Shown here: piece after piece, positions 1 to 45,905 of the stretch | Position numbering within the stretch: position 1 is the first letter of the stretch | Layout: each line of letters starts with the position of its first letter | Assembly (NCBI GenBank): GCA_026394555.1 | Contig: JAPKXZ010000003.1 | Coordinates: 1-45,905 of the forward strand | Direction of reading: 5' to 3' | DNA length: 45,905 nucleotides | DNA from: Methanothrix sp. | Lineage (GTDB): Archaea > Halobacteriota > Methanosarcinia > Methanotrichales > Methanotrichaceae | Notes under the pieces: model-generated | The model's input: the letters and a program-made list of their open reading frames with translations, nothing else | What the model was told of the DNA's origin: nothing | Databases searched by the model: none | Position numbers and translations under genes: made by a program

Positions 1-877
1 AGGAGAGAGCAGCCGTGTTCTCGTAGTTAACTCCCAGCTTGTAAGCCATGAAGAAGCTGACAAAGAACATGAGCAGGAAGTAAATGACCAGAGGCACGGC
101 CACCCGCACCACATCCAGGGGAAGCTGGATGATGTAGTCCCTCTTCAGAGAGAACATCACCACAATGGTAAAGAGCAGGGCAATGAGCGTCAGGGGCGAT
201 ATTTTAGGTATGAAATCACTCTCGTACCAGACTCTTCCTCTGGCCTTGATCAGGCTGAATCTGGTGATTATGCCGGCCAGGAAAGGTATGCCCAGATAAA
301 TGAAAACGCTCTGTGCAATCTGGGCAATTGTTACATTGACCAGCATTCCCTCAGCTATGCCTAGAGCAGCCGACAGCACCGTGATAAAAACATAGGCGTA
401 AACGGAATAAAACAGCACCTGAAATACTGAGTTTAACCCCACCAGGGCGGCGCAGTACTCGGTGCAGCCGCGAGCCAGCTCATTCCAGACGATGACCATG
501 GCGATGCAGCGAGCCAGACCAATGAGAATTATGCCGTACATGAGATGAGGATAATCTCTGAGGAAGATTACTGCCAATTCAAACATCAGGATAGGACCAA
601 TGATCCAGTTTTGTATCAGGGAAAGACTGAGAACCTTTCGGTCTTCGAAAACCCTTCCCAGTTCTTCATACTTTGCCTTGGCCAGGGGCGGGTACATCAT
701 GAGAATCAGGCCGATGGCGATAGGTATTGATGTTGTGCCGATTTGCAGTCTTAAGATGAACCTGGTAATTCCGAGAGCATAGTAGCCCACGTCCACGCCG
801 AGGAACATGGCTACAAAGATCCAGATAGTGAGGTAGCGGGATAAGAAATCCAGGCCCTTACTGACACCATTTGACAT
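1..877 (-). CDS. acr3: ACR3-family arsenite efflux permease, C-terminus cut by window edge
   Basis: Membrane carrier that exports arsenite. I translated 292 codons from the minus strand; the gene runs off the left edge. The protein is a string of hydrophobic helices. It has the ACR3 signature around residues 119-150, [18 protein letters not shown] followed by an NS.FQ motif; Cys124 matches the Cys the family needs for As(III) transport. The ATG at 877 is preceded by a strong GGAGG site. It lies downstream of an arsR and a secreted rhodanese gene on the same strand, but a 285-base structured gap separates them, so cotranscription is uncertain. Identification is by motif reading, not a search. 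Confidence 0.93.
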
Positions 878-904
878 TTAACTCCTCCCTCCATTGATAA
901 AAAA

Positions 905-1142
905 TCAAACTGCGCGCGGCCATCCCACCCTAAAGGGATGGGGTATGCTTCGGGTCGCGCGCCCAGGTTGACCGGATTTCAGGAACATCCGAACCTTCGG
1001 TTTCCTGGATATGCTTATCAGAATAATTGCATATTTGCGTTCGGCTGCATGATAGCCTTGTTAATCAATATCAAGAAAACATGAAATCCGGGCGAGGGTT
1101 CACTTCATCCCCAACCTAAAGGATGGGTAATTCGTGACCCTC
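905..1142. repeat. Cluster of nested hairpins, possible IS200/IS605-end or MITE remnant
   Basis: Three dyads fill the gap between the rhodanese gene and acr3. First, arms at 912-921 and 953-962 (GCGCGCGGCC against GGTCGCGCGC) enclose CATCCC/GGGATG (921-926, 935-940). Second, CAGGAA/TTCCTG (980-985, 1002-1007) encloses CCGAA/TTCGG. Third, GGGTTCAC/GTGACCC (about 1097-1140) encloses CATCC/GGATG (1106-1110, 1121-1125). The first and third share the theme CATCCC, CCTAAAGG, ATGGG. Such end hairpins are typical of IS200/IS605 elements, but no transposase or TnpB frame is present. A bidirectional terminator is an alternative. Confidence 0.5.
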
Positions 1143-1162
1143 CGCACTCCCGTTGTATTAAA

Positions 1163-2173
1163 TTATGTCGTGCCCAGCTTTGTGTACTTCGAGGCGACAG
1201 CATCCCCCCCGGCTGGAGTGGTACCAGCCGGCACGTCCGTAGCCTTGTGCGCCTTCCAGTCCTCCCAGGTATAAATGCTCGCCTCATATCCCATGAGCTG
1301 CAAGGCATACCAGACCAGAGCAGACCGGCTGTAATCATCGGAATAGACCACAATCGGCTTTTCTTTGTCCAGCCTGCTGAACACCATGCCCAAATCCGTA
1401 CCGGTTTTGATCTTGTCCCCTTTAATCACATTAGCTGGATCCAGTGCGATAGAACCAGGTATGCGGCCTTTGCCAAACTCGACGAACGGCCGGACGTCTA
1501 TGACCTGAGCCTGGCCAGACTTCACGTATTGGTATTCAGCTATTACCTGTGGCTTGACCATCGGCCCATATTCCGTGCCCGGCAATATATTCTCTGAAGT
1601 CTCTTCAGGCAGGCCGGCAGCTTTCCAGTCGCCCAGACTTCCATCCAGGAGCCTCACATCCTTTTGTCCCAGGTAGCGCAGCACCAAGAAGGCAAATTCA
1701 GCCTCGCCAGAGCTCTCTTTGCCGGCGTATAGAACTATGGAATCGTCTCTGGAGACACCGGCATCTCCCAGGACCTTGGCAAGTTCTTCATCGGTCTTAA
1801 GGTTGCCTTCGCCGTTAAGGAAGGCTTTGCTGGGAATGTGAATGGCATTATTAATGTGAGATGTAGAATAGCTATCTGTGTTGGACACGTCCATTACCAC
1901 ATCTGAGCTGGAAACGCTCTTCATAGCCTTGAGGATCGCACCATTCGGAAAAGATGCCCCTCTATCGAACGATTTTTGCGTGCCGGCAGTGCCGCTCCCA
2001 GAATTTCCCGCAGCGCTATCTCCGGCGCTGCCTGGCAAGACTGTGCCAATCTCAGAGTTCAGGAAACCGCTCGGATCCCAGGTGCCACCACTGCAACTGC
2101 AGCCTGCGTCCACCACGGGAGCAAAAGCTATCAAGGAAAGTATCAGAATTCCAATTGCATTGAATTTTGTCAT
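1163..2173 (-). CDS. Secreted tandem-rhodanese protein without active-site cysteines
   Basis: 336 aa with an N-terminal signal peptide (hydrophobic stretch about residues 7-22) followed at once by a Cys pair (GCSCSGG). Two rhodanese-fold domains follow, with landmarks LLDGSLGDWKAAG closing the first and QVIDVRPFVEFGKGRIPG opening the second. Rhodaneses normally carry a catalytic Cys after the VVYC strand. Here the loops read LYAGKESSGEAEF and VYSDDYSRSALVW, with no Cys in either, so sulfur transfer by the usual route is unlikely. It starts 15 bases after the arsR at 2189-2581 and is probably cotranscribed with it. Its relatives at 15869 and 17246 keep a CxxC in domain 1. Role unknown: scaffold, binding protein or degenerate enzyme. 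Confidence 0.85.
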   Translation of the reverse strand: MTKFNAIGILILSLIAFAPVVDAGCSCSGGTWDPSGFLNSEIGTVLPGSAGDSAAGNSGSGTAGTQKSFDRGASFPNGAILKAMKSVSSSDVVMDVSNTDSYSTSHINNAIHIPSKAFLNGEGNLKTDEELAKVLGDAGVSRDDSIVLYAGKESSGEAEFAFLVLRYLGQKDVRLLDGSLGDWKAAGLPEETSENILPGTEYGPMVKPQVIAEYQYVKSGQAQVIDVRPFVEFGKGRIPGSIALDPANVIKGDKIKTGTDLGMVFSRLDKEKPIVVYSDDYSRSALVWYALQLMGYEASIYTWEDWKAHKATDVPAGTTPAGGDAVASKYTKLGTT

Positions 2174-2188
2174 TGATTGTTGCCTCTC

Positions 2189-2581
2189 TCAGACTTTAGC
2201 TTCATTCATAAGCTTCACTAAATTGAGCATATCTATTACAGCGCCTTCGGACAGCCGGTATCTGGACCATCTTCCGTCCTTGCGTTCTTTGATGAGCCCC
2301 GCATCCTTGAGGATAGAGAGATGGTGAGAAGTGCTGGATTGCGGTCGGTCCACGCCGACCATGATCTCGCAGACGCATAGCTCGCCTTCCCGCAGAAGCG
2401 ACAGGATCTTGAGGCGGCAGGGATCGGCCAATGCCTTGAATATTTCAGCCTCAACTTCGATCTCCCTCTCGTCCAGCTTGCTTGTAATGGAGCGCAGCTT
2501 ATTGACTTTGCACTCGGCCTTATCGGCATCTCCAATCAGCCGCGTCATCCTGCTGACAGCCTCTTTTGGAATACATGCCAT
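2189..2581 (-). CDS. arsR: ArsR-family winged-helix repressor
   Basis: 130 aa from the ATG at 2581, chosen because GTGGGGATC lies upstream; a TTG 30 bases further out is possible. Core HTH: EIFKALADPCRLKILSLL, then ELCVCEIM (the metal/metalloid CVC site) and the recognition helix region PQSSTSHHLSILKDAGL. It closely resembles the repressor at 12922, sharing the N-terminal extension RLIGDADKA and the PQSSTSHHLSIL run. It sits 15 bases before the rhodanese gene and upstream of acr3, so it probably controls that group and itself. The effector could be As(III), Sb(III) or another thiophile; sequence alone does not decide. Confidence 0.9.
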   Translation of the reverse strand: MACIPKEAVSRMTRLIGDADKAECKVNKLRSITSKLDEREIEVEAEIFKALADPCRLKILSLLREGELCVCEIMVGVDRPQSSTSHHLSILKDAGLIKERKDGRWSRYRLSEGAVIDMLNLVKLMNEAKV

Positions 2582-2611
2582 GTAATGATCCCCACTTAGC
2601 AGCAACCGCAA

Positions 2612-3027
2612 CTCTTTTGAGCCAGGAGGCTATGCGCTTCTTTCTTCAAACAAACTTCGCATATCCTTATTCTCCCTCTCTCTTTATGACGGACTATGAA
2701 GAGGGATTCTACCTCACTATTGCAAATTTCGCATTGAACTGGGCTCATTTTGCTCATTCACCTTTAACTTCTAAATTCGACCCAACTGCAGGGTTGTCTG
2801 GACATCCATATCCAGTTATTTCAATATATAAGATTTTCCCGTCATACAGTTAAATCCAAGTACGACATCTGTCTTTAATTAAATATAATAAATTTGATAT
2901 ATAAATTTACAAAACAAGCGAATCGAAATTAACAATTGATAACACATACGCTCTTTGAAATATAGTTGATTTGAAGAGATTTAAGCCAATATTTTTTTTA
3001 TGTATGGCTCTATTGATCATAAAGTCG
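2612..3027. other. AT-rich divergent intergenic region without a convincing gene
   Basis: About 400 bases between the leftward arsR and the rightward thioredoxin/CcdA operon. It holds AT-rich TATA-like stretches near 2826 and 2900 but no supported reading frame. A 61-codon minus-strand frame (2907-3092) has low-complexity composition and no Shine-Dalgarno site. Promoters for both directions are expected here. Confidence 0.5.
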
Positions 3028-3042
3028 AAAGGCTTATATCCA
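3028..3042 (+). promoter_or_regulatory. BRE/TATA promoter of the thioredoxin-CcdA operon
   Basis: A purine-rich BRE-like CGAAAG directly precedes CTTATATCC, the archaeal arrangement. Predicted transcription start is about 25 bases downstream, near 3060-3065, leaving a leader of about 50 bases before the ATG at 3114. Confidence 0.5.
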
Positions 3043-3113
3043 ATAATGTCGATGCTATCGGCATTGGGAACGAGTGTGGAAAAGAACATCAAGCAACGTG
3101 GAGAGTGTATTCA

Positions 3114-3647
3114 ATGGACAAAATTAAGAAAATATCATCTTTGATTGCGATCATCCTTTTGGCATCCGGCATTAACGCCATGGGAGCTGAATCTTCTGTA
3201 GGATCTGGAAATGATGACTGGTGGACGGCTTATCCTGACCAGTCCTCAGGCGCCGGCGGCGATGTCAATCATCCATCCTGGGTTTTGGACGCCCTTAAAT
3301 CTAAGCCTGTGCTGATTTATGTGCACAAGTCGTGCAGTTATTGTACGCCTCAGACCGAGGCCGTGAAGAATATAACCGATGAATTCAATGGCCAGATCAC
3401 ATATTTCGAGATAGGCGCCGATGGTAGTGATGCCAGGTCCGAGGAAGCACTGCAGATCTATGATCCCAACGGCGGCACTATGTATGTGCCTTTGACCGTC
3501 TTGGTAACTTTGGCCCCCAACTCAGAAGGAAAAGTTGTGCCGGTCTGGCATAGCACAGATGTGGTCACGGGCGACGACTGGGTCAAAAAATATGTGGAGG
3601 ATGCGCTAAGCCACTATGATGAAAACTCCGCAAACTGGAACCCGTAA
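3114..3647 (+). CDS. Secreted thioredoxin-like protein (CxxC)
   Basis: 177 aa. The ATG at 3114 is preceded by GGAGAG; the reading frame is open further upstream but without a better start. Signal peptide residues 1-24. A thioredoxin-like fold begins near residue 65 (VLIYVHKSCSYCTPQTEAV) with the redox pair Cys74/Cys77, and the cis-Pro loop is plausibly TMYVPLTVLV. It probably works outside the membrane. The next gene, 29 bases on, is a membrane protein carrying its own peroxiredoxin/TlpA-like domain plus a CcdA domain, so the pair looks like an exported dithiol relay. The physiological partner is unknown. Confidence 0.85.
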   Translation: MDKIKKISSLIAIILLASGINAMGAESSVGSGNDDWWTAYPDQSSGAGGDVNHPSWVLDALKSKPVLIYVHKSCSYCTPQTEAVKNITDEFNGQITYFEIGADGSDARSEEALQIYDPNGGTMYVPLTVLVTLAPNSEGKVVPVWHSTDVVTGDDWVKKYVEDALSHYDENSANWNP

Positions 3648-3676
3648 AGGCAGACCTCAGATAAGGGATTGTTGCC

Positions 3677-5083
3677 ATGTCAATAAAAAGTAAAAAATCC
3701 CTGATATCGGGGTCAATCACTATTTTTGCCATCTTAATTTCTATCTTCTTCATGTGCTCGTCCTCTGGCCTATCTCAGGAGGCTATGGCTCCCAATTTTC
3801 AGGCAGTGGACCAGAATGGGAAAGATATATCTCTAAGCGACTATCGGGGCGAGGTCGTCCTTCTGCACATCACCAACATTGAAAATCCCCTCTGCCGGGA
3901 GTGCGAGCATGCTCTAAACGCTCAGACCAGCCAGCTTTCCCTGCTCTCGAAGAAAGATCCAGGCATTAATATCATAACCCTCAACGTCCGGAAAAATCCC
4001 TACTCTAAAGACGGGCCCACCCTGGCCAAAGCCTGGTGGAACATCAATGTAACCTGGCCCTGGATTGAGGATTTTGAGCCCTATCCTCTCACGGGCAAGT
4101 ACATCGACTACTCCACTCTGGAGGGCGGCTTTGCCAACCCTACCCTGATCTTGATCGATAAAGTTGGAAAGGTAGCCGGCCTCTACCACGTCTATCAGCT
4201 GGGCAAGGGAGAGATAGACGGCATCCAGAGCGCTGAGAATCTATCCCGCGATCTGTCAGGCCTGGAGCGTGGTGAGGCCTCCGGATTCAAGGGGGTGGCG
4301 TCCACCAAAGGCGTAAACTACCTGGGCATGTTTGGCTTAGGAATTGTAACCTCCCTTTCTCCCTGCTCGGTAGCCCTGCTGCTGGCCATGTTCTCCTACG
4401 TCATGACGGCCCGCCGGAAGGAGGAGTACCTTAAGAAGTCAGCCTCGGCATCCAAGGAGGGCTTCATGATCGGAGTGGCCTTCACTTTAGGCATGGCCAT
4501 GGTCTTCTTTGTGGTGGGGCTGTTCCTCTCCGACATCGGCGTCTTCATTCGTCAGGCCCGTTTCTTCGACCTGGCCGCTGGGCTGCTGATGGTAATCCTG
4601 GGCATCAATATCATCAAGCCCATTGGGGAAATAATCGAGCCGGTGCGCCAGCGCCTCTCTTTGCGCAGGAATCATTCCGATGCCATTCCCGGTGACTGTG
4701 CGGAGAAGAAGGGCATCATGGAAAGGCTGGTTCATTTCTCCATGGGCCTCTTCCAGTACTCGGCCTTCATTGGCGCCTTCACTTTGGGCGTATTCTTTGC
4801 CCTGGGCTGGGCTCCCTGTGCCGTATCCCTGGTCTTTCCCGTGCTCATCTGGCTCATCTCCCAGGATGTAACCCCCCTGGCGGGTGGCCTGATGCTCTTC
4901 GTCTTCGGCGTCGGCCACGGCGTCCCTGTGATTCCTATCGCGACATTTTCTAGGGCAGTGGGCGGGCAGATCGGCGAGAAGTACATCTCTGCCGGTAAGT
5001 ACGTCACCAAGGTCTTCGGGGTGGCGGTGATCGTGATCGGGCTGATCTATGCGGTGAGATATTTAGGGTTTAAGCTATGGTAA
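3677..5083 (+). CDS. TlpA/AhpC-like domain fused to CcdA/DsbD-type thiol transporter
   Basis: 468 aa. An N-terminal signal or anchor (residues 10-30) is followed by a thioredoxin-fold domain opening with APNFQAVDQNGKDISLSDYRGE, the AhpC/TlpA start, with CREC at residues 73-76. From about residue 213 there is a six-helix CcdA-like membrane domain with Cys230 (SLSPCSVALL) and Cys381 (GWAPCAVSLVFP). In the DsbD/CcdA family these two intramembrane cysteines pass electrons from cytoplasmic thioredoxin to external partners. The fusion places acceptor and transporter in one chain, similar in concept to DsbD but with a different outer domain. Cotranscribed with the thioredoxin-like gene at 3114. Confidence 0.88.
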   Translation: MSIKSKKSLISGSITIFAILISIFFMCSSSGLSQEAMAPNFQAVDQNGKDISLSDYRGEVVLLHITNIENPLCRECEHALNAQTSQLSLLSKKDPGINIITLNVRKNPYSKDGPTLAKAWWNINVTWPWIEDFEPYPLTGKYIDYSTLEGGFANPTLILIDKVGKVAGLYHVYQLGKGEIDGIQSAENLSRDLSGLERGEASGFKGVASTKGVNYLGMFGLGIVTSLSPCSVALLLAMFSYVMTARRKEEYLKKSASASKEGFMIGVAFTLGMAMVFFVVGLFLSDIGVFIRQARFFDLAAGLLMVILGINIIKPIGEIIEPVRQRLSLRRNHSDAIPGDCAEKKGIMERLVHFSMGLFQYSAFIGAFTLGVFFALGWAPCAVSLVFPVLIWLISQDVTPLAGGLMLFVFGVGHGVPVIPIATFSRAVGGQIGEKYISAGKYVTKVFGVAVIVIGLIYAVRYLGFKLW

Positions 5084-5103
5084 TAGCGAAACAAGGTGAA
5101 AGA

Positions 5104-5487
5104 ATGGCAAAGACATATGCCATTAGTCACCATTTTTTAGAACCAAAATACCCTGCAGATAGCTGCCAGGTATTCGAAAAAAATTGTGGGGGAATACTTA
5201 TTGTAATTGGAATAACAATGTTAAAAGTTATGCATGAACGTGATGCGGAAGTTTATCGCGTCCTTAAGAATATGAAGTGCGTGAAAGAGGTATATCGCAT
5301 ATTGGGCGAGTTCCCTCTTTTTGTGATAATGCAAGCAAGGGACCCGTTTAATTTGGGTCTTCACATCGATGCGATTCGGGAGATATCCAATGTGACCGGG
5401 ATTTGGCATATTCTTGTTTCGAATGACGATAATCTATCAGAAGCTAAAATGGGATTATCAGAAATATGTGGATCTGCCTTAGGCTAG
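5104..5487 (+). CDS. Stand-alone Lrp/AsnC ligand-binding (RAM) domain protein
   Basis: 127 aa from the ATG at 5104, which has AAGGTGAAAG upstream; an earlier ATG at 5077 would overlap the previous stop. The C-terminal 80 residues match the RAM/AsnC effector domain (AEVYRVLKNMKCVKEVYRILGEFPLFVIM, later VTGIWHILVSN), but there is no HTH. The N-terminal 40 residues are unfamiliar. A clear paralogue lies inverted at 7450-7749, with similarity continuing to the stop codon. Stand-alone RAM proteins are thought to bind amino acids or modulate full Lrp proteins; the role here is not known. Confidence 0.8.
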   Translation: MAKTYAISHHFLEPKYPADSCQVFEKNCGGILIVIGITMLKVMHERDAEVYRVLKNMKCVKEVYRILGEFPLFVIMQARDPFNLGLHIDAIREISNVTGIWHILVSNDDNLSEAKMGLSEICGSALG

Positions 5488-5494
5488 ATTCGCT

Positions 5495-5791
5495 TCAACT
5501 TTGTATTTTTTGGGGGTTTTCCTTAGCCATTTCTCTCAATCTCACCAGAGTCTCCTTGGCCTGTTGGATGCTGTCGCACTGCGAGAGATCCTTAGGGTTG
5601 CAGGCAGCCAGAAGACTCATAGCCCGATCCGCCAGCCTACTGTATCCAGCATCTTCCAGCCTCTGTAGCAGCAGGGCTGCGCGGTGGTTGAAATCCCGGC
5701 ACTCCGAAGACCGGCTGATCGTCTCATGCATGATGCAGAGCGCTTCTATCTCCTGCAAAATCTCGGTTCGTTCCATCTCGTCTTGGATCAT
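5495..5791 (-). CDS. Small hypothetical helical protein
   Basis: 98 aa from the ATG at 5791 (a TTG start at 5800 is also possible). Rich in Glu, Arg and Leu, predicted largely helical, with Cys residues in EALCIMHE, RSSECRDF and LAACNPKD. Not recognised. It is convergent with the RAM-domain gene (7 bases between stops) and divergent from arsC. Codon use looks genuine, but there is no strong ribosome binding site. Confidence 0.6.
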   Translation of the reverse strand: MIQDEMERTEILQEIEALCIMHETISRSSECRDFNHRAALLLQRLEDAGYSRLADRAMSLLAACNPKDLSQCDSIQQAKETLVRLREMAKENPQKIQS

Positions 5792-5887
5792 CTTCAACAA
5801 AAAAGCTTGCAGAGGATTTCAATGTAACCTTGCTCCAATATCATCGATCAAAATGCTGATCTATTATGATGAGCATTGAGACATAAG

Positions 5888-6352
5888 ATGACATCAACTG
5901 CGATGGATCAGGACAAGAAAAAGGTGCTATTTCTCTGCACCCACAACTCCGCTCGCTCCCAGATGGCGGAGGGCCTCTTGCGGGCCATGCACGGTGATCG
6001 ATATGAGGCTTACAGCGCCGGCGTTGTCGCCACCTCGCTCGATCCTCGTGCTGTGCGGGCCATGCTGGAAATCGACATTGATATCTCCGCGCAGCGCTCC
6101 AAATCGTCCCAAGAATTTCAGGATACAATATTCGACCTGGCGGTCACAGTTTGCGACCGGGCCAAACAAGCCTGTCCTATCTGTAGCACGCAGCTCGAAC
6201 TTCCCAGCAAGAATCCCAGAGCAAGAGAGGTCATCCACAGAAGCTTTGAGGACCCTGCCGCTGCTGCTGGATCAGAAGAAGAGCAGCTTGAGGTCTTCCG
6301 GCAGATCAGAGACGAGATAAAGGAATGGATCTCTCAAACCTTCGGGAGATAA
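5888..6352 (+). CDS. arsC: Arsenate reductase, low-molecular-weight phosphatase fold
   Basis: 154 aa. The phosphatase loop FLCTHNSARSQMAEG carries the catalytic Cys17 in the CX5R pattern. Downstream are AYSAGV, VTVCDRAKQACPIC (Cys89, 96, 99) and EDPAAAAGSEEEQLEVFRQIRDEI, the usual tail of thioredoxin-coupled ArsC rather than a protein tyrosine phosphatase. It reduces As(V) to As(III) using resolving cysteines and a thioredoxin, several of which are encoded nearby. The start is uncertain: TTG at 5876, ATG at 5888 or ATG at 5903; none has a strong Shine-Dalgarno site. The arsR 120 bases downstream supports the arsenic role. Confidence 0.93.
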   Translation: MTSTAMDQDKKKVLFLCTHNSARSQMAEGLLRAMHGDRYEAYSAGVVATSLDPRAVRAMLEIDIDISAQRSKSSQEFQDTIFDLAVTVCDRAKQACPICSTQLELPSKNPRAREVIHRSFEDPAAAAGSEEEQLEVFRQIRDEIKEWISQTFGR

Positions 6353-6440
6353 TCCCAGGGACCGGGTCCGGCTCCCTGGTCATCTGCTGGTATTTCGCAT
6401 CTGGAATGCAGCAGAGAAGGCTTTTTCAAACGCCAAAAAC

Positions 6441-6464
6441 TTCATATATGCACATATTAGCATG
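6441..6464 (+). promoter_or_regulatory. Promoter and candidate ArsR operator of arsR
   Basis: TTCATATATGCACATATT contains the dyad ATATG-CA-CATAT and a TATA-like core about 25-30 bases before the arsR ATG at 6472, implying a nearly leaderless message and autoregulation. A 16-base block of it (14 of 16 identical) recurs, inverted, at 11911-11926 ahead of the arsE-F-G-D-A-like operon. Confidence 0.55.
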
Positions 6465-6471
6465 TTGTTGG

Positions 6472-6813
6472 ATGAACCAAACGGAACAATATGTTGAGCT
6501 ATTTAAGGCACTTTCCGACGAAACGCGGCTGCGGCTAGTAGTCTTACTTTACAAGAGGGAGTATTGCGTCTGTCAAATCGAGGCCGCCCTGGGCATCTCG
6601 CAGACAAAGGCTTCCCGGCACCTCGCTATCTTACGTCGTGCAGGACTATTAAAGTCAAGGCGGGAAGGTTTGTGGATATATTATACCCTTGCAGAGCCTG
6701 GGAGTAAAGTAGAAGCGAATCTATTCGAAATTCTTAGAGAGTCATTATTCGCGGAGCTGTCTAATATGGTGGATCAGGCAAAAAATAGAACCTGCAACGA
6801 GTCTGCTCAATGA
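6472..6813 (+). CDS. arsR: ArsR-family repressor
   Basis: 113 aa. The frame is open to 6325, but homology to ArsR begins at MNQTEQYVELFKALSDETRLR, and a TATA element lies only 30 bases upstream, so the ATG at 6472 is chosen. HTH region: EYCVCQIEAALGISQTKASRHLAILRR. The CVC motif is the classic As(III) site of ArsR. It follows arsC by 119 bases on the same strand. The element shared with 11911 suggests it also controls the leftward arsenic operon. Confidence 0.9.
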   Translation: MNQTEQYVELFKALSDETRLRLVVLLYKREYCVCQIEAALGISQTKASRHLAILRRAGLLKSRREGLWIYYTLAEPGSKVEANLFEILRESLFAELSNMVDQAKNRTCNESAQ

Positions 6814-7063
6814 GTCCATAGAATCCTTTGACAGAGTCATAGAGATCAATCCTAAAAATGCAATAGTCTGGAGCAACAAGGGCGGTGTTCTCTCTGATCT
6901 GGGCAGGTACAACGAATCTATCAAGGCTTATGAAATGGCGCTCTAACTTGATCCTCAATTGGCTGGAGCCTGGAACGATAAAGGCAAGACGCTTAAGGCG
7001 CTTCATCGCGATGCAGATGCGAAGGAAGCTTTTTCACGAGCCAAGCAGCTTGGTTACCAGTGA
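6791..7063 (+). pseudogene. Fragment of a TPR protein with an in-frame stop
   Basis: Reading the frame through 6809 gives NESIESFDRVIEINPKNAIVW, then SNKGGVLSDLGRYNESIKAYEMAL, a TAA at 6944-6946, and then LDPQLAGAWNDKGKTLKALH. The TPR register continues across the stop, so a sense codon has become TAA, probably by a one-base change. No start codon or upstream TPR units remain because the arsR gene occupies that space. This is a relic of a larger TPR gene whose 5' part has gone. Confidence 0.75.
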
Positions 7064-7101
7064 TTATGCAGATGATTCAAAAAATGAGGGATAACAGGAC
7101 C

Positions 7102-7443
7102 ATGAGGAAAATCTTTCGCTATTGCTCTTCGCTCGGTTCATACTGCCCCTACACCATATTTGCCAAAAAGGCTATTCGATTTGCCAGGGGCGATTATGCC
7201 AAAGAAGATATCACCGACCGAGAACGGTATTTACTGGGCCATGTAAAATCTGGACTGGGCATCGCGCTCATAGGTGTATTTTGCCCGATATTCTGGCTTT
7301 CTCTCTTTTCCGGAGCCAAGGCAGAGACGCTGTATTTCAATGCAGCACATTCCGGCATAGTAATTTTGATCGGCTGTATATATTCCATAAAATATTATTG
7401 GGATCTAGTAAAAGAGCGAAATAGAATAAATATGATGGGCTGA
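7102..7443 (+). CDS. Small two-helix membrane protein, unknown
   Basis: 113 aa from the ATG at 7102, chosen for the GAGGGAT upstream; earlier in-frame starts at 7060-7072 lack a site. Two hydrophobic segments near residues 55-75 (GLGIALIGVFCPIFWLSLF) and 82-100 (GIVILIGCIYSIKYYW) bracket a short loop. The N-terminal third is basic and contains YCSSLGSYCPYTIFAK. I do not recognise the family. It lies between the TPR relic and the inverted RAM-domain gene. Confidence 0.6.
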   Translation: MRKIFRYCSSLGSYCPYTIFAKKAIRFARGDYAKEDITDRERYLLGHVKSGLGIALIGVFCPIFWLSLFSGAKAETLYFNAAHSGIVILIGCIYSIKYYWDLVKERNRINMMG

Positions 7444-7449
7444 TTAGCT

Positions 7450-7749
7450 CTAGCCCAATGCAGATCCATTCATTTCTGAAAATCCCGTTCTAGATCTTGA
7501 TGGATTATTGTCGTTAGAAACTAGAATATGCCAAATCCCGGTCACATTAGGGATCTCCTTAATCGTATCAATGAGACGATTCAAAGTAAACTGGTCCTCC
7601 ACTTGTATTATCACAAAAAGAGGAAACTCACCCAATACGTGGTACACCTCTTTCACATATTTCATATCCTTAAGGAAACGATAGACTTCGGTATCATGTC
7701 CACGCATGATTTTTAACATTGTAATTCCAATCACTACATGTACCCCCAC
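7450..7749 (-). CDS. Stand-alone RAM-domain protein, shorter paralogue of 5104-5487
   Basis: 99 aa with a GTG start. It aligns end to end with the C-terminal part of the protein at 5104 (GITMLKIM, DMKYVKEVYHVLGEFPLFVII, NVTGIWHILVSND, ending NGSALG). DNA similarity goes slightly upstream of the start (ATTGTGGGGG), but two bases are missing relative to the other copy, so the upstream frame is lost and the N-terminal segment of the paralogue is absent. It is either a trimmed functional copy or a decaying one. Confidence 0.7.
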   Translation of the reverse strand: MGVHVVIGITMLKIMRGHDTEVYRFLKDMKYVKEVYHVLGEFPLFVIIQVEDQFTLNRLIDTIKEIPNVTGIWHILVSNDNNPSRSRTGFSEMNGSALG

Positions 7750-7825
7750 AATCTTTCTTTAAAAATTATAAAATTAAAATCCGATTTCAAAAACTGCGAA
7801 TCGCAGAAGCTCTTCGATTTTCCTG

Positions 7826-8257
7826 CTAAACGGGCTCACGATAGCACTGCAGTTGTTCCATACCTTTGATTCCACCTGGCCGCCATGGTAAAATGACCAC
7901 ATTGTCAGCCAGCTTTGAAGCGACTTCATCAATGTATTTCAATTCATTAACACCCCGAGTTGCAAGAAGCGGGTCGGTGGTTCCGGACAAGGCGAAACTC
8001 TGGTTGATGATCCAGGCAAATGGCTCAATTTGCGCCCGTCGCAGATCGTCCTGCAGGCGCGCCGCCTCGTGGACCGGGGTCGCCTCCAGCAGCGTCACCA
8101 AAAGAATTTTGGTAAATTCCGGATCACGTAAGCGTGGCAGAAGTTCTTTCACGTCTTCGGAAACACCATCCGAATTCTTTGCCACTTCTCGGTGATAGGA
8201 TTTTGTGGCATCCAGCAGGAGCAAGGTGTGGCCGGTCGGAGCGGTATCCAGCACTGC
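7826..8257 (-). pseudogene. arsA: arsA, C-terminal part (out of frame with the rest)
   Basis: Encodes the end of the second ATPase half of ArsA: VLDTAPTGHTLLLLDATKS, later WIINQSFALSGTTDPLL and VVILPWRPGGIKG. It continues the N-terminal fragment exactly where an extra 25-base inverted copy interrupts the gene, one frame over. Removing that insert joins GKDHFV directly to VLDTAPTGHT and restores an ArsA of about 590 aa, near the usual 583. The frame is open upstream to 8389, but residues before VLDTAP are junk from the other frame. Confidence 0.88.
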
Positions 8258-9626
8258 TGGATACCGCTCCGACCGGCCACACGAAGTGATCTTTCCCCAG
8301 GGCGACGACGTTGGCAAATGCCCGAAAGACAGCGATCTCTTCGATACAAGGAGAGCGAAGTTCTTCCTCCAGCAGAGCCATGTCTTCATCAGACAACGTT
8401 CCTTTTTTCTCTTTCAGAACGCTCTCGACATACTTGCGGTTTTCTTCTTTGGGATCAATTCGACTGACCTGAAGATTGAGGTACGGCCGGTCCAGCATAT
8501 CCTGAATGTGCGCAGCGGGATCGGTGGTGGACAGATGAACCGTATGCCCGCGACCGGCCAGTTCTATAGCTATGGCCACAGCCACAGAGGTCTTCCCGAC
8601 GCCGCCTTTGCCCATGGTCATAATGAGTCCCGTGCCGCGCTCCTCCAGGCTGTCCAGCAGTTTTTCCCATCTTCCTGTCTGAGTCAGGAGACGGTTGCTG
8701 CCGATTCGCAGTTTCTTCACAATATCCGGGTCGCTGATGACAGGTTTGCAGCGAATGTTTTCCCGAATGGCTTTGAGACCCGTCAAACCCTGTGGATTAA
8801 AGCCGACTATGGTACGTGGCAGCCGTGCCAGCCTTTCCGGCATAGAGGCTAAGGCCGCTTCGGCCTTGCGGGAAAAGGCTTTGGCGACAGGGTCCAATGA
8901 TATGGTTTGAAAAAGACCATTGATAATCAGGCGCTGATTCCTCATTCCTATTGCATAGAGTTCCGCACTGGCGCGAGCAGCTTCTCTGAGCGTGATCTCT
9001 TCGGCTCGGGCAACCAGGATAAGAAGCGTCTTTTGAGAATCTGTGAGCGACTTCACCGCTGCCTCATAAACAAGACGTTGATCCTTGAGGCCGGAAAGAG
9101 GACCTAGGCAGGAGCTGCCGCTGATATTAGCGATCACGAAATCGTTCCATGCCGCAGGCAGGCTGAGCAATCTTAAGGTGTGGCCCGTGGGCGCTGTATC
9201 GAGGACAACATGGTCGTAGTCCCTGGCGGCGCTGTCATCGCCTATGAACCGGGTGAATTCATTGAAGGCGGCGATCTCAACCGTACAGGCTCCTGATAAT
9301 TGTTCTTCGATGGATTGCACGGCTACGTCCGGCAATACACCCCGGTAAGGTCCCACGATCCTTTCTCGATATTCTGCGGCAGCCTGGACCGGATCGATGT
9401 TCATAGCCCACAGACCGGGCTGGTCATTGATCTGTGTAGGCTGACCGGTAAGAGGTGTTTCCAGCACCTCATCCAGGTTTGATGCCGGATCGGTGCTGAT
9501 CAACAAAACCTTTTTCCCCTGATCGGCCAGCGCATAGGCAACAACACAGGACATGGACGTTTTCCCGACACCACCCTTTCCGGTAAAAAATAGAAATCGG
9601 GGAACGCTTGCGATTAGCTTCTTCAT
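8124..9626 (-). CDS. arsA: arsA, arsenite-stimulated ATPase, N-terminal three quarters, frameshifted
   Basis: ArsA is the ATPase that powers arsenite export. The first half has the P-loop FFTGKGGVGKTSMSC and DTAPTGHTLRLLSLP. The second half starts near residue 330 with a second P-loop, MTMGKGGVGKTSVAVA. True homology runs to GKDHFV (about residue 447, near 8283); the last 50 or so codons after the inserted palindrome are missense. Start: ATG at 9626 overlapping the arsD stop (ATGA), not the TTG 24 bases upstream. The second half cannot be completed without frame recovery, so the gene is probably inactive unless the insert is a sequencing or assembly artefact. Confidence 0.9.
   Translation of the reverse strand: MKKLIASVPRFLFFTGKGGVGKTSMSCVVAYALADQGKKVLLISTDPASNLDEVLETPLTGQPTQINDQPGLWAMNIDPVQAAAEYRERIVGPYRGVLPDVAVQSIEEQLSGACTVEIAAFNEFTRFIGDDSAARDYDHVVLDTAPTGHTLRLLSLPAAWNDFVIANISGSSCLGPLSGLKDQRLVYEAAVKSLTDSQKTLLILVARAEEITLREAARASAELYAIGMRNQRLIINGLFQTISLDPVAKAFSRKAEAALASMPERLARLPRTIVGFNPQGLTGLKAIRENIRCKPVISDPDIVKKLRIGSNRLLTQTGRWEKLLDSLEERGTGLIMTMGKGGVGKTSVAVAIAIELAGRGHTVHLSTTDPAAHIQDMLDRPYLNLQVSRIDPKEENRKYVESVLKEKKGTLSDEDMALLEEELRSPCIEEIAVFRAFANVVALGKDHFVWPVGAVSSSAGYRSDRPHLAPAGCHKILSPRSGKEFGWCFRRRERTSATLT
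8226..8282. repeat. Perfect 57-bp palindrome that frameshifts arsA
   Basis: Two 28-base arms, beginning GTGTGGCCGGTCGG and ending CCGACCGGCCACAC, separated by a single C at 8254. The right arm plus flank is an inverted copy of the normal arsA sequence encoding LDTAPTGHT. Compared with the expected gene, 25 bases are extra, which shifts the frame. This matches templated quasi-palindrome mutagenesis, or a fold-back chimera in the data. Confidence 0.9.
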
Positions 9627-10123
9627 TTGCAGCATCCTTCGGCGCAGCAAACGTCGGGTCTCACAGTCTTATCATCAATTCCAAGCAAGGCAAATAGCTC
9701 TTCTGTCTTTGGATAACGTCCCGTTATCTTGAGGTCGTCGTTGATGAAGATTAATGGCAGTGCATCCTTGCCGAGTTTGGTCAACTGCTCCTTCACCTGC
9801 GAATTTTCCGCAAATGCCTGTGGTTGCTGGGAAAGGTTCCAGCGTTCAACTCCAATCCCGTGCTCCACGAGCGATTTCAATGCACTGGCAAATTCCACCA
9901 GCGCGCTGTTCACATTCGGCCCGCAGACGCCACTGGAGCAGCACATCGGCGGATCATAAACTTTTATCCAGATTTTCTTGTCTCCATGATATTCGGTTTC
10001 AACGGCTGGATTTTTCGGACTACAACAAGCATCTCCTGGGGCGCAACAACTGCCAGATTGGGTTATAGTTTTCAGGATGGACCCGAGCAGTCCATTTTTC
10101 TTTCCGGCATCATCTGCTTTCAT
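9623..10123 (-). CDS. arsD: ArsD arsenite metallochaperone
   Basis: 166 aa. The ATG at 10123 is preceded by GGGAGTG. The ArsD core has the three conserved cysteines in VYDPPMCCSSGVCG (61, 62, 67), with the same spacing as Cys12/13/18 of the classic protein. Those bind As(III) and pass it to ArsA. An N-terminal extension of about 50 residues adds GSCCAPGDACC, and the tail ends CCAEGCCK, giving further metal-binding pairs. Its stop overlaps the arsA start by four bases, so the two are translationally coupled. Confidence 0.92.
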   Translation of the reverse strand: MKADDAGKKNGLLGSILKTITQSGSCCAPGDACCSPKNPAVETEYHGDKKIWIKVYDPPMCCSSGVCGPNVNSALVEFASALKSLVEHGIGVERWNLSQQPQAFAENSQVKEQLTKLGKDALPLIFINDDLKITGRYPKTEELFALLGIDDKTVRPDVCCAEGCCK

Positions 10124-10140
10124 GCTTTTCACTCCCTTAT

Positions 10141-10857
10141 TCAAAACGTGCTGAGGAAATAGAATCCCACTCCGATCAAAACGACTCCTGCTACAAGTCG
10201 GATCGCAGCGTCCGCTTTTCTAAATCCGATAGCTGATTTGCCCAGAGTTACACCAAGCATTAGTGCTGCCAAAGGCAGGCTGAAGCCGACGGCGTAGGCG
10301 GCCAGGATGCCGAACATCCAGAGCGTATATCCCTGCAATACGGCAACTCCCAGGATGATGAAGATCCCAGGGTTACAGCCCAGAGAGCACACGCTTACCG
10401 CACCGCCTACAATGAGTCCGACTGCTGCTGCCCCCAGAAATCCTCGTTTTTGAGCTTTTTCTGCCTTGTTCTGTATCCCTGGGATCTTGAAAGGAAGGAG
10501 ATTCAGGGCACCAAGGCCAACGATGATGGCGACAACTCCCGCAAAGATCTTCCAGTAATTTCCAAGGACGCTTTGTGCGACCTGTCCGATCAGCCCGGCG
10601 ACGCTCCCTAAAATGAGCAGAGCAATGATCGAGCCGACCATGAAGAAAAACGCACCAAGCAGATTGGAACGTCGATCGTTTGTCTCTTGCATTCCGGCGT
10701 ATCCGACGATGGCGCCAAACACCGGCAATGTGCAACAGGTGCTCGCCACGGCACTGGCCAGGCCCAGAAGAAACGCCAATGGCAATGCCATTGGGCCCAT
10801 TCCGGCCTGTTCAAGCGCTGTCTTGGCCCATTCAGCAGGGTATAAAAGCCAGTCCAA
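10141..10857 (-). CDS. CcdA-like membrane protein, candidate ArsG-type arsenical efflux permease
   Basis: 238 aa, six or so hydrophobic helices. Cys pairs lie in ASTCCTLPVFGAIVGYAG and VCSLGCNPGIF, resembling the CcdA/DsbD membrane core. TTG start with AGGAGAGG upstream. It sits in an operon order AhpD-like, anchored Cys-rich protein, CcdA-like, arsD, arsA. That order resembles the arsEFG arrangement reported for aromatic-arsenical nitroreduction and efflux, in which ArsG is the permease. The ArsG name is inferred from context; an electron-transfer role like CcdA is the alternative. Confidence 0.75.
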   Translation of the reverse strand: MDWLLYPAEWAKTALEQAGMGPMALPLAFLLGLASAVASTCCTLPVFGAIVGYAGMQETNDRRSNLLGAFFFMVGSIIALLILGSVAGLIGQVAQSVLGNYWKIFAGVVAIIVGLGALNLLPFKIPGIQNKAEKAQKRGFLGAAAVGLIVGGAVSVCSLGCNPGIFIILGVAVLQGYTLWMFGILAAYAVGFSLPLAALMLGVTLGKSAIGFRKADAAIRLVAGVVLIGVGFYFLSTF

Positions 10858-10875
10858 TCCGACCTCTCCTTTTTA

Positions 10876-11517
10876 TCAGCAAGGCAGTGCACAGCCCCCT
10901 GGACTGCAGCTTGACGGGCGCGATGCCGCCACCAGGGATTGCAGCAGATTGCCTTCCGTTATATTAGTCGTAGCGACACTATTACCAGTCCCATTGACCA
11001 TTGCCAGTACGCATGGTGCGGGCACTTGACTGGTCACCGGGGCATAATCCACAGAGCTTTCGTCCAATACGAAGAAGGCCATCTTTGTACCCTGTGATTG
11101 CGCCTTTCCCGCCGCCGCTTCGATTTCCTTCTTGACACTCTCATCAGGTCTCTGACCCTTGGCGGGCAGATAAAGGAAGACCGCATCTTTCTGGACGGCT
11201 AATTCATTGAGAGAGGCGAGAGATTCAAGTGGCTTGCCCCAGAGCGAAGAATTTGCCTGATCAGTCTGGGGTGATGCCTTCGCGGCTACCAGCGATTTTG
11301 CAGTGAATGCATTCAGTCCCCCACCAGCTCCGGTTTCCGCTTTCTGCATGACGCTATTCGCCAAAACGATTGCGGCAGCGATGGCGACAACCAGACATAT
11401 GATCACCTTGCCCTTTGTGCCGATTTTGGTTGCCCCGCAATTGCACCCCGATCCGCATCCTGGTGCGCCTTCCGCCTGATTCGCAGATGAAGTCGGCTCC
11501 AATTTGTCATTTTCCAT
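10876..11517 (-). CDS. Membrane-anchored Cys-rich protein, candidate ArsF-like
   Basis: 213 aa with an excellent GGAGG site before the ATG. The cytoplasmic N-terminus has GCGSGCNCG, then one membrane helix (about residues 37-55), then an external domain of thioredoxin-like character (AVFLYLPAKGQRPDESV, KMAFFVLDESSVDYA) and a Cys-rich tail SSCSPGGCALPC. There is no standard CxxC active site in the domain body. Position between the AhpD-like and CcdA-like genes suggests an ArsF-type subunit; this is contextual. The Cys clusters on both sides of the membrane fit metalloid or electron hand-over. Confidence 0.65.
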   Translation of the reverse strand: MENDKLEPTSSANQAEGAPGCGSGCNCGATKIGTKGKVIICLVVAIAAAIVLANSVMQKAETGAGGGLNAFTAKSLVAAKASPQTDQANSSLWGKPLESLASLNELAVQKDAVFLYLPAKGQRPDESVKKEIEAAAGKAQSQGTKMAFFVLDESSVDYAPVTSQVPAPCVLAMVNGTGNSVATTNITEGNLLQSLVAASRPSSCSPGGCALPC

Positions 11518-11538
11518 GGCGTTACCTCCTTCTTATTG

Positions 11539-11799
11539 TTAGCTGCAGCAATTGCCTGCAGCATTGTCGCAACATGGGGAAGATTTGTTTTCCGGAGCTG
11601 CAACAACGCTTTCTGCAAACCTGTCCATGGCCGACATGGCCCCTTTCCGGATCATGCGTCCCACAGTGATGGCTTCATTGATCTCATCTTCTCCGATTCC
11701 AAGTTTTCTAGCCTTATCAACGTGAAAGACTAAGCAGGGCTGACAATGAGCGGCTAAGGACGCCCCAATGGCAATGAGTTCTTTTGTTTTTTCGTTCAT
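11539..11799 (-). CDS. AhpD/carboxymuconolactone-decarboxylase-like protein, candidate ArsE
   Basis: 86 aa from the ATG at 11799 (MNEKTKELIAIGASLAAHC), nine bases after GGAG; ATGs at 11805 and 11820 are alternatives. It carries the AhpD-type motif AAHCQPCLVFHVDKA (CxxC followed by His) and the usual helical body. The tail adds CCDNAAGNCCS, unusual for the family and suggesting metalloid binding. First gene of the leftward arsenic operon; 21 bases separate it from the next gene. Confidence 0.8.
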   Translation of the reverse strand: MNEKTKELIAIGASLAAHCQPCLVFHVDKARKLGIGEDEINEAITVGRMIRKGAMSAMDRFAESVVAAPENKSSPCCDNAAGNCCS

Positions 11800-11910
11800 T
11801 TTCATTTGCTCCTCTTCCATTTAGTTTCAGCTACAGTCGCAAGGGCACGAATTCTTTCAAGCATTCGGCGATTGCAGTTTAGCTTTTCGTCTCCTACTCA
11901 AACATGTGAG

Positions 11911-11926
11911 AATGCGCATATATGAA
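11911..11926 (-). promoter_or_regulatory. Promoter/operator-like element of the arsE-F-G-D-A-like operon
   Basis: Read on the minus strand this is TTCATATATGCGCATT, 14 of 16 bases identical to the element before the arsR at 6472. It combines a TATA-like core with an inverted repeat. Predicted start of transcription is near 11893, leaving a leader of roughly 95 bases. No other gene start lies nearby; the upstream gene ends at 12001. Confidence 0.5.
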
Positions 11927-12000
11927 TGTTGTGGCACGATGTATGTTATGATTTTTGGCCAGAAGCATCATTGTGCAGAAATATCTCCGCATTTCTTATC

Positions 12001-12900
12001 CTAAGCCACCAATATATTGGCCAGATATCCCGCAGCCACTGCTATTGCAAAGATGGTGAGCACAAAGGCTGCCAGCAGCTTCTTCTCGAATATGGCTGAG
12101 AGAAGCGTCAGCTCCGGGATGCTCGCCCCAGCTCCGCCGATAACCAGTGCCAGGACGGCCCCCACGCTCATGCCTTTCTCGATAAGTGCCAGGCCTATGG
12201 GGATCATGGTCTCCGCCCGGATGTAGATAGGAATACCGATGATGGCGGCCACAGGAACAGCCAGGGGATTGTCCGGCCCTGCGAAGCGTGAGATGATCTC
12301 CGTAGGAACGAATCCATGAATGAATGCTCCGATGCCTGCTCCAATAAGGAGATAGGGCACAAGCTGACGGAATAGGCCGAATGCGAATCCCGCAGAGCGC
12401 TGTATTCTCGATCTCGCGTCTGTTGCCTGCTGGCAGTCACAGCAGCTTCGTACTGCTGCCACGGATTTCACCTGGTCGGCGAAGCCGAGAGCGTCGAGCA
12501 AAAGGCCGATGGCAATTGCGCCCACGAAGGTGACGGCAAAATAGAGTGCAGCTACCTTCCAGCCCATCAGAATGATGAACAAGGATATTATCACCGGGTT
12601 TAGCAAGGGCGAAGCGAACAAGAATGCCATGGCAGATGCGAAGGGCACGCCGGCATTGAGCATGCCCAGGAGCATCGGTATGGTCGAGCAGGAGCAGAAT
12701 GGCGTGAGTGCGCCAAAACCAGCGCCAAGAATGCTGCCCAGGACTTTATGCTGTCCTCCCAGTGCCTTCTTTATGGTCTCATCGGGCACGTACTCCTGGA
12801 TCAGCCCCACGAGAAAGGTTATGCCTATGAATAAAACGATCAACTCTACAGCGATTTCCACGAAGAAATTCGCCGCTACAGCTAAGTTATTCCAGAACAT
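12001..12900 (-). CDS. DUF318/ArsP-like permease
   Basis: 299 aa, ATG at 12900 preceded by GAAGGA. Eight or more membrane helices in two halves. The first half has the family signature GALTPFCSCSTIPMLLGMLN followed by SPLLNPVI; a Cys-rich cytoplasmic loop reads RSCCDCQQATD. DUF318 permeases include ArsP, which exports trivalent organoarsenicals, and other thiophile exporters. It follows an arsR gene by 21 bases, supporting a metalloid or metal substrate. A second family member is at 19985. Confidence 0.85.
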   Translation of the reverse strand: MFWNNLAVAANFFVEIAVELIVLFIGITFLVGLIQEYVPDETIKKALGGQHKVLGSILGAGFGALTPFCSCSTIPMLLGMLNAGVPFASAMAFLFASPLLNPVIISLFIILMGWKVAALYFAVTFVGAIAIGLLLDALGFADQVKSVAAVRSCCDCQQATDARSRIQRSAGFAFGLFRQLVPYLLIGAGIGAFIHGFVPTEIISRFAGPDNPLAVPVAAIIGIPIYIRAETMIPIGLALIEKGMSVGAVLALVIGGAGASIPELTLLSAIFEKKLLAAFVLTIFAIAVAAGYLANILVA

Positions 12901-12921
12901 TTCAATTTCCTTCAAAATTTT

Positions 12922-13344
12922 TTATTGCTTTTTCTTTAGCGCTCTGGCCTGTTTGACCATTTCCACGACCGCACCATCTGCAAGCCGGTAATAGGACCAT
13001 TTGCCGTCTCTGCGCTCTTTGACAAGTCCTGCTTCTCTCAAGATGGACAAATGGTGGGAGGTGGAGGATTGGGGCTTTTTAAGGGCAGTCATAATCTCAC
13101 AGACACAGAGCTCTCCTTCTTTGAGCAGCTTCAGAATCCTGAGTCGGCAGGGGTCGGCAGCAGCCTTGAAGATCTCGACCTCTCCTTCAGGGCCTTCCAT
13201 CTCGATATTCTTCATCAATGAGGCGAGCTTCCTGGTCCTGGCCCTGGCTTTGTCAACGTCTCCAATGAGCCTGGCCAGGCTGCATATTGCTTCCTCATCG
13301 ATCTCAGAATCCTCATAAATCTGATTTGGCGAAGTTATTGGCAT
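12922..13344 (-). CDS. arsR: ArsR-family repressor of the DUF318 permease
   Basis: 140 aa, ATG at 13344 directly after GGAAGGTG. Same architecture as the repressor at 2189: N-terminal LARLIGDVDKARARTRKL, then EIFKAAADPCRLRILKLL, ELCVCEIMTALKKPQSSTSHHLSIL and KWSYYRLADGAVVEMV. The CVC metal site and PCRL are kept. Immediately upstream of the permease and likely autoregulatory. No clear dyad operator was seen. Confidence 0.9.
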   Translation of the reverse strand: MPITSPNQIYEDSEIDEEAICSLARLIGDVDKARARTRKLASLMKNIEMEGPEGEVEIFKAAADPCRLRILKLLKEGELCVCEIMTALKKPQSSTSHHLSILREAGLVKERRDGKWSYYRLADGAVVEMVKQARALKKKQ

Positions 13345-13424
13345 CACCTTCCGAAATAAGCATGCTGTAAGACTTTTCCAGGGCCCGGATAATCATCGAT
13401 CTACGCCTCATACTACTATTATCC

Positions 13425-13715
13425 TCATTTTTTCCTCACTTCGTAATACCTCTGATACTCTATCAAAAAGGCCTTCTTGTAGATCTCTTCGGCCCCATCG
13501 GCGATGAAATTAAGCTCCTTCAAGTCCTCGACCAGTTCATCTCCGGTAGAATCCTCTGGCGTCTTTCCCTTTTTGAAGTATTCCTGGAAGGTCTCGTCCA
13601 ATCCCATTATTCCAGTACTGCGTCCTCCCACATTGACCTGTCGCAAGCCGACGATGCGCGTGCCGCAGCATCCGCAGCCGCTGCTCTTGTTTCCGAAGAT
13701 TTTATCTTTCAACAT
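13425..13715 (-). CDS. Small Cys-rich protein with a CGCCG motif
   Basis: 96 aa from the ATG at 13715. The frame is open to 13805, but a TATA box (13744-13756) lies inside that extension, so the message probably begins near 13720 and translation at 13715 or 13724. The N-terminus MLKDKIFGNKSSGCGCCG is followed by GLRQVNVGGRSTGIMGLDETF, then an acidic helical tail. It resembles small thiol proteins I associate with ArsR/redox clusters, but I cannot name the family. Possibly a redox or metal-shuttling protein. Confidence 0.7.
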   Translation of the reverse strand: MLKDKIFGNKSSGCGCCGTRIVGLRQVNVGGRSTGIMGLDETFQEYFKKGKTPEDSTGDELVEDLKELNFIADGAEEIYKKAFLIEYQRYYEVRKK

Positions 13716-13743
13716 GGCTATCATCTGTAACGCATCAATATAG

Positions 13744-13756
13744 GTTGATATATAAG
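13744..13756 (-). promoter_or_regulatory. TATA box of the CGCCG protein gene
   Basis: On the minus strand CTTATATATCAACC preceded by GCAAGT, a typical BRE/TATA pair, about 30 bases before the ATGs at 13724 and 13715. It argues against the longer reading frame. Confidence 0.55.
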
Positions 13757-13960
13757 ACTTGCGGCGTGTGTTGATTAATTCTCTGAATTGATCTATCGCG
13801 ATCATAGAAAATACATGTTAGCAGATATAATTAGATATACTATTATTTATGACGATGATTTAAGATTAATTGTTCAAGCAAAGCTAAGCCCTGAAAAAAT
13901 ACGCATCAATATTTCCAGATATAATCCTTAAGTCCATGAACAAATTTGGCTCTCGTATAC

Positions 13961-15373
13961 TTAGCGGGAAAGATTGTTAGAATTAGTGCGCATAACTATC
14001 GATCTTATGCCATTTATAATCCATAAATGGTTATCTGTGGGTGCCGCTTGGAGGATTGCATTCAAGTAACTGGAACGACAATCGGATGAATCCTTTTGCC
14101 ATTGCAGTCTCTCATAGTTATTAATGAGCGCTTGATAAGCGGCATCATCGAACTCAAGATGATTTATGGAATCCCAATGTAGGAAGAGCCATTCATATCT
14201 AGCCTTCTTCAAATTGAGGATATTAATTTTGCTGCTCTCGAAATGGACATTCTTTTTAAACTGTGTATCCTGAAAATTGACCTTTTCGCTAAATGTCGAT
14301 CTGCTGAAATCCGCCGGACCATGGAAGCTGGCATTGCTGAAATCGGCGTCGTATGCGAACTGCGAACCTCCAAAATCGACAAATCCCAGGAAATTGCCTG
14401 CAGTGAAATCGGCAACTCCGCGAAACGATGTGTTATTTAAGGTGACACCAATTCGGAATTCGGATTGTCTGAAGGCTGCGCCTGCAAGGAAATTGCATTC
14501 GATAAACTCGACCAAATCATTAAACTTGGCCCTTGCGAAGAATGCCGGACCCATGAATTGGGCCTGTTTAAAGCAGGTATCTTTGTCAAACTGCGCAGAA
14601 ATGAAATCTATCGTATCGCTGAAGATAGGTCCTAGAAACTGAACCGATCCGGCGAAATGTGCCCCTTCGAATGAGGTCTCGTTTTTAAATTGAGTCTTAT
14701 TAAATTTTGCGACCTGGCGAAACATTGATCTCTTGAAGTTGGTATTTCCTTCAAAATATGTCTCGTTAAAGACGGCATTGCTAACGAATTGGCTGGAAAC
14801 GAATTCAACATCTGAGGAGAACTGAGCAAGGCAGAAATCTGCAATGCCGCCAAATTGAGTGCCAATGAAAAATACGGGCCTCTTGAAATAAGCCTGCAGA
14901 AAATTTGCCTTTCCGTTGAATCGTGATCCTGTGAAGCTTCCGGTCTTCATGAACATGGAATGAGCAAATGTTGCATCTCCCTTAAACGTGGAGTTCGTGA
15001 AGGATGCATTTTCTACAAAGAATGTATTCTCGAAGCTGACCTGTTTTTGAAATACAGTATTGTTGAAGTCCACCCGACCAGATATGATGGAATTTTTGAT
15101 TACGATCGAGGAATTGGCTTGCATCGGCTCATCGGATGGCGGCATCTCCACCTCAAATGGTATGCTCAAGATCTGCTTGGCAGTCAAGCCCAGCCGCTCT
15201 GATGTCAAATTGCCATTTATAACAACGTTATCGTATTCTGCGGGCAAGCCTAGCTTGATCTTGGCCATGACTTCGTCGGCTGCGATTGATGATGGCGATT
15301 CGCCAAGAGCCGCCCTAGGTGCGACAAAGAACAAAACCAGTCCCAAGAGGATAAGAGCAAAAGATGTTTTCAC
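13961..15373 (-). CDS. Secreted pentapeptide-repeat-like beta-helix protein
   Basis: 470 aa. GTG start at 15373 with GGAGGTG five bases upstream; the longer open frame has no such site. Signal peptide about residues 3-26. Residues about 80-400 are a long run of roughly ten-residue units of the type F...A.F..S.F (for example TFKGDATFAHSMF, SFTGSRFNGKANF, TSFRGVADF), the spacing of pentapeptide-type right-handed beta-helices. Many N-x-S/T sites suggest a glycosylated surface protein. The C-terminal 70 residues (YQALINNYERLQWQK) are helical. It lies at the 3' end of the rhodanese/ferredoxin gene run; function unknown. Confidence 0.75.
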   Translation of the reverse strand: MKTSFALILLGLVLFFVAPRAALGESPSSIAADEVMAKIKLGLPAEYDNVVINGNLTSERLGLTAKQILSIPFEVEMPPSDEPMQANSSIVIKNSIISGRVDFNNTVFQKQVSFENTFFVENASFTNSTFKGDATFAHSMFMKTGSFTGSRFNGKANFLQAYFKRPVFFIGTQFGGIADFCLAQFSSDVEFVSSQFVSNAVFNETYFEGNTNFKRSMFRQVAKFNKTQFKNETSFEGAHFAGSVQFLGPIFSDTIDFISAQFDKDTCFKQAQFMGPAFFARAKFNDLVEFIECNFLAGAAFRQSEFRIGVTLNNTSFRGVADFTAGNFLGFVDFGGSQFAYDADFSNASFHGPADFSRSTFSEKVNFQDTQFKKNVHFESSKINILNLKKARYEWLFLHWDSINHLEFDDAAYQALINNYERLQWQKDSSDCRSSYLNAILQAAPTDNHLWIINGIRSIVMRTNSNNLSR

Positions 15374-15468
15374 GGGCCACCTCCGTCCGGATATTCTTTT
15401 GAATTTAAACACATATAACAAGTGAAAAGGCTGCCCTAGTGAAAAAGATGCAGATCAGGCCGCTCACT

Positions 15469-15792
15469 CTAACAGCATCCCTGCTTTTCAGACTTTATGG
15501 CACCATCTTCTTCAAGCTGCCTCTTCACCTTGGACCAGATCTTCTCCTTTTTGTAAACCTCACGCAGCTCCTTGATGTCCGGGAAGCTAATGGCCTCGCC
15601 CATGCACAGATTGGCGCAGGTGGTGCAGCCCACCACGCATTGCAGGGGCCTCGATACTAACGGTCCTTCCTCGTTCCAATCATAGACCTTTCTTCCGCAG
15701 TTCATGCACATCCCGCACTTCACGCACTTATCGTAATTTATGGTGGGATGCCAGTTGATCTTCTCTCTCGGATATCCGACTAACCATGCCAT
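15469..15792 (-). CDS. Dicluster 4Fe-4S ferredoxin-like protein
   Basis: 107 aa with GAGGTG before the ATG. Two Cys quartets: Cys23, 26, 29, 32 (CVKCGMCMNCG) and Cys52, 56, 59, 63 (CVVGCTTCANLC), enough for two cubane clusters, then a basic helical tail ending GCC. The first quartet is CxxCxxCxxC rather than CxxCxxCxxxCP. Probably cytoplasmic, as no signal is visible. It follows the rhodanese gene by 76 bases and may supply electrons to the CcdA/thioredoxin relay; that link is inference. Confidence 0.8.
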   Translation of the reverse strand: MAWLVGYPREKINWHPTINYDKCVKCGMCMNCGRKVYDWNEEGPLVSRPLQCVVGCTTCANLCMGEAISFPDIKELREVYKKEKIWSKVKRQLEEDGAIKSEKQGCC

Positions 15793-15868
15793 TTATTTCA
15801 CCTCAAATCTTTCACAACTTCATTATCTGTTACATTAATTTAAAAAATACCGGTGAGGCCATCTAGCC

Positions 15869-17224
15869 CTAACCGGTTACCTCTATCTCCAGGACATCTG
15901 CAAAGGTTTCCGTATGGCCAGAGGCAGAGGCGGCTATGCTCACTTTATAAACCCCTGGGGCTACTTTGGCATTCCAGATCCCTACAAATTTGTATCCAGA
16001 GGTGCGAAGCAGGCTTGTACTTGCTACCTCGGAGCCATCGGGGGCGTTTACGATGGCAGTGCAGCGCAGGGAACTATCCGCAGTCTGCGCTGCGGTGCTT
16101 GACTGCGATGTCTTGCCGGAGGAGCTTAGTTGAATAGTCCCCGATTTGTTTGCAGAGGCACCCGAGGCACCAGATGTGCCCAAAGCGAACCCCTCAAATC
16201 CGCAGGTGGCGCATCCCTTGATTGTGAGCTTGGGCTCACCGCCTGAGGAATTGCCCGCAGTAGCCATCAGTTTCTCCTGGAAGGAGGCCGTTATGGTCGT
16301 AGTCGAGCCGGTTTTTACTGGGTTGGGTTTGGCGTTGACATCCATCAGCTCGAAGTTGAATTTGGGCTGATTTTCCAGCCAGTCACGCCAGGAATAGAGC
16401 CTGGCATCGAACCCCGTGATCTGCAGCGCGAACCATACCAGGGAGGCCTCGACGCCCACGTTGGTATAGATCACAACCGGTCGATTCTTCTCAAGTCCTG
16501 CGAAGACCTTTTGCAGATCCTTCTCTGGCTTTATGCTTTCATTCACCATCACATTCTCGTAAGGAATGTTTACGGATCCGGGAATCGAGCCCATGCCATA
16601 GTCCCTGGCCGACCTGGCATCCACGATCTGAGCCCCGCCATTGACGACAAATTCATAGGTGGCGAGAAGCTCAGGCTTAATCTGAGGGACATATTCCGTC
16701 TTCGGCCTTGTGGCCGGCTTATTGCTGATATTTCGCCCGGCTGCTACCCAGTCATCGATATTGCCGTCCAGGACTCTTACTTTTTCATGCCCCAGATACT
16801 TGAGCAACCAGTAGGAGAAGATCGCCGGGGATGGCCCGCCGCCGCAGGGAAGACACTCGCCCGTGATAACCAGGGAATCGTTTTGGGAAATGCCTGCTTC
16901 GCCAAGCAATGTGGCTATCTCTGCCACGGACTTGAGCTGACCGCCTTTGCCCAAAAAGCCCTCGTAGTTGATATTGACGGCGCCTTCCATATACTTGGTC
17001 GCGCTGGGGCTGATGTCGAGCACAATGTCCTTTGTGGAGACATTCTCGGGGGAGACAAGCGCCCTGGCAAAGCTACCAGTATCTGTGCCAGCCAGGACGG
17101 GCGAAGCCAAGACCAGTACATACAAAAGGATGGAAATAATCCCGCAAATGATCACAATCTTCGCTATGGAGAATCCCGTGCGCTCTTCTATGCAGGGATC
17201 TGAAACAAGATGTGGTAATGTCAT
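15869..17224 (-). CDS. Membrane-anchored tandem rhodanese with C-terminal Ig-like domain
   Basis: 451 aa, GGAGAAAGG before the ATG. N-terminal membrane helix at residues 19-45. Rhodanese domain 1 has the loop GECLPCGGG with Cys124 and Cys127, where a normal rhodanese has a single Cys. Domain 2 (AQIVDARSARDYGMGSIPG) has YTNVGVEASL, without Cys. From about 295 there is a beta-rich domain containing CATC (338-341) and ending APGVYKVSIAASASGHTETF, typical of extracellular Ig-like folds. It follows the paralogue at 17246 by 21 bases. Possible sulfane-sulfur or thiol-disulfide role outside the cell. Confidence 0.85.
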   Translation of the reverse strand: MTLPHLVSDPCIEERTGFSIAKIVIICGIISILLYVLVLASPVLAGTDTGSFARALVSPENVSTKDIVLDISPSATKYMEGAVNINYEGFLGKGGQLKSVAEIATLLGEAGISQNDSLVITGECLPCGGGPSPAIFSYWLLKYLGHEKVRVLDGNIDDWVAAGRNISNKPATRPKTEYVPQIKPELLATYEFVVNGGAQIVDARSARDYGMGSIPGSVNIPYENVMVNESIKPEKDLQKVFAGLEKNRPVVIYTNVGVEASLVWFALQITGFDARLYSWRDWLENQPKFNFELMDVNAKPNPVKTGSTTTITASFQEKLMATAGNSSGGEPKLTIKGCATCGFEGFALGTSGASGASANKSGTIQLSSSGKTSQSSTAAQTADSSLRCTAIVNAPDGSEVASTSLLRTSGYKFVGIWNAKVAPGVYKVSIAASASGHTETFADVLEIEVTG

Positions 17225-17245
17225 TCCTTTCTCCGGGTCCGCTAC

Positions 17246-18364
17246 CTAATCGGCGGCATCACCTTTTTGCTCTTGATTTGCCGCCCAGTCCCGGTAATTG
17301 TAGAGCCTGGCATCATAACCCATCATTTTTAGGGCGCACCAGATCACAGAGGCCTTCATGCCCGTATTTGTGAAAACTACTACCGGCTTTTCTTTGTCCA
17401 GCATCATGAAAACCTTATTTAGCTGGTCCTCGCTCTTGATCTTTTTTCCATTCAGCACGCTAGCATAGGGTATGCTGATTGATCCCGGTATGCTGCCGGA
17501 CCCAAACTCCGGCAGGGTTCTGGCGTCAACAATTTGCGCCTGTTTGCTCTTTACGAACTCATAAGTGGCAGTATAATTTGTCGTTTCTGCGGGAGTATAG
17601 ATCTTGCCGGGGAGTATCTGGGCGTCTTTCGTGGTGTCCCGTCCCGATGCAGCCCAATCTTCGGCCGTGCCATCCAGGACCAATACATTCTCATGACCAA
17701 GCCCCTTCATCATCCAGTAGATGTAAGTCGCTACAGATGGCCCTCCCCCGCAAGGCAGGCATTCGCCATAGATCACAACAGAATCCTCACGAGAAATTCC
17801 AGCGTCCCCAAGGATCCGTGAGATTTCAGGCACGCTCTTCAAAACTCCCGCTTGCACATCGAACTCCATGTAAGGTATGACCACGGAGCCTGCTATATGG
17901 GTGCTGGAGTTCTCGCTCACGTCCAGCAGAATATCTGCATTTGTGACCGCATCCAATGGTGCAAGAATCGCTTTAGCCTCATCGCTTCGCACTATGCTAG
18001 CTGGATCTTCAGCTGCTTTTGCAGGAGTGGCATTCTGAACTTTCTTAGCAGCCTTGGGTGCATCAGTCGTCTCAATGGTCTCAGATGTCTTTTTTTCTTC
18101 ATCATCAAGGCCGGAAGCGCTCATGTTCCATCTCATCGTTCTCGACTTCTCCGGCCACTTGGCTGCGGTCTGTGCCTGATTGTCTGTAGGTTTTCCAATC
18201 TCATCCAGCTTGGCCATGGGATCCCAGCCGCCGTCGTCGCAAGCACCCCCCAGGGAAGCACATTCAGCTCCGGCGTATGCACTCTGTGATAGGGCCATTA
18301 CCGCCAATAAGCCCCCACAAATTATGCAGATTTGCATCAGCTTTGATTTTAGCAAATTCATCAT
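17246..18364 (-). CDS. Secreted tandem rhodanese with CxxC loop
   Basis: 372 aa; two adjacent ATGs follow GGGGGAAT. Signal peptide residues 1-32, then a Cys pair (ECASLGGAC) and a low-complexity spacer to about 125. Domain 1 carries YGECLPCGGGPS with Cys202 and Cys205; domain 2 (AQIVDARTLPEFGSGSIPG) has FTNTGMKASV, with no Cys. The CLPC loop resembles a thioredoxin CxxC set in a rhodanese fold, which would suit disulfide exchange or persulfide handling. Starts 16 bases after the DGC gene and ends 21 bases before its paralogue. Confidence 0.87.
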   Translation of the reverse strand: MMNLLKSKLMQICIICGGLLAVMALSQSAYAGAECASLGGACDDGGWDPMAKLDEIGKPTDNQAQTAAKWPEKSRTMRWNMSASGLDDEEKKTSETIETTDAPKAAKKVQNATPAKAAEDPASIVRSDEAKAILAPLDAVTNADILLDVSENSSTHIAGSVVIPYMEFDVQAGVLKSVPEISRILGDAGISREDSVVIYGECLPCGGGPSVATYIYWMMKGLGHENVLVLDGTAEDWAASGRDTTKDAQILPGKIYTPAETTNYTATYEFVKSKQAQIVDARTLPEFGSGSIPGSISIPYASVLNGKKIKSEDQLNKVFMMLDKEKPVVVFTNTGMKASVIWCALKMMGYDARLYNYRDWAANQEQKGDAAD

Positions 18365-18380
18365 ATTCCCCCAGGATCAT

Positions 18381-18821
18381 TTACTCAGTGTAATCATAAA
18401 CCTTATCACCACGATTCAAGCAGGAGTTAGGGCCAGGCGGCTTGCAGCCCATCTCCTCTTTGACCTTTTCAACAACTACAGAGCAATCTTTTTTATCGAA
18501 TGCGATCTCATGGGATTTTTCAATTCCAAGTTCCGTCACAATTATCTGAATGGCCGGCTCAATCTCGGCATGCTGCAAAGTTTTGGCGGCACACTGCACC
18601 GGACAGCCGTCTATGGCCACCATTAAGCCTGCCTCCTTTGCCGATTTGACCATTCCTTTGATATGACCACCCACACCCGCCAGACAGAAGAATCCGGCCA
18701 CCTTCTCTTTGGCCAGTTCAATTGCCGCCCGGTTTGCGATCTGTCCCACATTTGAGGCTCCGGAGCAGGCCACAACCCGCACATCCGAGCAGCCGCACAT
18801 ACACTTCTTCTTCTCTTCCAT
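18381..18821 (-). CDS. DGC-domain putative zinc-binding protein
   Basis: 146 aa. The family motif IDGCPVQCAAKTL contains the Asp-Gly-Cys that names the domain; ACSGASNVGQIANRAA and FFCLAGVGGHIKG are further family blocks. The N-terminus is Cys-rich (KCMCGC) and the C-terminus has additional cysteines (EMGCKPPGPNSC). DGC proteins are predicted zinc binders of unknown role, often beside thioredoxins and ArsR genes. It starts 11 bases after the thioredoxin gene, consistent with one operon. Confidence 0.85.
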   Translation of the reverse strand: MEEKKKCMCGCSDVRVVACSGASNVGQIANRAAIELAKEKVAGFFCLAGVGGHIKGMVKSAKEAGLMVAIDGCPVQCAAKTLQHAEIEPAIQIIVTELGIEKSHEIAFDKKDCSVVVEKVKEEMGCKPPGPNSCLNRGDKVYDYTE

Positions 18822-18832
18822 GAATTGCCTTC

Positions 18833-19069
18833 TTATTTCTTAAGCATTCTCTTGATCTCTTCTACGGTAGCAGTTCTGCCCATCATAACGGACTTCCCAT
18901 CTATGTACAGGGCGGGGGTCATCATAACTCCCCGGTCCATAATCTCCTGGATGCTGTCCACCTTGACAACCTCTGCCTGAATTCCCGATTCTGCGATGGC
19001 CTTCTCCACGCTCTTGAGCAGGCTCTTGCATTTGGCGCAGCCGGTTCCTAAGACTTCTATCTTCACCAT
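18833..19069 (-). CDS. Small archaeal thioredoxin-like protein
   Basis: 78 aa from the ATG at 19069 (MVKIEVLGTGCAKCKSLLKS), which has GGTGAATGAA upstream; an upstream TTG adds 15 unlikely residues. The redox site is GCAKC; the body matches the MTH895-type mini-thioredoxins (GVMMTPALYIDGK with cis-Pro, GRTATVEEIKRML). Cytoplasmic. It sits directly after the CcdA-like gene, the usual partner that would take electrons from a cytoplasmic thioredoxin. Confidence 0.9.
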   Translation of the reverse strand: MVKIEVLGTGCAKCKSLLKSVEKAIAESGIQAEVVKVDSIQEIMDRGVMMTPALYIDGKSVMMGRTATVEEIKRMLKK

Positions 19070-19110
19070 TTCATTCACCTTTAGAGTTTGATTTGCCTTT
19101 TTCTCAATCT

Positions 19111-19995
19111 TCAATAAATCATTTGCCAGTAGATGAGCGGAGCCAGAGATAATAGCGTGATTCCCGTTATCAACCGGATGGCAACTCTGTGTTTGTTCCG
19201 GAAATTATCCACTTGCTCTGGACTCATACCTAATGCTATGATTCCTCCCAGAAGCAGCACTGGAAGTGCTATGCCCAGGTTATAAATCATAAGATAAATT
19301 AGCCCGGACGAGGCAAATCCATGGCTGGAGATTATGCCGATGATAGCGATGTAGACCCCACCCACACAGGGGGCCCTTACCAGCGAGAAGAGCGCTCCTA
19401 AAAGGAAATAGGAGCTGACACTCCGGCTGGCAATGACACCATGGATATATTTTTTAGTCCAATCCGTGCGGAAGAGTGACGTGCCACCTTTATGCAGCCT
19501 TCTCGCGTCCTCCAACTGCATTACTCCCAAAAACAATAGGACAGATGCCAGGATAAAGCGAAACATAACGGCAGTGGACTTTTCCTGTAGAACGCTAAAC
19601 AGGCCCACTCCAAAAATAATGTAGACCACGAATGTCCCCAAGGAAAAGAAGGCCACCATAGTCAAGATATCTCTTCTATGGCCCGTACTTGCCAGCATTG
19701 AGCTTGCCAGAAATGCCAGCATGGCCAGAAGACAGGGGTTGAAGCCCGCTAAAAGGCCTGCGGCAAAGACGGCAGCCATGGACGATGTGGTGAGATCTTG
19801 GAGAGCATTTTCAGAGGCGCATGCCGGAGAGGTAGTTGCGGTGACCTGAGAGTTATCACTGGCTGTGGCAAGCGATAAAACCATGACTAAGGCTACTATC
19901 AGCAAAATTGCTGTGATACAATATTTGGCGGCCTTTATTCTAGTCTTCCCGGATGGATGTATCATAGTAATTGAAGCTGCAAAATTATTGGACAA
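19111..19995 (-). CDS. CcdA-type membrane thiol-disulfide transporter
   Basis: 294 aa if begun at the TTG at 19995, which overlaps the previous stop; an ATG at 19965 is the alternative. An N-terminal membrane helix and a short external segment with a Cys (SPACASE) precede a six-helix core with the paired intramembrane cysteines GFNPCLLAMLAF and VRAPCVGGVYIA, the CcdA/DsbD hallmark. It should move reducing equivalents from the thioredoxin encoded next to external acceptors, plausibly the two secreted rhodaneses downstream. Confidence 0.9.
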   Translation of the reverse strand: MSNNFAASITMIHPSGKTRIKAAKYCITAILLIVALVMVLSLATASDNSQVTATTSPACASENALQDLTTSSMAAVFAAGLLAGFNPCLLAMLAFLASSMLASTGHRRDILTMVAFFSLGTFVVYIIFGVGLFSVLQEKSTAVMFRFILASVLLFLGVMQLEDARRLHKGGTSLFRTDWTKKYIHGVIASRSVSSYFLLGALFSLVRAPCVGGVYIAIIGIISSHGFASSGLIYLMIYNLGIALPVLLLGGIIALGMSPEQVDNFRNKHRVAIRLITGITLLSLAPLIYWQMIY

Positions 19996-21055
19996 TCGCT
20001 CCGTAGAGCATACCCACGAGAGTGGAGACTATCACGACCAGGCCGATATAAACACCTCCCTTCTTTAGGCCTATGATTCTCGTGATGACTATCATGCTTG
20101 GTAGGCTCAGCGATGGGCCGGCCAGGAGCAGAGAAAGCGCGGGACCTGCAGCCGTGACTCCAGTGCTGTAACCAAACAGCGTCCCTACTATTGGTACCTC
20201 CAGCAGGGTCGGCATATAGAGCAAAGCCCCGATTATAGAGGCTGTAAAGCACGACAGGAAGCTGTTCGAACCTAATGCGGTCCGAAGCAGCTCGGTGGGC
20301 ATAAAGTAACCAATAATGCCCGTTATGAAGGTTCCAATCACCAGTAGGGGAAAGATCTTCTTGGTCAGAGACCAGGTCTCGCCAAAGAAGGCGCTCTTCT
20401 CTTCGGAGGAGAAATATCTTGTCAGCACATAAGCAGCCGCTACTATGAATGCAGCTACTATCGTCCATTTGATCGAGAATTCGAATTTCGAGGTGGCAGA
20501 TAGCAACACACCAATTAGGAGCGCAATGAATAGTACAGATATGCGCTCAGTTTGGCCACTTGGGGGCTCAGTCATCGCTTGGACAGCTTGAGATGGTGCA
20601 TTTTTTACAGGTTTCTCACACTTCTTACGGCCTCTCTCGAATATTGCTGCCATGATCAGGCCGATAATAACCGCCATAGATACTGCTGCTACCGCCCTGG
20701 CAATTCCCAGATCCAATCCAAGAACTCTGGCAGTGAGAACTATGGCCAGGAGATTTATGGCAGGTCCCGAGAAAAGGAAAGCGGTAGCTGGCCCTATTCC
20801 TGCGCCCTTCTTTTCTATTCCTGCGAACATGGGCAGGATGGTGCAGCTACAGACCGCCAATATTGTTCCGGATGTAGCTGCTACGCTGTAACATAGCCAC
20901 TTGGGAGCATCTGCTCCAAAGTATTTCAGCACCATTTCCGTCTTGAGGAGGGCGGCTATGGCCCCCGCTATAAAAAATGCCGGTATCAGACAGGTTAAAA
21001 CGTGCGCCGATAAGTATTCCAGCAATGTTTGCAGTCCTGCTTGCAGGGCCGCCAT
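19985..21055 (-). CDS. DUF318-family permease
   Basis: 356 aa, eight or more membrane helices in two halves joined by a basic hydrophilic loop near residues 140-165. The first half holds TILAVCSCTILPMFAGIEKKGAGIGPATAFLFSGPAIN, split here only by family comparison: the CSC pair and SGP.IN match DUF318 (compare 12001). The second half has ALLYMPTLLEVPIVG. Likely exporter for a thiophilic or metalloid species. It follows arsR by 22 bases and overlaps the CcdA gene by 11. Confidence 0.85.
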   Translation of the reverse strand: MAALQAGLQTLLEYLSAHVLTCLIPAFFIAGAIAALLKTEMVLKYFGADAPKWLCYSVAATSGTILAVCSCTILPMFAGIEKKGAGIGPATAFLFSGPAINLLAIVLTARVLGLDLGIARAVAAVSMAVIIGLIMAAIFERGRKKCEKPVKNAPSQAVQAMTEPPSGQTERISVLFIALLIGVLLSATSKFEFSIKWTIVAAFIVAAAYVLTRYFSSEEKSAFFGETWSLTKKIFPLLVIGTFITGIIGYFMPTELLRTALGSNSFLSCFTASIIGALLYMPTLLEVPIVGTLFGYSTGVTAAGPALSLLLAGPSLSLPSMIVITRIIGLKKGGVYIGLVVIVSTLVGMLYGAIVQ

Positions 21056-21077
21056 AATCGTGTAGGTAACCGTAAAC

Positions 21078-21422
21078 TCAGCTCCTGTTGTTCAATGATT
21101 TCTCTAGAATTCTTCCGGCCTGTGCAAGCTGTGATATCTGCGTTAGGGCCAGGGAATCTACCATGCGAATTATTTCAAATACCTGCGGGTCTTTTATGCA
21201 GTAGACTGTCCTTTTGCCGTCTACCTTGCGCTCCAGGATATCTGCTTCGTAGAGGATATTCAGATGCTTGGATATGGTGGATTGGGATCTCTGAAAAGCA
21301 GGAAGAATCTCGCAGACGCAGCGCTCGCCTCCCGATAAATATTCCAGCAACTCAAGCCGGGTGGGATCGGATAAGGCGCTGAGTATCTTAACGCGCAAAT
21401 CTGAGACGGATTTCTGTGTCAT
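21078..21422 (-). CDS. ArsR-family repressor heading the permease-redox operon
   Basis: 114 aa from the ATG at 21422; a frame open to 21461 would run through the promoter. HTH core: LSALSDPTRLELLEYL, ERCVCEILPAFQRSQSTISKHLNIL and LERKVDGKRTVYCI. The CVC metalloid site is kept. It differs from the other three repressors in the window, so its effector may differ. First gene of an apparent seven- or eight-gene operon running to 15869 or 15469. Confidence 0.9.
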   Translation of the reverse strand: MTQKSVSDLRVKILSALSDPTRLELLEYLSGGERCVCEILPAFQRSQSTISKHLNILYEADILERKVDGKRTVYCIKDPQVFEIIRMVDSLALTQISQLAQAGRILEKSLNNRS

Positions 21423-21444
21423 GATTAAAACCCTGGTTAAAGCG

Positions 21445-21460
21445 TATTCGAATATAAACA
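21445..21460 (-). promoter_or_regulatory. TATA box with a dyad ahead of the arsR operon
   Basis: On the minus strand GTTTATATTCGAATA contains a TATA-like core fused to the perfect 10-base palindrome TATTCGAATA (21445-21454), 22-38 bases before the ATG at 21422. An autoregulatory operator is plausible. Confidence 0.45.
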
Positions 21461-21487
21461 TATCGCCATAAGACGATGAATAGATTA

Positions 21488-22093
21488 TTAAATCGAATTC
21501 AACGCTTCCCTTAAAAACAATTTTGCGCTTCTTACTTTTGCAGGATCGGCAACATTAGACATCTTCGCATCAGCCCTGACGATTTCTATTGCCTCTTTCA
21601 AGATCTTCATGGTCTCGACCGATCCGGGACATAATTCGTTCACCAAGACTTTATCCTCAGATCCATAAATTCCCAGGAAGGGAAAGATGCGGCAGGACCA
21701 GGGCCGGATGTCATAAATTTTGCAGCCCTTGGCTGATAGGTCGTAAAATTTGCAGGGCAGGATATGCTTGAAGTCCAGTACTCCCGCTTTTTTCGGATCC
21801 TGAATAGTATACTTCTTAAGAGCCTTGTTGAGAGGGATCTTAAGGCTCTTAGCTATGGCAGCCACATCCTCCGGCCGCAGCCTTATCGGGTCGCCCGTAG
21901 TGCAACAATTTCCGCACCTCTGGCATATAAAGATCATGTGGCAGGCCATACGATAGTAATCGACTGTGGTGTAGCGGGGAGCGTCCAAGTCCCTGAAGAC
22001 CCGCCCGTCCGACAAGGATGTAGCAGAGAGGAGCTGCAAAGCGACCTTTTTTGGATCTCTCTCCAATTTCGTCAATCCGGTTTTTTCTATCAT
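21488..22093 (-). CDS. YkgJ-type Cys-cluster (CxxCxxCC) protein
   Basis: 201 aa from the ATG at 22093. An upstream ATG at 22174 would add 27 plausible residues but overlap the divergent EngB gene; the start is unsettled. Signature: FICQRCGNCCTTGDPIRL, then LPCKFYD, GCKIYDIRPWSCRIFP and NELCPG, the pattern of the YkgJ/UPF0153 family, thought to bind zinc or an iron-sulfur cluster. Function of the family is unknown. Confidence 0.82.
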   Translation of the reverse strand: MIEKTGLTKLERDPKKVALQLLSATSLSDGRVFRDLDAPRYTTVDYYRMACHMIFICQRCGNCCTTGDPIRLRPEDVAAIAKSLKIPLNKALKKYTIQDPKKAGVLDFKHILPCKFYDLSAKGCKIYDIRPWSCRIFPFLGIYGSEDKVLVNELCPGSVETMKILKEAIEIVRADAKMSNVADPAKVRSAKLFLREALNSI

Positions 22094-22151
22094 TTCTGCC
22101 AGGATCTTTGCATAGGCATCCTTTTCAATCTTGCCCTTCCCTATGATAATT

Positions 22152-22739
22152 ATGTCCAGGGAGATCGTCCTCATCGGCAGGTCAAATGTCGGCAAATCCA
22201 CCCTCTTTTGGGAGCTTACAGGAACTAAGGTCAGAGTGGGAAAACGTCCCGGAATCACCAAGTACCCCTTCAAGGCAAAGGTTGGGAACATCTTTTATGT
22301 GGATATGCCTGGATACGGCTTCATGCTCAAAGCTTCTCCAGCCGATCAGGAGAAGACCAAGGACTTAATTGTGCAGTATATCGAGCAGAATGCAGAGGAG
22401 ATCATCTTGGCCATACAGGTAATCGATGCCGCCTCCTTCCTGGATATCGCCGACCGCTGGGAAGGGCGGGGCGAGGTGCCTTTTGAGATAGAGCTCTGGG
22501 AGTTTTTAGTCGATATGGGGCTGGATGTGGTTTTGGCGGCAAACAAGATGGATCGCATAGCCAAGGTGGACGTGGATGGAGCACTGGATCTTATCTGCGA
22601 GCGGCTGGGCATGATGCCTCCCTGGACGCAGTGGACGGATAAGATCGCACCCCTGAGCGCCAAGCGCGGCCAGATCCAGCCGCTTCGAAGCATTATCGGG
22701 AAGAAACTGTCGGGGAAAAAAACCGGTTCTGATAACTAA
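22152..22739 (+). CDS. engB: EngB-type ribosome-biogenesis GTPase
   Basis: 195 aa from the ATG at 22152 (MSREIVLIGRSNVGKST). GTPase boxes in order: G1 GRSNVGKST, G2 in RPGITKYP, G3 DMPGYGFM, G4 NKMD, G5 SAKRGQ. Length and boxes fit EngB/YihA, an assembly factor for the large ribosomal subunit. Archaeal members exist, though their role is less studied. Divergent from the YkgJ-type gene and convergent with the next permease, one base between stops. Confidence 0.92.
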   Translation: MSREIVLIGRSNVGKSTLFWELTGTKVRVGKRPGITKYPFKAKVGNIFYVDMPGYGFMLKASPADQEKTKDLIVQYIEQNAEEIILAIQVIDAASFLDIADRWEGRGEVPFEIELWEFLVDMGLDVVLAANKMDRIAKVDVDGALDLICERLGMMPPWTQWTDKIAPLSAKRGQIQPLRSIIGKKLSGKKTGSDN

Positions 22740-22740
22740 T

Positions 22741-23901
22741 TCATATACTCCCTATAGCCTCCACCGGATCCATGCGGGAGGCCTTCCAGGCAGGATACAG
22801 ACCGGCCACAAAGTTCACGGCCAGGGCGAAGACAATGGCATAAATGAAGAACTCCGGCTTCATGGTGATGTTCATCCTGGATACCATGTAGATCTCGGAG
22901 GGAAGCTGGATATCGTAGGACATTATGAGCTGGGCCGTCAGAAAAGCCAAAAGGCTTCCCAGCAGTGCTGCAGGAGGGGCCAGGATCAGGCTCTCCAGCA
23001 TGAATATCTTGAGAATCGATCGTTTGGTGGCTCCCATAGCCATAAGAATGCCTATCTCCTTTGTTCTCCTGCTTATTATCATTATCATGGTGTTGGCAAT
23101 GCCAAAGCCGGCAATGACGAATATGAGTAGATAGAATATCCAGGAGAAGATGGACTGAGTCTGAATCAGCTTGAGGATGTCGGCATTCATATCCTGCCAG
23201 GATTTGGATTGGTAGCGAAATATTGAGTTGAGATCGGAGACGATATTAGGCGCCTGGTAGATGTCTCTTATCCGAACGTCCACCTCGGAGACCACATCTC
23301 CCTTCCCCACCAGATCCTGGGCGGTGGTCAGAGGGATGTAGACCAGAGATTTGTCTTTGGCTGATCCCGTCTCAAATAGACCGGCAACTCTCAGCCGCAT
23401 GGATATGTTTCCTCTGGCCAGAATAAAATCATCTTCAGGCTGTAGTTTCAGCTCCTCGGCCAGCTTGGTTCCCATAAACGCGGAAAACTTTCTGCTCTGT
23501 AGATCCTGAAAGTTGCCGATGACAATATCCTTTGCCACCTTCATCAGCCGGTCCTCATCCGCCGGATCGACGCCCAGGAATTCGACTCCTCTTACCTTAT
23601 CCTTGTACCTGGCGGCAGCCTTTCCCATCAACCTCGCCGAGACCGCTTCCACTCCCGGGTAATCCCACAAATGGAGGGAGAGCGTCCTGTAGAGATAGAT
23701 GTACTTCTCGTCCGACTTGGGCTGGACGTAAATGTGAGGATTGTTTTCGACAGTTGTAGTGATGATCTCCTCTTCAAATCCGCCCAAAAGGCCCATGAAT
23801 ACAACGATTACTGCCACGGCCAGCGTTACTGCGGCGACGGTAAAGAATGCCAACTTGGGATTTCTGAGGATGTGACTTTTGGCTACGGTGAACTCGTACA
23901 T
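22741..23901 (-). CDS. FtsX/MacB-like ABC transporter permease
   Basis: 386 aa. N-terminal helix (LAFFTVAAVTLAVAVIVVFM), a large outer domain of MacB-PCD type to about residue 255, then three C-terminal helices with the FtsX block RTKEIGILMAMGATKRSI and YPAWKASRMDPVEAI. It follows a second permease of the same family by 48 bases. Such proteins export lipoproteins, peptides or act mechanically, and need an ATPase; none is beside them here. Confidence 0.9.
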   Translation of the reverse strand: MYEFTVAKSHILRNPKLAFFTVAAVTLAVAVIVVFMGLLGGFEEEIITTTVENNPHIYVQPKSDEKYIYLYRTLSLHLWDYPGVEAVSARLMGKAAARYKDKVRGVEFLGVDPADEDRLMKVAKDIVIGNFQDLQSRKFSAFMGTKLAEELKLQPEDDFILARGNISMRLRVAGLFETGSAKDKSLVYIPLTTAQDLVGKGDVVSEVDVRIRDIYQAPNIVSDLNSIFRYQSKSWQDMNADILKLIQTQSIFSWIFYLLIFVIAGFGIANTMIMIISRRTKEIGILMAMGATKRSILKIFMLESLILAPPAALLGSLLAFLTAQLIMSYDIQLPSEIYMVSRMNITMKPEFFIYAIVFALAVNFVAGLYPAWKASRMDPVEAIGSI

Positions 23902-23949
23902 TTTGCCTTCCTTGCTAAATCCTCATCCCACATCTTCATTTCAATTAGC

Positions 23950-25131
23950 TCAACCGTTTATGGCCAGAGCAGGATCAAGCCGGGATGCCTTCCAGGCTGG
24001 ATACATGCCGGCAATCACGCTGAGGGCAGCCGCCACCAGCACTATTGTTAGGAAGCTCTCCGCATTGATCACCACGGGCAAAGTTATCTCCTGCCCACCG
24101 GGCGCTTGCATTTTGATCTCCAGGCTCCGTAGATAAAGGGCAACGACAAGCCCCAGGACGCCTCCCAGCACTCCGCCCATCAAACCCAAGACTGCGCTCT
24201 CCATAAGAAATATATTTCTAATGTTCTTGCCGCAGGCTCCCATGGCCATGAACATGCCAATCTCGCTGGTCTTCTCATTAACCAGCATGTACATTACGCT
24301 GCCTATTCCAAAGGCGGCTATTATCATAATCAATAGCATAATCAGTCTATTCTGAAACTTTTCTATGGCCAGCGTCTTCAAGATCTCGGGGTAAAGCGTC
24401 TGCCAGCTTTCTGCCTTGTATCCATGTCCCTGCAAATTTGCGGCAACGCCATCCGCCAAATAGACATCCTGCAGCTTAATATCGACCGAGGAGACCACAT
24501 CTCCTTTGCCGGAGAAGTCTCTGGCTGTGGATAGGGATACGAAGGCGATATTCTCAGGCCATCCCGTGGGCAGTCTGAAGATTCCCGAGACCACCAGGTT
24601 GCTGCCTCCTTCATCGGGAATGCCGGCAAAGATCGTCTGTCCCAACTTGACCTTCAGCCTATCGGCCAGCTTTTCCCCCAGGACCACCTTCTTGCCATTC
24701 TGGATAGAAGAGAGGTCACCCTGGAAGACATACTTTCCTATGTGGTAAATTTTGTCTACATCAACCGGATTTGCCCCCGACAGGGCTACGCTTTCCACGT
24801 TGTCCTTGTAGGTGAATGTCACCTCTGTGCCAAGGCTGGGCGAAACGGCAATCACACCGGGAATGGACCATATCCTGTCCATGAGGCTCTTGTAAAGGTA
24901 AATGTAGTCATCTCCTTCCCTGGGTGTGACGGTAACGTGAGGAAGATCCTCAACGATTATATCAAAAAGCATACCCTGAAATCCATCCTGCATGGAGACG
25001 GATATGAGAGATATGGCCACAGCTACTGCAATAGCCGCCACAGAGAGGAAAGTGCCTCTTTTTTTGTAGGCGATATGCCGCATGACTACAGAGAGCTCAA
25101 AGTCGGGAATGATGTTGGGCAGGGCCTGCAC
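23950..25131 (-). CDS. FtsX/MacB-like ABC transporter permease
   Basis: 393 aa. Architecture as in the downstream gene: helix at residues 27-45, outer domain, then EKTSEIGMFMAMGACGKNI and YPAWKASRLDPALAI. GTG start at 25131 with only GAG nearby; alignment with the paralogue needs the FELSVV segment, so the internal ATG at 25083 is less likely. The pair probably forms a heterodimer as in LolCE. No ATPase gene follows or precedes. Confidence 0.88.
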   Translation of the reverse strand: MQALPNIIPDFELSVVMRHIAYKKRGTFLSVAAIAVAVAISLISVSMQDGFQGMLFDIIVEDLPHVTVTPREGDDYIYLYKSLMDRIWSIPGVIAVSPSLGTEVTFTYKDNVESVALSGANPVDVDKIYHIGKYVFQGDLSSIQNGKKVVLGEKLADRLKVKLGQTIFAGIPDEGGSNLVVSGIFRLPTGWPENIAFVSLSTARDFSGKGDVVSSVDIKLQDVYLADGVAANLQGHGYKAESWQTLYPEILKTLAIEKFQNRLIMLLIMIIAAFGIGSVMYMLVNEKTSEIGMFMAMGACGKNIRNIFLMESAVLGLMGGVLGGVLGLVVALYLRSLEIKMQAPGGQEITLPVVINAESFLTIVLVAAALSVIAGMYPAWKASRLDPALAING

Positions 25132-25185
25132 CTCAGCTTAGCCTTTATGCCGCGTTATGGGTTATCAAGTTAGTGGACTGGCGGC

Positions 25186-25200
25186 AAGGATTATATAGTT
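25186..25200 (+). promoter_or_regulatory. BRE/TATA promoter
   Basis: GGCAAG followed by GATTATATAG, 24-38 bases before the ATG at 25224, implying a nearly leaderless transcript. Confidence 0.5.
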
Positions 25201-25223
25201 TTATAACGCTTAATAGTTATATT

Positions 25224-25469
25224 ATGGGCGAATTCATTGAGGAAGGCATTTTATTTGAACACACCTGTGGTGCTCAAGACGAACGAGATTGTAGTATCCT
25301 GAAACATCTAATCCTAGCTGAGGTACGCAAGTCCAATGCACCCGCCTGGGTAGCAGAGGAACTGGAGAAAAAGCTAAACTGTCGAGGATGTTGGAATGCT
25401 ATGGCAAGAAGGTCTGCTGCCGTTTACTTTGGTCCTAGGGTCCCGGATAGAGTTTCAGCGAAAGCATGA
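25224..25469 (+). CDS. Small Cys-containing hypothetical protein
   Basis: 81 aa from the ATG at 25224; the frame is open to 25173, but a TATA box lies in that part. Cysteines in EHTCGAQDERDCSILK and NCRGCWNAM could bind metal (C..C and CxxC). Mostly helical, acidic in the first half, basic in the second. Not recognised. It is divergent from the permease pair. Confidence 0.55.
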   Translation: MGEFIEEGILFEHTCGAQDERDCSILKHLILAEVRKSNAPAWVAEELEKKLNCRGCWNAMARRSAAVYFGPRVPDRVSAKA

Positions 25470-25660
25470 GCCCTAATGCATCTATCTTTGATAGAGATCG
25501 CGCATGTTTCAGATCGTTCCTCTTGTGCCGCATGATAAATGACCATAGAGTTTGCATATGATCTGTTTTGCTCACTTGATGATAGTAACCTTTAATTAGT
25601 GGATTGCCCATAAATATCATAGTTGTAATAAGATCATAATTCAGAAATGAGGTAAAATAA

Positions 25661-26389
25661 ATGTGTCAGATGGAAATGCCGATGGGAAAACATATGGGAA
25701 TGGGAATGAAGCATATGGGAATGATGCATAACATGTGTGGAAGCGAGGGTGGCTTTCCGCTTATTGGGGACAAGATGCCCAGGATGGAGGTGAAGACCAC
25801 CCATGGCATGATGACATTACCCGATGCCTTCGCAGGAAAATGGTTTGTGTTCTTCAGCCATCCTGCAGACTTTACGCCGGTCTGCACTACGGAATTTGTG
25901 GCCTTTGAAAAGAGGCGAGGGGAGTTTGAGAAGCTCAATTGCGAGCTCATTGGTCTGTCCATCGATCAGGTCTTCTCCCATATGAAGTGGACAGAGTGGA
26001 TCAAAGAGAATCTAAAGGTAGAAATCAAGTTCCCCATCATTGCCGACGACCAGGGGAAGATTGCCCAGAGAATGGGCATGATCCATCCCGGAAAAGCCAC
26101 CAACACCGTGCGGGCCGTGTTCATCATCGACCCAGAAGCAACCGTCCGCCTGATACTCTTCTATCCCCAGGAAGTGGGCAGGAATATGGATGAGATCGTA
26201 AGAGCGGTAAAGGCTTTGCAGGTTGTGGACAAGAACAAGGTAGCAGCTCCAGCTAACTGGCCCAACAACGAGTTGATCGGCGATCAGGTGATCATTCCGC
26301 CTCCCGGCGACGAAAAGACTGCGGCTACCAGGAAGACGGGCAAAGATATGGTCTGCATAGATTGGTGGTTCTGCCACCGAAAGCTTTGA
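25661..26389 (+). CDS. Prx6-type peroxiredoxin with Met/His-rich N-terminus
   Basis: 242 aa, GAGGT before the ATG. Peroxidatic Cys75 in [10 protein letters not shown]; resolving cysteines Cys232 and Cys238. The spacings (157 and 163 residues) equal those of the archaeal Prx6 enzyme with Cys50/207/213, so the core is complete. It reduces peroxides with thioredoxin-type donors. Unusual: the first 26 residues are [16 protein letters not shown] and [10 protein letters not shown], a Met/His/Cys-rich tag of the kind that binds Cu or other soft metals. The core would start near residue 31. Confidence 0.93.
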
Positions 26390-26428
26390 TTTGCCGGGAT
26401 ATTTATCCTGGTAAGTACTTTTTTTGGT

Positions 26429-26992
26429 TCATGAATTGGATTTATTTAATGCAAAGAGTGTCTTGTTCTTACCATCCAATGCATTTGCATTCTTTGGATC
26501 ACGATTGAGCAAAGCAAGGTATGCATCCAGTGATGCCTGGTATCTGCCCAAGAAGTAAAGGGACTTTCCCAGATTGAGCCAACCTTCTGATTGATTGGGA
26601 TCGATGTTGACAGCTTTTGCATATGATTCGGCAGCTTGTCCATATGACCCGGTTAGGTAGAAGACATTTGCTTCATCCAGCAAGCTAGTGGCATTTTCTC
26701 TAGCTGTATTTAAGCTAGAAACGGGCGCGCTATTTGCCGACGCATTATTCGCATCCCTTGCATAAGGAGGATAGCATTCGCTGCAAGGAGCAAAATGACT
26801 TTCACAATTACCATAAAAAAAATTGTATATCTCTGCATACCACATGCGTTGCTCCCATTCAGACATTGAAGGATGATAATGTAATTCGAAATAATCATCG
26901 ATCCCTTGTGCTGTCACCCAAGGCGATACCAAAAAGGTCACAGCCAAAGCAACTACTATCAATAAAGGTAACTTATGATGCAGTATAACCAT
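26429..26992 (-). CDS. Secreted TPR protein
   Basis: 187 aa, GGGAGGG before the ATG. Signal peptide residues 1-28 ending VTAQG. A middle segment with NCESHFAPCSECYPPYA has three cysteines. Two TPR units follow from about residue 100: LDEANVFYLTGSYGQAAESY and GWLNLGKSLYFLGRYQASLD, with N-P turns (NIDPNQ, NRDPKN). Probably an extracellular or surface scaffold; partner unknown. The TPR relic at 6791 is of the same broad type. Confidence 0.8.
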   Translation of the reverse strand: MVILHHKLPLLIVVALAVTFLVSPWVTAQGIDDYFELHYHPSMSEWEQRMWYAEIYNFFYGNCESHFAPCSECYPPYARDANNASANSAPVSSLNTARENATSLLDEANVFYLTGSYGQAAESYAKAVNIDPNQSEGWLNLGKSLYFLGRYQASLDAYLALLNRDPKNANALDGKNKTLFALNKSNS

Positions 26993-27136
26993 ATCTAACC
27001 CTCCCTACATAAATCCTTAATCCTGATGATACAATTAGCTCCCGTATACAATATATCGATTGTGGTAGATACAGGTCGATATTATCTTTTTGCTAAAGGC
27101 AAAGGATAATTACTTTTAAGGAGAATAGTCTGCTAC

Positions 27137-27625
27137 ATGAACCCTAACGCAGAGACAAATCTATCATTGCAAATAGATGAATCGAGAGATAATTCAATCA
27201 GGGTCGATATTGTGCGATCCTGGCAAGAGGAAGAGATCGTGGATCTCTATCGGGACGCAGGCTGGTGGAAAGAGGATATGGATGCAAGCAGAATCAATGA
27301 TTTGATCAGGGGAAGCTTTCTATTCGCCGTAGCGATTGATATTTCTACAGGCAGGGCCGTTGGTATGGGCCGTGTGATTTCCGATGGGATTGCAGATGCG
27401 TATATTCAGGATCTGGTGGTGCAGGGTGACAAGAGGAGCTGGGGTGTGGGGAAAATGATTCTCAACAGGCTTTTAGAGGAGTGCAGATTTCAGAAGATCA
27501 CCTGGATAGGCCTGATAGCGAAGCCTGGCAAAGAGGAGTTTTATAGATCGCAGGGATTTGCACCCATGCCAGGGCATGTCCCCATGCTCTTTCATGAAGA
27601 TGCAAAGGAGGTAAGAGTGTGCTGA
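27137..27625 (+). CDS. GNAT-family N-acetyltransferase
   Basis: 162 aa. The acetyl-CoA binding fold is seen in GRAVGMGRVISDGIADAYIQ, then DLVVQGDKRSWGVGKMILNRLL (a Q/R-x-x-G-x-G/A-type loop) and FYRSQGFAP near the end. Substrate unknown. It ends overlapping the GTG of the next gene by seven bases, so the two are translationally coupled. Confidence 0.85.
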   Translation: MNPNAETNLSLQIDESRDNSIRVDIVRSWQEEEIVDLYRDAGWWKEDMDASRINDLIRGSFLFAVAIDISTGRAVGMGRVISDGIADAYIQDLVVQGDKRSWGVGKMILNRLLEECRFQKITWIGLIAKPGKEEFYRSQGFAPMPGHVPMLFHEDAKEVRVC

Positions 27626-28527
27626 GCGCCGCAAACTTCAAGCCCGTCACACTTTCGGACCGGGATTTCTTTCGCCAGCATTACCTGAGCTATTCGCAAG
27701 ATCATAGCGATAATACCTTCACCAACATGATCTGCTGGAATGATTATGCCCATTACAGATACGCCTACGTGGAAGGCTGCATAGTCCTTTGCAGCACCAT
27801 TGCAGAAATGACGCGCTATCGCCCTCCCATCGGCCCTAGAAATTCCGAGCTTCTTACCGACGTCCTGAGGCTTGCCGCCAAGAGCGAGGAAGAGCATCCA
27901 TTCGTAATCCTGGACCCGGAGACAAAAGAGTGGATGACTGGGCTCTATCCCGATCTGCAATTTCATGCAGAGAGAAAGTACTTTGATTATGTCTATCTGG
28001 CCTCGGATCTGGCGGAATTGCCGGGCAAGAAATATCTAACCATCCGGCATCAACTTAACAAATTTCAGAAGACTTGCATGCCCCAGATCGAGATGATCCG
28101 CGATGATAATCTGGCCGAGATCAAAGATTTTCTGGATCTGTGGTGCGACTGGAAGGACTGCGACTCCGATCCAGTGCTTGCTAGCGAGAAGGAGGCAGTG
28201 TCCTTTGCCTTATCTCACTATGAAGAGCTGCAGCTCTTTGGCATTGCCATCCGGGCCAATGGCAAGATCGGGGCCATGTCCCTCTTTGAAGGGCTAAACA
28301 GAGATACGGCACTGGTGCATTTCGAGAAGGGCCTTCCCGATTGCAAAGGAATCTACCGGGCCGTCAATGCCGAGACCGCCAGGATCCTGGCCAAAGATTA
28401 TATCTACATCAACCGGGAGAGCGACATGGGTGTGGAGGGCATCCGGGAGGCGAAGACACGATACCATCCCCATCACATGGTAGAGGTGCATATGCTCAAG
28501 AGGGATGAGCTGGAGAATTTGCTGTGA
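27619..28527 (+). CDS. DUF2156-type (GNAT-fold) protein
   Basis: 302 aa, GTG start with AAGGAGGTAAGA upstream inside the preceding gene. Family landmarks: FTNMICWNDY near residue 36, KKYLTIRHQLNKF near 137, then a GNAT-like second half (IAIRANGKIGAMSLFEG, LVHFEKGLPDCKGIY, INRESDMGVEGIREAK). DUF2156 covers the lysyl-phosphatidylglycerol synthase C-terminal fold and stand-alone acyltransferase-like proteins. Coupling to a GNAT gene suggests a joint modification role; substrate unknown. Confidence 0.85.
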   Translation: MLSAANFKPVTLSDRDFFRQHYLSYSQDHSDNTFTNMICWNDYAHYRYAYVEGCIVLCSTIAEMTRYRPPIGPRNSELLTDVLRLAAKSEEEHPFVILDPETKEWMTGLYPDLQFHAERKYFDYVYLASDLAELPGKKYLTIRHQLNKFQKTCMPQIEMIRDDNLAEIKDFLDLWCDWKDCDSDPVLASEKEAVSFALSHYEELQLFGIAIRANGKIGAMSLFEGLNRDTALVHFEKGLPDCKGIYRAVNAETARILAKDYIYINRESDMGVEGIREAKTRYHPHHMVEVHMLKRDELENLL

Positions 28528-28533
28528 AGCATG

Positions 28534-28893
28534 TTAGTCCAGAAGCTCGTAGACTGCTCTGGCCGGAACATTTAGGATTCGCGTGGTTATTTCTACGAAT
28601 AGATCTTCCTGCTGCATTCGATCCATGCCGAATTTGTCATCCAGGGCCAGTCTTTCCATCTCTTGAGCAATAAGCCTTGTCTGAATCTGAGCAATTTTAT
28701 GGCGAATTCCCAGCTGTGCAATAACATTCATGAAATAGCCGATACTGAGTGGCTTTTCCGATGACAAATTCTTAATGAGACCGCACTCGATACAGTAAGG
28801 GTGGGGTTTTAGTCCTCGTTCTCTGCCTTCAAAGTAGTAAGTCAGCCAGATCTTCTCTCTGCTGCCGGATATCTTGTGCTCACAACCTGACAT
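28534..28893 (-). CDS. Hypothetical protein with a possible zinc site
   Basis: 119 aa. Potential metal ligands: Cys4 and His6 in SGCEHK, with Cys34 and Cys37 in HPYCIECG. The rest is helical (IAQLGIRHKIAQIQTRLIAQEMERL). I do not recognise the family; the spacing resembles small treble-clef proteins. Convergent with the DUF2156 gene, six bases between stops. Confidence 0.6.
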   Translation of the reverse strand: MSGCEHKISGSREKIWLTYYFEGRERGLKPHPYCIECGLIKNLSSEKPLSIGYFMNVIAQLGIRHKIAQIQTRLIAQEMERLALDDKFGMDRMQQEDLFVEITTRILNVPARAVYELLD

Positions 28894-29145
28894 CTATTAA
28901 TTCCCTCATCTCTAATTAGGATCTAGAATTCGAAGCATTAAAACTTTTTGCATGATGGAAATGAGCAGGGCATAGTCCCGGAAATATGTATCTCCTGCCA
29001 ATAGCCCTTTTCCGCCAAAAGATATGCGAAGTTACATGCTCAGTATCTATACCGTTCCTCTAAATTGCGCGAAGTGGAGCAAATGATGAAGATGAATAAT
29101 AATATTAATAATAATAGTTGCTAAAAAAAGAGGGTGATATCCCAC
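28894..29145. other. Intergenic region with a minus-strand oligo-T terminator
   Basis: AT-rich, no gene seen. Bases 29123-29129 give a run of seven T on the minus strand just after the acs stop, a typical archaeal terminator. The remainder should hold the promoter of the 28534 gene, without an obvious TATA. Confidence 0.5.
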
Positions 29146-31131
29146 TTACAGATCAATGCGTGGGATATTGTCTACGGATTCTGGATTGGCCAGAGCAGAC
29201 AGGTCTCCGGTCTCTTTGCCCAGGGCCTTGGCCTTGATGACACGGCGCATGATCTTGCCGGACCGGGTCTTGGGGACGTCCTTGACGAAGTAGACCTTGT
29301 CGGGGTAAGCGACTGGGCCCAGAACCTTCCGAACGTGGGTGGAGATCTCCTTGGCAAGCTCTGGAGACTCGGCAATGCCATCCTTGAGGATGATGAAGGC
29401 CACGATCTTCTCGCCCTTGACTTCATCGGGCTGGCCGACTACGGCTGCCTCGGCGACCTTGGGGTGAGAAACGGCGGCGGACTCGACCTCTGCGTTGGAG
29501 ATTCTGTGTCCGGCTACCTTCAGCACATCATCGATTCTGCCCTGGATCCACCAGTAGCCATCCTTATCGCGGGTGGCCTTGTCTCCAGCCAGGTATGTGC
29601 CGGGCTTGACCTGCCAGTACATATCCCAGTACTCCTTCTGGTACCTGACGGTATCCCTGAAGAAGGCCCTGAGCATAGACGGCCAGGGGGTCTTCGAAAC
29701 GATGTTGCCGCCGTAGCCGAGTGGCACGGAGTTGGCTTCCTCGTCGAAGATATCGATGTTGAATCCGGGCAATGGGAAGCATACGGAGCCGGGCTTCTCG
29801 GGTGTCATAACCAGTGGGGCGATAAGGTGGCATCCGGTCTCAGTCTGCCACCAGGTATCAATGATGGGTGCCTGGTCGGCGCCGATGTTCTTCCTGTACC
29901 ACATATAGGCTTCAGGGTTGAGGGGCTCGCCCACAGATGCCAGAATTCTGACGCTGGACAGATCGTACTTCTTGACGAATGCCTCGCCGGTCTTCATGAA
30001 CATGCGGATAGCGGTGGGTGCTGTGTAGAATACAGAGACGCCGTACTGCTCAATGATAGACCACCAGCGGCCCAGATCGGGGAAGTCGGGAGATCCCTCG
30101 TAGAGGATGATGGAAGCGCCCAAGCAGAGCGGGCCGTATACTACGTAGCTGTGACCGGTGATCCAGCCGCAGTCTGCGGTGCACCAGAAGACATCATCGT
30201 TATGAACATCCATCACCCAGGCGGTTGTCTGGGCTGGAGTTACTGCGAATCCGCCGTGGGCATGCTCAATACCCTTGGGCTTGCCGGTTGTGCCGGATGT
30301 GTAGAGAATGAACAGCCTGTCCTCTGGGTCAAGCGGGAGGGTCTCGCACTGGGCGGACTGGCCGGCTACGAAATCATCATAGAAGACATCGCGTCCTTCT
30401 GTCATGGGTACGGTAACGCCGGTTCTCTTGACTACTACTACCTTCGTGACAGATGGTGCATTCTTGAGAGCTTCATCTACGTTGGGCTTGAGGGGCAGGG
30501 GCTTTCCGCGCCTGTAGAATCCATCGGATGTAACGACGACCTTGGCCTCGGCATCGTTGACCCTGCTGGCCAGGCCGCCTGAGGAGAATCCGGAGAACAC
30601 TAGTGTGTGAATAGCTCCGATCTTGGCGCATGCCAGCATAGTGATGGGCTGCTCGGGAATCATGGGCAGGTATGTGACAACTCGGTCTCCCTTACCGACA
30701 CCAACGCTCTTGAGGGCATTGGCCATCTTGTTGACCTCTCGGTAGAGCTCATAGTAGGTGATGGTCCTGGTGTCGCCCAAGGGCTCGCCAATGAAGTAGT
30801 AGGCAACCTTGTTCCTGTTTGCGGACTTGGCATGCCTGTCCACGGCGTTGTAGGCCACGTTGATCTTGCCGCCGGTGAACCACTTGTAGTAAGGCTTGCC
30901 GGATTCATCAAGAACCTGGGTGTAGGGCTCATACCAATCAGCATAGGTCTTGGCCATCTCATCCCAGAAATCAATGTAATTATCTGAGCACCACTTGCGC
31001 ATCTCGGTCTCAGTCTTGAAGCCCTTCTTCTTCATCCACTGATATGCGTTGGAGTGCTCAACTATCGATTTCGGGGTGTTGAAAATCCTAGTCTCTTCCT
31101 GCAGAGAAGACGTTTTCGCTGTGTCAGCCAA
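29146..31131 (-). CDS. acs: Acetyl-CoA synthetase (AMP-forming), copy 1
   Basis: 661 aa from the TTG at 31131. Alignment of the three acs leaders puts GGAGGT seven bases before this codon; the ATG at 31137 would abut the site. It activates acetate with ATP to acetyl-CoA, the entry step of aceticlastic methanogenesis in Methanothrix. Motifs: [18 protein letters not shown] (phosphate loop), DTWWQTETG (acetate-pocket Trp), [20 protein letters not shown] (hinge), and [10 protein letters not shown] with the catalytic, acetylatable Lys. All are intact, and length is normal. Followed by an oligo-T terminator. Confidence 0.97.
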
Positions 31132-31145
31132 TTTCATACCTCCAT

Positions 31146-31297
31146 ATGATCAAGTGTTTCCCCTTCTAGTGTCAGGGCCTATTTGTGTAGAATCATTGCT
31201 TGTACCTCTCTTTTGCCTTTGCCCTGACCACCACCCGACAGAACGCGGGAAGGTTTTGGGAAACATCGGCTCAAAACCTACTTGATCATTTATAAAG
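31146..31297 (-). promoter_or_regulatory. Promoter and structured leader of acs copy 1
   Basis: A TATA box CTTTATAA (31290-31297) is preceded by the palindrome TATCGCGATA (31299-31308). Between it and the Shine-Dalgarno site are perfect inverted repeats: outer 31280-31289 with 31146-31155 (10 bp); 31272-31279 with 31251-31258 (8 bp); 31246-31249 with 31234-31237 (4 bp); 31221-31228 with 31171-31178 (8 bp). The loop of the second stem (31258-31264) can also pair with 31156-31162, a pseudoknot or alternative stem. If transcription starts near 31266, as the TATA box predicts, the outer 5' arms would not be in the RNA and the alternative pairing would close the leader. Confidence 0.5.
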
Positions 31298-31516
31298 TTA
31301 TCGCGATAAAAATCATAACGATCTTTCATCATAATGATTTTTCAATAATAATATCGATTAAAGCAAATAATTATGCATGTTGTAACCTTTGACTATTTTA
31401 TTCACTAATTTTAGTGATTAACTATAACTTAGAAATCCAGCGGCAAGAATGGTGGCAACTATGCAATAATGAAGCAGGAACACGCGAAACAAGAAAAAAA
31501 GAAAGGATATTTCCGC

Positions 31517-32024
31517 TCACTTGATGAGCGGAATGGCATCGACGGACTCGGGGGTGGCCAGAGCGGAGATGTCGCATGTGGAATTGCCCAGAGACTTGGC
31601 CTTGATGACGCGGCGCATGATCTTGCCGGACCTGGGTCTTGGGCACATCGTTCACGAAGTATAGACCGACTCTGGATAAGCCACGGGACTCAGGACAGTG
31701 CGCACGTGCTTGGACAGCTCCTTGTCGAGACCCGCAGTGGCTTCAATTCCGGTCTTGAGAATGACGAAGGCCACGATTACCTCATCCTTGACCTCATCGG
31801 GCTTGCCGATGACTGCAGCCTCGGCGACCTTGGGATGAGATACCAGGGCGCTATCCCAGTATTCCTCCTGGTACCTAACCGTGTCTTTGATGAAATTCTG
31901 GCCGGTCCAGGCACGCATCTCGCGCTCGGTCTTTGACATTAGAATTCTCAACTAGCTCCTTGGGCGGCTTGAATACTCTCGTCTCCTCATAAAGAGCAGA
32001 CGTTGTTGATTTTTGCTCAGCCAA
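31517..32024 (-). pseudogene. acs: Internally deleted, frameshifted acs pseudogene (copy 2)
   Basis: On the minus strand the acs start (TTG at 32024, GGAGGT upstream) reads [17 protein letters not shown] and on to KELVENSN. It then jumps to KTEREMRA, then to [13 protein letters not shown], then to [20 protein letters not shown] and the end of the protein. About 1.5 kb of the roughly 2-kb gene is missing in at least two deletions. Two small insertions (in GTCTATACTTC and in ACCCAGGTCC) break the frame before the C-terminal RSGKIMRR. Not functional as an enzyme; the leader and promoter in front of it are kept. An oligo-T-rich stretch at 31491-31505 follows. Confidence 0.9.
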
Positions 32025-32391
32025 TTTATAACCTCCTTTTTGAATCCCTACGTGTTTCCAGACACACTCCTATCTGTCTGAATGCCTGCTCATATCCTCA
32101 GGACAGCCTATCAGCACAATCTTTCCCAAATCATCTAAGACCGAAAGGCTCCGCGCACAGTAGGCTCCTGGGAACACTGTAGTGATCGATAATTATATTG
32201 ATTTTTCATTTATAAAGTCGTCAAGGTAATTTTAATTAATGCTCGATTATTATCATTATTAATCTTTTTATTGGCAAAATTCCGAAATTATTTCGGCAAC
32301 TTTGAGTGAATAGGACGTGCAAAATGTTATTGCATATCAGGCAAAGACTGAAGAAAAGAGCGATAAGAAAAAAGAAAAAAAAGTGGCCCGC
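32025..32391 (-). promoter_or_regulatory. Leader and promoter of the acs pseudogene; terminator of copy 3
   Basis: A TATA box (CTTTATAA, about 32212-32218) has the same form as that of copy 1, about 190 bases before the start. The leader holds inverted repeats: CAGGAGCCTA with TAGGC-TG-TCCTG (near 32161-32170 and 32098-32110) and CAGACA with TGTCTG (near 32060-32080). GGAAACAC, 20-30 bases before the Shine-Dalgarno site, also occurs at that place in copy 1. At the right, minus-strand T runs at 32368-32382 terminate acs copy 3. No other gene seen. Confidence 0.5.
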
Positions 32392-34383
32392 TCAGGTGAT
32401 GAGCGGGATGGCCTCTACTGCATCAGGGTTTGCCAGAGCGGAGACGTCACCCGTGGGTTGGCCCATGGCTTTAGCCTTGATGACGCGGCGCATGATCTTC
32501 CCTGACCTGGTCTTAGGCACGTCCTTGACGAAGTAAATCGCCTCTGGACTGGCTAATGGTCCCAGGGCCGTTCTCACATGCTTAGTCAGTTCCTTCTTCA
32601 GCTCATCGCTCCCCTCGACTCCTCCTCTGAGTGAAACGAAGGCTACGATAACCTCACCCTTGACCTGATCGGGCTTACCGATGACAGCAGCCTCGCCAAC
32701 CTTGGGATGAGAGACGAAAGCGGACTCGACCTCAGCGTTGGAGATTCTGTGGCCAGCTACCTTCAGCACATCATCGATTCTGCCCTGGATGGTGAAGTAT
32801 CCATCCTTGTCCTTGGTGGCCTTATCACCGGCCAGATAGGTGCCGGGTCTGATCTCCCAGTAGGTGGACCAATACTCCTTCTGGTACCTAACCGTGTCTT
32901 TGTAGAAGGCCCTGAGCATGGATGGCCAGGGTGTATTGCTCACTATATTGCCGCCGGAGCCGGCTGGCACGGGATTGGCATCCTCGTCCAGGATATCGAT
33001 GTTGAACCCGGGCAGCGGGAAGGTCGCAGAGCCGGGCTTGAGCGGGGTGATGGGCAGAGGAGACACCAGGAAGGTGCCGGTTTCAGTCTGCCACCAGGTA
33101 TCCATGATCTGGCATTTGCCAGCTCCGACGTTGTTTCTGTACCACATCCAGGCCTCGGGATTGATGGGCTCGCCTACGGATCCAAGCAGCCTCAGGCTTG
33201 AGATGTCGTACATCTTAGGCCACTGATCTCCTGCCTTCATGAACATCCTCACTACAGTGGGTGCTGTGTAGAAGACGGAGACCTTGTGGTCCTGGATGAT
33301 CTTGAACCACCGACCAAAGTCCGGGAAGTCGGGAGCGCCTTCATACATGATGCTTGTTGCACCTAATCCGAGCGGGCCATATACTATGTAGGAGTGGCCG
33401 GTGATCCATCCGATATCGGCTGTGCACCACCAGACATCGCTATCCTTAATGTCGAAGACCCAGTGCAAGGTTTGAGCCGGGCCAACACAATATCCACCAT
33501 GCACGTGCTCGATACCCTTGGGTTTCCCGGTAGTACCGGAGGTGTACAGAATGAACAGCCGATCCTCGGAGTCCATCTTCTCACACTCGCACTCCTCAGA
33601 CTTTCCGGCAACAAGGTCGTGCCAGTAGATGTCTTTGCCCTCTTTCATGGGGACGTTAATGCCTGTCCTCTTGTACACTATTACTTTCTGCACGCTGGGG
33701 GTATTGGCTGTAGCCTCATCCACATTGGGCTTGATAGGCAGTGGCTTGCCGCGCCTGTAAAAACCATCCACGGTCACAACCACTTTGGCCTCGGCATCCA
33801 TGATCCTGCTGTTCAGGCCGCCCGAGGAAAATCCGGAGAACACAATGCAGTGAATGGCTCCGATTTTGGCGATGGCGAGCATGGCAATGGGCAATTGTGG
33901 GATCATGGGCATGTACAGCATGACTCTATCGCCCTTTTGTACACCCAGGCTCTTCAGGCCGTTGGCGAACTGGTTGACCTCCTTGTAGAGTTGTCCATAA
34001 GTGATCTTCTGGGTGGGCTGGTCGGTGGGCTCGGGGACGAAGATGTAGGCTACCTTGTCCTTCTTAGCGCCCAGTGCGTGTCTGTCCACGCAGTTATAAG
34101 TCACGTTGCACTTGCCGCCCAAAAACCACTTGGCATAGGGTGGCTTCCATTCCAGGGTCGAGGACCAGGGCTCAAACCAATCGGCATAGGTCTTGGCCAT
34201 CTCACCCCAGAACTGGATGTAGTTAGCAGAACACCACAGACGCAGCTCTCTTTCTGTTTTGAACCCCTTCTCCTTCATCCACTTCATGACGTTGGAGTTC
34301 TCGACGAGTTCCTTGCTCGGCTCGAATACTCTTGTTTCCTCATATAGCACTGATGTTTTTGCGGTTGCTTTTTGCTCAGCCAT
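32392..34383 (-). CDS. acs: Acetyl-CoA synthetase (AMP-forming), copy 3
   Basis: 663 aa, ATG with GGAGGT upstream. Same reaction as copy 1. Motifs intact: [57 protein letters not shown]. It differs from copy 1 throughout (for example [17 protein letters not shown] against [17 protein letters not shown]), so it is an older duplicate; the pseudogene resembles this copy more (MAEQK start). Multiple acs copies are characteristic of Methanothrix. Confidence 0.97.
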
Positions 34384-34410
34384 TTTGAACCTCCTTTATC
34401 AAATTATGTC

Positions 34411-34500
34411 TCTAAAACCCACTCAATCTGCTTTTTGTAAGCAAGTTTGCAAATATGGGGCTCCCTCTATATTTGGAGTGGGTCTTAGATGCATTATAAG
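34411..34500 (-). promoter_or_regulatory. Promoter and structured leader of acs copy 3
   Basis: TATA-like CTTATAAT at 34493-34500. A 14-bp stem pairs 34476-34489 with 34411-34424 (one G-U pair), ending 15 bases before the Shine-Dalgarno site. Inside, CAAATAT pairs with ATATTTG, GCAA with TTGC and GCTT with AAGC. The G-U pair hints at selection on RNA rather than on a DNA operator. The 5' arm lies very close to the TATA box, so the start site must be mapped before an RNA fold is accepted. Confidence 0.5.
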
Positions 34501-34698
34501 GATTGATTATTTTCATGGTTAATAAGCTTAATGGTACACCAAAACAATCATCTTAAAAAGCCGAACTGGATACTTTGCTACAAGAGCCGGTTTGTTCCGG
34601 CGAGCCATTTACTGTCATCGAATAGCCTTTTTTGAATTGCCAGTTTATATTTCTAAAATTCGACATATATATTTAGATCATAAGAGCTTCTTCGCGAT
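34501..34698. other. Intergenic region with a small hairpin
   Basis: No gene seen. GCCGG/CCGGC (about 34594-34609) forms a short hairpin downstream of the methylthiotransferase gene on the minus strand; AT-rich sequence lies on both sides. Possibly its terminator or part of the upstream control region of acs copy 3. Confidence 0.4.
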
Positions 34699-35958
34699 TT
34701 AGCCGGTCAGCAAATGACCGGATACATAAAAGGGATTGCAGTGCGTGACTTGAACCAGGACGATGGAGCCAAGTTTGGGGCGGCCTTTGACAACTATGCC
34801 CAGATAGTTCTCTGCCCGGGCCTTCATGGTGCCGTCCCGTCCGCGCTCTGTGATCCTGGCCGGCAAGACCTCGCCCACATACTTTTGATTTCTTTCTGCG
34901 GCAATCTTTTGCCACAGCCTTGTCATCTCTCTTGATCTATCTTTCTTGATGCGGTCCGGCATGTCGTATTTCAGGGCGGCAGCCGTGCCCGGTCGCGCCG
35001 AGAATCTGGTGATATTGACTTTATCCGGTTGCAAGCGTTTTATGAGATCCATGGTCTCTATGAAGTCCCCGTTCGTCTCACCTGGAAAACCCACTATGAC
35101 ATCCGTGATTATGGTGATCTTCGGAATTGCATATCGAAAGGCCCAGACAAGCTCCAGAAAGCTTGCCGCCGAGTATCTGCGGCCCATGTTCTGAAGAATC
35201 TCATCTGAGCCTGATTGTACCGGGATATGCAAGAAGCGGTATATTTTGGGGCTTTGATATGCTCTAAGAAGCAGATCTCTGATTAAAAGAGCGCTATTGG
35301 GATTCATCATGCCTACGCGAAGCATAAAATCGCCTGGGATCTTTGCCAGCCTCTCCAGCAATTGCCCCAAATTTGTCCCGATATCCGATCCATAAGCGGC
35401 CGTGTCCTGGGCAGAGATCTGCACCTCCGCCGTTCCCAAAGCCACCAGCTTTTCCACTTCAGCTACCACATCTTCCACCCGGCGGCCTTTCAGCCTGCCC
35501 CGGGCCTTTGTAACTATGCAGTAGCTGCAGGAACCGTTGCATCCCTCGCTGATATTGACGACGGCGCATAGGTCCGCCAACTGAGAAATATCATGGGGCA
35601 AGGCATCACGGGAAGTGCCATGCAGCAACTCATCATCATCATTAAATATATCTGATATCCCGGCGGCAGAGGATCGATTCAGCAGTCCCAGCCGTTCCCG
35701 ACAGCTTATGGCGCGAATCGATTCCGGTACGGCCACGCTCAGGCATCCTGCCACTATCAGTCGCTCGCCTTGCAGCAGGCTCAGCCTTCGCACCACCTTT
35801 CGCTCTGTCTTTTCCGTGACCGCACAGGTATTCACTATTACTGCATCAGCCTCCTCAAGAGTTGAAGGAATATGACCCATATCCTCTAAGGCCCTTGCCA
35901 GATCCTGCGAGTTTCCCTGGTTTGCTGTGCAGCCGTAGGTCTCGATATAAAATTTCAT
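34699..35958 (-). CDS. tRNA t6A methylthiotransferase, MtaB/CDKAL1 type
   Basis: 419 aa radical-SAM enzyme that adds a methylthio group to N6-threonylcarbamoyladenosine in tRNA. The UPF0004 domain has Cys10, Cys45 and Cys72 for the auxiliary cluster; the radical-SAM motif is EGCNGSCSYCIV (Cys140, 144, 147); a C-terminal TRAM-like domain begins near residue 360 (KYVGEVLPARITERG). Order and spacing match the family. It overlaps the upstream PerM-type gene by four bases. Confidence 0.93.
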   Translation of the reverse strand: MKFYIETYGCTANQGNSQDLARALEDMGHIPSTLEEADAVIVNTCAVTEKTERKVVRRLSLLQGERLIVAGCLSVAVPESIRAISCRERLGLLNRSSAAGISDIFNDDDELLHGTSRDALPHDISQLADLCAVVNISEGCNGSCSYCIVTKARGRLKGRRVEDVVAEVEKLVALGTAEVQISAQDTAAYGSDIGTNLGQLLERLAKIPGDFMLRVGMMNPNSALLIRDLLLRAYQSPKIYRFLHIPVQSGSDEILQNMGRRYSAASFLELVWAFRYAIPKITIITDVIVGFPGETNGDFIETMDLIKRLQPDKVNITRFSARPGTAAALKYDMPDRIKKDRSREMTRLWQKIAAERNQKYVGEVLPARITERGRDGTMKARAENYLGIVVKGRPKLGSIVLVQVTHCNPFYVSGHLLTG

Positions 35959-36989
35959 GCCCCTTCCAGAGCCATCTCTTCTCTACGTACCTGATATATT
36001 CCTACTATTATGCCCATTATGGCCGGAGCCAGGAAAAAGCCACCAATGCCTGCCACCAGCGCGCCCCCCAAAAAGGAGAGCATTACCAGTAAAGGATGCA
36101 AGGAGGATTTAGCCGCTACCAGGTATGGCCGGATTAAGAGCTCGGAAGGCAGGTAAATGAGTGCGGAAGACACAAGGAAGAAAACGGCCGCGCCTTCTAT
36201 TCCCACCGCGAAATATCGGTAAATTGTCACCGGGATGATGACCACCCAGGAGGTGAGGAAGGGGACCATTCCGGCCACGAAGACAATGCTGGCCAGGGCA
36301 AAGGGTCTGGGCAGACTGAAGGCATAGAAAATGAATGCTGCGATGATGCTTCCTAAAATTGAGGTATAAATCGTGCCGATGAAGATGCCGCTCAAGATAT
36401 AATCGATGCGGCTCATGTATTTTCTATACGCCTCTTTCTCCCTTTGCGGCAGCAGAGATATTATTGACTCCACAAAGCTCTCTCCGTCCACCAGCACGAA
36501 GTAGCAGACGGGGATGGATACTATGAAGTTGATGATGCCCAAAGATGCCACTCTTCCAATGTGAAAGACGGGGATGGAGGCGGCAATGGGGGCAATGATG
36601 CTCGCGGCATTCTCCAGCAGGCTTGTCAATAGGTCCTTCATCCAGGGTGTCAGATCTCGGGAGGTCTGCTCCGTTAGAATGCTGAGCGCGGATCTGATCG
36701 CCTCTTGATTCTTGGCCAGTATTAAGATCTGGTTGGCGATCTCAATCATTCCCAGACCCAGGACGAAAAATATGGGGACAACTATGCATACGGCGGCCAC
36801 CAACGCTCCCAGTCGTTTCCTCTTGCCGAAATAATCCCGGATGGGCTTGCCAACGTAGGCGAAGACGGTGCCAAGGATGATGCCGTCCAGAAAGGGAAAG
36901 AAAAAATAGAAGATCAATAGCATTGAGGCCAAGGCTATGATCAGCATGCCTCTATGTTCTGAGCACCATTTAGCGAGATCAAAGTTCAT
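35955..36989 (-). CDS. AI-2E/PerM-family transporter
   Basis: 344 aa with about eight membrane helices. The family pattern is seen in the N-terminal helices (MLIIALASMLLIFYFFFPFL, GTVFAYVGKPIRDYFG), the long polar middle, and the C-terminal SSLHPLLVMLSFLGGAL with GIGGFFLAPAIMGII. Members export autoinducer-2 or act as cation/proton antiporters; the substrate in archaea is unknown. Coupled to the tRNA-modification gene by overlap, though a functional link is not evident. Confidence 0.9.
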   Translation of the reverse strand: MNFDLAKWCSEHRGMLIIALASMLLIFYFFFPFLDGIILGTVFAYVGKPIRDYFGKRKRLGALVAAVCIVVPIFFVLGLGMIEIANQILILAKNQEAIRSALSILTEQTSRDLTPWMKDLLTSLLENAASIIAPIAASIPVFHIGRVASLGIINFIVSIPVCYFVLVDGESFVESIISLLPQREKEAYRKYMSRIDYILSGIFIGTIYTSILGSIIAAFIFYAFSLPRPFALASIVFVAGMVPFLTSWVVIIPVTIYRYFAVGIEGAAVFFLVSSALIYLPSELLIRPYLVAAKSSLHPLLVMLSFLGGALVAGIGGFFLAPAIMGIIVGIYQVRREEMALEGA

Positions 36990-37055
36990 TCATCACAACA
37001 GAAAATAACTGTTGTTTTCCTGATAGATATGAGTTATGCTTATTGAAGTTCGAAT

Positions 37056-38183
37056 TCAAGAGCAAGCCCTGGCCAGCATTTCCTCCAATTTTTCCAGGCG
37101 AGGGGCTGCGTCAAGGTTTTGCTCTGCCACCCAGGCTTTCAGCTTTTTTATGGGCTTGCCGCAATCGATGATATCGGCGGCCTTTTCCATGCCCTCCAGG
37201 AGGTCGCGGGCACGATCGGTGATGCAAAGTATGGGCGCGGCATTCAGGCATACGATATCTCTCCGGCAGCCCCTTTCCTCCCCGGACAAGACCCGCAGCA
37301 GCTTTATGGCTTCTGCTTCTCGGTCGCTCTGGTAAAGGAGAGTTGATTCATCTGCCTCTTTTAGCCCCAGGTCCTGCGCTTTTATGGCATACTCTCGAAT
37401 GGTTCCGTCCTCGGCGAGCTCGGCGACAGAAGAGCGGCCCAAAGTCGAGAGCTCATCCATGCCCCTAATGTCATCCCGGCTCCGGCCATGCACCACAAAG
37501 GCTCGCTTAAAGCCTATCTCTTTCATGGCCTGTGCGATTGGCAGCACCATTTTCTCGGAGTAGACGCCCCGCACAGCGTAAGCCGGCTTCGCCGGATTGG
37601 CCAGAGATCCGGCCACATTGAGAACTGTGCCGAATCTGATCTGAGATAAAATCCGGTAGAGGGCGGAAGGGTGCACCTTGGCGCTCATGCCGTTGAAGAT
37701 GCCGATGCCGGCGCGCTCAATGCTTCTTTTCACCAGATTTGCATCGCACTCCACATCGACCCCCAGCGTCTCCAGGATATCGACGGCTCCGCATTTTGAG
37801 GTTATGGCCCGCGCTCCATGTTTGGCCATAGTTATGCCGTCGGCGGCAGCTACCAGCGAGGCGGCGGTGCTGATGTTGAAAGTCTTGATGCCGTCCATGC
37901 CCGTGCCGCAATTCTCCACTAATGGGCCGTTTACATCGGGATGAACCTGCACGGTGTCGATCTCGTAGATGGCTTCCCAGATGCCAGCGATCTCGGCAGG
38001 CGTTGCGCCCTTGGCGGTTATAGCGGCCAGGAATGCGCCCTGCTGTAAATCGGGCTGCTCGTTGTTCAAAATCTGCTTGAAAAGATTGGACGCCTCCTCT
38101 CTCGTCAGGTTGCTGCCCCTAATCAGTGCGTCCACGTGGCTGCCAAAATATCTCAAACTATCTTCCATTGTCCCGTTCTCCAC
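37056..38183 (-). CDS. TrpD paralogue (anthranilate phosphoribosyltransferase-like)
   Basis: 375 aa. The PRPP-binding region is ENCGTGMDGIKTFNISTAAS, followed by MAKHGARAITSKCGAVDILE. True TrpD proteins have KHGNR..SS..GSAD here, so the anthranilate-binding side differs (N to A, SAD to AVD). No other trp gene is near. It lies in a minus-strand run with an alcohol-dehydrogenase-like gene and a CobT-like gene, so the acceptor may not be anthranilate. A base or lower-ligand precursor is a possibility, by inference only. Confidence 0.85.
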   Translation of the reverse strand: MENGTMEDSLRYFGSHVDALIRGSNLTREEASNLFKQILNNEQPDLQQGAFLAAITAKGATPAEIAGIWEAIYEIDTVQVHPDVNGPLVENCGTGMDGIKTFNISTAASLVAAADGITMAKHGARAITSKCGAVDILETLGVDVECDANLVKRSIERAGIGIFNGMSAKVHPSALYRILSQIRFGTVLNVAGSLANPAKPAYAVRGVYSEKMVLPIAQAMKEIGFKRAFVVHGRSRDDIRGMDELSTLGRSSVAELAEDGTIREYAIKAQDLGLKEADESTLLYQSDREAEAIKLLRVLSGEERGCRRDIVCLNAAPILCITDRARDLLEGMEKAADIIDCGKPIKKLKAWVAEQNLDAAPRLEKLEEMLARACS

Positions 38184-38212
38184 ATTGCTAAAATGGCTCT
38201 TCGCTAAGCTTT

Positions 38213-38327
38213 TCTTTGTGCGTACTTTGTGACTTTTTGCCTTTGTGGTTTGTTTTCTTTTGGGAGGGATGTGGGTCAGAGCTTACTATTACTACTACTT
38301 TCACCACAAAGACACAAAGGCACAAAG
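38213..38327. repeat. Inverted CTTTGTG-type repeat
   Basis: CTTTGTGACTTTTTGCCTTTGTGGT-like arm at 38225-38249 and its inverted relative at 38303-38327 (ACCACAAAGACACAAAGG onward), about 21 of 25 bases matching. Another CTTTGTG precedes at 38214. It fills the gap between the dehydrogenase and TrpD-like genes. Motifs of this type recur in many prokaryotic genomes without known function; here it could fold as a terminator or attenuator. Confidence 0.6.
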
Positions 38328-38344
38328 ACGACTAAATTTATCCC

Positions 38345-39379
38345 TTAATTCCTGCAAACAACTGATTTCATCCCGGTTCTTTGGGAAGAATGGCTAAATG
38401 CCTCCTCAATTCCGGCAAGATTCGTCCTTTTGGTGATGAGCCAGTCGGCTTTGATCATACCTCTGGTCAAAAGCTCTACAGCCTGCCGGTTTTGCCGGCT
38501 GGAGCAGCCGTAGGCTCCGCTGATGGTCAACTCATGGTAGTGAATGGAACGTAGGTTGATCAGCTCTTCGTAGTTTCCCGCAGCCGGTCCGGAGAAGATG
38601 CAAATCCTTCCTCCGGGGGAGAGAAGCTTCTGAAGATCATTGTCCACCCTCACTTCTGGAGTGGCGGTGAGGATGACGTCCACGCCTGCTTTGCCGATCT
38701 CCTCGGCCAGGACCTTTTTCCCAGATTCCTCCGCGGTATTGACGACTATTGCGCTGGTGTGCCTTTCCAGCAGGCGGATGCGGCCAGGTAATCTCTCTGC
38801 TACTATTATCTTCTCGGCTCTGTGAAGCTCGGCTAAAAGAGCATGCATAGCGCCGATGGGCCCGCCGCCGCAGATGAGAACACAGTCCCCCTCAGAGACG
38901 CGGGCCTGTTCCTGGCCGTTGATGCAACAAGCCAGAGGCTCCGCCAGAGCGGCGAGAACCGGTTCGGCTCCGTGGGGCAGCAGGTTAACGCCGCCGGAAA
39001 GGCTCTGCTCGGGCAGGGCCAGGAGCTGTGCAAAGCCTCCGTCGCAGTTGAATCCCATGATCCTGATGCTTGGGCAGCGATTGTCGGCTCCCCGCTGGCA
39101 CGACCGGCATTTTCCGCAGGCGATGCCCGGCCAAACCTGTGCCAGGTCGCCTTCGGCCAGGGCTCTGTCTGAATCCATCTCCACGATCATGCCTACCATC
39201 TCATGCCCCAGCACGCGAGGATAAGCCAGGTCCCGGTGGCCCTGCTCTCGCATCTTGACATCCGTGCCGCAGACGGCGCAGGCTTTGATCTCTAGCAGGG
39301 CACCGCCTTTGGGGCAGAGCGGATCAGGCAGATCGCAAAGCTCCAGAACTCCCGGAGACTTTAGAATCGCAGCTTTCAT
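38345..39379 (-). CDS. Zinc alcohol-dehydrogenase-family oxidoreductase
   Basis: 344 aa medium-chain dehydrogenase. Catalytic zinc ligands in ACAVCGTDVK and LGHEMVGMI; structural zinc site CGKCRSCQRGADNRC; Rossmann motif ICGGGPIGAMHA followed by an Asp/Glu-type residue in VAERLPGR. The substrate cannot be told. The ATG at 39379 overlaps the stop of the CobT-like gene by four bases, so it is coupled to that gene. Confidence 0.9.
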   Translation of the reverse strand: MKAAILKSPGVLELCDLPDPLCPKGGALLEIKACAVCGTDVKMREQGHRDLAYPRVLGHEMVGMIVEMDSDRALAEGDLAQVWPGIACGKCRSCQRGADNRCPSIRIMGFNCDGGFAQLLALPEQSLSGGVNLLPHGAEPVLAALAEPLACCINGQEQARVSEGDCVLICGGGPIGAMHALLAELHRAEKIIVAERLPGRIRLLERHTSAIVVNTAEESGKKVLAEEIGKAGVDVILTATPEVRVDNDLQKLLSPGGRICIFSGPAAGNYEELINLRSIHYHELTISGAYGCSSRQNRQAVELLTRGMIKADWLITKRTNLAGIEEAFSHSSQRTGMKSVVCRN

Positions 39380-40416
39380 TTCTTGGGCAGCTCCACAGTC
39401 ATGAGCACCCGGTCCGTCTCCTCGACCAGTTGCTTTTGCGTAACGCCGTAAAGCCCGGCCAGAAGGCTGGCACCGCCCATGCCCACGCCCTCTTTAACGT
39501 AACCCTTCGCATAGATCTGCACGCCCGGAATCTTGGAGTTCTCCAGCCCAGGATCGGAGTAGTAGTAAGGCCGGCCGGTCGATTCTACGATCTCCTTAAA
39601 GTTGGCCGTTTTGTCTTCCACGATATATTTGGTGGTAGCAATGGAGATGTCGCCCTCGATTTTCAGGGCTTTTCCTAGAGCCAGCACAGCGGCCATTTGC
39701 GTGCCACCGGCTAAGACCACCCGGCAGCCTTGCAGGCCCTGCATGAGACCCAGAGCCGCAGCCATCATGGGGTCGCCCACCTGTTCGACCGCCCGCAGGG
39801 GTTCGCTCTTCAGGCTGCCAATTTTTATGCCGGCCCGCAAAAATGCGCTGGACACCACGCTCTGCTTGAGGGCAGTGGGATTGGACTGGAAGCTGCTGCT
39901 CACATTGACATCATAGCCCAGAGCCCAGAGAACGGCCATAGCAGTGGTGGTGCCTCCGGCGATGGACTCGCCAATGAAGACGCAGTCCGAAAGTTTAGCG
40001 AGCTTCTTTCCCAGCATGGCGGCATTTTCGTAAAGGGCATGGGCCCCAGGCAGGGCAGGCTCTTGGCGAATGTCGCTGCCCGCAGATCCGCCCAGCTCCG
40101 CGTAGGGAATGGCCGGCTTCTTTCTTAGGCCCGAGGCCACGAATAAGGAAGGTATGCCGGTTAAGTTGAGCGCCGCTTTGGTGACGATGGCGGGAGTGGG
40201 CGAGCCGCCCGGCGCTTCCGGCAGCTCGGGCATGGTGATGATGCGGTTGGTCTCCACCAGCTCGGCATCGGCACCGGGGGTATAGTCGGTCAGCTCCGGC
40301 GTGGTTCCGGCAGCGGATAGGCCGGGAATCTTGCCGGTGTCGGTGTTGGAGATGATGCAGAGAAATAAAGGCCGCTGGGGGCGCGGCTCGAAATCGGGGT
40401 AGATCCAGTTTGGCAT
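39376..40416 (-). CDS. cobT: CobT-like phosphoribosyltransferase (UPF0284)
   Basis: 346 aa from the ATG at 40416 (MPNWIYPDFEPRPQRPLFLC). Archaeal UPF0284 proteins are homologous to nicotinate-nucleotide-dimethylbenzimidazole phosphoribosyltransferase, which activates the lower base of cobamides. Blocks: TPGADAELVETNRI, GESIAGGTTTAMAVLWALGY, PLRAVEQVGDPMMAAALGL, LAGGTQMAAVLAL. Methanogens need cobamides for methyl transfer. Heads the run CobT-like, dehydrogenase, TrpD-like. Confidence 0.85.
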   Translation of the reverse strand: MPNWIYPDFEPRPQRPLFLCIISNTDTGKIPGLSAAGTTPELTDYTPGADAELVETNRIITMPELPEAPGGSPTPAIVTKAALNLTGIPSLFVASGLRKKPAIPYAELGGSAGSDIRQEPALPGAHALYENAAMLGKKLAKLSDCVFIGESIAGGTTTAMAVLWALGYDVNVSSSFQSNPTALKQSVVSSAFLRAGIKIGSLKSEPLRAVEQVGDPMMAAALGLMQGLQGCRVVLAGGTQMAAVLALGKALKIEGDISIATTKYIVEDKTANFKEIVESTGRPYYYSDPGLENSKIPGVQIYAKGYVKEGVGMGGASLLAGLYGVTQKQLVEETDRVLMTVELPKK

Positions 40417-40538
40417 AATTTTAACCCTGGTCTGCACCTATATGAAACCAACGCCAGTGGACTTAATTTAACTAAACTTGCGTTGACCGGCAGACAAGCG
40501 GGCTTTGGCGGAATTGGAATGGAAAAAGAAAAATGGAT

Positions 40539-41123
40539 CTAAATTATGCCTTTTACCCTCAGGGCAGCCCGCATCTCTGTAACTTCCGATTGCAGCTTTT
40601 CGAACCTCTGTTCCAGATAGCCCTTCAGGTCCTTTCTGGTTTCCCGGACCTCTTCCAGCAGATTATCCGAAGAATTGAGGTCCTCCTTTTGCAGTTCGAT
40701 GGTCTCTTTTTGCAGCTCGATAGTATCCTTTTGCAACCCGATCATGGTATCCATCTTTCTGCCGAGATTTTCGTTCAGACCATTAACTGCACCAATGAGA
40801 TTTTTAAGGTGGACTGCGGCGATATCCAGCCGGGAATCTGTCTCGCCTTTATCCACAAGCTTGTAGAATTTGGAAAAATCGCCTCTGGGCTCAGAGTATT
40901 CTCTTTCGATGGATGCGACCTGAATCAGACTGTTCTTAATGTTTATGGCCTCTTCAAACCATTTTAGCTTATCTTCGTCGCCTTCCGCTACTATTTTTAC
41001 CCGGCCGTCATCGAGATTCTCGACCACTCCTTTCAGTCCCAGCATTCCGGCAAAATCGGTGACTTTTGCTATGTATTCAGTCTCTTGGACCCTGCCCGAG
41101 ACATAAGCTACAAGCCTCTTCAT
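40539..41123 (-). CDS. Acylphosphatase-fold protein with coiled-coil tail
   Basis: 194 aa. Residues 1-90 follow the acylphosphatase fold: LVAYVSGRVQETEYIAKVTDFA, then GVVENLDDGRVKIVAEG. The catalytic Asn of the VxNxxDG turn is kept, but the Arg that normally closes GRVQGVGFR is absent (GRVQETEYIAK), so enzyme activity is doubtful. From about residue 105 a long amphipathic helix with DTIELQKETIELQKEDL is a clear coiled coil. Transcribed away from the cas genes. Possible structural or regulatory role. Confidence 0.75.
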   Translation of the reverse strand: MKRLVAYVSGRVQETEYIAKVTDFAGMLGLKGVVENLDDGRVKIVAEGDEDKLKWFEEAINIKNSLIQVASIEREYSEPRGDFSKFYKLVDKGETDSRLDIAAVHLKNLIGAVNGLNENLGRKMDTMIGLQKDTIELQKETIELQKEDLNSSDNLLEEVRETRKDLKGYLEQRFEKLQSEVTEMRAALRVKGII

Positions 41124-41237
41124 CTTCCTGCATTTTAAGAGTTCTTTATATTTGGCCTTATCGCTACTATTGGAAGAGGATTCTATTATTAGCAGGTAGA
41201 TCCCTATACTTTTTCTAAGGCTTTTAGGGGTGCAAAA

Positions 41238-42932
41238 ATGTCGGAGAATAAGAGTTTAGTTGAAGATGGAAATGATCTCATCCCAGCCAGCATGCTGGCC
41301 GCTTTCGCATACTGTCCGCGGCTCTGCTACCTGCAGTTTGTGCAGGGCGAGTTTTTGGACAGCGCCGAGCTGGCCGACGGCAGATTCCAGCACCGCTGGA
41401 TAGACGCAGAGCAGGATGCCGTGCCGGAGGACTTTGTGCCCTTCCACGCCCGCTCCGTCTCGCTCTCCGCTCCGCGAGAAGGGGTGTGCTGTCGCATCGA
41501 TCTGCTGGAGGGCGACGGCCAGGTCGTCACGCCGGTGGAGTACAAGAGAGGCGAGGCGCCCAAGACCCAGGCGGGCCTGTACGAGCCGCACCTGATGCAA
41601 CTGGCTGCGCAGTGCCTGGCCCTGCGGGAGAACGGCTTCTCCTGTGAAGAAGGCATGGTCTACTTCATCCGCTCCAAAGAAAGGGTCCCGGTGAAGTTCG
41701 ACGCAGCACTGATGGATAGAGCAAAGTCACTGTTAGCAGAGCTACGCAGCACGGTAGAGCGGGGCGAGATTCCCCCGCCTCTGCGCAGCAGCGCGCGCTG
41801 CGAGCGCTGCTCGCTGGCCGGAGTTTGCCTGCCCGATGAGGTGAACCTCTTGCGTGAGATGGAAGCAGAGAAAGCGCTGGAGGGCAAGCCAGAGGAAGAG
41901 AAGATCAGAATGCTGCTTGCCAGCCGGGACGATCAGGTGCCCGTTTACGTGGTCGGGCAGGGCAAGACGGTGCGTAAGCGTGGGGAGCGGCTGGAGGTCT
42001 GGTCTTATGAAGAGGGCAAGGTGAGCGAAGCCCGGATCAGGGAGATCTCCAAGGTCTGCCTTTACGGAGGTGCGGAGATCACCACTCCGGCCATGGTGGA
42101 GCTGATGCAGAGGAATGTGCCGGTGCTGCACTTCTCTCATGGCGGCTGGTTTCTGGGCATCTGTCAGGGCATGAGCCACAAGAATGTGCTCTTGCGCATC
42201 AAGCAGTTCTCGTGGGCCGGGGATGAGGAGAAGTCGCTATCAATTGCCCGGAAAATCGTAGCCGCGAAGATTGAGAACTCTAGAATTCGGTTACGTAGAT
42301 ATGATCCTGATGTTTCGAACCAGGTGCTGGAATCGCTGGCCAATCTCGCTAAGGATGCTGAGAATGCCTCCAGCCGGCAGAGCTTGCTGGGAATGGAGGG
42401 TGCAGCCGCCGCGGCCTATTTCTCAAGGTTTGGCTCCCTGCTCAAAACGGACCCTGGAGATTTTTCCTTTGAGGGTAGGAACAAGAGGCCTCCTCGCGAT
42501 CCGGTGAATTCGGTCCTCTCTTACCTTTACGGCATCCTGGCCAAGGAGCTCTTCTCAACAGTTCTGGCGGCGGGCTTTGATCCTTACCTTGGATTTTACC
42601 ACCAGCCCAGGTATGGGCGACCGGCATTGGCTTTGGATATGATGGAGGAGTTTCGACCGGTAATTGCCGATGCCACAGCGCTCTCGCTCTTCAACAACGA
42701 AGAACTCACGGCCAAGGACTTCATCAGAACGGGCATCGGCATCTCCATAATGCCCGAGGCCAAACGAAAGGTTATCGCTGCATACGAGCACAGGATGCAG
42801 ACCGAGGTCACTCATCCCATTTTCGGCTACAAAGTGAGCTACAGACGGGTGCTTGAGGTGCAGTCGCGTCTCCTGGCGAGAGTTCTTTCCGGAGAGCTGA
42901 AAGAATATCCTGCATTTATTTCGAGGGGATAA
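41238..42932 (+). CDS. cas4-cas1: Cas4-Cas1 fusion, CRISPR adaptation nuclease/integrase
   Basis: 564 aa, AGGGGTG before the ATG. Cas4 part, residues 1-215: Cys26 in AFAYCPRLCYLQF, nuclease core VEYKRG (101-105), and CERCSLAGVC (188-197) completing the iron-sulfur site. Cas1 part from about 233: catalytic Glu387 in LLGMEGAAAAAYF, His455 in GFYHQPRYGRPALALD, and acidic residues in MMEEFRP (470-471). Cas4 trims prespacers and reads the PAM; Cas1 integrates them. The fusion is best known from type I-G (formerly I-U), but subtype needs effector genes, which are outside the window. Confidence 0.96.
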   Translation: MSENKSLVEDGNDLIPASMLAAFAYCPRLCYLQFVQGEFLDSAELADGRFQHRWIDAEQDAVPEDFVPFHARSVSLSAPREGVCCRIDLLEGDGQVVTPVEYKRGEAPKTQAGLYEPHLMQLAAQCLALRENGFSCEEGMVYFIRSKERVPVKFDAALMDRAKSLLAELRSTVERGEIPPPLRSSARCERCSLAGVCLPDEVNLLREMEAEKALEGKPEEEKIRMLLASRDDQVPVYVVGQGKTVRKRGERLEVWSYEEGKVSEARIREISKVCLYGGAEITTPAMVELMQRNVPVLHFSHGGWFLGICQGMSHKNVLLRIKQFSWAGDEEKSLSIARKIVAAKIENSRIRLRRYDPDVSNQVLESLANLAKDAENASSRQSLLGMEGAAAAAYFSRFGSLLKTDPGDFSFEGRNKRPPRDPVNSVLSYLYGILAKELFSTVLAAGFDPYLGFYHQPRYGRPALALDMMEEFRPVIADATALSLFNNEELTAKDFIRTGIGISIMPEAKRKVIAAYEHRMQTEVTHPIFGYKVSYRRVLEVQSRLLARVLSGELKEYPAFISRG

Positions 42933-42934
42933 TA

Positions 42935-43237
42935 TTGAGCGGACTTAATTATTTTGTAGTCAGCTATGACATCCGTGAGCAGAAGAGGCTTTGCAGGGTT
43001 CATCGGGCTATGAAAGGGTTTGGCGAGCCGGTGCACTACTCTGTTTTTCGCTGCGATCTCACACAACGAGGCAAGGTAGAGATGGTAGCTGCTCTCACCG
43101 ACTTGATCGCGGCGGATGAGGATAGGATTATGATAATCGATCTGGGTCCGGTGGATGGAAGGGTGGAAGAGAGGATTGAATTTCTGGGGGTGCATGCAGC
43201 TAAGAGAGAACAGGAAGGAAAGATTATTATAGTTTGA
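42935..43237 (+). CDS. cas2: Cas2
   Basis: 100 aa. TTG start with GAGGGGATAATA upstream, two bases after the cas4-cas1 stop. Ferredoxin-like fold: YFVVSYDIREQKRLCRVHRAM (first strand with the conserved Asp), GEPVHYSVFRCDLT, then RIMIIDLGP. Cas2 bridges two Cas1 dimers in the integration complex. Followed by the leader and array on the same strand. Confidence 0.95.
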   Translation: MSGLNYFVVSYDIREQKRLCRVHRAMKGFGEPVHYSVFRCDLTQRGKVEMVAALTDLIAADEDRIMIIDLGPVDGRVEERIEFLGVHAAKREQEGKIIIV

Positions 43238-43487
43238 AGCTGCAAAAGCATGCCAGTGGGTCCGGGAGGTAAATGGGCTATCAAAAGGCCCAGTATTACG
43301 AAAACTCCCGAGACGACATACGCACTTCTTAAAAACGTACGTATAGTTAACGAGGTTCGTGAAACGGCTCCGCATAACGATTAAGAGATGGATGTGGTGC
43401 AGACTATTTAGCATTATTCGAATAGTTAACAAACCTCGTGAAAAACATCACTTTGTCGATAGCAGTAAAGGCCGAAAAACGGCAGCT
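43238..43487 (+). promoter_or_regulatory. CRISPR leader with internal direct repeat
   Basis: 250 bases between cas2 and the first repeat, AT-rich. It contains two copies of ATAGTTAAC....TCGTGAAA (43343-43364 and 43422-43443, 18 of 22 identical, 79 bases apart), a palindrome ACGTACGT near 43335, and a hairpin GCCG-AAAAA-CGGC just before the array. A TATA-like CTATTTAG lies at about 43403. The direct repeats are candidate anchor sites for the integration complex. The array 3' handle ATTGAAAC supports transcription from here to the right. Confidence 0.75.
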
Positions 43488-43892
43488 ATTTCCATGACTG
43501 AAAAGTCGTGGCTCAATTGAAACCTGAGTTAACTTAGTGGAGAAGTTGAGTTCTCCAGTTAGCATTTCCATGACTGAAAAGTCGTGGCTCAATTGAAACT
43601 TTCTTTTTTCTCATCGGGGTTAGGCAGCATCAGTTCTTATTTCCATGACTGAAAAGTCGTGGCTCAATTGAAACCCAAAACTTATACTTATTTGGTGTTC
43701 CACGTTCTATATTTCCATGACTGAAAAGTCGTGGCTCAATTGAAACCGTTGTTTGCAAGCCCGTAACGAGGGCGTAAGCTGAGATTTCCATGACTGAAAA
43801 GTCGTGGCTCAATTGAAACGGTCTCAATTCCAATAACGAAGGCATCAAGATCCTTTATTTCCATGACTGAAAAGTCGTGGCTCAATTGAAAC

Positions 43893-43921
43893 ATAATGGG
43901 AGATATGCGCTCAATTGAAAC
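43893..43921 (+). repeat. Malformed CRISPR unit 1: spacer stub plus truncated repeat
   Basis: After a full repeat come 16 bases ATAATGGGAGATATGC, identical to the start of the spacer at 44217-44253, followed by GCTCAATTGAAAC, the last 13 bases of the repeat. A normal 39-base spacer then follows. The truncated repeat lacks the hairpin but keeps the 8-base handle. Confidence 0.92.
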
Positions 43922-45560
43922 TCCATTGTTGTAATTGCCACTCATGTAAAGCAGTCCAATATTTCCATGACTGAAAAGTCGTGGCTCAATTGAAACCCTG
44001 ATGGTTTTACCGACCGTTACCCCATCGTGAAATTTCCATGACTGAAAAGTCGTGGCTCAATTGAAACGTAATTTGCATTACCTTTTCATCAATTGGCGAT
44101 ACATTAATTTCCATGACTGAAAAGTCGTGGCTCAATTGAAACTCAGCGCGAACTTGAATGGTGCAATAACTATATCCGGTATTTCCATGACTGAAAAGTC
44201 GTGGCTCAATTGAAACATAATGGGAGATATGCTCCGCCTTCTGGATCATACTGATTTCCATGACTGAAAAGTCGTGGCTCAATTGAAACCACGATGTCTA
44301 CGACAATGCCGATCGCCGCCAAGGATCATTTCCATGACTGAAAAGTCGTGGCTCAATTGAAACATTAATTAGGATGGAAAAAATCCTTTAAACTACTAAA
44401 GAATTTCCATGACTGAAAAGTCGTGGCTCAATTGAAACACCAATCTGTAACCAAATGCATTCTTTGGTCCTACAAATTTCCATGACTGAAAAGTCGTGGC
44501 TCAATTGAAACCTTTTAAGTATCTCTTCATCTCTATTACCCCGGTGGGATTTCCATGACTGAAAAGTCGTGGCTCAATTGAAACTTGGTGTAATATATTT
44601 TGACTGGTTGAGTTCACTAACATTTCCATGACTGAAAAGTCGTGGCTCAATTGAAACATTCCATCATGAATGTCCGATGCTTCTCTAGTGCAATATTTCC
44701 ATGACTGAAAAGTCGTGGCTCAATTGAAACGCTCGGGGTTATCAATAACGAAAAGACCCCTTACCAGATTTATTTCCATGACTGAAAAGTCGTGGCTCAA
44801 TTGAAACAGCAATAGGGATTTTATTTCCATCTTCAGCCACCCCTATGATTTCCATGACTGAAAAGTCGTGGCTCAATTGAAACACGGCCTTCATCGCCTG
44901 GGGCGTAAACAGAATATCCCAATTTCCATGACTGAAAAGTCGTGGCTCAATTGAAACCCAGCTTCGGACCATCATGTTCACTGCTGCACCACTGGTATTT
45001 CCATGACTGAAAAGTCGTGGCTCAATTGAAACGCTTTATTTATATCGCTGCATATTGCTAGATTTATTTCATTCTCATTTCCATGACTGAAAAGTCGTGG
45101 CTCAATTGAAACCCATGCCTTGTCTCCTTGATCTACGTGGCAAGTCCAGGCATTTCCATGACTGAAAAGTCGTGGCTCAATTGAAACTTCGCCAAGCCTT
45201 TCTCGGTGAGAATCATCGCTCTGGAATTTCCATGACTGAAAAGTCGTGGCTCAATTGAAACCCTTCCTGCAATGGCAGAGGGCAATTATGGATTGGTAGC
45301 AATTTCCATGACTGAAAAGTCGTGGCTCAATTGAAACCGTATTTGGGTTTGAGTCGGCGCAGACTCTCTTTCGCGCCATTTCCATGACTGAAAAGTCGTG
45401 GCTCAATTGAAACCGCAACAAAGATAAATAGTGCAACAAGCACCCTTCCGATTTCCATGACTGAAAAGTCGTGGCTCAATTGAAACTCCCAGATCAACCA
45501 CAAGCCTACTACTACTAAGCCGACATTTCCATGACTGAAAAGTCGTGGCTCAATTGAAAC

Positions 45561-45588
45561 TCCCAGATCAACCTGGCTCAATTGAAAC
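45561..45588 (+). repeat. Malformed CRISPR unit 2: spacer stub plus truncated repeat
   Basis: TCCCAGATCAACC (13 bases) copies the start of the immediately preceding spacer (45487-45524) and is joined to TGGCTCAATTGAAAC, the last 15 bases of the repeat. A 39-base spacer follows. Same design as the unit at 43893. Confidence 0.92.
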
Positions 45589-45905
45589 TAATTCCACTTA
45601 CGCTTACTCTTTGCATATACTTTTCCTATTTCCATGACTGAAAAGTCGTGGCTCAATTGAAACTTAATTCCCTCGATCAACATCACCGACACCCTTTTAC
45701 ATTTCCATGACTGAAAAGTCGTGGCTCAATTGAAACCCCAGGTCAGAATCCTTTGAAGTCAAATCCGGAATTGATTTCCATGACTGAAAAGTCGTGGCTC
45801 AATTGAAACGCAGATTAAAGGCCGATTATCGGAATTGGATAGTTCCGATTTCCATGACTGAAAAGTCGTGGCTCAATTGAAACATCAATATCCACGACGC
45901 TACCA

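Follow-up and report, generated by a model that had tools for sequence, protein, structure and literature searches.

Methanothrix is a major acetate-consuming producer of methane, and the locus considered here, on a 45,905-nucleotide stretch of DNA from Methanothrix sp. (the window), raises the question of whether the leader of its first acetyl-CoA synthetase gene (acs copy 1) is a regulatory RNA and, if so, of what kind. A sequence-only reading had found four perfect inverted repeats of 10, 8, 4 and 8 bp between the TATA box and the start codon, and had proposed a riboswitch-like leader with mutually exclusive folds next to the ribosome-binding site. Comparison with relatives upholds one part of that interpretation, an RNA structure under selection close to the ribosome site; it does not uphold the riboswitch, the exclusive folds or a restriction of the structure to acs copy 1.

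The features of the locus are collected in the table. The exact TATA box occurs in 25 of the 29 copy-1 leaders. Transcription is predicted to start near 31266; amongst copy-1-type leaders with a TATA box (group A, see below) long-range pairing sets in at TATA+32, which provides a consistent basis for this assignment, and in Methanolobus psychrophilus the TATA box is reported to lie about 19-22 nt from the transcription start (PMC5378194). Translation probably begins at the TTG and not at the ATG at 31137, because three relatives (L009, L019 and L028) lose the ATG (31137-31135) and keep the TTG.

Features of the acs leaders in the window, with positions counted from its first nucleotide.
Feature	Position	Strand	Basis or remark
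acs copy 1, acetate--CoA ligase	29146..31137	minus	ORF and NCBIfam TIGR02188, 859.8 bits (cut-off 724.95)
BRE region TATCGCGATAAC	just upstream of the acs copy-1 TATA box	minus	
TATA box TTTATAAA, acs copy-1 promoter	31289..31296	minus	invariant in 14/14 leaders of alignment A3
Predicted transcription start, ~31266	31263..31269	minus	TATA spacing, 26 nt from TATA centre
Outer stem, 10 bp perfect repeat	31289-31280/31155-31146	minus	
AGGTTTTG/CAAAACCT hairpin, 8 bp perfect repeat	31279-31272/31258-31251	minus	
P1 5' arm UGUUUCCC	31258..31265	minus	at predicted mRNA 5' end
CCCG/CGGG pair, 4 bp	31249-31246/31237-31234	minus	read from sequence
P2, predicted small hairpin inside P1 (ACC..CCCG/CGGG..GGU)	31230..31254	minus	
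P3, predicted hairpin inside P1, arms GTCAGGGC/GCCCTGAC, 8 bp (31228-31221/31178-31171)	31171..31228	minus	
P1 3' arm GGGAAACA	31155..31162	minus	paired with P1 5' arm
Shine-Dalgarno GGAGG, outside P1	31139..31143	minus	invariant in A3
Start codon TTG of acs copy 1 (probable)	31129..31131	minus	TTG retained where upstream ATG lost
acs copy 2, 5'-proximal 14-bp closing helix TCTAAGACCCACTC (34489-34476) / GAGTGGGTTTTAGA (34424-34411)	34411..34489	minus	predicted fold

The four repeats are present on the minus strand and exceed chance expectation. In dinucleotide-preserving shuffles of 31300-31138 a perfect repeat of at least 10 bp arose in 4 of 1000, and four repeats of at least 8 bp in 0 of 1000. 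Less striking than the repeats is the folding energy of the leader (-48.3 kcal/mol, z -1.6), which 16 of 200 shuffles equalled. The 8 bp of complementarity claimed between the loop TGTTTCCC (31265-31258) and the segment at 31162-31155 was also confirmed; the helix that these two segments form is termed P1. For the outer 10-bp stem and the AGGTTTTG hairpin alike, the 5' arm falls within the core promoter, between the TATA box and the predicted start, and is therefore probably untranscribed. Amongst 14 in-genus and near leaders aligned with their promoters (alignment A3), the number of pairs retained is 5 to 10 of 10 in the outer stem, 3 to 8 of 8 in the AGGTTTTG hairpin and 7 or 8 of 8 in P1. 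No compensatory (both-side) change was found in the outer stem or the AGGTTTTG hairpin in these relatives, and neither beats a tree-aware null made by drawing the reconstructed changes anew over the tree (P = 0.16 and P = 0.24, respectively). Given this uncompensated decay and the location of their arms in the promoter, both were rejected as RNA helices. The mutually exclusive folds lose their support with them, since the competing hairpin and the outer stem both need the promoter-located 5' arms.

The pairing that is conserved is P1, which the sequence-only reading had treated as an alternative closing stem. Having been named from a single sequence, P1 was fixed ahead of the test on a wider set of leaders. 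From the 29 copy-1 leaders four without a TATA box were excluded, together with L127, in which the interior is shortened, and L069, whose leader is the same as that of L068; with L016 added, 24 leaders from several genera remained (alignment A2). P1 is paired in 95.3% of cells in this alignment, with 0 of 500 shuffles as good; the tree-aware null gives 82.1%, and 0 of 5000 simulations reached the observed value. Changes on both sides of a pair were found in 8 cells, compared with 3.0 under the tree-aware null (P = 0.017), so that compensation, absent from the outer stem and the AGGTTTTG hairpin, is seen in P1. RNAalifold retained eight pairs on the same alignment, every one of them in P1. The 14 in-genus leaders alone hold too few changes for significance (tree-aware P 0.07-0.08), and the window's own leader is unremarkable in isolation (5'-duplex z -1.2, P 0.14). 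Four of the 29 copy-1 homologues (L062, L063, L064 and L132) have another promoter or upstream region and no such leader, and are perhaps moved or newly regulated acs copies.

The manner in which P1 changes identifies it as RNA rather than a DNA site. In the four columns of the 3' arm that stand opposite U, nine of nine reconstructed changes from A are A>G, yielding G-U pairs; elsewhere in the leader A>G accounts for 67 of 156 reconstructed changes from A. Amongst the leaders that start with GTTTCC (n = 38) the hexamer GGRRRC is in place in 34, as GGAAAC in 15 and in G-U forms in 19. Changes of this type spoil a symmetric DNA operator but not an RNA helix, and they count against the idea that the repeats, notably TGATCAAGT..ACTTGATCA, bind a regulator such as FilR1 and so bridge promoter and leader. 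That idea can draw on the promoter arm ATGATC, which is invariant in 14 of 14 leaders, and on the reported binding of FilR1 to the acs1 and acs4 promoters of M. harundinacea (PMC3991700). The downstream arm of the 10-bp repeat is, however, lost in most relatives, such that the two arms are not conserved together, and we regard an operator of this kind as improbable. More likely operators are two palindromes resembling ATCATTATGAT that precede the acs TATA box (31338-31328 and 31322-31312, minus strand), with similar motifs in relatives. They are probably regulator sites; that they are FilR1 sites is a guess. Acetate or quorum control would act on the promoter, and is better sought there than in the leader.

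Judged by its evolution amongst these leaders, P1 exists as an RNA helix with arms anchored to the promoter and to the ribosome site and an interior that is largely free to change. GTTTCC, the 5' arm, lies 31-34 nt from the start of the TATA box in 36 of the 38 leaders that have it, where the mRNA is predicted to start. The 3' arm (GGRRRC) is about a dozen nucleotides before the Shine-Dalgarno sequence and, in the 34 leaders counted, has its end some 23-40 nt upstream of the assigned start codon, although in groups B and C the start codon was assigned from a protein alignment and may be off by some codons. The 5' arm stays anchored to the TATA box over arm-to-arm spacings of 17 to 156 nt, with an interior that varies between about 10 and 150 nt. 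In two paralogues (L089:1980 and L096:3108) the interior has almost been deleted, with the spacing shrunk to 17 nt and P1 retained; homologous copies in the same genus keep a long interior. The interior of L127, from a fragmented assembly, is likewise shortened. The covariation, together with the retention of P1 where the interior is deleted, places selection on the P1 pairing and not on the interior sequence.

Two hairpins are predicted inside P1. Over 14 leaders P2 is paired in 85% of cells, not above the null (tree-aware P = 0.11), and P3 in 83%, with four pairs changed on both sides (tree-aware P = 0.29). The three-helix model P1-P2-P3 has five pairs with both-side changes, a level reached in 1 of 500 plain shuffles. 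P3 is plausible but unproven, and both hairpins are retained as predictions only.

A structured leader of about 140 nt ahead of a metabolic gene, a predicted three-helix layout and several interior positions conserved within the genus would also suit a riboswitch that binds acetate, acetyl-CoA, AMP or CoA and governs acs translation through mutually exclusive folds. We nevertheless consider this very improbable. Across genera the interior shows no conservation, P1 alone persists in the alignment of 24 leaders, and the near-deletion of the interior in two paralogues leaves the helix in place. The competing folds would require arms that are predicted to be untranscribed and that show no compensation, and the mcrB and mtrE leaders (see below) have the same general design. 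The covariance model R1 matches acs copy 1 only, hence there is no regulon: in 50 genomes of the family all R1 matches below E 0.001 are acs leaders. Three weaker matches that were read (L171, L172 and L173) bear no resemblance to the acs leader. Rfam gave no match at the gathering threshold in the whole window and none at E up to 1 in 31100-31350. No run of U such as accompanies the terminator hairpin of an attenuator was seen when 31266-31131 was read by eye.

The structure is not specific to acs copy 1, since a closing helix near the 5' end is found in other acs paralogues as well. A leader DNA search at E up to 1 gave matches in 49 of 60 genomes, many of them by chance, the strong ones being acs leaders of the family; copy-1 leaders are retained across the family. 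A protein search located acs in 47 of 50 family genomes, and 140 acs starts were extracted and sorted into groups A (copy-1 type with a TATA box; 25), B (45), C (37), D (25) and others (8). Averaged over each group, the probability of pairing with the segment that precedes the start codon goes up at about TATA+29 to +33 for A, B and C; for D the rise comes closer to +39. In virtual RNA, group A promoters show pairing of 0.3-0.57 upstream of the predicted start as well. Compared with 29 control leaders, the acs leaders of groups A-C form stronger duplexes at their 5' ends (Mann-Whitney P = 2e-6); the control is a weak one in that its leaders were picked by a TATA-to-SD pattern and include chance matches. 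Several group C leaders are without a 5'-terminal helix (e.g. L077:7391, L097:724 and L098:797, z at or above -0.1). The leader of acs copy 2 in the window has a fold z of -4.2 and a closing helix that parallels that of copy 1.

Between copies 1 and 2 lies a degraded third acs copy (31523-32024, minus strand, with a leader extending to about 32217), in which residues 1 to ~57 are joined to 490-659, the middle is lost and the frames are shifted; its group-B leader survives, as does the 5' helix, with a single mismatch. The leaders of group D, which belong to the most distant acs paralogue (L104-L125 and others), carry another hairpin, AAGGCATTTG..CAAATGCCTT, which also occurs in changed-but-paired forms. 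A common promoter and leader start, TTTATAAA(T/C)GAAAAGTGC(A/G)TC.., was observed in four genomes (L144, L145, L161 and L162).

Our preferred explanation, to which we assign a probability of about 0.55, is that the acs copy-1 leader is a 5'-terminal mRNA clasp that protects the 5' end and keeps the ribosome site open, a constitutive element for stability and translation rather than a ligand switch. The anatomy of the clasp is well supported; its function we infer. Of the two arms of P1, the first begins a few nucleotides at most from the predicted 5' end and the second precedes the Shine-Dalgarno sequence; the leader would fold as a closed domain that leaves the ribosome site outside. P1 would then deny single-stranded 5' ends to 5'-dependent decay and keep the ribosome site unpaired, and the mRNA of a very abundant enzyme would thereby be long-lived and well translated. 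A gene for an RNase J-family protein lies in the same genome; it matches TIGR00649 with 461 bits, and the match is reported to contain one in-frame TAG. In predicted folds the gain in openness of the Shine-Dalgarno sequence is weak (0.52 compared with 0.37 with shuffled upstream sequence; higher in 16 of 28 leaders, P = 0.02). Alternatively, P1 might exert translational control, its opening and closing, or the pairing of an interior CUUCC/CUCC with the Shine-Dalgarno sequence, setting acs output in response to temperature, a protein or a small RNA. The 3' arm is near the Shine-Dalgarno sequence in the counted cases, and in many leaders P1 is followed by CUCC-like stretches. Such control is nonetheless unlikely: the Shine-Dalgarno sequence is, on average, more open in the predicted folds than with shuffled upstream sequence, and the CUCC stretches pair inside the clasp in leaders read by eye (e.g. 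L084, L091 and L061).

The protective clasp gains from comparison with other genes of the pathway, for which 30 mcr and 30 mtr loci were considered (the TATA box was unrecognised in 5 of 30 for mcrB and 3 of 30 for mtrE). Across the family, mcrB leaders begin with a helix at TATA+30; they also contain two apical helices that carry a conserved bulge. In alignment A5, comprising 20 of the 26 distinct mcrB leaders, 96.4% of cells are paired and 16 are changed on both sides, with 0 of 500 shuffles as good; the apical helices taken jointly give tree-aware P values of 0.0023 (cells paired) and 0.0007 (both-side changes). The R2 model of the mcr leader, run on 119 genomes of the class, matches 41 of them, all within the family, with E values of 1e-11 or lower; the two weak matches outside it that were read (G045 and G053) fall inside a coding frame and were discarded. 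No Rfam match was obtained for the mcrB leader in the four loci searched. Throughout the family the mcrB leader (e.g. L201; G000:C48:30814-30946, minus strand) is a structured RNA under strong conservation, in which the helices covary and the conserved bulge reads (T)CGCT. The mcrB leader is a better structured-RNA candidate than that of acs.

The mtrE leaders (L205-L234) have a short hairpin, e.g. GCCAAATTT..ATTTGGC, near the predicted transcription start. Chaperonin leaders, by eye, are short and show no such 5' element, and PF18537, tried as an anchor for cdhA, gave no match in 31 genomes. That the design is not confined to acs argues for a general function in mRNA. It is conceivable, though we would stop short of calling it probable, that the central methane-pathway mRNAs of the Methanothrix family (several acs paralogues, mcrB and mtrE) share a 5'-terminal clasp that runs from the transcription start to shortly before the ribosome site and is built from unrelated sequences in each gene. 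They would then form a post-transcriptional stability set suited to life at the energy limit, with the mcr bulge as a dock for a protein or ligand.

M. harundinacea has no genetic system, according to the FilR1 paper (PMC3991700), which leaves sequence evolution as one of a small number of routes to its gene regulation. The helix set between promoter and ribosome site, supported by covariation, gives a key enzyme a post-transcriptional element that is precise and testable, and it shifts the focus from metabolite sensing to mRNA stability. If the design shared with mcrB and mtrE holds, it would provide a way into the question of how methanogens that grow slowly maintain a few mRNAs at high abundance. 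A search of the open-licence full-text literature found no paper on acs or mcr leader structure in Methanothrix.

The acs leader may be set beside four known systems. With riboswitches it shares a structured leader ahead of a metabolic gene, but it is without a conserved core, a regulon or a supported competing fold. The cdh operon of Methanosarcina likewise has a long leader on an acetate-pathway gene. In E. coli, a 5'-terminal stem-loop stabilizes the ompA mRNA. Roadblocks at the 5' end are reported to stabilize Bacillus mRNAs (PMC3997798), and the acs leader resembles these bacterial stabilizers in having, outside the coding region, a helix at the predicted 5' end, an unimportant interior and RNase J-type decay in the same cell. 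It differs from them in that the acs helix closes a domain of up to about 150 nt, has its 3' arm tied to the ribosome site and is archaeal; its stability role we infer. Closest in setting are the mtaA and mtaC 5' UTRs of methanogens, long leaders on key methanogenesis mRNAs which, as reported for a cold-adaptive methanogen, contribute to mta mRNA stability (cited in PMC5378194). No sequence or structure common to the mta and acs leaders is shown, whereas the acs leader has one helix that is pinned by comparison.
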